Notes under the pieces: generated by a model | Seen by the model: the letters and a program-made list of their open reading frames with translations, nothing else | Databases searched by the model: none | Told to the model about the DNA's origin: nothing | Shown: one piece after another, positions 1 to 39,027 of the stretch | Layout of the letters: each line of letters starts with the position of its first letter | Position numbering within the stretch: the first letter of the stretch is position 1 | Made by a program: the position numbers and the translations under genes | Source of the DNA: a virus | Virus record (IMG/VR): IMGVR_UViG_3300006802_000212 | Location: 1 to 39,027 of that record | Direction: 5' to 3' (one strand) | Length of the DNA stretch: 39,027 nucleotides

Positions 1-3000
1 AAAGTCTTCGCTAGGTAGTAACTTTCTAATGTTTTGTTCGTACTGCTTTTTTAATTCTTTTAGTGGGTCCAGCTTATCATTGATGTACCTAGTTATCATT
101 CCTAATAAACCCGGTTCATTATAGTAGAAACTTCCCTCTAAGCCTTGTTTTATACTATATGGATGGTCCTTGTCAGCAGCAGCTTTTTTAGGGTCGTGCT
201 CCATCAGTATTTTATCTGGCTTACCACCAGTGTCTGGAAAAAGCTTTTTATGTGTTTCAAACTGCCAATCTTTTGGTGCTTTTCTACCATCCCATTTAGC
301 TCTACCAACTTCTACAAAACCATAGAGCTCCATCTCTGCTACTTGGTCACCATCAAATACAGACATTGTAATTTTATCTGCACCCATTCTTTGAGCTTTT
401 CTTATGGCACTACGCATTACTTCAGATTGAGTAATGTCACCACCACCGTGAAAAACAGATTTAACTTCTACTTCACTTGAGCCATCTTTGTTTTGTTTTA
501 ATAATAGTGCTGCTCCAGCCTTACCGTCCTCTGACATAACCATAGTCGGAGTGACTGTAGTTTCACCTTTATTTATTTTATAAGGTCTTTGATATTTAGC
601 TGGACCATCTACCTCTACTTGATAGCCAGTCTCATCTTGAGCTTTGTGTTGATTTAGATTATCTACGAATGCACCAGCTTTACCAGAATCTAAAACTGGG
701 ACTTGTGGTACTTCTTTCGTAAGTGGATTGGATCGCTTTTTGGGAGCCTCTTCAGTGTTCTCTGTGTCAGTACTTCCGCTAGGTCCAGTTCCATCTGATT
801 TTTTATTATCGGTCTTTGCAAATCCGACTCTCTCTTCCGGAAACTCTTCCTCGCTAGTTGTAGCAGTGTCATCAGATACGACTTCTTCAGACCTTTCGTC
901 TGCTCTAAGTTCTTCATCTGTTCTAATACGTCTCTGTGTACTTTCATTAAATACTCCGTTTGAATTTACCAATGATTCTGCAACAGTCAAATAATCTGAC
1001 ATTGATACGTCTGAGCCTACAGTCCCATAGGATGCAAACATAGATTTAGACATATACCACACTAATGCTTGAACATCAGCTACGCTATAATTTTCGCCAG
1101 TCTGTTTGTTAAACTCTTGCTGAACCTCTACCATTATATCTCTGTAGATTTTTATTCTTTTTCTCTGGCCATTATCTACCTTATCTACTCTAGCTAAATT
1201 TAGATTATCTGCCCAGTCTGTTCTGGTTGGTCCTTTGTCTTTAGCTCTCTTCAATGAATAATTAATCTGAGACATTGATTTATTATCAAATGGTATACCT
1301 AGATGCATACTTATCTCTCTTAACATCCAGAGGTCTATAGTAGCTATATTATCTACACCAGATAGATTAAGAGTAAATGCACCAACTTTAGGACCAAACA
1401 TTTCTGCACCATATACTTTTTCATCTAAAGTGGCCCAGCCTAAACTACCTTGTATCTTGCCATTTTTATCTAATTTGGAATCACCTATTCCCATTTTAAA
1501 TAATTCATCTCTTAATTCTTTACCAGTCATTTCTTGAGATAGAAAATCCATTGCTGCTCTATACCCACCTTTATGTGCTGCTATAGTTTTAAAAGTATTT
1601 ATCTGTTTTGTTACGGCCTCAGAAGTTTTTGTATCAGCTGGGAAACCTTTATCAATCATAAATTCATTAATTGCATTTTTAAGGTTAGCCTCTGGTGCTT
1701 GAGATGGACTTGTAACACCTACTAGAAAAGTAAAGAACGCTCTCTCATCACTATTGTTTAATTCTGGAAAATCGTTCTCAGCTAAAAGATTTAAGGTCTG
1801 TTCAAATCTATCACCGTACCAAGTAGATGCAAACTCTACTAATTCACTGTTTGAGGGGTTACTAAACCACTCTACTAAATCACCAACAAGCGTTGTTCTA
1901 CCTCTCTCTTTAGCTCGTTTTAAAAACTGGGGAGAGACTTTACCTTTTCTATTATACTTAATTGGTTTTACACCATACTTATCAAGTATCTGATTTGTTC
2001 TAGCTACAATAGTATCTACTACTTTTACTGCTCTAGGATTACCAGTACTAGTTTTACCAGCATCAACAAATTCTCTTACCATTGGGTCGCTGCCTTTTAC
2101 GACTGGACCATCTTTCTTCATTTTTATAGGCGGTAATGAACCACCTTTAGAATCTGGCATCTGCCTTGTTAGTGCACCAAAAGTAGCAATGGTAAATACT
2201 TCTACTCCAAAATCTTCAGCAGTTGGTATAACGATCTCGGAAAATTCAGTTTCCCATTTTTTAGTTTCATTGTTAAATAACTGAAAACCCGGTTTGATTT
2301 CCATTCCGGCTTGGTCAACTCCTAATAAACCTATTGTTATATCACCAGCTCGTTCTTCCATTATTTCTGGAACGATACCGTTAATATTTGCATTCTCTAA
2401 AAATGAAAATAACTTACTAGGCGGTATGTCTGGATTTTTCTTTTGAAGTGACTTAAATAAAGCACCTCTAAATACTTGACCTAATATACCTTTCTGGTCT
2501 TTACTAAAATTAAAATGGTCAAATGCACCACCTAATCTTTCGCTAAGACCTTGTATAACGGCAGTACCTACGGCACTGGTCCAAGCATCAGCATCCTTTT
2601 TAGGGTTACCAAAATTCAAATACTTGATACCCATCTTACCTTTGTCTGGGCCTCTTTGTATTTCAGCTACCTCAAGACCTATTAATTCTTGTCCTCTGAT
2701 TCTATGCTCATTAACATTTCTCCAAGTACTTAATCCGGTTCCAGCTGGATTTACTGCTAGTACGGATTCACCAACTAAAGCTCCAGTACCTTTTTTAGTA
2801 GCATTTGCCAGCTTGTCTCTAAATGATTTAGAGTTAACGGTAGTAAACGCTTTACGCATTCTTGGAAACATTTTAAATAATACGTTTGCCCCAGCTCTTT
2901 GTGCAGTGTTACCAACACCCCTACCAAGCATAAAATCAAACATTAATGCAAAGCTCTCGGCAACTTTATATTTGACATCTTTATTAGCTGCTTGAGCATC

Positions 3001-3843
3001 AAAGTACAGAGCAACATCTCTAATCATCTCAATATATTCTGGAGTCTGTAGGTCCATAGGACTAGCAGCATCAAGGGCCTCAATTTTATCAGATAGTTGA
3101 GCTAACTTTCTTATGCCTAGTACATTGCCATAAAAAGGTATAGATTCAGCAAATGACCTACTAGGATGGTCCCTTATAAAAAAATCACCCATATCAAGAT
3201 TTTCTACATATTTAGATTTACCAGCAAAGTATAAATAAGCATCTTCATAGTCCATTGAGCCGTCTTTAATAAATGCATCAACTTCCTTAGTAACATCCAT
3301 ATTCCTATCTTGGAACTCTGCAATGATTCTATCTCTATTTTCTGTTAGATTATCTTTCCTTATTTTTCTTCTGGTTGCTTTCTCTACATCATCAAGGTTG
3401 GCATCATCGTCCATTCTTTCTTGACGTTTTAATTGTATAAATAATTGAGATAAGGCACTTAAAGTTTCTTTTCTATCGTACTCTTTTTTGTTGTCGTTAA
3501 GTGTTCTAACTATACGTCTTTCAGCTCGCTCACGATCCGCTTGATTAGCGATAACTTTAGGCGGTGTATAATTAGGTGTATTTATTTTTATACCAGCGGA
3601 ATCTCTTTCTCGTAAATCTTGAACAAGGTCAGCTGGTAGTAACATTAACTCATCTGGAGTTAGGTCCTCACCCAGAGAAAGTTTCTCCATCATTTTTTTA
3701 GCCGTTAGTTTATATGGCTCAAATATATCTAGCTCTGGTGCTTTTGTTTCATCAACACCAGTAAAATCATCAAGTTTTTCTTTGATGGTTTTTTCGCCAA
3801 ACCACGAATCTAAACGGTCTTTAAGTGTACGTTTTTCGGACAT
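1..3843 (-). CDS. Giant ejected virion protein, N-terminal 1,281 residues (continues at 39027)
   Basis: The ATG at 3843 opens a frame with no stop down to base 1. The frame re-enters at 39027 in the same phase and ends at 36907, giving about 1,987 residues. This size, and its place after tail and ejection-type genes, fit an internal virion protein delivered with the DNA. Seen in this part: a charged helical N-terminus (1-300); a Gly/Glu region ending in the motif VPEIMEERAGD (about 490-500); a segment around 802-850 (FGPKVGAFTLNLSG) and 916-935 (SVADVQALVWYM) that resembles domains of phage polyvalent proteins; a Ser/Thr/Glu-rich linker (about 960-1045); and a segment at 1122-1181 resembling the second half of a GNAT acetyltransferase (VMRSAIRKAQRMGADKI, then LYGFVEVGR) without a clear acetyl-CoA loop. 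Domain names are by eye. The start overlaps the stop region of the upstream gene. Confidence 0.85.
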   Translation of the reverse strand, partial: MSEKRTLKDRLDSWFGEKTIKEKLDDFTGVDETKAPELDIFEPYKLTAKKMMEKLSLGEDLTPDELMLLPADLVQDLRERDSAGIKINTPNYTPPKVIANQADRERAERRIVRTLNDNKKEYDRKETLSALSQLFIQLKRQERMDDDANLDDVEKATRRKIRKDNLTENRDRIIAEFQDRNMDVTKEVDAFIKDGSMDYEDAYLYFAGKSKYVENLDMGDFFIRDHPSRSFAESIPFYGNVLGIRKLAQLSDKIEALDAASPMDLQTPEYIEMIRDVALYFDAQAANKDVKYKVAESFALMFDFMLGRGVGNTAQRAGANVLFKMFPRMRKAFTTVNSKSFRDKLANATKKGTGALVGESVLAVNPAGTGLSTWRNVNEHRIRGQELIGLEVAEIQRGPDKGKMGIKYLNFGNPKKDADAWTSAVGTAVIQGLSERLGGAFDHFNFSKDQKGILGQVFRGALFKSLQKKNPDIPPSKLFSFLENANINGIVPEIMEERAGDITIGLLGVDQAGMEIKPGFQLFNNETKKWETEFSEIVIPTAEDFGVEVFTIATFGALTRQMPDSKGGSLPPIKMKKDGPVVKGSDPMVREFVDAGKTSTGNPRAVKVVDTIVARTNQILDKYGVKPIKYNRKGKVSPQFLKRAKERGRTTLVGDLVEWFSNPSNSELVEFASTWYGDRFEQTLNLLAENDFPELNNSDERAFFTFLVGVTSPSQAPEANLKNAINEFMIDKGFPADTKTSEAVTKQINTFKTIAAHKGGYRAAMDFLSQEMTGKELRDELFKMGIGDSKLDKNGKIQGSLGWATLDEKVYGAEMFGPKVGAFTLNLSGVDNIATIDLWMLREISMHLGIPFDNKSMSQINYSLKRAKDKGPTRTDWADNLNLARVDKVDNGQRKRIKIYRDIMVEVQQEFNKQTGENYSVADVQALVWYMSKSMFASYGTVGSDVSMSDYLTVAESLVNSNGVFNESTQRRIRTDEELRADERSEEVVSDDTATTSEEEFPEERVGFAKTDNKKSDGTGPSGSTDTENTEEAPKKRSNPLTKEVPQVPVLDSGKAGAFVDNLNQHKAQDETGYQVEVDGPAKYQRPYKINKGETTVTPTMVMSEDGKAGAALLLKQNKDGSSEVEVKSVFHGGGDITQSEVMRSAIRKAQRMGADKITMSVFDGDQVAEMELYGFVEVGRAKWDGRKAPKDWQFETHKKLFPDTGGKPDKILMEHDPKKAAADKDHPYSIKQGLEGSFYYNEPGLLGMITRYINDKLDPLKELKKQYEQNIRKLLPSEDF

Positions 3844-5063
3844 TATTTAGGTTTTTTTTGTAAAAAGTTTTTCATATTAAAACCAGCTGGATTCATATTC
3901 TGATTCTTACGACTTACTAGAGGACCAACTTGCCTTTGCATATCCCTCTGTGTATTCGCTAAAGGATTTAAACTTCTTCCAGATTTATAATTTGGATTGC
4001 GAATACCAGGGGATTGCATTAATTCCATTTCTACTTGGACATCCATTTCTTCCTCTGGAGGTGCTTGTTGCAATGCCATACCATCAAATTGTGTTTGACT
4101 CCCAGCTTTTGCTGGCATCATAAATGTTCTACCAGACTTTATATATTTACTAGTGAAGTCAGTTCCAGTCTGTGCCCAAAAAGAATCTGCACTAAATATA
4201 TTTTTTCGTGAGTCTCTAGATTGTGCAGTCTGAGCCAGTTCAAACTCTATATCTCCCAGACTTGATTTAAAAGGTCTGTACTCATAATTAAATCCACTGC
4301 TTAAAGGTTCAGCAGATATGTAGTCATCAACTTTTACTGGTGTGTAGATTTTCTTTTCTTCATCATACACGACCCCATCAAAATCATCTTTATAATTAAG
4401 GTACATATCAAAATGAATATCATCATTAGCTAACTGCTCTTTTAAAATGTCAGCTTTAAATTTTAAATCTTCACTACCTTTGTTTTTAACGTATTTGTCA
4501 ACTAAAGCAACTTCTTTGTTCTTTATTTCTGTGTAATCAGCTTGTCTATCTCTTAATAATTTTTTTATTTCTTGCTCTTCAAATCCAGCAGCTTTATAAA
4601 CATCCTCACTGATCTCGATTTTTTTATCGGGCCTTTCCATATAATCAATACTGTAATTGTAGGACCCACTACCACCAGCATCAAACATATTGTCTTCTGT
4701 AACTTTACCATCACTTGTAGCTTCAGCCATAACAAACTCTTTTGCTACTTGAGGTATGCGTTTGTAGTACTTAATATTATCTGGGTCTGATTCGTCTTTT
4801 TCATAATTGGCCCGACCAAACCTTTCTAACCTATCAAGTAAGCTACTAAGCTCTTTACGTATTTTAACTCTTTGCTCTGGTAATGTTTTAAGCAGCTCAT
4901 TGCTTTCTGTTATTTCGTTCTCAAGTTGTTCTAGTTTTAACTCATAAGCATCAATTAACTCTCTTCTATCAGACTGTCTATTAGCTCTTTTCATTGCTGC
5001 TAGTGTAAGCTGGAGTTGTAGTTTGTTATTAAAAGCTATTCTTGCTCTTTCTGCTCTGCTCAT
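3843..5063 (-). CDS. Probable internal virion/ejection protein (406 aa)
   Basis: No family recognised. The first 110 residues are strongly helical and charged (MSRAERARIAFNNK, then long E/K/L heptads), predicting a coiled coil. The middle is acidic and Asp/Tyr-rich, and the C-terminus is Met/Gln/Asn/Pro-rich with low complexity (EEEMDVQVEMELMQSPG). Its stop adjoins the start of the giant ejection protein, and its ATG overlaps the end of the 239-aa gene upstream, so the three are translationally linked. Sitting between the tail-hub genes and the giant protein is where T7 gp14/15 and P22 gp7/20 ejection proteins lie, hence the call. It could instead be a tail needle or other virion component. 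Confidence 0.6.
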   Translation of the reverse strand: MSRAERARIAFNNKLQLQLTLAAMKRANRQSDRRELIDAYELKLEQLENEITESNELLKTLPEQRVKIRKELSSLLDRLERFGRANYEKDESDPDNIKYYKRIPQVAKEFVMAEATSDGKVTEDNMFDAGGSGSYNYSIDYMERPDKKIEISEDVYKAAGFEEQEIKKLLRDRQADYTEIKNKEVALVDKYVKNKGSEDLKFKADILKEQLANDDIHFDMYLNYKDDFDGVVYDEEKKIYTPVKVDDYISAEPLSSGFNYEYRPFKSSLGDIEFELAQTAQSRDSRKNIFSADSFWAQTGTDFTSKYIKSGRTFMMPAKAGSQTQFDGMALQQAPPEEEMDVQVEMELMQSPGIRNPNYKSGRSLNPLANTQRDMQRQVGPLVSRKNQNMNPAGFNMKNFLQKKPK

Positions 5064-5779
5064 TCTTTACCACCTTTGTATATAGATAAAAGAGATTTGA
5101 TTATTGCGGTAATATCAAATACTTCAAATTCTTTTTGTGCTAAGTTCTCTAAGTCTACTAGTGCCTCATCGTCCTTACCTTGACCTAACTTAGTTGCAAT
5201 CTTTTCAACCTCTGCTCCTACTACTTCACTTTCAGCAGCTAAAGTTGCAACCTCTTGGTTTGCTTGTTGTGCTTGAGCTCCTTTGATACCAAGGTCTAAT
5301 GCACTTAGAATAAATTGAGAACCAGCTCTACGCATCTCAGCTTTTCTACCCTCTTCAAATTGTCTTCTACGCTGACCAATCTGCATATTGATAGCCTCTT
5401 TGCGTTGACTAGCTCTTTCCATAAACTGACTATTTCTATCTGCTATTTTTAAAGCTAAGTCAGCCAATTGATTGTTTGATAAGTTTTGTATTCTTTCTTG
5501 ACCAACTCTAGCAACTGAACTGTTTTCTAGACCAGCAGCAAATAGGTTAGCTCTTACTTTTTTACTAGCATCTGTTGTTTGTGCCCTAAGTTGATTAGCA
5601 GCCGTCTGCATACTTTCACCACCAGAGCCTAAAGCTGCTTGCCTACTTGCAAGATTCTTAGCTCTTCTTTCTTCTGGGGTCATTGTAAATTTTTTATTTT
5701 TAGCATTAAGCCAATCGAAAGCAGCCTTACCAGCAGTGAATGCGGTTTTAGCAGCTACTAAACTTTCTACTATAGCCAT
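5060..5779 (-). CDS. Internal core/ejection protein, T7 gp14-like in character (239 aa)
   Basis: The N-terminus (MAIVESLVAAKTAFTAGKAAFDWL) is a short Ala-rich amphipathic or weakly hydrophobic helix. A long Gln/Arg/Ala-rich helical region follows (about 45-190), with repeated NQLADLALKIADRN-type heptads and QRRRQFEEGRKAEMRR. This composition is typical of small internal core proteins of podoviruses, which are ejected and insert in the outer membrane. The gene lies directly downstream of an 80-codon gene and overlaps the next gene by four bases. Homology cannot be proved by eye. Confidence 0.55.
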   Translation of the reverse strand: MAIVESLVAAKTAFTAGKAAFDWLNAKNKKFTMTPEERRAKNLASRQAALGSGGESMQTAANQLRAQTTDASKKVRANLFAAGLENSSVARVGQERIQNLSNNQLADLALKIADRNSQFMERASQRKEAINMQIGQRRRQFEEGRKAEMRRAGSQFILSALDLGIKGAQAQQANQEVATLAAESEVVGAEVEKIATKLGQGKDDEALVDLENLAQKEFEVFDITAIIKSLLSIYKGGKE

Positions 5780-5780
5780 A

Positions 5781-6020
5781 TCAATCCTCTTCTTTCGTTA
5801 GTCTAGCAGTAAATAAAGAACCATCTTTGTTTCTAAATACTAGCTTTACATCATCTCCAGTATCTAGCATTTGAATTTCTTCTTTTCTCATATTGCCAGT
5901 GGATGGCATAGATGTAACAGTTCTTATTTTTTCTTGTTTTGTTGACTGCATCATTTCTTGAATTTTTTCTAAGTTATGTAAGGTTGCATCTAATATATCT
6001 GGGTCATCGTACTTAGCCAT
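5781..6020 (-). CDS. Small structural-operon protein, unknown function (79 aa)
   Basis: The start chosen is the ATG at 6020 (MAKYDDPDILDATL), which overlaps the last codons of the 561-aa gene by eight bases. An in-frame upstream ATG at 6029 lies further inside that gene. The protein is charged, with a Met/Gln-rich helix and a C-terminal segment that looks beta-rich (DDVKLVFRNKDGSLFTARL). It has no recognised domain. Its position between the tail-hub protein and the ejection proteins suggests a minor virion or assembly protein. Confidence 0.6.
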   Translation of the reverse strand: MAKYDDPDILDATLHNLEKIQEMMQSTKQEKIRTVTSMPSTGNMRKEEIQMLDTGDDVKLVFRNKDGSLFTARLTKEED

Positions 6021-7698
6021 AACTAACACTCACTTTACTTATTTCTAATACATCATCTCTTGAGCCATTAGATTGTATTTCTAGCTCAAAGAACTTTGCT
6101 CTTACACCAATAACCTTAGTCACTGTTTTTGGCTGAACTACTTCATTCTCTGCTTGAGTGCGGTCAAATGTAATTGTTTTAGTAGAGCTGCCATTTTCAG
6201 TAATTACTTTTACATAAATTGGATTGTAGGATTGATAAGTCATTGTTATGGTCCTAACCATACCCGGCCTATCTTGAGTACTTACTTGATATCTTTTTGT
6301 TTTATATTGATAAAAATTTCTAATACCGAAATCTGATTTTGCAATTAGGTTAAACTGCTTAGTAATAGAAGATTGAAATTGCAGCTTAGTATTTATAATT
6401 GAATCAGAATACATTACTTTAGCTAATGTAGTAGCCTTTCCACCACCACCAGTGGCAGACACATCACTTAAAAATTTATAGGTCCACCAAGGATTGAGTT
6501 CGCCATTTATCTGTTCGTTGCAATCAGCAGAGTACTGTCTATCTAAACACCAAGGGTCATCTAATTTTTCACCAGTCATTATATCTGGGTTTGTTGCACC
6601 TATGGACCCATAACCAGCATCAAGCTCTGACCAGTAATGTGGGTTATCATAGAAATACTCTCCGTTTTGACTAGAAAAATCCAGAGAAGTTTTTACATAT
6701 ATTGGAAATTGTGCAGAGGTTGCCTCAAACTTTGTCACATAGCTGCCTAAAAATCTACCAGCTAAATCAAACCCCTCTGTTTCTGGTGTAAGCATTATAG
6801 TTTCAATACCAACTTGAGCACCACCACCATCTGTAAACTGAAAGGTAATCTGGCCATAATAATCACCAAAACTATTTGGTGTATATCCTAATTCACTTGC
6901 CCCACCAGTTCTAAAACCTTGGGCATCAATAAATATTTGAAATGCTTTTTTATTATTACTGTCAACAGTATCGATTAGAAGTTTGTTTATACCGGGTCTT
7001 ACACTCCATTGAGGTGCATTAGTGTAGGTTTTATTACCATCAACTCTCTCATCATTTGGAGTTTGTAACTCTTTTATGTAGTACATATAAATGTCACTAC
7101 TTCCTTGTAATTCAGCTAGTCTACCATCTTGCGTTACTGCTTGAGTTCTTTTGTTTCTAACTCCTTGATTTTGAAACATCGTAAAATTAACTGTATCACC
7201 AACTGCTAAACCCTTTACAAGATCATACTTTCCTTGGTCAGTCCAAGTACTACTTATTTCTATTTGATACGTATCATTAAATCTTTGTGTCTTTGTTTGA
7301 GTGCCGCCAAGGTTTTCCCCATAGATAAACATCATATTTGACCTTTCATCTGTATGGGCATCTCCCTCAATATCAGCTAAAGGGGTATCATTCTCACTAT
7401 ATTCTAAGCTATGCTGATATGTTGGATACTTAATAAATGTACCAGATGAGTTTCTAACTGCTAAATCAATAACATCTAAATGGCCTTTTAATGAAACAAT
7501 ATATTGAGCGTTGCTACTATCATCGGTCACTTTTAGAGCCTTGTAATTACCGTAGTTAGAATAATCAACTGCGGTTCCATCAGCTAAAGTAAGTGATTCA
7601 TTTTTAAGTAAAACAACAGTTGCGTTACTTATGGATTGTTCTCCATCTGAATCTGCTCCACCTATGTTAATCTGATTTGTATTTGTACTTGCTGCCAT
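6013..7698 (-). CDS. Probable tail/virion structural protein (561 aa)
   Basis: The sequence is beta-rich and Asn/Ser/Thr/Gly-rich (INIGGADSDGEQSISNATVV at the start, GDYYGQITFQFTDGGGAQ in the middle), typical of phage tail or head-decoration proteins. It has few Cys and no catalytic motif. The gene directly follows the tail-hub gene (ends abut at 7698), and both face leftward in the late operon. The N-terminal 100 residues look like an Ig-like or beta-sandwich decoration domain, while the C-terminal 150 residues carry alternating hydrophobic strands. The exact role (nozzle, accessory hub or appendage) cannot be assigned from sequence alone. Confidence 0.6.
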   Translation of the reverse strand: MAASTNTNQINIGGADSDGEQSISNATVVLLKNESLTLADGTAVDYSNYGNYKALKVTDDSSNAQYIVSLKGHLDVIDLAVRNSSGTFIKYPTYQHSLEYSENDTPLADIEGDAHTDERSNMMFIYGENLGGTQTKTQRFNDTYQIEISSTWTDQGKYDLVKGLAVGDTVNFTMFQNQGVRNKRTQAVTQDGRLAELQGSSDIYMYYIKELQTPNDERVDGNKTYTNAPQWSVRPGINKLLIDTVDSNNKKAFQIFIDAQGFRTGGASELGYTPNSFGDYYGQITFQFTDGGGAQVGIETIMLTPETEGFDLAGRFLGSYVTKFEATSAQFPIYVKTSLDFSSQNGEYFYDNPHYWSELDAGYGSIGATNPDIMTGEKLDDPWCLDRQYSADCNEQINGELNPWWTYKFLSDVSATGGGGKATTLAKVMYSDSIINTKLQFQSSITKQFNLIAKSDFGIRNFYQYKTKRYQVSTQDRPGMVRTITMTYQSYNPIYVKVITENGSSTKTITFDRTQAENEVVQPKTVTKVIGVRAKFFELEIQSNGSRDDVLEISKVSVSYG

Positions 7699-10202
7699 TA
7701 TCTCGCTAAAGGATTACTTAGTATTTCACTGTTGTTATAAAATACTGGTTCATTATCAAAATCTTCTATCATATTATCTAACAACCTACCGTATGCTCTA
7801 CTAGTCCAAGTCACATCACCTTTAAGTAAGTGAAGTAAAAATACAAGGTTCGTACCACCAACTAAATCAGATGAGCCAAACTGCCAGTACAAGATACCTT
7901 TTTTCTGATTGTAGATTGTCTTTGTTTTTCTTCTAGCAGTGATAGATAAGTCTGTATACATATCGTTTATTGGCTCACTAATTGGTACAAGTTGGCCTTG
8001 AGCACTTAGGTAGTAACAACTATCCTCACTGGCAAAAAATATTCTATCTTTTATTTTTATTATACTGTCTGTTGCTAAACATCCTACCTTATTACTGATA
8101 GTTGATAGGACCCAAGTATCTGGAGAGCTGCCTCTCATATTTAGGCTATGAATACTGCTTGTTGTAAATATTAATAGGTCACCACCCATATCACTAAAAC
8201 CAATTATTCTACCACCAAGGTCGCTAGTAATCTGTAGGAAATTAGCAGATGGTAAAACATCTGGCATTCCTACTTCACTGTATAAAACAAAATTCTTACG
8301 TTGCTCTTCATCTGCATCTCCAAGATTTAGAGTTACATCACCAACAAATCTTCGGCCCATAAATTCGTGAGATACTTCGTAGCCGTGATTTATTTTATCG
8401 TTTGGATATGGATGTCCCTCGAATGTTACTGGGTCCACATCATAAATAAAAATTTCTGCATAAGTAGTTTTGTTTGTGGAATCATCTCTGTTATCGGTTC
8501 TCCAATTCCAGTATATAGGCTCATTAGTTCTGTAAATATAACTATCTGCTGGTCCAGCACTGAGTTTATAGCTTGCCCATAATGAGTCACCAGTAAGTCT
8601 ACAAGCGTGATAATAATAAGATGTGCCACTGGCATTAACGTGTCTATGTAAATAGCTTTCTACAATACAATCGATAACCGTTGCATCAGCTTGTTTTTGA
8701 ATAATACAGTTTTTATAAAAGCCATCGCCATCTGTTTTATTTCCGGGTACTAATATCCACATTTCTCCACCAATAGCTTTTACACCACTGTTGTATATGG
8801 TCCCAGCTCCGCTGCCTATAGCTGCACTGTTTTGAGTTATGGCCCAACTGCCGTAATAATCTGGAACAAAATTAGCACCAGTATCAACGTCCACTTCATA
8901 AATACCGTAGGTGTCATCGTGACTAGTTATTCCTAAACTAAATTCTTCTAATTCACTATCACCAGTTGAATCGTGATAGTATTTAAAATAAGCACTAGTT
9001 ATTGAGCTTATTGTAGATGAATACCTACTACTATCTAATGTAACAAATTCATCATAAGTAAGTGGTTTAATCTGATTAGCATTAAGACTTACTCTATTCA
9101 TATCAGACTCTGACCTATCTATCCGATATGTGCCAACTCTACGAAGTGCAGATTTTTCTCTGGTCCGTAAAAAATTATCAGCAGAATTACTTCTATATAA
9201 ATTGAAACCAGTTACTCTTGGGTTGTATGTAGCTGACCTAATTGTAGATGAGTTTCCGTCATTGGTAGCAATGTTATACTCAAAGCTTACTTTAGCGGCC
9301 ATTGCTCTTGGTCGTGATCTGGCTTGACTCTTAACGGTCTTTAAACGTGTAAAGGTAGAATTACCTAATGGTCCTACTTGTACACCGTCATACACTAATG
9401 CTAAAGCATATTCGTGAGTATAAAAGCTAGTATTTACAGTAGCAGAATCATATGCAATGTTTCCAGCCATTGCTCCATCAGCCACTTTAAATGTAGTGCT
9501 TTGGTCAGTACGCTCAAGACCTCTTTCTTTTGCTGATGTAGAATCAATTTTTACTTCAAAATCCTCATCAATATCACTAGCAAACTCACTACGTTTAAAA
9601 ACACCTTTTATATAATTGTTTCTAGGATATGCAATATCCATAAAATAACCAGAGTTAGATGAGGTTAATACATATGAGCTACTACCAGTAGCAGTCTTTA
9701 GACTGTTCCATCGGCCACCAGTACCTTGAGAATAACCCCAAAAATCTCTAAGATTTACGTGTTGAACTTGTACTGGGTTAGTGCCACTATGTGCAGCAAT
9801 TCTAACAATATTACCATCACTATTAAAATGATGATGGGATTTGTGTATGCTTGTACTAGCAACAACTTCACCAAGTTTTAACTGATTGTTTGAGCTATCT
9901 GTTACATCTCTAAATTGAAAATAATCAAATGCATAATTACTTCCAGAAAGGTATAGACCGTTGTTATCTCTAAGCCAAATTATCTTTTGAAAGTCACCAT
10001 TAGAAAAGTCAACCCAATAGAATAACGAATCATATACTACTTCATCTGATGAGAACTTAATTGCATACTCATCATTTGCTTTTAGTAAACCTACTTTTGA
10101 AATATCAAAATTGATATTCTTTTGGCTTATGTCTTCACGTATGTCTTTGGGGTCAGCATTGGATACAATGCCACCGAATAAATCAATATCTATATAATTC
10201 AT
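7698..10202 (-). CDS. Tail hub / nozzle protein, P22 gp10 or T7 gp12 type (834 aa)
   Basis: The protein is large and beta-rich. It opens with MNYIDIDLFGGIVSNADP and ends with propeller-like motifs (GGDLLIFTTSSIHSLNMRG, KDRIFFASEDSCYYLSAQG) typical of podovirus hub proteins. In the family this protein forms the tail tube below the head-tail adaptor. Position supports this: it starts immediately downstream of the adaptor gene (four-base overlap at 10199-10202) and precedes the ejection genes. Length is close to that of T7 gp12. Homology to a named family was judged from pattern and order, not alignment. Confidence 0.65.
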   Translation of the reverse strand: MNYIDIDLFGGIVSNADPKDIREDISQKNINFDISKVGLLKANDEYAIKFSSDEVVYDSLFYWVDFSNGDFQKIIWLRDNNGLYLSGSNYAFDYFQFRDVTDSSNNQLKLGEVVASTSIHKSHHHFNSDGNIVRIAAHSGTNPVQVQHVNLRDFWGYSQGTGGRWNSLKTATGSSSYVLTSSNSGYFMDIAYPRNNYIKGVFKRSEFASDIDEDFEVKIDSTSAKERGLERTDQSTTFKVADGAMAGNIAYDSATVNTSFYTHEYALALVYDGVQVGPLGNSTFTRLKTVKSQARSRPRAMAAKVSFEYNIATNDGNSSTIRSATYNPRVTGFNLYRSNSADNFLRTREKSALRRVGTYRIDRSESDMNRVSLNANQIKPLTYDEFVTLDSSRYSSTISSITSAYFKYYHDSTGDSELEEFSLGITSHDDTYGIYEVDVDTGANFVPDYYGSWAITQNSAAIGSGAGTIYNSGVKAIGGEMWILVPGNKTDGDGFYKNCIIQKQADATVIDCIVESYLHRHVNASGTSYYYHACRLTGDSLWASYKLSAGPADSYIYRTNEPIYWNWRTDNRDDSTNKTTYAEIFIYDVDPVTFEGHPYPNDKINHGYEVSHEFMGRRFVGDVTLNLGDADEEQRKNFVLYSEVGMPDVLPSANFLQITSDLGGRIIGFSDMGGDLLIFTTSSIHSLNMRGSSPDTWVLSTISNKVGCLATDSIIKIKDRIFFASEDSCYYLSAQGQLVPISEPINDMYTDLSITARRKTKTIYNQKKGILYWQFGSSDLVGGTNLVFLLHLLKGDVTWTSRAYGRLLDNMIEDFDNEPVFYNNSEILSNPLAR

Positions 10203-11194
10203 AAAGCATCTACGACAGTAGCTGGTCCACCAAAATCTTGATTAGCAAATGTTGCTGCTATTCCAATTCTATTCTGATAGTATCGAGAGTAATGCCTATC
10301 AGCATCTCCGCTTTGACCCAACATATCATAGATACGAGCTTGTGCAAATTCAATCATTATGTAATGATAAGGTTCTGGTATTACTGGAGACTCTCCAACA
10401 GTTGCTCCGTAATCCACACCATTTGATGTTCCTTGTAAGGCAAATTCGGTTCCTACGATTGTAGCTTTACCACCAAGGCCAATAGTATCCCAGTCGGAAA
10501 GTAATTGGTCAAACGTATATCCTTGTCCGTAAGGTGAGCTGGCAGAATATGCATCTTGTTCAGCATCAATAGTAACTAAAGTATCACCGTTTCTAAAACC
10601 AGTGTAGCTCCCTAAATCTGTAACGTCAGACAGAATTAACTCACCAGTATTATCTCCTTTAGCATTTACTCTTACCACCTTTGCAGTAGTAGTGGCAGTC
10701 CCACTATTACTGGCTAATCTTCCCTCTACAACATCACCGACCTTAAATGATTGGCCAGTTAAATTTTTATATCTTAAAGCTCTATATGCAGTGCTCTTAG
10801 TTAATTTTTTAGGCATTGCTACATATTCAAATCTTAAAAGTTTTGCATCCGTAGGTTGAGGAACTAGAGTCATTCTGTTACCCTCAATTCTGTAGCATTC
10901 TGGATGTCCTTTGTAAAATGTGTTACTGTCTACTTTATTAGAGTAACCAGCAGTTTCTACATACCTATCAAGTAAATAACCATCATAATCTGGTGGTGAA
11001 TCCATTTCGATAAAATCGCTGGGTAACTCAAAACCATTTGAATGCTCGTCCAATAGCGTAACGTGAGTACGCTTATAGCATTTAGCAAAAAGACCAAGGT
11101 CCCTTTCAGCATCTTCCAAAAATAATTCCGCATCACTACTATGACTACCACCAAAGGGTTTAGTAACCCTTGTTTTTAATTCAGACCATTTCAT
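10199..11194 (-). CDS. Head-tail adaptor / tail tubular A-like protein (331 aa)
   Basis: The N-terminal and C-terminal thirds look like the helical adaptor of podoviruses: LPSDFIEMDSPPDY and HPECYRIEGNRMTLVPQP are typical 'LPxDf ... y.i.g..l.l.P.p' adaptor patterns, and the C-terminal helix PEPYHYIMIEFAQARIYDML is the matching closing helix. About 120 residues of Gly/Thr-rich beta sequence (about 145-265) are inserted between these halves, suggesting an extra decoration domain. An AAGAGG Shine-Dalgarno sits just upstream of the ATG at 11194. The gene follows the coat gene, as in T7 gp11 and P22 gp4 layouts. Confidence 0.65.
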   Translation of the reverse strand: MKWSELKTRVTKPFGGSHSSDAELFLEDAERDLGLFAKCYKRTHVTLLDEHSNGFELPSDFIEMDSPPDYDGYLLDRYVETAGYSNKVDSNTFYKGHPECYRIEGNRMTLVPQPTDAKLLRFEYVAMPKKLTKSTAYRALRYKNLTGQSFKVGDVVEGRLASNSGTATTTAKVVRVNAKGDNTGELILSDVTDLGSYTGFRNGDTLVTIDAEQDAYSASSPYGQGYTFDQLLSDWDTIGLGGKATIVGTEFALQGTSNGVDYGATVGESPVIPEPYHYIMIEFAQARIYDMLGQSGDADRHYSRYYQNRIGIAATFANQDFGGPATVVDAL

Positions 11195-11213
11195 TATTTA
11201 CCTCTTATTGTAA

Positions 11214-11269
11214 GGGCCACTCCAGAAGAAAGGAATCCGAAACCACATATGAAAAGATCAGAGTGGCCC
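11214..11269 (-). promoter_or_regulatory. Inverted repeat between coat and adaptor genes
   Basis: A perfect 9-bp inverted repeat (GGGCCACTC at 11214-11222, GAGTGGCCC at 11261-11269) brackets 38 bases, starting 12 bases after the coat-protein stop in the leftward transcript. No U-run follows, so it is not a standard intrinsic terminator. A long-loop hairpin here could stabilise the coat mRNA or attenuate downstream transcription, a common place for such elements in phage late operons. Confidence 0.5.
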
Positions 11270-11280
11270 CAACATTTAGC

Positions 11281-12375
11281 TTATGAGTAGCTTGTAGGCA
11301 TATCAGCTTGTATTCCTAACATTCTAGGAGAACTAAAGCATAAAGCACCCATCCAGAGAATCTTACCGACACGAATGTCACGATCCACTGGCTTTTCATA
11401 ACCATCAAAGACAAAGTTACGCTTTGAGTGATGTTTGTAACCCATATACTTCTCATTCAAGAAGAACATATGTCTGTTAGCATCTTTGTCATCACCGGGA
11501 GCAAACAAGTCTAACGCTTGGTCCACAACTACCGGAATACCTCTGTAAAGAAGATTCTGGAATCCAGCATCAGCTAGAGTTTGTGAACTAGCACCAAAAC
11601 GCTTTTGGTCAGTTAGAGTTGATTCATATGCATCGAAAACAACTTGTGAACAAACAATCATAGTTGGTACATCAGCACCAATAGAAAGGTCCTTATAGGC
11701 ATTTCTAAAGAGAGTTTGAACGTACTCATTCTTAGCACTGTTAGAAATATCAGCAAATGTGAATTTCGTAGCAGTAGCAGCATCAGTTGCTGAACCTATA
11801 GAACCATCTTTGACGTAACCACCATTCCACCAGCTATTACTAGAGGAATCAATACCGCCTAGAGTTCTGCTCTGTGCGATAACGTGCTGCAATCCGGCTG
11901 GAGCATTAGCAGATACTGAATAACTACTTGCGTGCTCTGGGTTATTATCGGAATAGATAGCTTTTGCAAAGTCATCTCTCATTACTCTTCCGATATTATT
12001 TAGTTTTGCTTGTAAAAGGTCTAGAACCGCCTCTGGTCCAGAGTTGATGTTTTCTTCTCTAGCAGATATTGTTATAGTTCCAAACGCTTGCGACCAATCA
12101 TACTCAGCAGACTTGATGATGTCAGATGCACCATAAGCCATAGCATCTTGTCCCTTATACCAACCATTTTGTGCAGTACTATCACTGCTTGCAGATTTAG
12201 CATATTCAACTGGCTGAACAACTTTATAACCACCACTTACTGGTTGTGATTTAGCTAAGAGTCTATAAGTGACTACATTAGACTTAAAGATGTTATCCAC
12301 CAACTGAGGGATATAGTGCTTTCTTGTGATGTGAGATAATTGGTCAAAATTAATAGTTCCTACTGGATTTGCCAT
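11281..12375 (-). CDS. Major capsid (coat) protein (364 aa)
   Basis: Coat protein forming the head lattice. Evidence is mainly context and character: it lies directly downstream of an acidic scaffold-like gene and upstream of the adaptor, and has the expected length. An N-terminal arm (INFDQLSHITRKHYIPQLVDNIFKS) is followed by a Gly/Ser-rich stretch (about 165-195) and typical phrases for coat proteins of this class (VPTMIVCSQVVFDAYES; YRGIPVVVDQALD). The start has a clear AGGTGA box upstream and the gene is followed by an inverted repeat. A P22/HK97-fold coat is the likely class. Confidence 0.8.
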   Translation of the reverse strand: MANPVGTINFDQLSHITRKHYIPQLVDNIFKSNVVTYRLLAKSQPVSGGYKVVQPVEYAKSASSDSTAQNGWYKGQDAMAYGASDIIKSAEYDWSQAFGTITISAREENINSGPEAVLDLLQAKLNNIGRVMRDDFAKAIYSDNNPEHASSYSVSANAPAGLQHVIAQSRTLGGIDSSSNSWWNGGYVKDGSIGSATDAATATKFTFADISNSAKNEYVQTLFRNAYKDLSIGADVPTMIVCSQVVFDAYESTLTDQKRFGASSQTLADAGFQNLLYRGIPVVVDQALDLFAPGDDKDANRHMFFLNEKYMGYKHHSKRNFVFDGYEKPVDRDIRVGKILWMGALCFSSPRMLGIQADMPTSYS

Positions 12376-12383
12376 TTTTTCAC

Positions 12384-13298
12384 CTATTTTCTTTCACCGA
12401 AGAGACTATCTCCGTATTCATTCATTATGTAACTCCGTAAATCGTTTGGGTCAGTTAACTGAGGAGTTGGAACTTCCTTGTCCCCACTAGCTCTACCATC
12501 CGATTCCGGAATTGCTTTAAGTTTCTCTGCCTCTTCAAAAGCAGAGTGAGCCTTACTTATAGCACTTGTTTCAGCAGCATCAAAACGTGCAATCTTGTAA
12601 GCATCTTCTAAGTTCTCAATTCCTTTATCAACTGCTAACTCAAGTATTTCATCCAAAGCCTCATTATTGAGAGCTGGATAATTACGTTGTAATTCAGCAA
12701 TTTCAGAATCAAGTTCTTTTTCAGCTTGCATAGTTGCAATCTGGTCTTGTAGCTCCTCGATGGCAGAATTTGAATTGTATTCTTGTGTTTCTGCTGGACT
12801 CTCGGTGTTCTGAACTATACTATCAGTCTGGTTGACACTAGGTAGCGAAAACAATGGATGATCGTCCCCGAGGAAATCCTTTAACGTGGCCATCAATTTC
12901 TCGTCTTGTTGTATCGACTTTACTTTCGCAATATCTGATTCAAGGTTTTTTCGATGTTCTGCGAGTTGCTGGTCACGCTCAGTATATGACTTCTGCCATT
13001 TTTCCTTATTAGAGCGATCATCCAAGGCAGCAAGAATCTCTTCTTGACTATATTCCTTGTCACCAAACTTATAACTGTCTGGTACTACTACCTCTTTGGT
13101 CTGCATATCATCTGTAGGTTTCTCCGATTCTACAGATTGGCTTGCATCAGCCTCTGATGCACTCGCATTGAGTGCCGGAGCCATTGATAATTCTTCGCCT
13201 TTAACTTCATTAAAGCTATCAGCTGGAGTAAATCCTTGTTCCATTAACGCAGCCTTTTCCTCTGCGGATATGTTTGCTGCGGTATTGATATTTTCCAT
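12384..13298 (-). CDS. Capsid scaffold protein (304 aa)
   Basis: Acidic, Glu/Asp/Ala/Ser-rich and mostly helical, with a disordered N-terminal third and a coiled-coil centre (KEKWQKSYTERDQQLAEHRK; EELQDQIATMQAEKELDSEI). This is the classical composition of podovirus scaffolding proteins, which line the procapsid interior and leave on maturation. It sits immediately upstream of the coat gene with a nine-base gap, and has an AAAGGA box six bases before the ATG. The C-terminus (SYIMNEYGDSLFGERK) is where scaffold proteins usually bind coat. Confidence 0.7.
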   Translation of the reverse strand: MENINTAANISAEEKAALMEQGFTPADSFNEVKGEELSMAPALNASASEADASQSVESEKPTDDMQTKEVVVPDSYKFGDKEYSQEEILAALDDRSNKEKWQKSYTERDQQLAEHRKNLESDIAKVKSIQQDEKLMATLKDFLGDDHPLFSLPSVNQTDSIVQNTESPAETQEYNSNSAIEELQDQIATMQAEKELDSEIAELQRNYPALNNEALDEILELAVDKGIENLEDAYKIARFDAAETSAISKAHSAFEEAEKLKAIPESDGRASGDKEVPTPQLTDPNDLRSYIMNEYGDSLFGERK

Positions 13299-13337
13299 TT
13301 TATATTCCTTTTATATTCGTTTGGTTTCCAATATCTA

Positions 13338-13634
13338 TCAAGCCTTTGCTTGCACTTTATCTGGTTCTTCTTCCGCAACTGGGATAGGTTTCTTCTCTGG
13401 CAGTACAATTACACCTTTTACACTGCTATCAGTGTCTAAAGTGACTGTTTCAGCCTTTAATTGAGGTGCTATCCTATCCATTAATAATTTCCAAGCATTA
13501 GGTTGCCTATCGTCTGTATCGTCCATAGCAGCCGTAAATATCTTGTCTATAACATTAGGAACTGCTGGATGCTTACGTATTGCATCACCCCAGCCAGTTT
13601 TTGGTCTTCCGCCTTTTGATTTAGGCTTCTTCAA
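13338..13634 (-). CDS. Small basic protein, possible small-terminase-like (98 aa)
   Basis: The pattern KGGRPKTGWGDAIRKHPAVP followed by AWKLLMDRIAPQLKAETV resembles the short DUF5681-type phage proteins (GRPKG..., then a helix ending in lDRi.P..K) that often accompany terminase and portal genes. Function in DNA packaging is inferred. The N-terminus is rich in Lys and Gly; the C-terminal 30 residues are acidic and Pro-rich. The start overlaps the end of the portal gene by 14 bases. No other small-terminase candidate is visible in the late operon. Confidence 0.5.
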   Translation of the reverse strand: MKKPKSKGGRPKTGWGDAIRKHPAVPNVIDKIFTAAMDDTDDRQPNAWKLLMDRIAPQLKAETVTLDTDSSVKGVIVLPEKKPIPVAEEEPDKVQAKA

Positions 13635-15411
13635 GACCTATTTGTCCTTGCATTTGTTGGGCCAGCTCTGGATTATTCTGCAAGTTTTCAAGAATAGCTC
13701 TAGGGTCGTTACCCATATCTGCCATACCTTGCTGCTCTTGCATCGCTTGAGCTTGTGCCTCTTTTTGCTCTTGTAATTTTCTCAATAGTCTTTCCTTACC
13801 GGGTAGCTCCATATGTTCAAGAATGTATTCTTGGTCTGTAAGTGCACCCATCTGAGCTAATTGTAAAATTTTATTTTCTAGGAACTGTCTATTTTCTGGT
13901 AACATAGAGCCAGCTTTAGCTCTTACTGCCATTTTACGTTCCTTAAATGCAGCACCAATAACATCTCTCATCTCAGTTACTCCATCTGGGTCCGTAACAG
14001 ATACCCAGTGAATTTTATTACCAAGGTTTAAAAACATCATTAGCCACATTTGACCTAGTGTTTGTATACCTCTGTCAATCACTCGAGCTTTGTACTCTAT
14101 CTTAGTTGTTGCTGCTTGTTTCATTATCTGTGCTTGTACACCAGAAGTAACATTGGTATCTCCTCTTCCTTGAGAACTAGGGTTAATACCAGACACCACT
14201 TCAAAAGCATCAGTAAGTAAATTATAAAAGTTAAATACATACCCGGGAACACTAGCTGGGTTCTGCATCTGTACGGCTCCGGGTCCTTTCTTTCTAATGA
14301 TAGAACCGGGCCTATTTGTTATTTGGTCAGTAACTTGAGAAGTCTCATCCACTACCCACATTGGGTTTGATGTAAGAGCAATATTGTCAAGCACTTGGGA
14401 CGTAATCTGGTCCAATGCTAGATTCAATCCCTTTAATCTTTTTGGCTCTGGTTTACCCCAGAACGAATGAGCACTACCATTGTTTTTTAGAGTAACAAAC
14501 GGAAAGGGATGCGGTAAGCCATTATCACGATTAAAGAAAGGATATTTATATTCACCATCGTATAGCAACACGTTATTAGCAACGGTTGTCATTAATAGCT
14601 TATTGGGGTTCTTGGGGTCCCTCATATAGCATTCAATTAGTAGTGCTCTTGGTTCTAATTCTTTGTAAGCCTCTTGTTGGTCTTCAACAACAAAGTGTCC
14701 ACCAGTATCAGTTTTTAATTTAGCTTTTTGACTTTGCTTATCATTCGGATCGTACTCTTGATAAAGTTTCATTGCCTCGTAGTCACCAAGCTTACTCTCT
14801 GGAGCCACGAAGTGGCCGTTTTCATATTTGTCTCTGATAATATGCAACGGAGTTGGAGCTGCATAAATAACATATTCAGCGTTTTCCATCTTAGTAGCAC
14901 TTGGATTTACATAGAAAGCATATGGGTCCACAACATCACAATCTGGCATATCATCCTCATTGCGAAAATGAACCTTTAAAACACCAGTACCGTACACTAA
15001 AAAGTCTAATAACCACTCTGGCATTAGGTCTGTCATACCTCTTACGGTCCATAATTCATCTAGGACTCCTTGCATTGTTTCAGCAATCAAACGGTCCTCT
15101 TCTGATTGGCCATATGAAATGACATCAATTTTAGGGGGTCTGGTAGAAAGTATTGGAATCATAGTGTCTATTGCACTGGCTATCATATCGATAGTCATTT
15201 GATTCTTATATTCTGGCAGCTTAAAGTTACCCCAGTGTTGTCCAGCGTAAAGAGACTCAGCCTCTCGCCAATGTTTCATTGTAGACTGTTTAGACTTTCG
15301 AGCTAAGACAAACTTCTTTTGAAGTTCTTTTATCTTTTGCTTAGTAGCCTCATCTGGGTTGTAATTCTTGGTAGCATCTTCAGCTCCAATTGGATAGAGT
15401 TCTTCAGCCAC
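13621..15411 (-). CDS. Portal protein (596 aa)
   Basis: Forms the dodecameric DNA channel at the capsid vertex. Length, position (after the terminase, before the scaffold) and sequence character fit P22-type portals: a long helical N-terminal region (KQSTMKHWREAESLYAGQHW), a central block with NPMWVVDE and RPGSIIRKKGPGAV, a helix containing SGVQAQIMKQAATTKIEYKA, and a Gln/Met-rich coiled-coil tail (EQKEAQAQAMQEQQG). It starts at a GTG whose G is the last base of the upstream TAG (TAGTG overlap), with an AAAGGTGG box upstream. Confidence 0.75.
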   Translation of the reverse strand: MAEELYPIGAEDATKNYNPDEATKQKIKELQKKFVLARKSKQSTMKHWREAESLYAGQHWGNFKLPEYKNQMTIDMIASAIDTMIPILSTRPPKIDVISYGQSEEDRLIAETMQGVLDELWTVRGMTDLMPEWLLDFLVYGTGVLKVHFRNEDDMPDCDVVDPYAFYVNPSATKMENAEYVIYAAPTPLHIIRDKYENGHFVAPESKLGDYEAMKLYQEYDPNDKQSQKAKLKTDTGGHFVVEDQQEAYKELEPRALLIECYMRDPKNPNKLLMTTVANNVLLYDGEYKYPFFNRDNGLPHPFPFVTLKNNGSAHSFWGKPEPKRLKGLNLALDQITSQVLDNIALTSNPMWVVDETSQVTDQITNRPGSIIRKKGPGAVQMQNPASVPGYVFNFYNLLTDAFEVVSGINPSSQGRGDTNVTSGVQAQIMKQAATTKIEYKARVIDRGIQTLGQMWLMMFLNLGNKIHWVSVTDPDGVTEMRDVIGAAFKERKMAVRAKAGSMLPENRQFLENKILQLAQMGALTDQEYILEHMELPGKERLLRKLQEQKEAQAQAMQEQQGMADMGNDPRAILENLQNNPELAQQMQGQIGLEEA

Positions 15412-15542
15412 TAATAGCCACCGCCACCTTTACCTTTATTTGGTTGTGAGCCTTTCATTCCTTTCATTCCTTTTTTCTTTTTCTTGTTTTTAATCATTTC
15501 AAGAAATTTGGCTTTCTTGCTCATCTTTTTATTTCCGTGCAT
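15411..15542 (-). CDS. Very basic 43-aa peptide between terminase and portal
   Basis: The frame from the ATG at 15542 (start overlaps the upstream stop as TGATG) to the TAG at 15413-15411 encodes a peptide with a central poly-Lys tract (IKNKKKKKGMKGMKG) and a Gly-rich tail (KGKGGGGY). It is bounded by overlapping stops and starts on both sides, which argues for a translated gene rather than a spacer. An internal Met at codon 7 (MSKKAKFLEMI) is an alternative start. Function unknown; a nucleic-acid-binding role is plausible from charge alone. Confidence 0.55.
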   Translation of the reverse strand: MHGNKKMSKKAKFLEMIKNKKKKKGMKGMKGSQPNKGKGGGGY

Positions 15543-15760
15543 CAATTGACTCCTATTGCATCACTAATCGTTTTACGTATTTTCAATTTTTCTTTTTCAT
15601 ATAGAATGTCTTGAATAGCTACATCTATATCAAATCTCCACATTTTCTCATCTTCGGCAGAGACTTCATCCATACTAATATGGAACTTTTTCCACTTTTC
15701 GTCAACGGTATCATAGTAACTAACTTCTAACCAGTCTTCAACTTCTGATGGTAAGCTCAT
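15542..15760 (-). CDS. Small acidic/helical protein of the packaging cluster (72 aa)
   Basis: No family recognised. The sequence is charged and helical in its C-terminal half (DIDVAIQDILYEKEKLKIRK). The start overlaps the end of the large terminase gene by 23 bases and the stop overlaps the next start, so it is embedded in a tightly coupled terminase-portal block. Its size and place are compatible with a terminase cofactor, but no motif proves it. Confidence 0.6.
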   Translation of the reverse strand: MSLPSEVEDWLEVSYYDTVDEKWKKFHISMDEVSAEDEKMWRFDIDVAIQDILYEKEKLKIRKTISDAIGVN

Positions 15761-17132
15761 TTGCAGAATCCATTCTTTCTAAACTTTCGAGCTCACGTAA
15801 TACCCAGCTCTTAGCTGGCAATGGTTTATCTGGTCTACCAATATGAAATAATAGATATCTAGTGGTATCCGCCAAATGGTCTTCCATCTTCGTATCTACG
15901 TCCTCTACTCTAAATTTATCGTGACTTAAACTTGGAATAGTTCTGATCCAGTTGTCACAAGTATCAAATATGAAAAGCTTTGGCCGCTTTTTAATTTTTT
16001 TCCTAGCAATATCACCATCCCAGTGCAAATACTCACGCATATTATTCCAGCCGTTTATACGGTCATTATTTGCTTTAACTATAGGTATACCTTTCATAAG
16101 CATTATATCAGCGATAGAGAGCATACTAGGCAGTTTCTCATCACTTCTATTAGTGTTCTGAGGGTTTCTAATCCACATAGCTGGGTCCCCAATAGTTAGA
16201 TAAATATCTTCATCACCAGAGTACTCGATTATTCGAGCTATGTGATAGTCTAAATGTTTTTCTTTCTCATAATGTTCTCTGTAAATAAATACATTACCAT
16301 CATAGTCTACTGCTGCCCAGATACAAGCAAAGTAATTAGTATAGCCATAGTCAATACATCTGTATCTTCTCCAACCCTCTGGTATTTTGAAAGGTTCTAC
16401 TACGTGCACATCTCTGTTAAAATCTTTAAAATACTGACCAGCGAAAGTATCCCAACTACCCTCTAGCCAAGCACTCTTTAATTCATCTGGTAATGATTCT
16501 AACATATCTAAATATCCGGGGTCTATTTCCATTAGAGTAGGATTGTCATAGATTCGACTAGGTATAAAGATTCTAGTATTCCCACGCTCATCTGTATATG
16601 TTTTATTATAGGCATCTTCTACAAAGCGACTTCGTACCCAATGATGACCGGGTCCACCCGGATTAGTTGTACAAAAGATTTGAACCTTTAATTCTGGTAT
16701 GGTTGTTCGAGCTGAAGAAATAAGTCTAAGATACTTTTCCTCACTATCTAAAAGAGTAAGCTCCTCAATTCCCATTTTTTGATATTCGTGTCCTAGGAAT
16801 GCAGACCAGCTATTCTCATCAGAAAGGTGACCAGTCCTTATTTTAGCACCACTAGGAAAGCGAAATTCAGCCGGATTACCAACAACCTTAACATCAAGAT
16901 ATCTCCACATATGTCTAGCGTTATCTATCCAATCTCTTAAATCAGTATAGTTTCTTCTAATAACGAGGCCCCGATATAATGGATTATCGATATAATGAGG
17001 TTCGACCATCCAAGCAGTCATAGCAGTAGATTTACCGCCCCCTCTTGCACCACCATAAAGTATTTCTTTCTCTGATCGTTGTAAAGCCTCAGTTTGAGGC
17101 CCGGGATGTGGTTCAAATACTACATTTTGCAT
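15738..17132 (-). CDS. terL: Terminase large subunit (ATPase-nuclease), 464 aa
   Basis: Packaging motor that cuts and translocates concatemeric DNA into the procapsid. Walker A is GGARGGGKST at residues 27-36. A hydrophobic-acidic Walker B-like segment (MGIEELTLL) follows near 135-145. The C-terminal RNase H-like nuclease shows its three Asp candidates in CIDYGYT, TIGDPAMW and HLADTTRY. The start chosen is the ATG at 17132, giving MQNVVFEPHPGPQTEAL, the usual N-terminus of this family. An upstream in-frame GTG at 17231 would add 33 residues and would place a perfect palindrome inside the coding sequence. First gene of the leftward late operon. Confidence 0.9.
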   Translation of the reverse strand: MQNVVFEPHPGPQTEALQRSEKEILYGGARGGGKSTAMTAWMVEPHYIDNPLYRGLVIRRNYTDLRDWIDNARHMWRYLDVKVVGNPAEFRFPSGAKIRTGHLSDENSWSAFLGHEYQKMGIEELTLLDSEEKYLRLISSARTTIPELKVQIFCTTNPGGPGHHWVRSRFVEDAYNKTYTDERGNTRIFIPSRIYDNPTLMEIDPGYLDMLESLPDELKSAWLEGSWDTFAGQYFKDFNRDVHVVEPFKIPEGWRRYRCIDYGYTNYFACIWAAVDYDGNVFIYREHYEKEKHLDYHIARIIEYSGDEDIYLTIGDPAMWIRNPQNTNRSDEKLPSMLSIADIMLMKGIPIVKANNDRINGWNNMREYLHWDGDIARKKIKKRPKLFIFDTCDNWIRTIPSLSHDKFRVEDVDTKMEDHLADTTRYLLFHIGRPDKPLPAKSWVLRELESLERMDSANELTIRS

Positions 17133-17210
17133 ATAACACAATAGTAACACTTTATCCGATACTATGGTAGCTAAAAGTGGTGTTGAAAATCTGAGCGTGT
17201 AAAAATGATA

Positions 17211-17229
17211 GTCAGAGCGTAGCTCTGAC
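17211..17229. promoter_or_regulatory. Perfect 8-bp palindrome upstream of terL
   Basis: GTCAGAGC, a 3-base GTA loop and GCTCTGAC form a perfect hairpin about 80 bases before the preferred terL start. It could be an operator, an RNA hairpin in the late leader, or part of a packaging signal. The sequence does not decide between these. Confidence 0.4.
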
Positions 17230-17231
17230 AC

Positions 17232-17825
17232 CTAGCCTCGGGGGGTGACCGACACATTATAAATTAGCAAATCAAATTTTTTCTCTGGGAGTTTGTCACA
17301 TTCTGGTCACAATCTGATAAATTACCCTCAGAGACTCGCAGTCTTACACAGATAACGCAAGGCCATAATCGAAGCAGCACGCACCTTAAATCAGAAAAGT
17401 ACGGCACTAACTGGTCCTATCTGGACTTACTTTTTAGCTCGGTTAAAAAATTATTTTCAGTCGACAAATCAGTATAATTTATAATTTGTTACGATTGTTG
17501 TTGCATTTGTTACAATTGTTACAGTACCTTTCCATAGTTGCTTTTTGAAATTATTGTTTAAGACACGTTAGTCATTCGCCCATTGGGAACGGTTAATCAC
17601 CAATAAAGAGTAAAACTCTAGCACATAAAAATATGACTAAGGGGCCCGAGCAAGGACCACGGTTTAAGCTCTGTTAAATCTAGTTTACTAGGCATCTTAA
17701 GATGAATGAAGGCCACCTTTCAAGATAGACCCAGACACAACACTCAAACCAGTATAACCAACGAATAACGAAAGTATGCAGTATTAACGTGACACTTAAA
17801 AATTTATCTTTCTTTCTTACCGCTA
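17232..17825. other. Divergent non-coding control region
   Basis: About 600 bases without a credible gene on either strand, between the leftward late operon and the rightward small-gene array. It holds overlapping TATAAT-like boxes at 17473-17485, two 15-bp direct repeats just after them, and several short dyads. No tRNA or known ncRNA was recognised. It is the natural place for promoters of both divergent operons, and a pac site near terL is possible. Confidence 0.6.
17485..17520 (+). repeat. Tandem 15-bp direct repeats, 21 bp apart (operator candidate)
   Basis: TTTGTTACGATTGTT (17485-17499) and TTTGTTACAATTGTT (17506-17520) differ at one base, and their starts are 21 bp apart, two helical turns. 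They immediately follow TATAAT-like boxes. The shared core TGTTACAAT occurs again inside the excisionase promoter at 29402-29410, and TTTTGTTACA occurs inverted at 29459-29468. Inferred to be binding sites for the phage repressor. Confidence 0.55.
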
Positions 17826-17918
17826 GCGGTGGGGCGGATATGGTCCTAGTGTACTTGATTTTAGTCCTAGCGACTTAAAGCCACCGCAAGATTTTTTTAA
17901 TAATGAAAGGATAATAAA
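17826..17918 (+). repeat. Hairpin-RBS cassette, copy 1
   Basis: GCGGTGG (17826-17832) can pair with CCACCGC (17881-17887) across a long loop that also contains CTAGCG/CGCTAG dyads. It is followed by the conserved GCAAGATTT spacer, an AT-rich run and a variant box (TGAAAGGATAATAAA) directly before the ATG at 17919. First copy of the family, with the least certain stem. Confidence 0.5.
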
Positions 17919-18188
17919 ATGATATATGTAGTAGAAACTGAACACCAAGGTATTGTAAACGCTTTTAGTAGTCGCAGATTGCTAATTCACAACCTTAAAA
18001 AACTAGTTAAAACTCACAATGTCAGACCTCAAAAAATAGACCAGTTGATTTATGCAGTTGAACACAATTCTATAATCTGGGAAGAGTTCACCATCTGGGA
18101 AGATGTTACTACAGACGGTGAATTTGTTGGTATAGATGATACAGTTTACATTAAATCTTTTTATGGTAATGAAAGGTTATTAGACTAA
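17919..18188 (+). CDS. Unknown 89-aa acidic protein, first gene of cassette array
   Basis: No family recognised. MIYVVETEHQGIVNAFSSRR opens a mixed alpha/beta sequence with an acidic, aromatic C-terminal half (IIWEEFTIWEDVTTDGEF). The start is set by the cassette box AAAGGATAA six bases upstream. It is the promoter-proximal gene of the rightward array, so probably expressed early. Such genes in temperate phages often encode host-takeover or anti-defence functions, but nothing in this sequence proves that. Confidence 0.75.
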   Translation: MIYVVETEHQGIVNAFSSRRLLIHNLKKLVKTHNVRPQKIDQLIYAVEHNSIIWEEFTIWEDVTTDGEFVGIDDTVYIKSFYGNERLLD

Positions 18189-18192
18189 AAAA

Positions 18193-18250
18193 AAGTCCCA
18201 GTCTTTTATGACTGGGCAAGATTTCAAATAATAAAAGAAAGGATAAAATA
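18193..18250 (+). repeat. Hairpin-RBS cassette, copy 2
   Basis: Stem CCCAGTC (18197-18203) / GACTGGG (18210-18216) with loop TTTTAT, then CAAGATTT, an AT-rich spacer and AAAAGAAAGGATAA. It lies between the stop at 18188 and the ATG at 18251. Confidence 0.8.
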
Positions 18251-18364
18251 ATGGAGTTATTTATGACCGTTATGTGCGTGTTTAGTGTAGTTGCTTTTGT
18301 ATCATTTTATACACTTGTAATTGCTGATATAATACGCAATAAAAACGATTATCTCCCTCGATAA
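18251..18364 (+). CDS. 37-aa single-pass membrane microprotein
   Basis: The frame from ATG 18251 to TAA 18364 encodes MELFMTVMCVFSVVAFVSFY and a short charged tail (IIRNKNDYLPR). One hydrophobic helix spans about residues 3-27, with the positive end predicted cytoplasmic. It has its own hairpin-RBS cassette upstream and another directly downstream, which supports it as a real gene despite its size. Function unknown; candidates are a superinfection-exclusion or membrane-regulator peptide. Confidence 0.65.
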   Translation: MELFMTVMCVFSVVAFVSFYTLVIADIIRNKNDYLPR

Positions 18365-18370
18365 AGTAAA

Positions 18371-18428
18371 AATCCCCACGATCATTTTTGTGGGGTAAAA
18401 TTTTTTTAATAAAAGAAAGGATAAACAA
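18371..18428 (+). repeat. Hairpin-RBS cassette, copy 3
   Basis: Stem CCCCAC (18374-18379) / GTGGGG (18390-18395), then an AAAATTTTTTTAAT spacer and AAAAGAAAGGATAA before the ATG at 18429. The stem sequence differs from copy 2 but pairing is kept. Confidence 0.8.
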
Positions 18429-18986
18429 ATGAGTTATGAACGTAAAATAAGTATGCTAGATGAGCAAGAGGTACTAAGTGAAATTCGACATAGGATATCA
18501 AAGTACAAATATAGAGTTCGTATTATGGCTACAATCTTACCAGTACTTACTAAGTACCAAGGTAAGAAAGTTACCAAGCATATACAAACGGCAGTTAATA
18601 AACATCTGGAAAAAAACACGCCTAAATTTTTAGGTTATGTTAGATGTTATTTAGGCCAGTATAAAGACGAGCTAGTATTCCAATACAATGATATGAAATG
18701 TGAACGTACTGGCAAGCCATTACTAGATTATAATAATCAGTTTAGGGTTGCTCTGGGCACTTCTAAATGGAATGAGCCGTGTATGGCTTATGACGATATG
18801 AGCAAGCAACGTAACAGTTGGATTGCTAATAAAGAAGTCATTGCTGAAACGCTAGTTGAATATGAAAATACGCTTGCTGATTGTAAGGCAATTGTTCGTA
18901 GAAATAATAAAATATACAAACAGTTGCAAGACCTCAGAAGAGATATTGACCGTCAACATTCACGCAACGCATACGCACTTCAATAA
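18429..18986 (+). CDS. Unknown 185-aa basic helical protein
   Basis: No family recognised. It is largely helical and basic in the first half (IRHRISKYKYRVRIMATI; KVTKHIQTAVNKHL), with a central region containing two Cys (YNDMKCERTGKPLL; WNEPCMAYDD) and a coiled-coil C-terminus (NNKIYKQLQDLRRDIDRQ). It differs from most neighbours in being basic. The start is fixed by the cassette box seven bases upstream. Nucleic-acid binding is possible from composition only. Confidence 0.75.
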   Translation: MSYERKISMLDEQEVLSEIRHRISKYKYRVRIMATILPVLTKYQGKKVTKHIQTAVNKHLEKNTPKFLGYVRCYLGQYKDELVFQYNDMKCERTGKPLLDYNNQFRVALGTSKWNEPCMAYDDMSKQRNSWIANKEVIAETLVEYENTLADCKAIVRRNNKIYKQLQDLRRDIDRQHSRNAYALQ

Positions 18987-18991
18987 CCCGC

Positions 18992-19053
18992 AAGTCCCCA
19001 GTTCACCGCATCGAGCTGGGGCAAGATTTATTTAATAAAGAAAGGATAATAAA
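18992..19053 (+). repeat. Hairpin-RBS cassette, copy 4
   Basis: Stem CCCCAG (18996-19001) / CTGGGG (19016-19021), extendable by further pairs, then GCAAGATTTATTTAAT and AAAGAAAGGATAA before the ATG at 19054. Confidence 0.8.
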
Positions 19054-19206
19054 ATGATAAACGTACTTATGTTTTTAGTGAGTTTTGCTTTCAGTTTATG
19101 TTGGGTATTCATACCACAAATTACATTGATGGTTGTGTTCTTAGTTTGGACTGGTTGCACTTTCTACGCTATACATTTTAAACGAGGTGTTTTTAATGAG
19201 GATTGA
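19054..19206 (+). CDS. 50-aa membrane protein
   Basis: The ATG at 19054 follows a cassette box, and the TGA is at 19204-19206. Two hydrophobic stretches (MINVLMFLVSFAFSLCWVF and ITLMVVFLVWTGCTFYAI) predict two membrane helices separated by a Pro-Gln turn, with a basic C-terminus (HFKRGVFNED). The stop overlaps the start of the next gene, suggesting coupled translation. Size and topology resemble small holin-like or superinfection-exclusion proteins, but it is far from the lysis genes and there is no direct evidence. Confidence 0.65.
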   Translation: MINVLMFLVSFAFSLCWVFIPQITLMVVFLVWTGCTFYAIHFKRGVFNED

Positions 19207-19543
19207 TTTTATACAGTTTAATAAAGGTTGTTATGTCTTTGCTGAAGATATGCATCCAGAACACGGATTAGTGGGTAGATGTCTGGCCGTTAGTGCAAGC
19301 ATAGCACAAACTCACCAACTTATTAACCAGTACGCTGATGGGGTTTTTCTAGTCAAATTTGAATGTCATCCAGATTACTTTAAAGATGACTGGGTCAAGT
19401 GGGGCCGTAGGCTTGAAAAGCTCTTAGAACATCCGAATCTAGAACTAGTATCTAGCATAAGGAATAGACGGTTGTATGGTTCAGATGGTACAGAGTACAT
19501 AAGAGATAATCAATTTGAGGTTATGGTTCAATTCTCAAAGTAA
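19196..19543 (+). CDS. Unknown 115-aa protein
   Basis: The start is placed at ATG 19196, preceded by ACGAGGTG, and overlaps the previous stop; a GTG at 19187 would add three residues. The sequence MRIDFIQFNKGCYVFAEDMH continues with alternating strands and helices and no known motif (AQTHQLINQYADGVFLVKFE; WGRRLEKLLEHPNLELV). It is the only gene of this part without its own hairpin cassette, being coupled to the membrane protein upstream. Confidence 0.7.
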   Translation: MRIDFIQFNKGCYVFAEDMHPEHGLVGRCLAVSASIAQTHQLINQYADGVFLVKFECHPDYFKDDWVKWGRRLEKLLEHPNLELVSSIRNRRLYGSDGTEYIRDNQFEVMVQFSK

Positions 19544-19550
19544 TTATACA

Positions 19551-19602
19551 AGGGGGTGCAAGGCCCCCAAAGATTTTATTTAATAAAGAAAGGATAATAA
19601 AA
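19551..19602 (+). repeat. Hairpin-RBS cassette, copy 5 (stem polarity inverted)
   Basis: Stem GGGGG (19552-19556) / CCCCC (19564-19568): here the G-run comes first, whereas most copies have the C-run first. It is followed by the conserved AAAGATTTTATTTAAT spacer and AAAGAAAGGATAA before the ATG at 19603. Confidence 0.8.
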
Positions 19603-20055
19603 ATGGACATAGAAAAAATAAAAGAGCTATTCAGTAATCTTGAGACTGCTTTAAATAAAAACACAATAGAAGTCTGGCAACCAGATAATGTTGATGTTCA
19701 CGAAGTAACCTTACGATGGAAGTCTGAATTGTGCAATGAGGGTTGGCGGAACTATAATAAAACCAAAGACTATATGACGGAAGAAAGTGCTTACACAACA
19801 GAAAGTACTGAGTTCTCTGGATACTACGATGCAATGATGAATCTAAAAAATGAACTGTACAAAGGTGAAAAGCCAGATAGGTATAATTACAAATATGGCA
19901 TATGTGAATGGGAATGGATTTGTTTCAATGACATACGTGAGTCTGGAGAGTTTAATATGCTAGACCCTAGAGCCAGAGAAGACTCTGATATTGATAAAGC
20001 TAACTGGAGTGTAATAGTTCATAACTATGAAGAGCTAGAGAAGTTCTTTAATTAA
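19603..20055 (+). CDS. Unknown acidic 150-aa protein
   Basis: No family recognised. It is rich in Glu, Asp, Trp and Tyr (IEVWQPDNVDVHEVTLRW; YGICEWEWICFNDIRE) and strongly negatively charged overall. The high density of acidic and aromatic residues is typical of phage proteins that imitate DNA to block host nucleases or of small inhibitors, but this is inference from composition. The start is fixed by the cassette box directly upstream. Confidence 0.75.
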   Translation: MDIEKIKELFSNLETALNKNTIEVWQPDNVDVHEVTLRWKSELCNEGWRNYNKTKDYMTEESAYTTESTEFSGYYDAMMNLKNELYKGEKPDRYNYKYGICEWEWICFNDIRESGEFNMLDPRAREDSDIDKANWSVIVHNYEELEKFFN

Positions 20056-20059
20056 CCAA

Positions 20060-20158
20060 GACCCCCCTAAAAATTGTTAAATGTAGAGCAAGACATAAGC
20101 AAGGGTACCTACAATTTTGGGGGGGCAAGATTTATATAACAAAAGAAAGGATAATCAA
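20060..20158 (+). repeat. Hairpin-RBS cassette, copy 6 (extended stem and loop)
   Basis: The 5' arm (20062-20076, C-run then AAAAATTGT) pairs with the 3' arm (20111-20125, ACAATTTT then a G-run) over about 14 bp around a 34-base loop. The conserved GCAAGATTTATATAAC spacer and AAAAGAAAGGATAA follow. It is the largest member of the family. Confidence 0.8.
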
Positions 20159-20458
20159 ATGAAAAAAGTAATCGACCTACTTATAACAACAACTATTCAA
20201 TTAGGTGAAGTTGACGAGTACAGAAACAATATGGGAGTGCTTTTAATAAAAGCTATTTTTGGTGCTCTTAGACCGTTCTGGCCTCACGCTTACAATTCTT
20301 GTCATTCTGGTGATGATTTTAACGTGCCAGAGTTAGTAGATAGTTTTGGAGCAGTTGATACTCGGCACTTCACTGATAAACAGATAGGTTTTATTAGTCT
20401 GTTTTGTGAAAGGGTTGCACATCATTTGGGATACTATGATGCAGATTACGATGAGTAA
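20159..20458 (+). CDS. Unknown 99-aa protein
   Basis: The ATG at 20159 is chosen because it lies at the usual distance from the cassette box; the frame is open upstream through the cassette by chance. It has an N-terminal helix (KKVIDLLITTTIQLGEVDEY), a central aromatic/His segment (LRPFWPHAYNSCHSGDDF) and an acidic tail (YYDADYDE). No recognised domain. Confidence 0.7.
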   Translation: MKKVIDLLITTTIQLGEVDEYRNNMGVLLIKAIFGALRPFWPHAYNSCHSGDDFNVPELVDSFGAVDTRHFTDKQIGFISLFCERVAHHLGYYDADYDE

Positions 20459-20471
20459 TCTATATTGACGT

Positions 20472-20531
20472 AAGGCCCCCTCTAATCCCTTGGGGGCCAA
20501 AGATTTCTATAACAAAAGAAAGGATAAACCA
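20472..20531 (+). repeat. Hairpin-RBS cassette, copy 7
   Basis: Stem GGCCCCC (20474-20480) / GGGGGCC (20492-20498), then AAAGATTTCTATAAC and AAAAGAAAGGATAA before the ATG at 20532. Confidence 0.8.
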
Positions 20532-20738
20532 ATGGACATACATCTACTATTTGTAGAGGGTAGCAATATCAATTTGCTCTATACCAAAACCAGAAAGGCT
20601 ATGGAATGGATTGAGTATAATATTGGTAATGACTACCAAGTGTTTGCAAAAGGTATAGTTATTGAGAACCGTTTTATGGAGCCAATACTAAAAGGATTGC
20701 AAGCCAGTGACCTCAGTTATTTGATACAGAGGTCCTAG
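20532..20738 (+). CDS. Unknown 68-aa protein
   Basis: The ATG at 20532 is set by the cassette box. It is a small alpha/beta protein (MDIHLLFVEGSNINLLYTKT; KAMEWIEYNIGNDYQVFAKG) with no recognised family and no Cys. It is bounded by cassettes on both sides and so forms a single-gene module. Confidence 0.7.
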   Translation: MDIHLLFVEGSNINLLYTKTRKAMEWIEYNIGNDYQVFAKGIVIENRFMEPILKGLQASDLSYLIQRS

Positions 20739-20743
20739 ACCTA

Positions 20744-20815
20744 TAAGTCCCTAGCACTATCTTATTATCCTTTGGCTAGGGCAAAATTTACTTAATCAAA
20801 AGAAAGGATAAACAA
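20744..20815 (+). repeat. Hairpin-RBS cassette, copy 8
   Basis: Stem CCCTAGC (20749-20755) / GCTAGGG (20775-20781), then CAAAATTTACTTAATC and AAAAGAAAGGATAA before the ATG at 20816. Confidence 0.8.
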
Positions 20816-21268
20816 ATGACTAAAACAATATACCCTATACCAGAGTTGTATAAAAATGACTTCAAGGATATAAAAGAGTTTAATCACTTCCTAAGTCAAG
20901 TTGAACACTGGGATGGATTGCCAAGACCTTGTGACCATTGTGGTGGCGGTATGGCATCTTTCTGGATGCACGATGGTGGTTGGGCGGTCTGTAGTAGAAA
21001 ATGCTTTAACGAAGACACTGCTAAAGCTCTTAAATGTTCTGTTGATGATGCTGAAAAACTAATTGATAGATACTACGAATGGATGGACAAGAACGATGGG
21101 GAGCAATGGTATAATGATGATAATGTAATTTACGACAACGCTCTAAAATGCGGATTATTTACTGAAGAAGAAGTTGGCCTAGTATCTGGTTGCTTTTACA
21201 CTGATTTAGAATGTGTTGAAGATTATTACGGTTATGAAGATTCGGACTTCGCATTGAATCAAGAATAA
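20816..21268 (+). CDS. Zinc-binding acidic 150-aa protein
   Basis: A CDHCGGGMASFW segment and CSRKCFNEDTAK about 25 residues later form a Cys4 zinc-knuckle, followed by a helical acidic region (AEKLIDRYYEWMDKNDGEQW) and an acidic C-terminus. Seen: two CxxC/CxxxC pairs. Inferred: a zinc-stabilised fold for protein or nucleic-acid contact. No named family recognised. Preceded by a hairpin-RBS cassette. Confidence 0.75.
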   Translation: MTKTIYPIPELYKNDFKDIKEFNHFLSQVEHWDGLPRPCDHCGGGMASFWMHDGGWAVCSRKCFNEDTAKALKCSVDDAEKLIDRYYEWMDKNDGEQWYNDDNVIYDNALKCGLFTEEEVGLVSGCFYTDLECVEDYYGYEDSDFALNQE

Positions 21269-21270
21269 CA

Positions 21271-21325
21271 AAGTCCCCCCTTTTATGGGGGGCAAAGTTT
21301 ACTTAACAAAAGAAAGGATAATCAG
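21271..21325 (+). repeat. Hairpin-RBS cassette, copy 9
   Basis: Stem CCCCCC (21275-21280) / GGGGGG (21287-21292), loop TTTTAT, then CAAAGTTTACTTAAC and AAAAGAAAGGATAA before the ATG at 21326. Confidence 0.85.
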
Positions 21326-21466
21326 ATGGCTGATTTTAAACTAACCCTAGAGGAAGTTGTCTACGACTACTTGAGAGAAAAGTTAATCGAGTTAGGCGAA
21401 GATGACTTTGTAGATGATGCAGAAACTAGATACCAAGAATATCTGGAGGACTATGGCGATGAATAA
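21326..21466 (+). CDS. Very acidic 46-aa protein
   Basis: Runs from ATG 21326 to TAA 21466. About a third of the residues are Asp or Glu (EELGEDDF-like runs; LEDYGDE at the end), and the protein is predicted helical (LEEVVYDYLREKLIEL). It has its own cassette box and overlaps the start of the next gene, so it is very likely translated. Its extreme charge makes a DNA-mimic or small inhibitor role conceivable, without proof. Confidence 0.65.
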   Translation: MADFKLTLEEVVYDYLREKLIELGEDDFVDDAETRYQEYLEDYGDE

Positions 21467-21710
21467 AAAAGTCAAACTAACTGGTAAAACAATAGAAATA
21501 TCTATTGATGAAGATTACCCACAAACAACAGACCTAGATGAGCAAAAGGAACGTCTAGATGAGATTCAAGAACTTGGATACAATGTTGTTAATTGTGGTA
21601 ATTGTGGGGACGTTCTAATTATAAGCTTATGTCACGATAGTGATTTAATAGAATGTCAAGGTTGCAATTATGTCTCAGAACATTGCGATTACCCAGATTT
21701 TGCTTACTAA
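21459..21710 (+). CDS. Zinc-ribbon-like 83-aa protein
   Basis: The start at ATG 21459 is preferred: GGAGG ends nine bases upstream, while an earlier ATG at 21453 is too close to it. Residues NCGNCGDVL and ECQGCNYVSEHC form a Cys4 zinc-ribbon after a short basic-then-acidic N-terminus (MNKKVKLTGKTIEISIDEDY). It overlaps the preceding acidic gene by eight bases, so the two are a translationally coupled pair behind one cassette. Function unknown. Confidence 0.7.
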   Translation: MNKKVKLTGKTIEISIDEDYPQTTDLDEQKERLDEIQELGYNVVNCGNCGDVLIISLCHDSDLIECQGCNYVSEHCDYPDFAY

Positions 21711-21712
21711 TC

Positions 21713-21767
21713 AAGTCCCCCCTTTATGGGGGGCAAGACTTACTTAACTAAAAGAAAGGATAATAGT
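21713..21767 (+). repeat. Hairpin-RBS cassette, copy 10
   Basis: Stem CCCCCC (21717-21722) / GGGGGG (21728-21733), loop TTTAT, then CAAGACTTACTTAACT and AAAAGAAAGGATAA before the ATG at 21768. Confidence 0.85.
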
Positions 21768-22331
21768 ATGTATGATAAAATACTAGAAAATGCAAAGTCA
21801 CTTATCAGTGCAATTGATAACAGTTACTTAGGTGAACTATGGGATACCGATTTAGAGAATGCTCACGCTAGTGTTTGCTATCACGGTATATCAGAACAAC
21901 TTGATGAACTTAAAAATGCAATCAAGAAAACTGAGAAGTTAATCTATGACCAAGATGCTAACAATCATCCAGTATGGAAAGAGCTTAGAATCGACCCATA
22001 TACGTATGATGACTTTACACATCTTGATGGTAGTTACGGTGATCCAGATGGTGGTTGTGAATGGTATAAGTTCTGGTGGGATAGTTACGAGGGAATCTGG
22101 GTTGAATTTCAGATTCAAGTTACACTGGATAATGGTAGAGACTGGGGTAGTGTAGTGATTGACAACTGGAAGTCAGAAGAAGACACAATCAAATGGCTAC
22201 GTGATAGAAATGTTGATGAAGACAATGAACTTAGTGATGATTTTATTCTTGATGAGGCTCACGGACTCTTTGAAATAATACCATTCAATGATGGTTTTTT
22301 AATTAACAAGGAGAAAGTCTATGAAGATTAA
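21768..22331 (+). CDS. Strongly acidic 187-aa protein
   Basis: The ATG at 21768 is fixed by the cassette box; an ATG at 21726 inside the hairpin is in frame but has no Shine-Dalgarno. The protein is Asp/Glu/Trp/Tyr-rich (CEWYKFWWDSYEGIWVEF; DEDNELSDDFILDEAHG). Its middle looks beta-rich and its N-terminus helical. No family recognised. The stop overlaps the next gene, whose ATG follows AAGGAGAAAG. Composition again suggests a charged mimic or inhibitor; function is inferred only. Confidence 0.75.
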   Translation: MYDKILENAKSLISAIDNSYLGELWDTDLENAHASVCYHGISEQLDELKNAIKKTEKLIYDQDANNHPVWKELRIDPYTYDDFTHLDGSYGDPDGGCEWYKFWWDSYEGIWVEFQIQVTLDNGRDWGSVVIDNWKSEEDTIKWLRDRNVDEDNELSDDFILDEAHGLFEIIPFNDGFLINKEKVYED

Positions 22332-22590
22332 AACCTATTACGTCACGGTCCACGAAACTAGAGCTAGGACCTACCAAATAAATGCCAACAATGAAGACGA
22401 TGCAATACAGAAATACAAGACTGTTCCATATCAAGAACTGGTCGAAGACCAATGTATTGATGAGGACATTAGTGGTGTAATTCAAAAATGTGGCTACGAG
22501 GAATGGCAACTAGCTGGTGAACCAGAGTTTAGAAAAGATGGTACACCATATTACAAGTGGGACGATGATATTCAATGCACTTGCGATTAA
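22321..22590 (+). CDS. Unknown 89-aa protein
   Basis: The ATG at 22321 follows an AAGGAG box and overlaps the previous gene by 11 bases. The N-terminus (MKIKTYYVTVHETRARTYQI) is an edge-strand pattern followed by NANNEDDAIQKY. This strand-then-'A.n.edAi..y' pattern is common in small phage and host DpnD/PcfM-like or Arg-rich cap domains, but is too short for a firm call. The end is acidic with two Cys (DDDIQCTCD). Confidence 0.65.
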   Translation: MKIKTYYVTVHETRARTYQINANNEDDAIQKYKTVPYQELVEDQCIDEDISGVIQKCGYEEWQLAGEPEFRKDGTPYYKWDDDIQCTCD

Positions 22591-22591
22591 C

Positions 22592-22646
22592 AAGACCCCC
22601 CTTTATAGGGGGGCAAGATTTGTATAACAAAGGAAAGGATAAAACG
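22592..22646 (+). repeat. Hairpin-RBS cassette, copy 11 (integrase leader)
   Basis: Stem CCCCCC (22596-22601) / GGGGGG (22608-22613), loop TTTATA, then CAAGATTTGTATAAC and the box variant AAAGGAAAGGATAA before the integrase ATG at 22647. The integrase therefore shares the leader type of the small accessory genes. Confidence 0.85.
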
Positions 22647-23648
22647 ATGAAAGTATACAAAAGAAGAGGTTCGTCAAATTACTGGCTGACCTATTCAGAG
22701 GATGGTAAAAGACATCGTATGTCACTTGGCACTACACGTAAAGCGGATGCCGAGCAACGTGCTGATACTATCCGTAAACGTCTCTGGTTAAAACAAGAGG
22801 GTTTGTTGACGGTTGAAAGACCTAATCTCACTCTGGCTGATTTGACCATTGACTACTTATCAAACGTAGTTGATGAGAACAACAAATCTCAGCAATCTAA
22901 AGACACTGACAAAAGGTGGATTAATAGATTCTTAGAGTTTGTTGGACCAAGTACCGTTTTTAGTACTATCGATGAATCACATTGTAACAGATTCATTAAT
23001 AGCTACAAACAAGCGGAACCACCTATTGCTGAGACTACCTTACACAAAGCTGGCCAAATACTTTGCAGTATGTTTAAGTATGCAAGTAGGCCACCATATG
23101 AGGCCAAATACAATCCATTTGAATGGGCCCAAGGTGTAAAGCAGTTATCTAAAAAAGGTGAAAAGCAGCTACCAGTTGAATGGGATAAAGTGATTGATGC
23201 TATTGAGCAGACAAACAACCAGAATGATAAAATGTTCTGGACCTTGTTAGCTTATACTGGTATGAGTCCAATAGATGCACCACTCATTACGATGGATGAC
23301 TTCAAACGAGGTTACTTCAAACGTAGTAAAACGAGTGTGCGTTTTAGTGTCTGGTTACATCCAGAGATAGAAAAGTATGGTGAGTCTATCTTTGGTTTAT
23401 ATCCCAAAAGACACCAGCGTGATGATAGCAATAGACGATTCAAAAAGATAACTGGACACCCATTGAAGTCAGTGCGTAAGACATTCGCATCTACTTTGGT
23501 TACTCAGTTTGAAAGTGCTGAAGATGCAATTGCTTTCACTGGTCACACCAACATAAAGACCTTGATGGACCACTATGCAACAGTGGACCCAGAGGTAGTA
23601 AAGAGTAAACTGGAAAAAATGTTTCCAGAACAGTATAACGTAGCCTAG
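22647..23648 (+). CDS. int: Tyrosine recombinase / integrase (333 aa)
   Basis: Catalyses site-specific recombination between attP and a host tRNA-Leu gene. Layout: an arm-binding-like N-terminus (1-55), a core-binding SAM-like domain (60-160) and a catalytic domain (170-330). Visible active-site residues: K228 in the beta-hairpin (FKRSKTSVRF), K274 and R277 (LKSVRKTFAS, with Lys at the usual His place), H300 (FTGHTN) and the nucleophile Y310 (MDHYATVD). The normally invariant first Arg is a Ser here (AYTGMSPIDA, S207), as in the CTnDOT integrase. The start follows a hairpin-RBS cassette. The gene is 6.8 kb from the attP candidate. Confidence 0.9.
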   Translation: MKVYKRRGSSNYWLTYSEDGKRHRMSLGTTRKADAEQRADTIRKRLWLKQEGLLTVERPNLTLADLTIDYLSNVVDENNKSQQSKDTDKRWINRFLEFVGPSTVFSTIDESHCNRFINSYKQAEPPIAETTLHKAGQILCSMFKYASRPPYEAKYNPFEWAQGVKQLSKKGEKQLPVEWDKVIDAIEQTNNQNDKMFWTLLAYTGMSPIDAPLITMDDFKRGYFKRSKTSVRFSVWLHPEIEKYGESIFGLYPKRHQRDDSNRRFKKITGHPLKSVRKTFASTLVTQFESAEDAIAFTGHTNIKTLMDHYATVDPEVVKSKLEKMFPEQYNVA

Positions 23649-23656
23649 AGGTGAGA

Positions 23657-23857
23657 ATGGACGAAGTAAAAGCAGATGGGTTTGAATGGGAACAGATGAC
23701 ATCAATGGTTCACGTACTACGTGCCGAGATGTCTACAAACCAGTTCAATCAATTAAAAGGGTTAGCAGCAATGTCTGGCAAAACTTTTCAGAAGTTTGTT
23801 GGAGATGCTCTATGCTCTGTAATTCGTAAACATAAAGATAAGGAGAATACTCAATAA
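23657..23857 (+). CDS. Small ribbon-helix-helix-like protein (66 aa)
   Basis: The ATG at 23657 has AGAGGTGAG just upstream. The pattern MSTNQFNQLKGLAAMSGKTF then QKFVGDALCSVIRKH resembles ribbon-helix-helix (CopG/Arc-type) proteins: a short strand, then two helices around a 'sGkt' turn. It lies eight bases after the integrase stop, in the same transcript, and precedes a terminator. A role in regulating the integrase or acting as a recombination directionality factor is inferred. Confidence 0.6.
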   Translation: MDEVKADGFEWEQMTSMVHVLRAEMSTNQFNQLKGLAAMSGKTFQKFVGDALCSVIRKHKDKENTQ

Positions 23858-23858
23858 G

Positions 23859-23899
23859 CAAAGGGGGGCCAGGAATAGACTTGGTCCCCCTTTTTTTTT
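23859..23899 (+). terminator. Intrinsic terminator after integrase operon
   Basis: AAAGGGGGGCCA and TGGTCCCCCTTT flank a ten-base loop, followed by a run of nine T. This is a strong rightward intrinsic terminator. The complementary strand also forms a hairpin with a weaker U-run, so it may stop the leftward operon as well. Confidence 0.85.
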
Positions 23900-23949
23900 G
23901 AGGAGCATTGGCAGAACGTTTACTTGTATGGCTTACTCCTCGGTATGTG

Positions 23950-23983
23950 AAAGGGGTTTGAGATATAGCGACATCAACCCTTT
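23950..23983. terminator. Second hairpin in the convergent gap
   Basis: AAAGGGGTTTGA (23950-23961) and TCAACCCTTTT (23974-23984) can pair over about ten bases with a small bulge. It sits between the end of the leftward operon (24000) and the rightward terminator, so it may end the leftward transcript, though no long U-run follows on the minus strand. Confidence 0.35.
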
Positions 23984-23999
23984 TGCTATGATGTCTGGG

Positions 24000-24305
24000 T
24001 TACCTCAAATCGTCCTTTATTTTTTCTTTGAATGCTTTTTCTTCAGCTGAATATCTTTCATCAAGCTTGTCAGCTTGCTGACTGTCGTGGCTATCTCTCT
24101 GGTCCATTGTCATTCTATCGTAATTTGTTTCTTTGTAATCATTACTGTAGAACCCTGCTCCCACGAACTTGAAAGAGGGAGCTCGAGTAAAGACCCTACT
24201 TTGTATGCAATTACATTGAGGACATACTGGGGGGTTGTGGTCCATAGAAAGAGAGTACTCATTTTGATCTTGGCATTCTGGGCATTTGTAATCATACAAC
24301 GGCAT
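24000..24305 (-). CDS. FmdB-family zinc-ribbon protein (101 aa)
   Basis: The start MPLYDYKCPECQ and a second CPQC (C8, C11, C28, C31) followed by PSFKFVGAGFYSNDYKETNY match the FmdB/CxxC zinc-ribbon family (putative regulatory proteins), including the trailing 'F.G.GFY..DY' motif. The ATG at 24305 is preferred over the TTG at 24308; AGAGGA lies upstream. The C-terminus is a charged helix (SAEEKAFKEKIKDD). Known members are thought to bind nucleic acid or regulate transcription, but the phage role is unknown. Last gene of the leftward operon. Confidence 0.75.
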   Translation of the reverse strand: MPLYDYKCPECQDQNEYSLSMDHNPPVCPQCNCIQSRVFTRAPSFKFVGAGFYSNDYKETNYDRMTMDQRDSHDSQQADKLDERYSAEEKAFKEKIKDDLR

Positions 24306-24585
24306 CAATTTTTCCTCTTTTGACTAACTCGAAATACTTTTTCCGTAACTTGCTTAATAATGTTTTCCACTTTAACTCATCCATTTCAATGAGATGACCC
24401 TTATAACCCATATCGATACGCAAAACCCAAAGAGTTTGACTAATACCAATAATATCTTGAGCCTTGTTCCACTTGAGAACATTTTCTTTAAACCAAGGAT
24501 AATCACCGTAGTACTCATCATTTTCTGATTGTAAAACTGTCAAACCATTGTTTGGCTTTTTTTGAGTATTTACTGTCTTTGTCAT
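24292..24585 (-). CDS. Unknown 97-aa protein
   Basis: The ATG at 24585 with AAAGGAG seven bases upstream is the probable start. It is mixed-charge and helical in its C-terminal half (DELKWKTLLSKLRKKYFELV) with an aromatic centre (YYGDYPWFKENVLKWNKAQD). No family recognised. Overlaps both neighbouring genes, so it is part of a tightly packed leftward operon. Confidence 0.65.
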   Translation of the reverse strand: MTKTVNTQKKPNNGLTVLQSENDEYYGDYPWFKENVLKWNKAQDIIGISQTLWVLRIDMGYKGHLIEMDELKWKTLLSKLRKKYFELVKRGKIDAVV

Positions 24586-24832
24586 TCTCAATCTCCTTTA
24601 AAAGCTTTTCAGCTTGATGCATCTTTACAAAGTAGTACTCACGGCTGGCTATCATTCTAAAATGTTGAGCAGTCAAATAGACTACGCTATCTAACATCTC
24701 TTCAGCTGACTCACTTAACCAATCCCTTGGGTCTATCTCTGTTATATCATCTCCGTACTTTTTACCACCCTCTTTTAATCTGGTTTTTATATTGGCAAGT
24801 ATTGATTTGTTTAATGATTTTGGTTTTTGCAT
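24518..24832 (-). CDS. MazG-like / dNTP pyrophosphohydrolase-type protein (104 aa)
   Basis: The core RLKEGGKKYGDDI, then DWLSESAEEMLDSVVYLTAQ, fits the all-alpha NTP-pyrophosphohydrolase pattern (E..EE..D...Y) of small phage MazG-like proteins. These can remove non-canonical nucleotides or adjust (p)ppGpp or dNTP pools. The start is placed at ATG 24832 because AAAGGA directly abuts an upstream ATG at 24841 (zero spacing) but is nine bases from this one. The C-terminus is Lys-rich. Moderately sure of the fold, not of the substrate. Confidence 0.5.
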   Translation of the reverse strand: MQKPKSLNKSILANIKTRLKEGGKKYGDDITEIDPRDWLSESAEEMLDSVVYLTAQHFRMIASREYYFVKMHQAEKLLKEIENDKDSKYSKKAKQWFDSFTIRK

Positions 24833-25074
24833 TTTGGGCATTCCTTTCTTTGCTTTCCGTAAGTTGGAAAGTCTTCATAGTAAACTATCTTTTTGGTAAA
24901 TATGGCTACTTCCCAAACAAGGTTACATTTCTTACAAAAGCTAAGTACGTCATCGGCCATCTTTTTGGACCACGTATATCCATTACGGCTTTTAGTTTTG
25001 GGACCATACTTATAATCATTATGAAAATAATTATCGACCCACCCTTTTTCTTCGTACCTAGATTTTTTACTCAC
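24811..25074 (-). CDS. Small zinc-ribbon protein (87 aa)
   Basis: CKKCNLVWEVAIF and CPKCKNQNH make a Cys4 zinc ribbon in the C-terminal half, preceded by a basic, aromatic N-terminus (KYGPKTKSRNGYTWSKK). The start is uncertain: a GTG at 25074 overlaps the upstream TGA (GTGA) and suggests coupling, and a TTG at 25083 is the alternative. Function unknown; such proteins often bind DNA or act within replication complexes. Confidence 0.55.
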   Translation of the reverse strand: MSKKSRYEEKGWVDNYFHNDYKYGPKTKSRNGYTWSKKMADDVLSFCKKCNLVWEVAIFTKKIVYYEDFPTYGKQRKECPKCKNQNH

Positions 25075-25301
25075 CAGTCGCAATTTGTATCGGGGTCGCA
25101 GTTAGGGTTTTCTGTGAATGTTTTTGTTTTAGCTGCCTTACGCATACCCTTTTCAATCCTATCTGTTAATGTCTTCGCATCTTCTTTATCATCTGGTGTA
25201 ATCCAACTCTTCTCACGTTCTTGGTATACTCTAATAAGTCTTAAACCTTTGAGAATAAGGTCAATACCAATCTTATCTGTAGTTACATTTACTTTATCCA
25301 T
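25071..25301 (-). CDS. Unknown 76-aa protein
   Basis: The ATG at 25301 is preceded by AGGAAAGTGAT. A helical N-terminus (IGIDLILKGLRLIRVYQERE) is followed by a basic region and a Cys/Asp-rich tail (NPNCDPDTNCDW). No recognised domain. It lies between two genes of the recombination/nuclease block and overlaps the next start. Confidence 0.65.
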   Translation of the reverse strand: MDKVNVTTDKIGIDLILKGLRLIRVYQEREKSWITPDDKEDAKTLTDRIEKGMRKAAKTKTFTENPNCDPDTNCDW

Positions 25302-25302
25302 A

Positions 25303-25614
25303 TCACTTTCCTATTAGTTCCAGAAAAAACTCTAGGCTGCATACTACGTTATTGGTTCCCCTATCCTCTCGTACCAGAACTATATCACTATTTCCAGTTT
25401 GTAACCAGAGTGGAATAGAACGTCTACGTTTTGCTTGCCATTTAATTTTCTTACCAGTCCTTGTTATTTTAAAATATCCATCAACATCCTCTTCCATTCC
25501 CAAGGACCTACCATCAGAGCCTCTGGCTCTTTCAGCATCAAATCCTTGATCTAGAAATATTTTAACTAACTCTCTCTCGTAGGTGTTACCTTTTATCTTT
25601 GATTTACTGGCCAT
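25303..25614 (-). CDS. PD-(D/E)XK nuclease, Holliday-junction-resolvase-like (103 aa)
   Basis: Short resolvase-like protein with the expected order: E13 (KGNTYERELVKIF), RARGSDGRS, D45 (EEDVDGYF), Q60-A-K62 (KWQAKRRR), then SDIVLVREDR. This matches Hjc-type and phage PD-(D/E)XK resolvases that cut four-way junctions before packaging. The Glu of the usual E-x-K is Gln here, a known variation. The start overlaps the upstream nuclease gene. Confidence 0.65.
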   Translation of the reverse strand: MASKSKIKGNTYERELVKIFLDQGFDAERARGSDGRSLGMEEDVDGYFKITRTGKKIKWQAKRRRSIPLWLQTGNSDIVLVREDRGTNNVVCSLEFFLELIGK

Positions 25615-26032
25615 CTTTATACTTCTTTTTGTTTGCTAGGAACTTTGGAAACTCAGAATAAGCGTAAATCCATTTACGTCCCTCAACTTGATTGTTCTTT
25701 GCATTGGATATAGCCAATTGAAAATTGTCCTCACCAAAGTATGGTATGAATGCAATTATCTCTTTATCATCGCAACTGTAATAAACTGCAATGGTATCAA
25801 CTTTGTTTGCACTGTACTTTTTTAATTTGACTGCAATACTTGTTTCGTTACGGTCTGGGGAAAAGATACCCTTTACTTGTACCCTACTAAATACACCCTC
25901 ATCTATCTCAACAATGAGGTCCACTTGATTAACATCTGCAATAGGTACAAATACGTTATACCCTTTTGAGACTAAATGTTTTTGTATGGCCAATTCAGAA
26001 ATATGGCCTTTCTCTGTATGTCCTAATTTCAT
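25604..26032 (-). CDS. PD-(D/E)XK endonuclease-like protein (142 aa)
   Basis: KGHISELAIQKHLVSKGYNV (E13), DVNQVDLIVE (D38) and RVQVKGIF (Q52-V-K54) form the PD-(D/E)XK core in the arrangement seen in group I-intron-associated or Holliday-junction-type endonucleases. It starts at an ATG that overlaps the stop of the replication initiator (ATGA). Target and role are unknown; the family members cut DNA with metal ions. It is one of four PD-(D/E)XK-like genes in this operon. Confidence 0.6.
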   Translation of the reverse strand: MKLGHTEKGHISELAIQKHLVSKGYNVFVPIADVNQVDLIVEIDEGVFSRVQVKGIFSPDRNETSIAVKLKKYSANKVDTIAVYYSCDDKEIIAFIPYFGEDNFQLAISNAKNNQVEGRKWIYAYSEFPKFLANKKKYKDGQ

Positions 26033-27054
26033 TTACCAAACCCTTTCAAAAAGTTCTGGACGTTCTGGAAGTCTTCATCATCCCTAACGTCAGCATATTT
26101 ATCTACTGGGGGTGGTTTAGGTTTATCCGCATTCTTTTCGTGGTCATAATAAAACTTTGACTGATAGTACATCTCACCACAATTCTCACAATTGGTGTAA
26201 TCATCTGGTTTGACTGGGAAAGTTTTCTTATGGTCGCAATTAGTACAATAGCCAGTCCACTCAGCATCTGCTTTCGCTTTCTGGATATCCGCAGTTTCGT
26301 TTTTGGCCCTAACTATGTACCCCGGTAGGCCCTTATCAAAAAATACCTCTGGATTGTTTACGTCTACCTTACCCTCTTTTTTGAGTTGCACTAACTTGTT
26401 GCACGCTAACTCAACGGATTCAAAAGTGTAGGTACGTATCGCTTTCCAAACTCTGGAACCCCAAATGTGTAAACCACCTAAACCGTAGAATGGGTCGTAG
26501 AGGTTACCAAATACTGGTTCCACAATTTTTAAAATCTGCAAAGCCTTGTTAGCTGAGTAAGGCTCTTCTTCTACTTCTTCTTTTTCTTTATCTTTATTAT
26601 AAGATATATCTTTATTATATATATTATAAGATATATCTTTAACATTTTCGGCCTTGATTCGCTGGTCATTCGCAAGCGATTCGCTAGTGTTTCGCCCAGT
26701 GTTTCGCACCCCTTGGTAAGTGTCGTATTTACAGACAGTTAGAGCAATCCCCCTTGTATCGCCCATATACTCTACCGTACCCATCTCCGCAAGTTTTGCG
26801 AGTGCTCTCTGTATTTGTGGCTTAGAATAGCTATCTGTGCGGAAACCAGCTTTCCAGCTTAGACCTTTTCTTATGTCTTCTAGTGTACCTTTCCATTGTC
26901 CTCGGCCTACCCCTTTATCATCCTCTTCATTCTTATTCTGCCGCCAACCAGCATTAAGCAAGAGCCAAATAAATAGCTCTCGAACAACTGGAGTAGACCG
27001 ATAGACTTCTGATCTCATAATTTTTCTATTTAGTTTTATAAACGATTCGACCAT
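26029..27054 (-). CDS. Replication initiator / replisome-organiser protein (341 aa)
   Basis: The N-terminal 130 residues look like the winged-helix domain of phage O/DnaD-type initiators: FIKLNRKIMRSEVYRS, ELFIWLLLNAGW, SKPQIQRALAKLAEMGTVEY, then GIALTVCKYDTYQ. A low-complexity Asn/Lys/Glu linker follows (about 140-175). The C-terminal part has a Cys4 zinc ribbon (YCTNCDHK; NCENCGEMYY) and ends in a charged tail. An iteron-like origin lies in the linker-coding DNA. The ATG at 27054 is preferred to one at 27075, which has no Shine-Dalgarno; the former has only a weak GTGAG. Confidence 0.7.
   Translation of the reverse strand: MVESFIKLNRKIMRSEVYRSTPVVRELFIWLLLNAGWRQNKNEEDDKGVGRGQWKGTLEDIRKGLSWKAGFRTDSYSKPQIQRALAKLAEMGTVEYMGDTRGIALTVCKYDTYQGVRNTGRNTSESLANDQRIKAENVKDISYNIYNKDISYNKDKEKEEVEEEPYSANKALQILKIVEPVFGNLYDPFYGLGGLHIWGSRVWKAIRTYTFESVELACNKLVQLKKEGKVDVNNPEVFFDKGLPGYIVRAKNETADIQKAKADAEWTGYCTNCDHKKTFPVKPDDYTNCENCGEMYYQSKFYYDHEKNADKPKPPPVDKYADVRDDEDFQNVQNFLKGFGK
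26596..26707. other. Candidate replication origin inside the initiator gene
   Basis: Two perfect 19-bp direct repeats, ATTATAAGATATATCTTTA at 26596-26614 and 26623-26641, form an AT-rich block. Directly next to it are five iteron-like words with ATTCGC or TTTCGC at 26657, 26668, 26679, 26690 and 26702, spaced 11, 11, 11 and 12 bp. This is the layout of lambda ori, which also lies within the initiator gene O. Binding by the encoded protein is inferred. Confidence 0.65.
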
Positions 27055-27173
27055 TTTCTCACAAACTCTATCCATTTATCTATTGAGTAAGGTAGCAATA
27101 TGGTAGCACCGATAAACATCAGTAGACTGCTACATACTATCCATAGGTCCAGAATTAGGCCACTAATCAACAT
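27036..27173 (-). CDS. Small membrane protein overlapping the initiator start (45 aa)
   Basis: The frame from the ATG at 27173 (within the end of the zinc-knuckle gene, with AGTAGG upstream) to the TAA at 27036 encodes a hydrophobic N-terminus (MLISGLILDLWIVCSSLLMF, then IGATILLP) and a basic, aromatic tail (DKWIEFVRKWSNRL). It predicts one or two membrane helices. It is supported mainly by filling the gap and by overlaps on both sides, so it is a moderate-confidence call. Confidence 0.4.
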   Translation of the reverse strand: MLISGLILDLWIVCSSLLMFIGATILLPYSIDKWIEFVRKWSNRL

Positions 27174-27351
27174 ACCTACTTCTTTCGTATATTCTCATTG
27201 TCAGAGCCTCTTCCTCTTGTATTAATATTTCTTCATTCAAACAAAACTCATCGCAGTACAGTAATTCTTTGTCATCGATATGATAGGTCCCATCTTCTTT
27301 TGGAAACTCATTATCACACATAGGACATTGCACTAAATTTGTTTTACTCAT
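27163..27351 (-). CDS. Zinc-knuckle protein (62 aa)
   Basis: CPMCDNEF near the N-terminus and YCDEFCLNEEIL near residue 33 form a Cys4 site, followed by a Glu-rich helix (EEILIQEEEALTMRIYERSR). No specific family recognised. It overlaps the upstream nuclease-like gene, and its end carries the start of a small membrane ORF. A role as an adaptor or regulator in the replication block is only inferred from place. Confidence 0.65.
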   Translation of the reverse strand: MSKTNLVQCPMCDNEFPKEDGTYHIDDKELLYCDEFCLNEEILIQEEEALTMRIYERSRYVD

Positions 27352-27785
27352 AATTCTTTAAAATACCTCATAGGTATGTGACACATAGGTTCAATATCTT
27401 TATGGCTATTACGGTCCGTTCTGCCACCCCATTTAAGGTCTATTTTATCCGATGTGTTAAATCTCCAGTACATAAGCTTATCTGTATATTGACAATACAA
27501 TATGACTGGTAAGTTGAAAGTGTCGTGTATCTCTTTGATACCTAAATATTTAAAAGCAGATACCATAGCTGAGTCATATTTATCGTGGTTAAAGTATCTA
27601 CATTTGATTTCACCAAAGAATCGTAAGGACCCATCATTATCAAACGCTGCAAAGTCAACGTGATAATTCATTTTTAATTTTTTTAGTATGAGCTCGTATT
27701 TCTTTTCTATCTTGTCACAGACAAGTTTTTCTACGGCTACAAATGGTGATTCAATATTATATTTTTTTGGAGCGAGGGCAATCAT
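27348..27785 (-). CDS. PD-(D/E)XK nuclease-like protein (145 aa)
   Basis: HVDFAAFDNDGSLRFFGEIK gives the conserved acidic residue D44 and E59-I-K61 of the PD-(D/E)XK fold, followed by a helix and strand (LPVILYCQYTDKLMYW). It resembles VRR-Nuc or resolvase-like phage nucleases, though no catalytic His/Gln was identified. The start chosen is the ATG at 27785; a TTG at 27833 would add 16 residues and has a nearby GG-rich element. It follows the SSB gene. Confidence 0.55.
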   Translation of the reverse strand: MIALAPKKYNIESPFVAVEKLVCDKIEKKYELILKKLKMNYHVDFAAFDNDGSLRFFGEIKCRYFNHDKYDSAMVSAFKYLGIKEIHDTFNLPVILYCQYTDKLMYWRFNTSDKIDLKWGGRTDRNSHKDIEPMCHIPMRYFKEL

Positions 27786-27858
27786 ACGAGTTGCTTTTTG
27801 ACACAAGAAGGAAGAGATGTGAAAAATGTACAATTGCCCAAGCTCATCGAATCAGTCT

Positions 27859-28362
27859 CTAGAATGGGAGCTCATCATTACCCGGAGTAATAATAGGCTC
27901 ATTTACATTGACGTTAAGAGAATTGACCAACTTGAGAGCTGATTCTAAATGCACCTTTAACTCAGCGAAACCAGAATGTTGAGGTTGTTGCGGAGTCCCC
28001 ATATTGACCGGAGCATTGGTCTGCACTGGTGCTGGTTGAGGTGCAATATTTGGATTAGGTGGATAGCCGCCTTGCGGTGGTGCACTACCTTGCAACAATT
28101 CAGTTGCAGTTTGTCCGTTTACTGTGAAATGGCTTTTGCCATCGATTTGACGTTTACCAATTGTGACCGGCATATTTGCCTTTATGTTCTGGCTTTCCAA
28201 CATTTTTAATAGAGTTGGAGAACATTGAACATACTGGCCGTCCACACATAGCCACTTATGATTACCAAACTTATCCTTGTAAGGTTGGTCATAAGTAAAA
28301 GTGACTTGAACACCCGGGTTTGGTTCAACTGGAATGTCTTTTTTTATCCATTGATTATCCAT
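27859..28362 (-). CDS. ssb: Single-stranded-DNA-binding protein (167 aa)
   Basis: The N-terminal 90 residues look like an OB-fold (VQVTFTYDQPYKDKFGNHKW; GKRQIDGKSHFTVNG). A Pro/Gln-rich flexible linker follows (about 93-130), and the C-terminus ends in NDELPF, the acidic tip typical of bacterial SSBs, which recruits replication and repair enzymes. The start is preceded by AAAAAAGGTAAACG. It sits between a Cas4/RecB-like nuclease and further nucleases, as in phage recombination modules. Function assigned by domain order and tail; the OB fold was not aligned. Confidence 0.7.
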   Translation of the reverse strand: MDNQWIKKDIPVEPNPGVQVTFTYDQPYKDKFGNHKWLCVDGQYVQCSPTLLKMLESQNIKANMPVTIGKRQIDGKSHFTVNGQTATELLQGSAPPQGGYPPNPNIAPQPAPVQTNAPVNMGTPQQPQHSGFAELKVHLESALKLVNSLNVNVNEPIITPGNDELPF

Positions 28363-29185
28363 CGTTTACCTTTTTTTTACTTAGAGAAAATTCTTTACGT
28401 GGTTTAAAACCAAACTTTATTTTGGGAGTACCATACTCATCGGCATAGTATTCACAATATTTTAAATATCTGTCTGGAGTTGCATCTATCATTTTGAATC
28501 CAAATGTAGGTTTACGTCTGTAATCCTTTTTAAGATAAAGAACTGCTATCTTATTACATTTGTATTCTTCTGGTGCGTAGTAGGTATTGTAGATGTAAGC
28601 GTACCCCAGACTTTGTAATTGATGATGATCGTGTGCCATACCAGTTTTATTATCAACTAGCACAATGTCATCACCTATCTTATATAATTGGTCGGTCCTA
28701 CCAGCAAACATATGCTCTGGATGATATAAAGCAAATTCAGAACCAATACATATTGGATTATATTCATCGTGCCAAGCCATATAAGATTCCATAGCTTTAC
28801 GAACATTCATAACCATACCTTTAATATTGCTGCTTAATCTCCAAGCAACTGCTGGCTGACTAACAATGTTAGCCTCAATCCATTGACTATCTATAGTGTG
28901 ACCCTTACATAACATATCTACTGCATCGTGAGTAGCATTTCCGTGTACTTGGGCCTCGCCTAAAACTATCTGTCTCCAATGACCAAACTTTGCAATCCAA
29001 TCATAAAAATGTTCACCTTTTGGATATACTTTTGATATGCCAGAGGTCATACTGGCCCTAAAAACTTTGTCTTCATCTGGTACAGATGCATCATAATACC
29101 ATCTCATACCGTTACACATTATTGTTTTAATGTGTTTTTGTTCATTTAAAATTGATACAATATTAACTGGATTAGTTTTTGGCAT
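28355..29185 (-). CDS. Cas4/RecB-like PD-(D/E)XK exonuclease (276 aa)
   Basis: Probable DNA exonuclease of the phage recombination module. Motif order matches RecB/Cas4-type nucleases: H86 (THDAVD region), E150 (GSEFALY), D165 (AGRTDQLYKIGDDIVLVDNK, with D178-x-K180) and QLQSLGYAYI (Q189/Q191, Y195). No Cys cluster is seen, so it is not an iron-sulfur form. The start has a GAGAGG box and overlaps the excisionase gene. Together with SSB it suggests host-aided recombination-dependent replication. Confidence 0.7.
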   Translation of the reverse strand: MPKTNPVNIVSILNEQKHIKTIMCNGMRWYYDASVPDEDKVFRASMTSGISKVYPKGEHFYDWIAKFGHWRQIVLGEAQVHGNATHDAVDMLCKGHTIDSQWIEANIVSQPAVAWRLSSNIKGMVMNVRKAMESYMAWHDEYNPICIGSEFALYHPEHMFAGRTDQLYKIGDDIVLVDNKTGMAHDHHQLQSLGYAYIYNTYYAPEEYKCNKIAVLYLKKDYRRKPTFGFKMIDATPDRYLKYCEYYADEYGTPKIKFGFKPRKEFSLSKKKVNDG

Positions 29186-29363
29186 TCTTGAGCCTCTCTA
29201 TATATGATTGCCAGTCTTCATTTGAGACTAGCCAATGTTTACCTAATTGAAAAGCACCTTGGATTTTTCCCTCTGTAAACTTGCGATATATAGTAAGGTA
29301 AGATAGACCAGTAAGTGCTTGTATTTTTTTTATATTTAGATAACCAGAATGTGGTTTATTCAT
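29172..29363 (-). CDS. xis: Excisionase / AlpA-like HTH protein (63 aa)
   Basis: A short basic protein with the pattern NIKKIQALTGLSYLTIYRKF, then GKIQGAFQLGKHWLVSNEDW, characteristic of the MerR-type winged helix (HTH_17/AlpA) found in phage excisionases. The ATG at 29363 is fixed by AAAGGAATCAAA; an upstream frame start at 29465 would read through the promoter and is rejected. It is the first gene of the leftward replication operon, so its expression would favour excision during induction. It could instead be a transcription activator. Confidence 0.75.
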   Translation of the reverse strand: MNKPHSGYLNIKKIQALTGLSYLTIYRKFTEGKIQGAFQLGKHWLVSNEDWQSYIERLKNAKN

Positions 29364-29389
29364 TTTGATTCCTTTAGTATGTGTGTCAG

Positions 29390-29419
29390 ATTGTAGCAGT
29401 ATGTTACAATTATGTGCAA
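29390..29419 (-). promoter_or_regulatory. Leftward promoter of the excisionase operon with embedded operator
   Basis: On the minus strand TTGCAC (29419-29414), an 18-base spacer and TACAAT (29395-29390) form a good sigma70-like promoter about 27 bases before the excisionase ATG. The spacer contains TTGTAACAT, the inverse of the TGTTACAA word seen in the repeats at 17.5 kb. Confidence 0.6.
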
Positions 29420-29468
29420 CAAAAAAAGTTAATATATATATACTTTTACATAACATATGTAACAAAAG
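29402..29468. promoter_or_regulatory. Repressor operator candidates in divergent region
   Basis: TGTTACAAT (29402-29410) and an inverted TTTTGTTACA (29459-29468) lie between the leftward excisionase promoter and the rightward repressor gene, flanking an AT-rich, AT-alternating tract that continues to 29500. They match the 15-bp tandem repeats at 17485-17520. Inferred to be repressor-binding sites. Confidence 0.45.
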
Positions 29469-29532
29469 TTTTATACATATATATATTTTTATATATATAT
29501 TATGGGGTCATAAAAATAAGAAAGGGATTAAT

Positions 29533-30282
29533 ATGACCGAAGATGCGTGGGGTAAAAAGCTCTGGGACTATAGAAAGAACCTTGGTGTTTCAAGAAAAAA
29601 GTTTGCGGAAACTCTTGGAATTAATGAGGGTACTTTAAGGTCCTACGAGACATTACAACGTAAACCCGGATTTGAAACATACCAAAAGATCGAATCCATT
29701 ATAAATCATACAGAAGAACAGAGAGGAGATGAGTATATGAACGAATTACTTCGTACAAAAGATAAACTCATAGAATCTTTGGAGCGAGAAAAGCGACTAT
29801 TGGAGCGTTTAAACGAAAGAGATGATGCCATCCAATCGCCAGTATATAATAATGCTGCCGATGTTATCTTTCAGTTTGATGTCAAGTTCAATTGGAGTGC
29901 ATCTCGACCCGGACTTAAAGTCCGTTACCGTGATGATGGCGGTAATTATGTTCCGATGATGTCGGCCAAATTAGGCTATACCCATAAGGAACTCAAAGAG
30001 ATGCTTATGATAGGCGAAATGGTTGATTACAGTGAACATCGAATACACGAACTCCGCTCCAAGGAAGAAAAGAAGAAAATGGTAGGATTGATAAGAACCT
30101 ATCTGACTGCATACAGTAAGATAAAGATGAATACTACTATGCTTATAGCTGAAGTACCAGTTTTATATAATGATGTTAATGGGGTATCGCACCTTGCTAA
30201 TGTTGAATATAGAGTTAACTGGTTAAGAGGAAATGGAAGTGCCCATATTAGATGGGTGCAAGACGATAAAGACCGTAGCTAA
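29533..30282 (+). CDS. Phage repressor-type regulator: XRE HTH with C-terminal sensor-like domain (249 aa)
   Basis: The ATG at 29533 is preceded by AAGAAAGGGATTA; an upstream frame start is rejected because it lies in the promoter. N-terminal helix-turn-helix: KLWDYRKNLGVSRKKFAETL, then GINEGTLRSYET. A coiled-coil linker follows (LLRTKDKLIESLEREKRLL). The C-terminal 120 residues (VRYRDDGGNYVPMMSAKLGY, THKELKEMLMIG) resemble a PAS-type fold and not a LexA-like protease: no Ser-Lys dyad is evident. Inferred to maintain lysogeny by repressing the divergent excisionase operon and the 17.5 kb control region. Confidence 0.7.
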   Translation: MTEDAWGKKLWDYRKNLGVSRKKFAETLGINEGTLRSYETLQRKPGFETYQKIESIINHTEEQRGDEYMNELLRTKDKLIESLEREKRLLERLNERDDAIQSPVYNNAADVIFQFDVKFNWSASRPGLKVRYRDDGGNYVPMMSAKLGYTHKELKEMLMIGEMVDYSEHRIHELRSKEEKKKMVGLIRTYLTAYSKIKMNTTMLIAEVPVLYNDVNGVSHLANVEYRVNWLRGNGSAHIRWVQDDKDRS

Positions 30283-30371
30283 TGTGTCTAAAGTGTGACT
30301 ACACTGTGTCAAAAATGTGTCCGAACTTCTTACTAGTTTTGATATATTATGATAAACAACGATATAACACC

Positions 30372-30444
30372 GAGGGGGCAACCACCGTCAATCTACACGG
30401 TTGTTCCCTCAAGACTGCGTGTCTACCAGTTCCACCACTTCGGC
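30372..30444 (-). other. attP: attP candidate: 5' half of a tRNA-Leu gene plus inverted repeat
   Basis: On the minus strand from 30444, GCCGAAGTGGTGGAACTGGT, then AGACACGCAGTC and the anticodon loop TTGAGGG (anticodon GAG, 30410-30408) reproduce the acceptor, D-arm and anticodon 5' half of a tRNA-Leu. After the loop the sequence no longer pairs as a tRNA; instead an imperfect inverted repeat spans 30372-30410. An incomplete tRNA ending in the anticodon loop is typical of tyrosine-integrase attachment cores. Confidence 0.7.
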
Positions 30445-30502
30445 AAATCGTTGTTTTATGTTTCGTACTGTGACCAAATTGTGTCATCACTTTTTTCAGA
30501 GC

Positions 30503-30535
30503 AAAGGGGAGAAATTAATTCTCCCCTTTTTTTTT
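30503..30535 (+). terminator. Strong intrinsic terminator after repressor/attP
   Basis: AAAGGGGAGAA (30503-30513) and TTCTCCCCTTT (30519-30529) enclose a five-base loop and are followed by a T-run to 30535. Rightward terminator for the repressor transcript. The opposite strand forms the same hairpin, with a short U-run, behind the endolysin gene. Confidence 0.85.
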
Positions 30536-30540
30536 CTAAC

Positions 30541-30560
30541 CCAAAAGAAAGGATAATTTC
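30541..30560 (+). repeat. Orphan copy of the RBS box
   Basis: CCAAAAGAAAGGATAATTTC carries the same AAAAGAAAGGATAA box as the 17.8-22.6 kb cassettes and likewise follows a hairpin (the terminator), but no start codon or reading frame follows. It looks like the leader of a lost gene. Confidence 0.6.
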
Positions 30561-30585
30561 ATAATAAGTTAGGGTAGCGAATATA

Positions 30586-31005
30586 CTATTTCAGCTCAAA
30601 ATGTACAAGGTCATCGAACCTTTGGGTCTTATCAGTACGCTTACTATTTGGTCGGCCACTAAATTTATGGTCACCATTCCAGTCACCGCCCCAGCGAATC
30701 TTAACACCAAGTTTTTTTGCAGTAGCTATCATAAGGCCAGCTAAATACATATATCCTTTAGTGTCTTCAAAGTCAATGGGATAAGGACTTATATCGAGTG
30801 CTCTTCCAGTTTGATGTTTACTTTTTTTATAGACACCATCTAGTTTGGACTTGCCCTCATTATATAAATCAATCTGTCGGTCTTGGGACCTAACACCCTC
30901 AAGTATAGTTATATCATAATATTTAATAATATCATTAACAATATTCACTAGGTCTGGGTGTACACCTTTTAACCGTTCTTTGGAACGTCTACCAAACTTT
31001 GGCAT
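30586..31005 (-). CDS. Endolysin: M15-family L-Ala-D-Glu / D-Ala-D-Ala peptidase (139 aa)
   Basis: Cuts peptidoglycan peptide bonds at lysis. The zinc ligands of the M15/VanY-like fold are H64 and D71 (KHQTGRALDIS) and H135 (DLVHFELK); SQDRQ and GVRS precede them as in T5-type endolysins. The protein is a bare catalytic domain with no cell-wall-binding domain or signal peptide, so a holin is expected. The start overlaps the stop of a 56-aa gene (TAATG). Last gene of the leftward late operon. Confidence 0.8.
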   Translation of the reverse strand: MPKFGRRSKERLKGVHPDLVNIVNDIIKYYDITILEGVRSQDRQIDLYNEGKSKLDGVYKKSKHQTGRALDISPYPIDFEDTKGYMYLAGLMIATAKKLGVKIRWGGDWNGDHKFSGRPNSKRTDKTQRFDDLVHFELK

Positions 31006-31175
31006 TACAGTTTCTTTAGTATAGCTGACTTAACAATGGCCCAAATCGCAAGCATAATCTTGCGTTCTGTTTTTTCTGAAATTAGAGGTATATCAACGGA
31101 TTTATTCCAGCCATCTATAATTTCATCTCTGACTTCATCTGAAAGTAGCTCTGCTGCTAACATTTCTTTAAGCAT
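31005..31175 (-). CDS. Small protein of the lysis block (56 aa)
   Basis: The ATG at 31175 follows AAGGAGAATAA. The N-terminus is an acidic helix (MLKEMLAAELLSDEVRDEII); the C-terminus is hydrophobic then basic (MLAIWAIVKSAILKKL). The last 15 residues could insert in a membrane. Its place directly before the endolysin suggests a lysis role, but no family was recognised. Confidence 0.65.
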   Translation of the reverse strand: MLKEMLAAELLSDEVRDEIIDGWNKSVDIPLISEKTERKIMLAIWAIVKSAILKKL

Positions 31176-31185
31176 CTTATTCTCC

Positions 31186-31392
31186 TTATCGTGTTATGTA
31201 ATTAATAACTATAGGTAAAACTATTACTACAAATGCTCCCCAAGTCATTACCTTAGTTAGTTCGACATCGTGCTCCGCAACCTTACCATTTATTTGGTCA
31301 AGTCTTTTTTCAATCTTTACTAGTCTGTTAAATATTGTTTTCTGCCGCTCATTTAACTGGACCAGATAATTCATTATATCACGGTCTTCCAT
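31186..31392 (-). CDS. XhlA/holin-like coiled-coil membrane protein (68 aa)
   Basis: An N-terminal coiled coil (ERQKTIFNRLVKIEKRLDQI) is followed by one C-terminal membrane helix (WGAFVVIVLPIVINYI) and a short basic end. This arrangement is that of XhlA-type haemolysin/holin-accessory proteins of phages. It overlaps the upstream membrane protein gene by 14 bases. The exact role (holin, accessory or spanin-like) is inferred. Confidence 0.6.
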   Translation of the reverse strand: MEDRDIMNYLVQLNERQKTIFNRLVKIEKRLDQINGKVAEHDVELTKVMTWGAFVVIVLPIVINYITR

Positions 31393-31669
31393 TTATACGG
31401 CCTTTTAAAAAAGCTAGATCATCAGATATCTCTCGCCAGAAATCTTCTCTCTTTGAATCTGATGCGTTGGTCCTATCAACCAACTTAATAATTATATTGT
31501 GTGCATTAGATACTTCTGTCTGCATTTTGGTTATATCTTGTTTGATAACCTCAAGGTCCTCAGACTGAGCTTTGTTTTCTTGAATTAAATTGTATAAAAC
31601 AAATCCAAACATTACAAAAACAAAACCCCCGGCCCCAAGGGTCATATATAAATCCGCTAGTTCTTGCAT
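31379..31669 (-). CDS. N-terminal-anchored coiled-coil membrane protein (96 aa)
   Basis: One membrane helix near the N-terminus (GAGGFVFVMFGFVLYNLI) and a long coiled coil (KAQSEDLEVIKQDITKMQTE) are visible, as expected for an inner-membrane spanin or a holin partner. The start is ATG 31669, overlapping the previous gene. No lipoprotein signal or paired o-spanin was found, so the spanin call is open. Confidence 0.6.
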   Translation of the reverse strand: MQELADLYMTLGAGGFVFVMFGFVLYNLIQENKAQSEDLEVIKQDITKMQTEVSNAHNIIIKLVDRTNASDSKREDFWREISDDLAFLKGRINGRP

Positions 31670-31797
31670 TTACTTTTCCACCTCGTTTCTTTGTTCGTCC
31701 AAAAAGTGTGCTCAATATCATCGAGCTCGACTTTTTTATCATCAACCCACCACTTAATTGGTCTTTTTACCTTGATTTTTAATTTTTTAATGCCCAT
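31657..31797 (-). CDS. Unknown basic 46-aa protein
   Basis: Runs from ATG 31797 to TAG 31657 and fills the space between two membrane-protein genes with overlaps at both ends. The N-terminus is strongly basic (MGIKKLKIKVKRPIKWW), with an acidic patch (DDKKVELDDIE) and a Trp/Lys-rich end. No family recognised. Translation is supported by the overlapping start and stop pattern only. Confidence 0.5.
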   Translation of the reverse strand: MGIKKLKIKVKRPIKWWVDDKKVELDDIEHTFWTNKETRWKSKCKN

Positions 31798-31955
31798 TCT
31801 ACTTCAATTCCAAATGAGGCATCTGATACTAATGTATCACCCAGTTCTATTATACTCGAACTTACCCTTGGCTGGTCGTGAGTTTTAGCGAATATGGCGA
31901 AATTACGGCTATTTTTTTTTGGCAAACCGTAAAAAAATTGTAACATCTGTGTCAT
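31779..31955 (-). CDS. Unknown 58-aa protein
   Basis: The frame starts at ATG 31955, which overlaps the stop of the 110-aa gene upstream (ATGA), and ends at 31779 inside the next gene. It has a basic N-terminal third (YGLPKKNSRNFAIFAK) and a hydrophobic/acidic end (VSDASFGIEVEWALKN). Short, with no recognised motif; supported by coupling to its neighbours. Confidence 0.5.
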   Translation of the reverse strand: MTQMLQFFYGLPKKNSRNFAIFAKTHDQPRVSSSIIELGDTLVSDASFGIEVEWALKN

Positions 31956-32284
31956 TTACGTTTTTTGCCCTTTCGCAGCCAGCTCATTGGATTTAGGTCT
32001 AGCTCTTTCTGAAACCACTGCAATTGTTCTTCCATCTGCTGCACTTTCATTTTGTCTTCTGCTTTGTGTTTCTCTATCATATCCGTGAGCTGCTCTTGTG
32101 CTATCGATAAGTTTCGCTCTATTTCTATTAGCTTGTTTTCTAATCTGAAGTAACTGTATGTGAGCAGCGATATGCCGCAGATAATTTGAATTAGCCATTT
32201 TATATTAAGATTGATTTGTAATGAGTCATCGATTTTTGCACCATTAAAACTTCTGGCTCCACCTTTATATTCTTTCTTTTCCAT
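31952..32284 (-). CDS. Membrane-anchored coiled-coil protein (110 aa)
   Basis: A polar N-terminus (MEKKEYKGGARSFNGAKIDD) precedes one membrane helix (IKWLIQIICGISLLTYSYF) and a long coiled coil (LENKLIEIERNLSIAQEQLT, continuing to about 95), ending in a basic tail. This is the third membrane-plus-coiled-coil gene in one stretch (with 31186 and 31379), a probable lysis or envelope-contact set. No named family. Confidence 0.6.
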   Translation of the reverse strand: MEKKEYKGGARSFNGAKIDDSLQINLNIKWLIQIICGISLLTYSYFRLENKLIEIERNLSIAQEQLTDMIEKHKAEDKMKVQQMEEQLQWFQKELDLNPMSWLRKGKKRK

Positions 32285-32676
32285 TACTTAGCATTGCGGA
32301 CCATACGAGCAATCTTTTTTGAATAAGCTGCCGAACCTTTTCCAGACTTGTTTGCTTTCTTTTTCTTTCTGTTTGTAGCACTTTTCTCTTTGGAACTGAG
32401 ACGGTCCCTAACTGATTTAGGTAAGTAACGGCCCTTTGTTTTTCCAGAGCCTTTCTTCTTTCTATCCTTTTTGCTAACGTAGTCCCATTTTTGTCTGGAC
32501 CACTTCCTAAGTTTATTTTTACCGGACTTCTTTCCACTATACTTGCCACCCATTTTTTTATAAAGTTTAACTGCTAACTGCATAGCTCGAGCAGAATGCT
32601 TACCACCCATACGAGCTTTGGCCATTGACTTAGCCTTGGCCCATAAACTAGGATTAGATTTTTTAGCTACCGACAT
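32284..32676 (-). CDS. DUF5872-like very basic protein (130 aa)
   Basis: The N-terminus WAKAKSMAKARMGGKHSARA (then AVKLYKKMGGKY) and the core RKWSRQKWDYVSKK, GRYLPKSVRDRLSSKEKSAT and AYSKKIARMVRN match the DUF5872 pattern known from aquatic phages and some giant viruses. It is extremely Lys/Arg-rich, so a DNA- or head-associated role is plausible. Function of the family is not established. The end overlaps the next gene's start; the start overlaps the upstream gene by ten bases. Confidence 0.65.
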   Translation of the reverse strand: MSVAKKSNPSLWAKAKSMAKARMGGKHSARAMQLAVKLYKKMGGKYSGKKSGKNKLRKWSRQKWDYVSKKDRKKKGSGKTKGRYLPKSVRDRLSSKEKSATNRKKKKANKSGKGSAAYSKKIARMVRNAK

Positions 32677-32936
32677 TTACATCTCCATTTGCGAAGTGCT
32701 TTATTTATTCTGCTATTTGGATCGTTCTTGGTCTTTGCTCCAGTAAGTCTTTTTTTCATTCCGCACATTCTTGCACAAAAACTGTTTCGTCTTTTTTTCG
32801 CTTTACCCTTTGGGTTTTTTTTGGTAACTGGTGGTTTGAGTTTTCCACCAGTAGCTTTATTATAACTAGCTCGCCCCCTAGCATTTAATCCTCCAGATTT
32901 TGATTGACCCTCTTTTCTTGTCCAAGCTCCCGGCAT
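32667..32936 (-). CDS. DUF6321-like basic Cys-containing protein (89 aa)
   Basis: KSGGLNARGRASYNKATGG, KPPVTKKNPKGKAKKRRNSF and CARMCGMKKRL followed by DPNSRINKALRKWRC fit the conserved DUF6321 pattern found in many aquatic phages. It is very basic with four to five Cys. Possibly virion-associated or DNA-binding; not functionally known. It is immediately next to the DUF5872-like gene and the acidic-tailed 78-aa gene. Confidence 0.65.
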   Translation of the reverse strand: MPGAWTRKEGQSKSGGLNARGRASYNKATGGKLKPPVTKKNPKGKAKKRRNSFCARMCGMKKRLTGAKTKNDPNSRINKALRKWRCKCR

Positions 32937-33172
32937 TATTCATCTTCCTCTTCTGATTCCTCTTCTACTACTTCTTCAACATCTTCAATGTATCCTACAT
33001 AATTTCTAAATGCTGGTGCATCTTCTTCAGATATATCTGTAAGCAGTACACTAGAAAAATCTTCTGCATATTCACCTATTTGATAATGTTTACTAGAATT
33101 AATTCTGGGGTCAACTAGATTTAAGCCAAATTCATTTGGCTCACCTATAATAGTTTGAAATCTCATTATCAT
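32936..33172 (-). CDS. Small protein with acidic tail (78 aa)
   Basis: The ATG at 33172 overlaps the stop of the fibre gene (ATGA); an in-frame Met two codons later is an alternative. The body is mixed alpha/beta, and the last 20 residues are almost entirely Glu/Asp (VEEVVEEESEEEDE). A tail this acidic next to two very basic proteins suggests they may interact. No family recognised. Confidence 0.65.
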   Translation of the reverse strand: MIMRFQTIIGEPNEFGLNLVDPRINSSKHYQIGEYAEDFSSVLLTDISEEDAPAFRNYVGYIEDVEEVVEEESEEEDE

Positions 33173-34329
33173 AATCCTATCCTATCTACTTCCCATATTG
33201 TAGTTGCTTGCCAATGTATAGTTCCACCGGGGTCACTACTTGCATCAATATATATTGCAATGTGTTCCCCAGAAACAACAGTAGGAGTCATTGATGTAAT
33301 TGTTTGAGCACCATAATTTGAATACTGATTAAACGACATTGTACCCTCTGCTTGCTGAGTAAATGAACTACTATTGTTTGATGCTTTATAAACTCTTACT
33401 GTAAGTGTGTAATTAGCAAAGCTTTGAAATTGCATTGGTCTAATCATTATTTTCTTAAGTTGCATAGTATCAGCAACTAAAAACGAACTATTAGAACTAA
33501 GTGTAGTTGTTGTTTCGTTACCAGTGTTCCAAGGTAAATAATGAGTAGTGGTTCCAATATCATCATAAAAATTGTGGCAAAAGTGCATATAAGCTTTACT
33601 CAATACGACATTTGTTGAAAAGCTTTGAGCAAGGGAATCTTGCGTTGCCCAAAATAACCCAGTTCCGCCTCCAGCTACTCCTAATAAACTACCAGATGCT
33701 CCAGCTGCATTAGTGCCTATATTAGTATATTGAACTGCACCACTAGCCAATTCTGAATTACCAACTGCATTGGCTGCTATCGCACTAGAAGTAACTGCAT
33801 CATCTGCAAGTTTATTGTTATCAATTGCCTCATCAGCTATCTTAGCATTGGTGACTGAATCATTAGCTATTGCATCAGTACCAACTACACTATTTGCAAA
33901 TTTACTAGGATGATTTATTGCACCGCTTGCTAACTTGTCTCCATCAACTGCATCATTAGCTAACTTAGCATTAGTCACTGCACTAGTTCCAAGTTTAGCA
34001 GTGGTTATTGCACTACTCGCTATCTTAGCAGAAGTAACCACATTACTAGCTAACATTGCAGCATCGTTTATGCATTCTTGTGCGATATGAGTACTGTCTA
34101 CTGCTTGAGGTTCAATCTTAGAACCAGTAACTGCCTCGTCTTTAATTGCAGTACTATTTACTGCTTGACTAGCTAGTTTACTAACAGTGATAGCACTACT
34201 GGCAATCTTAGCAGCAGTTACTGCACCAGTCCCAATATTAGCAGTGGCTACCGATGTTAGATAACCACTGTTATTATTTAATTCTGATATGTTATCATCA
34301 GCGTGTATTACTTTTTTATACGTTGGCAT
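33169..34329 (-). CDS. Tail fibre A with decapeptide repeats (386 aa)
   Basis: The first residues, MPTYKKVIHADDN, resemble the N-terminus of the fibre gene upstream (MATYQKVVSES), suggesting a shared attachment region. Residues about 35-205 are built of repeats of ten residues on the pattern x-A-V-T-x-x-K-I-A-x (AVTAAKIASS, AITVSKLASQ and so on), a fibre-shaft pattern. The remaining 180 residues are beta-rich and probably form the receptor-binding head. A host-adsorption role is inferred. The gene lies between a short TTG-start gene and the acidic 78-aa gene. Confidence 0.75.
   Translation of the reverse strand: MPTYKKVIHADDNISELNNNSGYLTSVATANIGTGAVTAAKIASSAITVSKLASQAVNSTAIKDEAVTGSKIEPQAVDSTHIAQECINDAAMLASNVVTSAKIASSAITTAKLGTSAVTNAKLANDAVDGDKLASGAINHPSKFANSVVGTDAIANDSVTNAKIADEAIDNNKLADDAVTSSAIAANAVGNSELASGAVQYTNIGTNAAGASGSLLGVAGGGTGLFWATQDSLAQSFSTNVVLSKAYMHFCHNFYDDIGTTTHYLPWNTGNETTTTLSSNSSFLVADTMQLKKIMIRPMQFQSFANYTLTVRVYKASNNSSSFTQQAEGTMSFNQYSNYGAQTITSMTPTVVSGEHIAIYIDASSDPGGTIHWQATTIWEVDRIGL
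33714..34230 (-). repeat. Degenerate 30-bp coding repeats of fibre A
   Basis: Around 16 copies of a roughly 30-bp unit encode the ten-residue repeats. They are variable at the DNA level, so recombination or slippage could change shaft length. Confidence 0.55.
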
Positions 34330-34477
34330 TTTCTAATTTGGCCACTTCTTTTTCTAAACCTTTTTTAAGCTTTTCAAGTAGCTTGCCGTATACAATAGTA
34401 GCAGTACCAGTAACTTGTGCTGCTTCCATTGCTTTTACTATAAGGTCTAACATTTGTGCATCTAAATCAATCTTCAA
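34316..34477 (-). CDS. Small helical protein with TTG start (53 aa)
   Basis: The frame from TTG 34477 (GGAGA five bases upstream) to TAA 34316 encodes a helical, Lys/Glu-rich protein (LIVKAMEAAQVTGTATIVYG; LLEKLKKGLEKEVAKLENAN). It overlaps the fibre start and the end of the 67-aa gene. The alternative start ATG 34453 would give 45 residues. It may be a fibre-assembly chaperone or a small structural protein. No family recognised. Confidence 0.55.
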   Translation of the reverse strand: MKIDLDAQMLDLIVKAMEAAQVTGTATIVYGKLLEKLKKGLEKEVAKLENANV

Positions 34478-34670
34478 GGTGTCTCCTATGCATTGCTCCT
34501 AGTTTACTAATTACACTATAAGCTTGCTCAATTTCCACACCCTCAAAAGTACTCCTTGAAATGAGCTTTAATAGAAAGTCAGTGTCTCTTACACCCAACT
34601 TATTCTCTTCTACTTTAGCTGGAAGAGAAGAGACACTATCTTTCTCTTTACGTCTAACAACTTTAGACAT
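34467..34670 (-). CDS. Small charged protein between the two fibre genes (67 aa)
   Basis: MSKVVRRKEKDSVSSLPAKV opens a basic-then-acidic helical protein ending DFLLKLISRSTFEGVEIEQ and a His/Arg-rich tail. No family recognised. It lies eight bases downstream of fibre B and overlaps the TTG-start gene, so all are one transcription unit. A fibre-chaperone role is plausible from place. Confidence 0.6.
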   Translation of the reverse strand: MSKVVRRKEKDSVSSLPAKVEENKLGVRDTDFLLKLISRSTFEGVEIEQAYSVISKLGAMHRRHLED

Positions 34671-34678
34671 TTATTTTG

Positions 34679-36154
34679 TTACGCAGTTCTAATGAATGCA
34701 ACACCACCAGCAACTTGAAAGCCACCAACTGGTACTGATTCATCAGTTGTATCCAATGATGCAGTTACCTTTTGAAGTTGGACGGCAGCTCCATCACTTG
34801 GTAAAGCTTGACTAGAACTAGTTCCTACTTTCCACTGTGCTGCTGAGTTGTCATAAAATAGACAAGCATTATCACCACTGTTACCACGCTCTACAACAAA
34901 GCCAGCATCTACACCAGCAGAGCTAGAACCAAGATCACTGTTTAAAATTAGAGTGTTATCTGCAATCTCTAATGTCTCGGTATTTGTTGTTATTGTAGAA
35001 CCACCAACTACTAAGTCTCCAGTAAGAGTCATACCAGCAAATGTTGGACTAGCAGATGTTGCCACTGACTGGCCAATTGATACTGCATCAGCAGTTACTG
35101 TTACACCAGTTCCAGCACCGACTGCAAAGGTTCTATTAGCTGAAAGATTTCCGCCACCAGTTAAACCATTACCAGCAGACAAACTTCTACTAGTTGTTAC
35201 ATAGTTTGCATCGTTATTAAAAAACGATACTGGGATAGTTCCGCTTTCTGCTAACTTATCGTTTCCAGCACCATCATCGTGAAATGGAATTGCATCTGCA
35301 CCAGCAGTAAAAGTTGAACCAACTGTCAATTCACTCAATGCAAGCGATATTGTACCACTGCCAGTAATTGTTCCGCCAGCAATACCAGTTCCAGTTGCTA
35401 CAGAAGTAACTGTACCAGTGTTGGTTGTAAAACCACTATCATTGTTAAATATTGATAGGCCAATTTCACTAGCTGCTTTTCTTCTATCAGCACCGTTGTC
35501 TAATACAATAAACTCATCTGTGCTTACCATTGCAGCAGTCATATCTGTTAATTCAGATAAATCTACTGCTAAAGTATGACTAGCGTGTCCAGAAGTAGTA
35601 CTACCACCACCAGATAATCCAGTTCCAGCAGTTATAGTTACTTGAGTTATATCTCCAGTAGCATCAGCCCACTGTAAACCATCAGTACTATCATACTGTA
35701 AAAGCTGACCATTTGATGCAGTGTTTGCAGTATTTAACGCACCTACATCAACTGAGTTATCTGCAAGCTCACTAGCACCCACTGCGTTAGCTGCTATTTC
35801 TGATGCACCTACTGCACCAGCCGCTATCTCAGATGCACCTACTGCATCAGCAGCAATCTCTGAGGACCCAACTGCATTAGCTGCAATTTTAGCAGCAGTA
35901 ATAGCATCGTCAGCTATTGCGGCAGTTCCTACTGCACCATCTGCAATTTCATTTGCAGCTACTGAATCAGCCGCTAATGATGTTGAGATTGTAAGGTTTG
36001 CACTACCGTTAAAAGAACCAGAACCAGTAATGTCTCCACTAACTGCTAATGTTCTTGATGTTGCTAAAGCGGTGGCAGTTGCAGCGTTACCGGAAGTATT
36101 TTGTGATATCGTCCCAGAAGAGCTTTCACTGACCACCTTTTGATATGTTGCCAT
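34679..36154 (-). CDS. Tail fibre B with decapeptide repeats (491 aa)
   Basis: MATYQKVVSESSSGTISQNT matches fibre A at its N-terminus. Residues 61-140 are exactly eight ten-residue repeats (AVGASEIAAN and similar). The remainder is a Gly/Thr/Ser-rich fibre sequence with TGTVTSVATGTGI and GLTGGGNLSAN motifs common in phage tail fibres. GGAGAATAAT precedes the ATG. It and fibre A probably share a base and differ in their tips, giving broader host range or two adsorption roles. Confidence 0.75.
   Translation of the reverse strand: MATYQKVVSESSSGTISQNTSGNAATATALATSRTLAVSGDITGSGSFNGSANLTISTSLAADSVAANEIADGAVGTAAIADDAITAAKIAANAVGSSEIAADAVGASEIAAGAVGASEIAANAVGASELADNSVDVGALNTANTASNGQLLQYDSTDGLQWADATGDITQVTITAGTGLSGGGSTTSGHASHTLAVDLSELTDMTAAMVSTDEFIVLDNGADRRKAASEIGLSIFNNDSGFTTNTGTVTSVATGTGIAGGTITGSGTISLALSELTVGSTFTAGADAIPFHDDGAGNDKLAESGTIPVSFFNNDANYVTTSRSLSAGNGLTGGGNLSANRTFAVGAGTGVTVTADAVSIGQSVATSASPTFAGMTLTGDLVVGGSTITTNTETLEIADNTLILNSDLGSSSAGVDAGFVVERGNSGDNACLFYDNSAAQWKVGTSSSQALPSDGAAVQLQKVTASLDTTDESVPVGGFQVAGGVAFIRTA
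35735..35974 (-). repeat. Eight in-phase decapeptide-coding repeats of fibre B
   Basis: 240 bases encode eight units of ten residues in exact register (pattern AVGASEIAAx). The repeats are more uniform than in fibre A, suggesting recent unit duplication. Confidence 0.65.
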
Positions 36155-36180
36155 ATTATTCTCCTATTTTAATTTCGTGG

Positions 36181-36876
36181 TTAGTCTACTGCGACAAATA
36201 CCACTCCGTCTTTGTTTACTATATCGCCCTTAGTTGGTGTACTAGGTAAAGTCGTTACTGTCTGAAACCTAATTGTACCATCCTCTTTGGCCTTTAATAA
36301 TTCTTTTGTATCTTTTTTTAAAATAACCTCAGTATCTGTTAACGCTACTTTTCCTTTAGTACCATCACCTTTTTTAAGAGCCTCATCAGAGTCTGGGTCT
36401 AATAATAATCGTCCACCGTTTGGACCAAATAATTCTATTGTACCTTTAGATATAACATCAGTCATTAAATCTAAAAATCCTCCGTGAGTAGCAGAGGCAT
36501 CATTTACAAATCTCAACACTGATGTTTCAGCATTTGTCGATGGATTTCTTAATTTTACTCTATCAGCTATAATGTCATCAGATGCAGTAACATCTCCAGT
36601 TACGGCTAGATCATTACCAATTGTTGTTATGCTTAAGGTCCCAGCGGTTAACGTACCACTTACAGATAAATCACCAGTAACAGTAGTAGCTCCAGTGATT
36701 GTTGTTGTTCCAATAATATCAAGGGAGTCAGTGCCTAAATATAAAGGACTACCAATACCCTCTCCATCGATAACACGTTTAGCAGTATTCTCTAAACCTT
36801 GACCGTCAAATCCAACACTATTTACAGTTAGTAAGTCTTTATAAGTATCCGCTACAGTTTTACCAGTTAGAGCCAT
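36181..36876 (-). CDS. Fibre/appendage protein (231 aa)
   Basis: MALTGKTVADTYKDLLTVNS is followed by a Thr/Val/Gly-rich shaft (TTITGATTVTGDLSVSGTLT; DLAVTGDVTASDDIIADRVK) and a C-terminal region (KGKVALTDTEVILKKDTKEL). This TLT/VSG pattern is typical of short phage fibre or baseplate-appendage proteins. It is the first of the appendage genes after the giant ejection protein. Probable role: connecting or short tail fibre. Confidence 0.65.
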   Translation of the reverse strand: MALTGKTVADTYKDLLTVNSVGFDGQGLENTAKRVIDGEGIGSPLYLGTDSLDIIGTTTITGATTVTGDLSVSGTLTAGTLSITTIGNDLAVTGDVTASDDIIADRVKLRNPSTNAETSVLRFVNDASATHGGFLDLMTDVISKGTIELFGPNGGRLLLDPDSDEALKKGDGTKGKVALTDTEVILKKDTKELLKAKEDGTIRFQTVTTLPSTPTKGDIVNKDGVVFVAVD

Positions 36877-36906
36877 AATCTATTATATTCCTTTTTCCAC
36901 TATATA

Positions 36907-39027
36907 TCAATCGTCTGTCCTTTTTTCCATTCTACTTTTTGCAGTATCAATAGCTGATTTAAGACCCTCTTTTGCCTTTATAACTTTAGGTCTGTTTTTA
37001 ATCTTTACTCCTCTAGGAGCATTTATCTTTCCGTAAGTATTTGTAACATCTTCTAATACATCTTTACGTAACCTCTTCGGTATACCTAATTGTTTAGTTT
37101 GATTTTCAAATGCCTCAGTAAATCTTTTGTTATATTCTTCTAAGTCAATTAAACCATCTTTATATAAACCTCTAATAGCATTATCATATGCCTCTACCTC
37201 AAAAGTATTAAGCTGCCTTTTTCTGCCCTCAAAGAAAAGTCTGGTAGCCGTTGATTCATTTAAAGTTTTAGTAGGTTGATAACTGTAGAACTTTCTTATA
37301 AATGGTGTCTGCTTTGGGTCCAAGCCATCGTAAGCTTTTCTATAAATCTTATCATATGTTTTAGGCTTACTTCTATCATCGATAGCATTCATTGTGTTTC
37401 TAAACATTGTATAAACACCAGCTAAACCTTGCCCCATAAAATAATCTAATTCTTCTGGTGATATATCCCAGCTAGTATCATTGTATGATAATCTGCCGTA
37501 CTTATCAATATTACCATTAGGTGTAAGACCGGGATTACCGGGAAAAGGAGCATTACTCACGATCCAACTTAAATCTCTTAAAAACTCTGGAGTTTCTGCA
37601 AAACTATTTTCAAAGTCACTAATTGTTGGGTCATATTTATAAGGTTCAATTGTTCTGCCTATTGCATCTTTATTTCTTACTAAATCTTGTGCAATCTGTA
37701 AAGGTAATGTAGGTAATCCACTTGCTGGTGAAAAGTTTGTAGCAAATAGGTCAAATATTCTTTCGGTCCAATAACCCATTGCAGCCTCTTCATTTTCTAA
37801 TAACTTTTTCTGTTCGTGTTTCCAGTCTGAAATAACGACACCTAAACCAGCAAACAAACCCCAACCGTATGCCATTCTTACTGGTATATGACCGGGACCA
37901 GTGGTAAAACTACCAGTGCCTTTATCAAACAATGGTTCGTCTTTTGCCTTATTAAAAAATATGTTTTTAAATTGAAAATAATGGTCTTTCTCCCAATCGC
38001 TTTTCTTTTCCCATTCTTCTTCATCGTGAGCTCTGGCAGCCTCTGCGGCCATATAGCCAGCTAACATCATACCAGTTGATAATGCCGTAGACTTACCCGG
38101 ATTGCTTTTAAATGTGTGACCGATTCTATATAGGTTATTTACACCAACCTTTGAAAACATATATGCGGCTTCCATTATAGGACCAAGCTCACCACTCTTG
38201 TTAAAATCTAATGTAACATCTCTGGCAGCAATAGCAGCAGTCTCTGCATCAATGCCCTCTTCTCTCATTGCTATATAAGTGGCCAATCTCATTTGACCCT
38301 CAAGAACTTCGTTACCTCTTCTAATCATTTCTAGGCCGCCCTCTACAATACCCTCACTTTGAGCCTTTGGACCTAGTTTTTGCATTCTTTTACTTAGTCT
38401 TTCAAACTTTGTTTTTACACCGTCAAAATCAAAGAAACTTATTTTACCACCATAAGCAATCATCTCTTCATACCATCTAAGTCCAGCAGTATCTGGTCTT
38501 TTATTTGGCTCATTAAAATTATATGCACCAATAGCACCAGCTGCCTTTGGTATGTTAAGCATTGCTTTGGCAGCAATCTTTGCACCGTTCTCTATACCTA
38601 AATTTGCCAGACCAGTTTGTAAATCAGATTGTGTGTTGCCAATAAAAAATTCTGGGTTATATGCAGTAATAAATTGTTTTCTAAAATTATTTACACTTAG
38701 CATCAATTGTGTTACAAACCCATTACCATATTTAGACATACTTCTAAATGACTTTACCAGAGATGGACTGTTTATAGTTACCACATATTCAATGCCGTTC
38801 TCTTTCATTAATATTTGATTGTCTTTCAGTTCACTAGAGAACACATACTTAGGGTCACCGAACTTGTTGTAATTTTTTGGTAAGTCTCTATCAATCTCCT
38901 CTATTTCAAATAGATTTTTCTTCTCTCCGTTTACATTTACAAATACATCTGTATTTCTGAGTACATTTAATAATCTGAGATTGACTTGATTAGTTTCTGC
39001 TCTAGTCATACCCATAAATAGATTTTG
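36907..39027 (-). CDS. Giant ejected virion protein, C-terminal 706 residues (continuation of 3843..1)
   Basis: This is the continuation, across the window ends, of the frame that starts at 3843. The four codons 39027-39016 link it without a stop, so the ATG at 39015 is internal. Residues about 1402-1556 of the joined protein carry AYNPEFFIGNTQSDL and later ARDVTLDFNKSGE, the signature pattern of the large polyvalent-protein-associated domain LPD38, common in phage proteins injected with DNA. A hydrophobic Ala/Met/Gly-rich stretch follows, then a polar tail rich in Lys and Arg ending at a TGA at 36907. Known for the family: LPD domains occur in multi-domain phage proteins thought to act inside the new host. 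Inferred here: ejection at infection, and possibly a trans-envelope conduit role like T7 gp16. Confidence 0.8.
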   Translation of the reverse strand, partial: QNLFMGMTRAETNQVNLRLLNVLRNTDVFVNVNGEKKNLFEIEEIDRDLPKNYNKFGDPKYVFSSELKDNQILMKENGIEYVVTINSPSLVKSFRSMSKYGNGFVTQLMLSVNNFRKQFITAYNPEFFIGNTQSDLQTGLANLGIENGAKIAAKAMLNIPKAAGAIGAYNFNEPNKRPDTAGLRWYEEMIAYGGKISFFDFDGVKTKFERLSKRMQKLGPKAQSEGIVEGGLEMIRRGNEVLEGQMRLATYIAMREEGIDAETAAIAARDVTLDFNKSGELGPIMEAAYMFSKVGVNNLYRIGHTFKSNPGKSTALSTGMMLAGYMAAEAARAHDEEEWEKKSDWEKDHYFQFKNIFFNKAKDEPLFDKGTGSFTTGPGHIPVRMAYGWGLFAGLGVVISDWKHEQKKLLENEEAAMGYWTERIFDLFATNFSPASGLPTLPLQIAQDLVRNKDAIGRTIEPYKYDPTISDFENSFAETPEFLRDLSWIVSNAPFPGNPGLTPNGNIDKYGRLSYNDTSWDISPEELDYFMGQGLAGVYTMFRNTMNAIDDRSKPKTYDKIYRKAYDGLDPKQTPFIRKFYSYQPTKTLNESTATRLFFEGRKRQLNTFEVEAYDNAIRGLYKDGLIDLEEYNKRFTEAFENQTKQLGIPKRLRKDVLEDVTNTYGKINAPRGVKIKNRPKVIKAKEGLKSAIDTAKSRMEKRTDD

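Follow-up and report, generated by a model that had tools for sequence, protein, structure and literature searches.

In cluster K mycobacteriophages, many non-structural genes carry a short repeat, the 13-bp start-associated sequence (SAS) GGGATAGGAGCCC, at their start codons, and about half of the SAS copies have inverted repeats just upstream (ESAS), whose arms are conserved in sequence and for which RNA pairing is unsupported according to the authors (PMC3203893). Hammerhead ribozymes clustered in prophages are intergenic RNA structures near the phage integrase, and their suggested role is to divide long transcripts into mRNAs of gene length (PMC3088659). At the ribosome-binding site (RBS), the c4 antisense RNA of P1 and P7 acts through loops that pair around the RBS of its target, the ant mRNA, and block translation (PMC12197685). 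In T4, many early mRNAs are shut off coordinately at their translation initiation regions by RegB/RegA, through an RNase that cuts GGAG together with a repressor protein (PMC3014915).

Here we analysed a 39,027-nt stretch of viral DNA (IMG/VR record IMGVR_UViG_3300006802_000212; hereafter the window), for which the first-pass annotation had proposed eleven copies of a hairpin–RBS module ahead of nearly every gene of a rightward accessory array. The + strand carries all 11 copies, ahead of genes 17919 through the integrase at 22647, and no gene elsewhere in the window is preceded by one. They are listed here with the start of the GAAAGGATAA box, the position of the ATG and the score against a covariance model (CM) of the module, R1, together with the structure that leads into the first copy:

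17804–17818, + strand: tract TTATCTTTCTTTCTT, complementary to the RBS, at the 5′ margin of the leader structure; invariant in seven phages
17820–17921, + strand: leader pseudoknot ending as module 1, with CAAGATTT, box from 17905 and ATG of gene 17919; CM match 17877–17921, 40.7 bits
18192–18253, + strand: module 2, box from 18237, ahead of gene 18251; 73.8 bits
18369–18431, + strand: module 3, box from 18415, ahead of gene 18429; 64.1 bits
18991–19056, + strand: module 4, box from 19040, ahead of gene 19054; 62.4 bits
19549–19605, + strand: module 5, box from 19588, ahead of gene 19603; 37.1 bits
20061–20161, + strand: module 6, box from 20145, ahead of gene 20159; CM match 20100–20161, 48.8 bits
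20471–20534, + strand: module 7, box from 20518, ahead of gene 20532 (family F1, 68 aa); 46.1 bits
20744–20818, + strand: module 8, box from 20802, ahead of gene 20816; 58.8 bits
21270–21328, + strand: module 9, box from 21312, ahead of gene 21326; 66.6 bits
21712–21770, + strand: module 10, box from 21754, ahead of gene 21768; 71.2 bits
22591–22649, + strand: module 11, box from 22633, ahead of the integrase at 22647; 67.2 bits

Each module runs from the previous stop codon through about 7 nt, a hairpin, the motif CAAGAYUU, about 24 nt and GGATA to the ATG, and the distance from box to ATG is constant over the 11 copies, in agreement with the fixed spacing first described. The box is AAAGAAAGGATAA in nine of the copies and carries one mismatch in the other two; with up to two mismatches allowed, AAAGAAAGGATAA gave 17 matches compared with 3.9 ± 2.0 in shuffles, a number that none of 100 shuffles reached. 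In its extended form, AAAAGAAAGGAUAAU, the box goes beyond a Shine–Dalgarno sequence. Not all array genes have a module: genes 19196, 21459 and 22321 lack one and each overlaps the preceding gene, as had been noted, and the RHH gene that follows the integrase (around 23657) also stands without a copy. Since the stem lies a median of 7 nt past the stop codon, the hairpin, initially assigned to the next gene, belongs equally to the 3′ end of the gene before it.

The layout resembles SAS/ESAS in that a repeat marks many gene starts and an inverted repeat lies upstream of it. However, the box is AAAGAAAGGATAA rather than GGGATAGGAGCCC and is thus not an SAS, and the arms are free in sequence and fully paired, whereas those of ESAS are conserved in sequence. 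The hairpin had been taken to set this array apart from SAS, and this holds in part: hairpin-like repeats are not unique to it, as about half of the SAS copies have inverted repeats, but RNA pairing is strongly supported here. All 189 pair cells of the stem alignment are formed, 47 of them with both sides changed, and none of 500 shuffles did as well. Stem sequence is not conserved between copies; what is conserved is the pairing, together with the flanks AAG(U) on the 5′ side and CAAGAYUU on the 3′ side, and the hairpins have one bulged base. The closing pair of module 3 covaries (A–U replaces G–C), the stem polarity of module 5 is inverted (GGGGG..CCCCC), and module 6 is parsed automatically as a long hairpin with a 42-nt loop, within which an ATTGT/ACAAT helix is possible.

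R1 recovers the 11 copies at 37–74 bits, and its other matches in the window score 23 bits (30516) and 17 bits (14503). The covariance is better than in shuffled and slid controls, and the module is strongly enriched in related phages, so that the element annotated at first pass stands on both counts. An Rfam search of the window returned no match. The module pattern, searched in 84,980 genomes of bacteria and archaea, gave lone matches and no arrays (best CM score, 34 bits), which we take as chance; a relaxed-pattern scan of viral contigs likewise gave, outside the known relatives, isolated matches only.

The module is found in a monophyletic group of phages. In relatives with TerL identity of at least 83%, it precedes almost every array gene, and the genes behind it are largely different; array content and order differ among the phages, with a few families shared. 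This variation fits the earlier suggestion that the repeats allow genes to be shuffled as cassettes, but stem sequence does not track the gene, and shuffling may therefore be a consequence of the module rather than its function. A more distant relative, L024 (TerL 72%), keeps the hairpin and CAAGAUUUU with a different RBS, which indicates that the two halves of the module are separable.

In sister phages (TerL 55–61%), hammerhead-ribozyme-like sequences occupy the positions equivalent to the modules. The hammerhead core (CUGANGA ... GAAA with three stems) is present in these sister phages and is absent from the window (Rfam) and from the loci of the window's clade (core search). Hammerhead-like cores gave 13 matches in 26 loci of relatives, and other loci, totalling 2.67 million strand-bases, contained no match. 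A further scan of sister phages added more cores, and weak Rfam matches to hammerheads were also obtained. The array thus shares with clustered prophage hammerheads its intergenic RNA structures near a phage integrase, at places where sister phages carry hammerhead-like sequences, but differs from them in that its own module contains neither a hammerhead core nor a known self-cleaving fold.

The linker behind the stem carries, in single-stranded form, the consensus recognised by RNase E, RN^WUU (PMC5222698), as an intercistronic RNase E site would. Of 49 modules, 48 have it no more than 10 nt past the stem, compared with 8.5 ± 2.5 for shuffled linkers. The motif is short, however, and homology among the linkers means that the 48 occurrences are not independent events. 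A role as an RNase site or mRNA-protection element, which was among the functions first suggested, is compatible with this motif, with the short stop-to-stem distance and with the hammerhead-like sequences of the sister phages, cleavage itself being putative. The suggested translational switch is supported mainly through the RBS box: destroying the stem in silico shifts the opening energy of the RBS by just 0.27 kcal/mol on average, which argues against a switch through hairpin opening, whereas the RBS box is matched by complementary RNAs at three places in the window, namely the leader tract (17804–17818), a loop within module 8 (20759–20773) and a candidate RNA 3′ of the endolysin gene (about 30536–30573). 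This complementarity is a further difference from SAS/ESAS.

In the leader, the TTATCTTTCTTTCTT tract pairs with the RBS of the first gene both in the RNAalifold consensus and in the fold of the window sequence. The module 1 copy at 17826–17921 is accordingly present, yet it is not an ordinary hairpin, as had been described, but the 3′ part of a pseudoknotted leader that begins at 17804. Positions 17820–17823 pair with a later GCGG and 17826–17832 with 17881–17887, and there is an inner hairpin; 97% of the pair cells are formed, with 27 two-sided changes, and none of 500 shuffles was as good. The complementarity of the tract is by itself not significant in single genomes. In L024, tract and RBS are both changed, to GTTCTCTCTCC and GGAGAGAAC, respectively. 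In several hammerhead-type phages, the corresponding leader complement may be just the RBS of a divergent gene, and these were left uncounted.

The second complement, the loop ATCTTATTATCCTTT of module 8, belongs to a TATTATCCT loop that directly follows F1 in all four phages having F1, and the genes that come after it are unrelated. The third lies downstream of the endolysin gene, where two elements are found:

30536–30573, − strand: hairpin of the endolysin 3′ UTR, a candidate anti-RBS RNA, with the 17-nt loop GAAATTATCCTTTCTTT at 30544–30560
30503–30529, unstranded: terminator-like hairpin after the anti-RBS hairpin, its stem kept and its sequence different in four phages; it probably acts in both directions

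The only exact anti-box without another explanation in the window, G006 and G001 lies in each case immediately downstream of the endolysin gene; G002 has an anti-box at the equivalent position that mismatches the 14-nt probe at one base. In all four genomes that cover this region, the 17-nt sequence is invariant and its position constant, while the stems change and the flanks have diverged. The predicted duplexes between this loop and the 11 array RBSs range from –14 to –22 kcal/mol. The endolysin-sense strand of the element folds better in three of the four phages, and the opposite strand does so in G002, a folding prediction under which the element could be a decoy RBS on the + strand instead of an antisense RNA. 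In L024, a search for an orphan anti-box found none. The same search in the hammerhead phages gave a few matches of no assigned origin.

The candidate is c4-like in being a phage RNA whose sequence complementary to an RBS is displayed in a hairpin loop. By comparison, c4 is directed at one mRNA, whereas the candidate would hit all array RBSs through their shared box, and it sits at the end of the endolysin transcript. Shutting off many phage mRNAs together at their initiation regions, as we propose, would also recall T4 RegB/RegA, except that the candidate effector here is an RNA.

We favor, at about even confidence, a model in which the module combines mRNA punctuation with a tag for a regulon under shared antisense translational control. 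On a polycistronic accessory transcript, the GC-rich hairpin behind each stop codon would close the upstream gene, and the conserved single-stranded CAAG-AYUU would most likely be cut by an RNase E-type host endonuclease. The cut would separate the units, so that the upstream mRNA keeps a 3′ end shielded by the hairpin and the downstream one starts with some 30 nt of A-rich 5′ UTR. The extended RBS AAAAGAAAGGAUAAU opening each unit would be the common antisense target. The leader would pair with it at the first gene, the loop that follows F1 would be a second partner, and the endolysin 3′ hairpin RNA would be the most important one. The leftward endolysin transcript would end in this conserved RNA, which could pair with 12–17 nt of every array RBS, so that its appearance would stop translation of the whole array at once. 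The model starts from an observed structure with its covariation, spacing, conservation and complementarity, whereas cleavage, expression of the RNA, and repression with its timing are inferred. The fuller form of the model, in which a 3′ antisense RNA from the endolysin (late) transcript silences the tagged array while the hairpins make independent mRNA units and the sister phages punctuate with hammerhead ribozymes instead, seems to us somewhat less probable than its core. Accessory phage genes come and go, and each newcomer needs expression and regulation in step with the others; if the model is true, the module is a plug-in standard that gives an arriving gene its own mRNA unit and the common switch, and the array is a natural example in which one antisense RNA governs a set of genes by way of a repeated RBS. 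Further cases can be sought, and function tested, directly with R1 and the 17-nt loop, and the related phages provide a natural comparison of hairpin and self-cleaving ribozyme at the same positions.

The stop-to-stem distance, the RN^WUU motif, the ribozyme-like sequences in equivalent places and the cutting proposed for clustered phage hammerheads would fit with punctuation only, in which the hairpin and CAAGAYUU form a processing and 3′-protection site, the box is kept by duplication or recombination of modules, and the anti-RBS sequences are incidental or otherwise used. This reading leaves unexplained both the invariance of the 17-nt anti-box amid diverged flanks in four phages and the joint replacement of leader tract and RBS seen in L024, and we regard it as unlikely. 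Somewhat less probable is that the module serves as operator to an RNA-binding protein of phage or host, comparable to RegA or gp32 of T4, which recognises the hairpin, AAGAUUU and the A-rich RBS and represses or activates the array, with 30544–30560 as a + strand RBS-mimic decoy. Unpaired AAG(U) and CAAGAYUU conserved around a sequence-free stem, a pseudoknotted leader as in T4 gene 32 and the better folding of the + strand in G002 would all suit such an operator, but the array proteins searched included no candidate RNA-binding protein, and the endolysin-sense strand is the better folder in the other three phages.

A translation insulator, shielding the RBS from upstream sequence so that genes are freely swappable, like RiboJ in synthetic circuits, would account for the constant stem-to-RBS distance and the largely different array genes. 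Loss of the stem does slightly raise the RBS opening energy (p = 0.008), but the 0.27 kcal/mol effect is negligible, the RBS is A-rich and open already, and the conserved flanks would be left unexplained; we therefore consider this quite improbable. Still more so is a DNA-level recombination site, an attC-like folded strand at which the nearby tyrosine integrase shuffles cassettes. Sequence-free hairpins with a bulged base, an integrase at the array end, cassette-like gene turnover and an anti-RBS loop that stays with the upstream gene F1 would be expected of it, but conservation continues through the RBS as far as the start codon, the integrase, a phage-type enzyme (PHROG 1, E 1.6e-32), is itself tagged by a module, the probable attP is far off at about 30400, and the sister phages carry ribozyme-like sequences at the module positions instead. 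In integrons, attC sites have a RYYYAAC/GTTRRRY core that IntI recognises; the comparison made here was by type of integrase. GC-rich hairpins past stop codons could also be intrinsic terminators or attenuators, the least probable reading of all: a U-run directly after the stem is lacking, only one of the 11 (18374) was flagged on the + strand, and the real array terminator is at 23860.

With the integrase as query, no relatives were found, and a prophage search for the host gave only distant TerL matches (32–39%). A tRNA-like stretch in L217 was not confirmed by ARAGORN. A tRNA-Leu fragment suggests that the host is gammaproteobacterial.

Eleven start codons in the 39,027-base virus record, from 17919 to the integrase at 22647, are each preceded by a module composed of a hairpin, the motif CAAGAYUU, an A/U-rich linker and an RBS box, confirming the arrangement proposed by the first-pass annotation; as it also stated, the three array genes lacking a module all overlap the preceding gene. 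The stem begins a median of 7 nt after the stop codon and ends ~24 nt before GGATA, which is located 10-11 nt from the ATG. The box (AAAGAAAGGATAA) is found in the window far more often than expected by chance, and its conservation spans ~15 bases, beyond the Shine-Dalgarno requirement. An Rfam search of the window returned no match.

In all, 49 non-redundant modules were assembled from the window and its relatives, of which the 27 with short loops were aligned for covariation. The seven-pair helix is formed in all 189 cells, its outermost pair being set apart from the others by one bulged base, and two-sided changes are seen at six of the seven pairs (47 cells versus 13 ± 3 in shuffles), including an outer G-C replaced on both sides by A-U in three sequences. 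Sliding the partner by one base reduces pairing to 55-60%. Outside the helix, the unpaired 5' AAG and 3' CAAGAYUU stretches show conservation, and the stem arms vary freely. The constraint acts on the structure of the RNA (or folded strand) rather than on sequence. A short hairpin, CCCCCCTTTATAGGGGGG, recurs before unrelated genes in several phages (L009 at 13395, L010 at 7982 and 8816, L012 at 899, and the window at 22630), suggesting exchange between modules or convergence.

All phages with TerL identity of at least 83% whose contig covers the array gave covariance-model matches to the module; the related phages G003, G001 and G002 have 13, 12 and 8, respectively, restricted to the array in each. 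Orthologous genes carry modules with unrelated stems, as four phages illustrate for F1, a family of 68-aa proteins. The relative L024 (TerL 72%) bears a divergent module in which hairpin-CAAGAUUUU is retained and the RBS differs, reading GGAGAGAACAATG. In the TerL tree, the module-bearing phages form one clade; matches in bacterial genomes were single and judged to be chance.

Several readings of the module were rejected. The stem has hardly any effect on RBS accessibility, a terminator check ruled out the hairpins as terminators, and the module itself belongs neither with the SAS/ESAS repeats nor with the hammerheads. Hammerhead-like sequences do occur in sister phages (TerL ~55-61%), in which a full core and three stems lie 5' of several genes of the corresponding array, likewise closed by an integrase and a short gene. 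A scan for core plus stems over 26 relative loci gave 13 matches, against zero across 2.67 million strand-bases from other loci. Since their Rfam scores remain below gathering scores (Hammerhead_1, E = 0.03; RAGATH-1, E = 0.06), ribozyme activity is graded as likely and unproven. The carriers (L026, L029, L031, L033, L035, L036, L037, L039, L215-L217, L231, L238, L245 and L251) contain one to four copies per contig, before array genes. Clustered phage hammerheads near integrases have been proposed to cut transcripts into single-gene units (PMC3088659); together with the corresponding positions in sister phages, the module therefore occupies a site at which relatives appear to cut mRNA. In L217, a tRNA-like sequence (GGGGTTCAATTCCCC ... 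TATACCTC) lies between two array genes, ~130-60 nt upstream of the gene at rc 1190, and ARAGORN made no tRNA call on it.

Sequences complementary to the RBS are found at three places. A larger structure precedes the first array gene and is conserved across seven phages; it comprises a pseudoknot and an inner hairpin together with an anti-RBS tract. Its cells are 97% paired with 27 two-sided changes, and 0 of 500 shuffles were as good. The anti-RBS helix is invariant within the clade, which alone proves nothing; in L024, both helix partners are changed and pairing is kept. Upstream of the pseudoknot lies a long non-coding leader (17580-17800), parts of which are conserved among G001, G002 and G003. 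Between terL and the array, a repeated TTGTTACRATTGTT at 17484-17520, partly common to relatives (TTGTTACAATTGTTACA in L017, TTGTTACAATTGTTAC in L024), is a possible operator or promoter region.

The single exact box without a start codon outside the array in the window is located at 30544-30556, directly 3' of the endolysin gene and adjoining a terminator-like hairpin:

30586-31005, minus strand, endolysin gene

Four genomes cover this region (window, G006, G001 and G002); G006 and G001 carry the box at the equivalent position, as does G002 with one mismatch in the 14-nt probe. On the endolysin-sense strand, which folds better in three of the four phages, the element reads GAAAUUAUCCUUUCUUU; its 17 invariant bases lie within a hairpin that has a different outer stem from phage to phage. 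GAAAUUAUCCUUUCUUU is predicted to pair with all array RBSs, forming duplexes of 12-17 consecutive bases with energies of -14 to -22 kcal/mol, compared with a mean of -7 to -10 kcal/mol for shuffled RBS regions. The third anti-RBS sequence, TATTATCCT, lies in the loop of the hairpin that immediately follows F1; every one of the four F1-bearing phages has it, despite unrelated next genes.

Structure, conservation, complementarity and spacing are consistent with a module of dual function. The first half would close one mRNA unit and probably supply a cleavage site; in 48 of 49 modules the stem is followed by RN^WUU, which is the consensus for RNase E in vivo (PMC5222698). The second half may tag the gene for targeting by a shared antisense RNA, whose expression and repressive action we propose. 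If derived from the end of the endolysin transcript, this RNA would appear late and switch off the accessory array. Such control would be functionally similar to, and not a member of, the T4 system, in which RegB and RegA shut off early mRNAs at translation initiation regions (PMC3014915); likewise, the putative antisense RNA would resemble in function the RBS-directed c4 RNA of P1/P7 (PMC12197685) without belonging to it.

The 5' half of a tRNA-Leu(GAG) gene (GCCGAAGTGGTGGAACTGGTAGACACGCAGTCTTGAGG; 30407-30447, minus strand) is the probable attP. Gammaproteobacteria, which have RNase E, are the likely host group because sequences closely matching this fragment occur in 36 of 369 genomes from that class versus 1 of 385 from Alphaproteobacteria. 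Among the array proteins, a 150-aa product (20816-21268) carries a Cys/His cluster (CDHCGG...CSRKC) that is zinc-ribbon-like by eye, and a Pfam search of it gave no match. Following the integrase, a small ribbon-helix-helix protein with a weak ParD match (23657-23857) is encoded without a module, and the array terminator follows at 23860.
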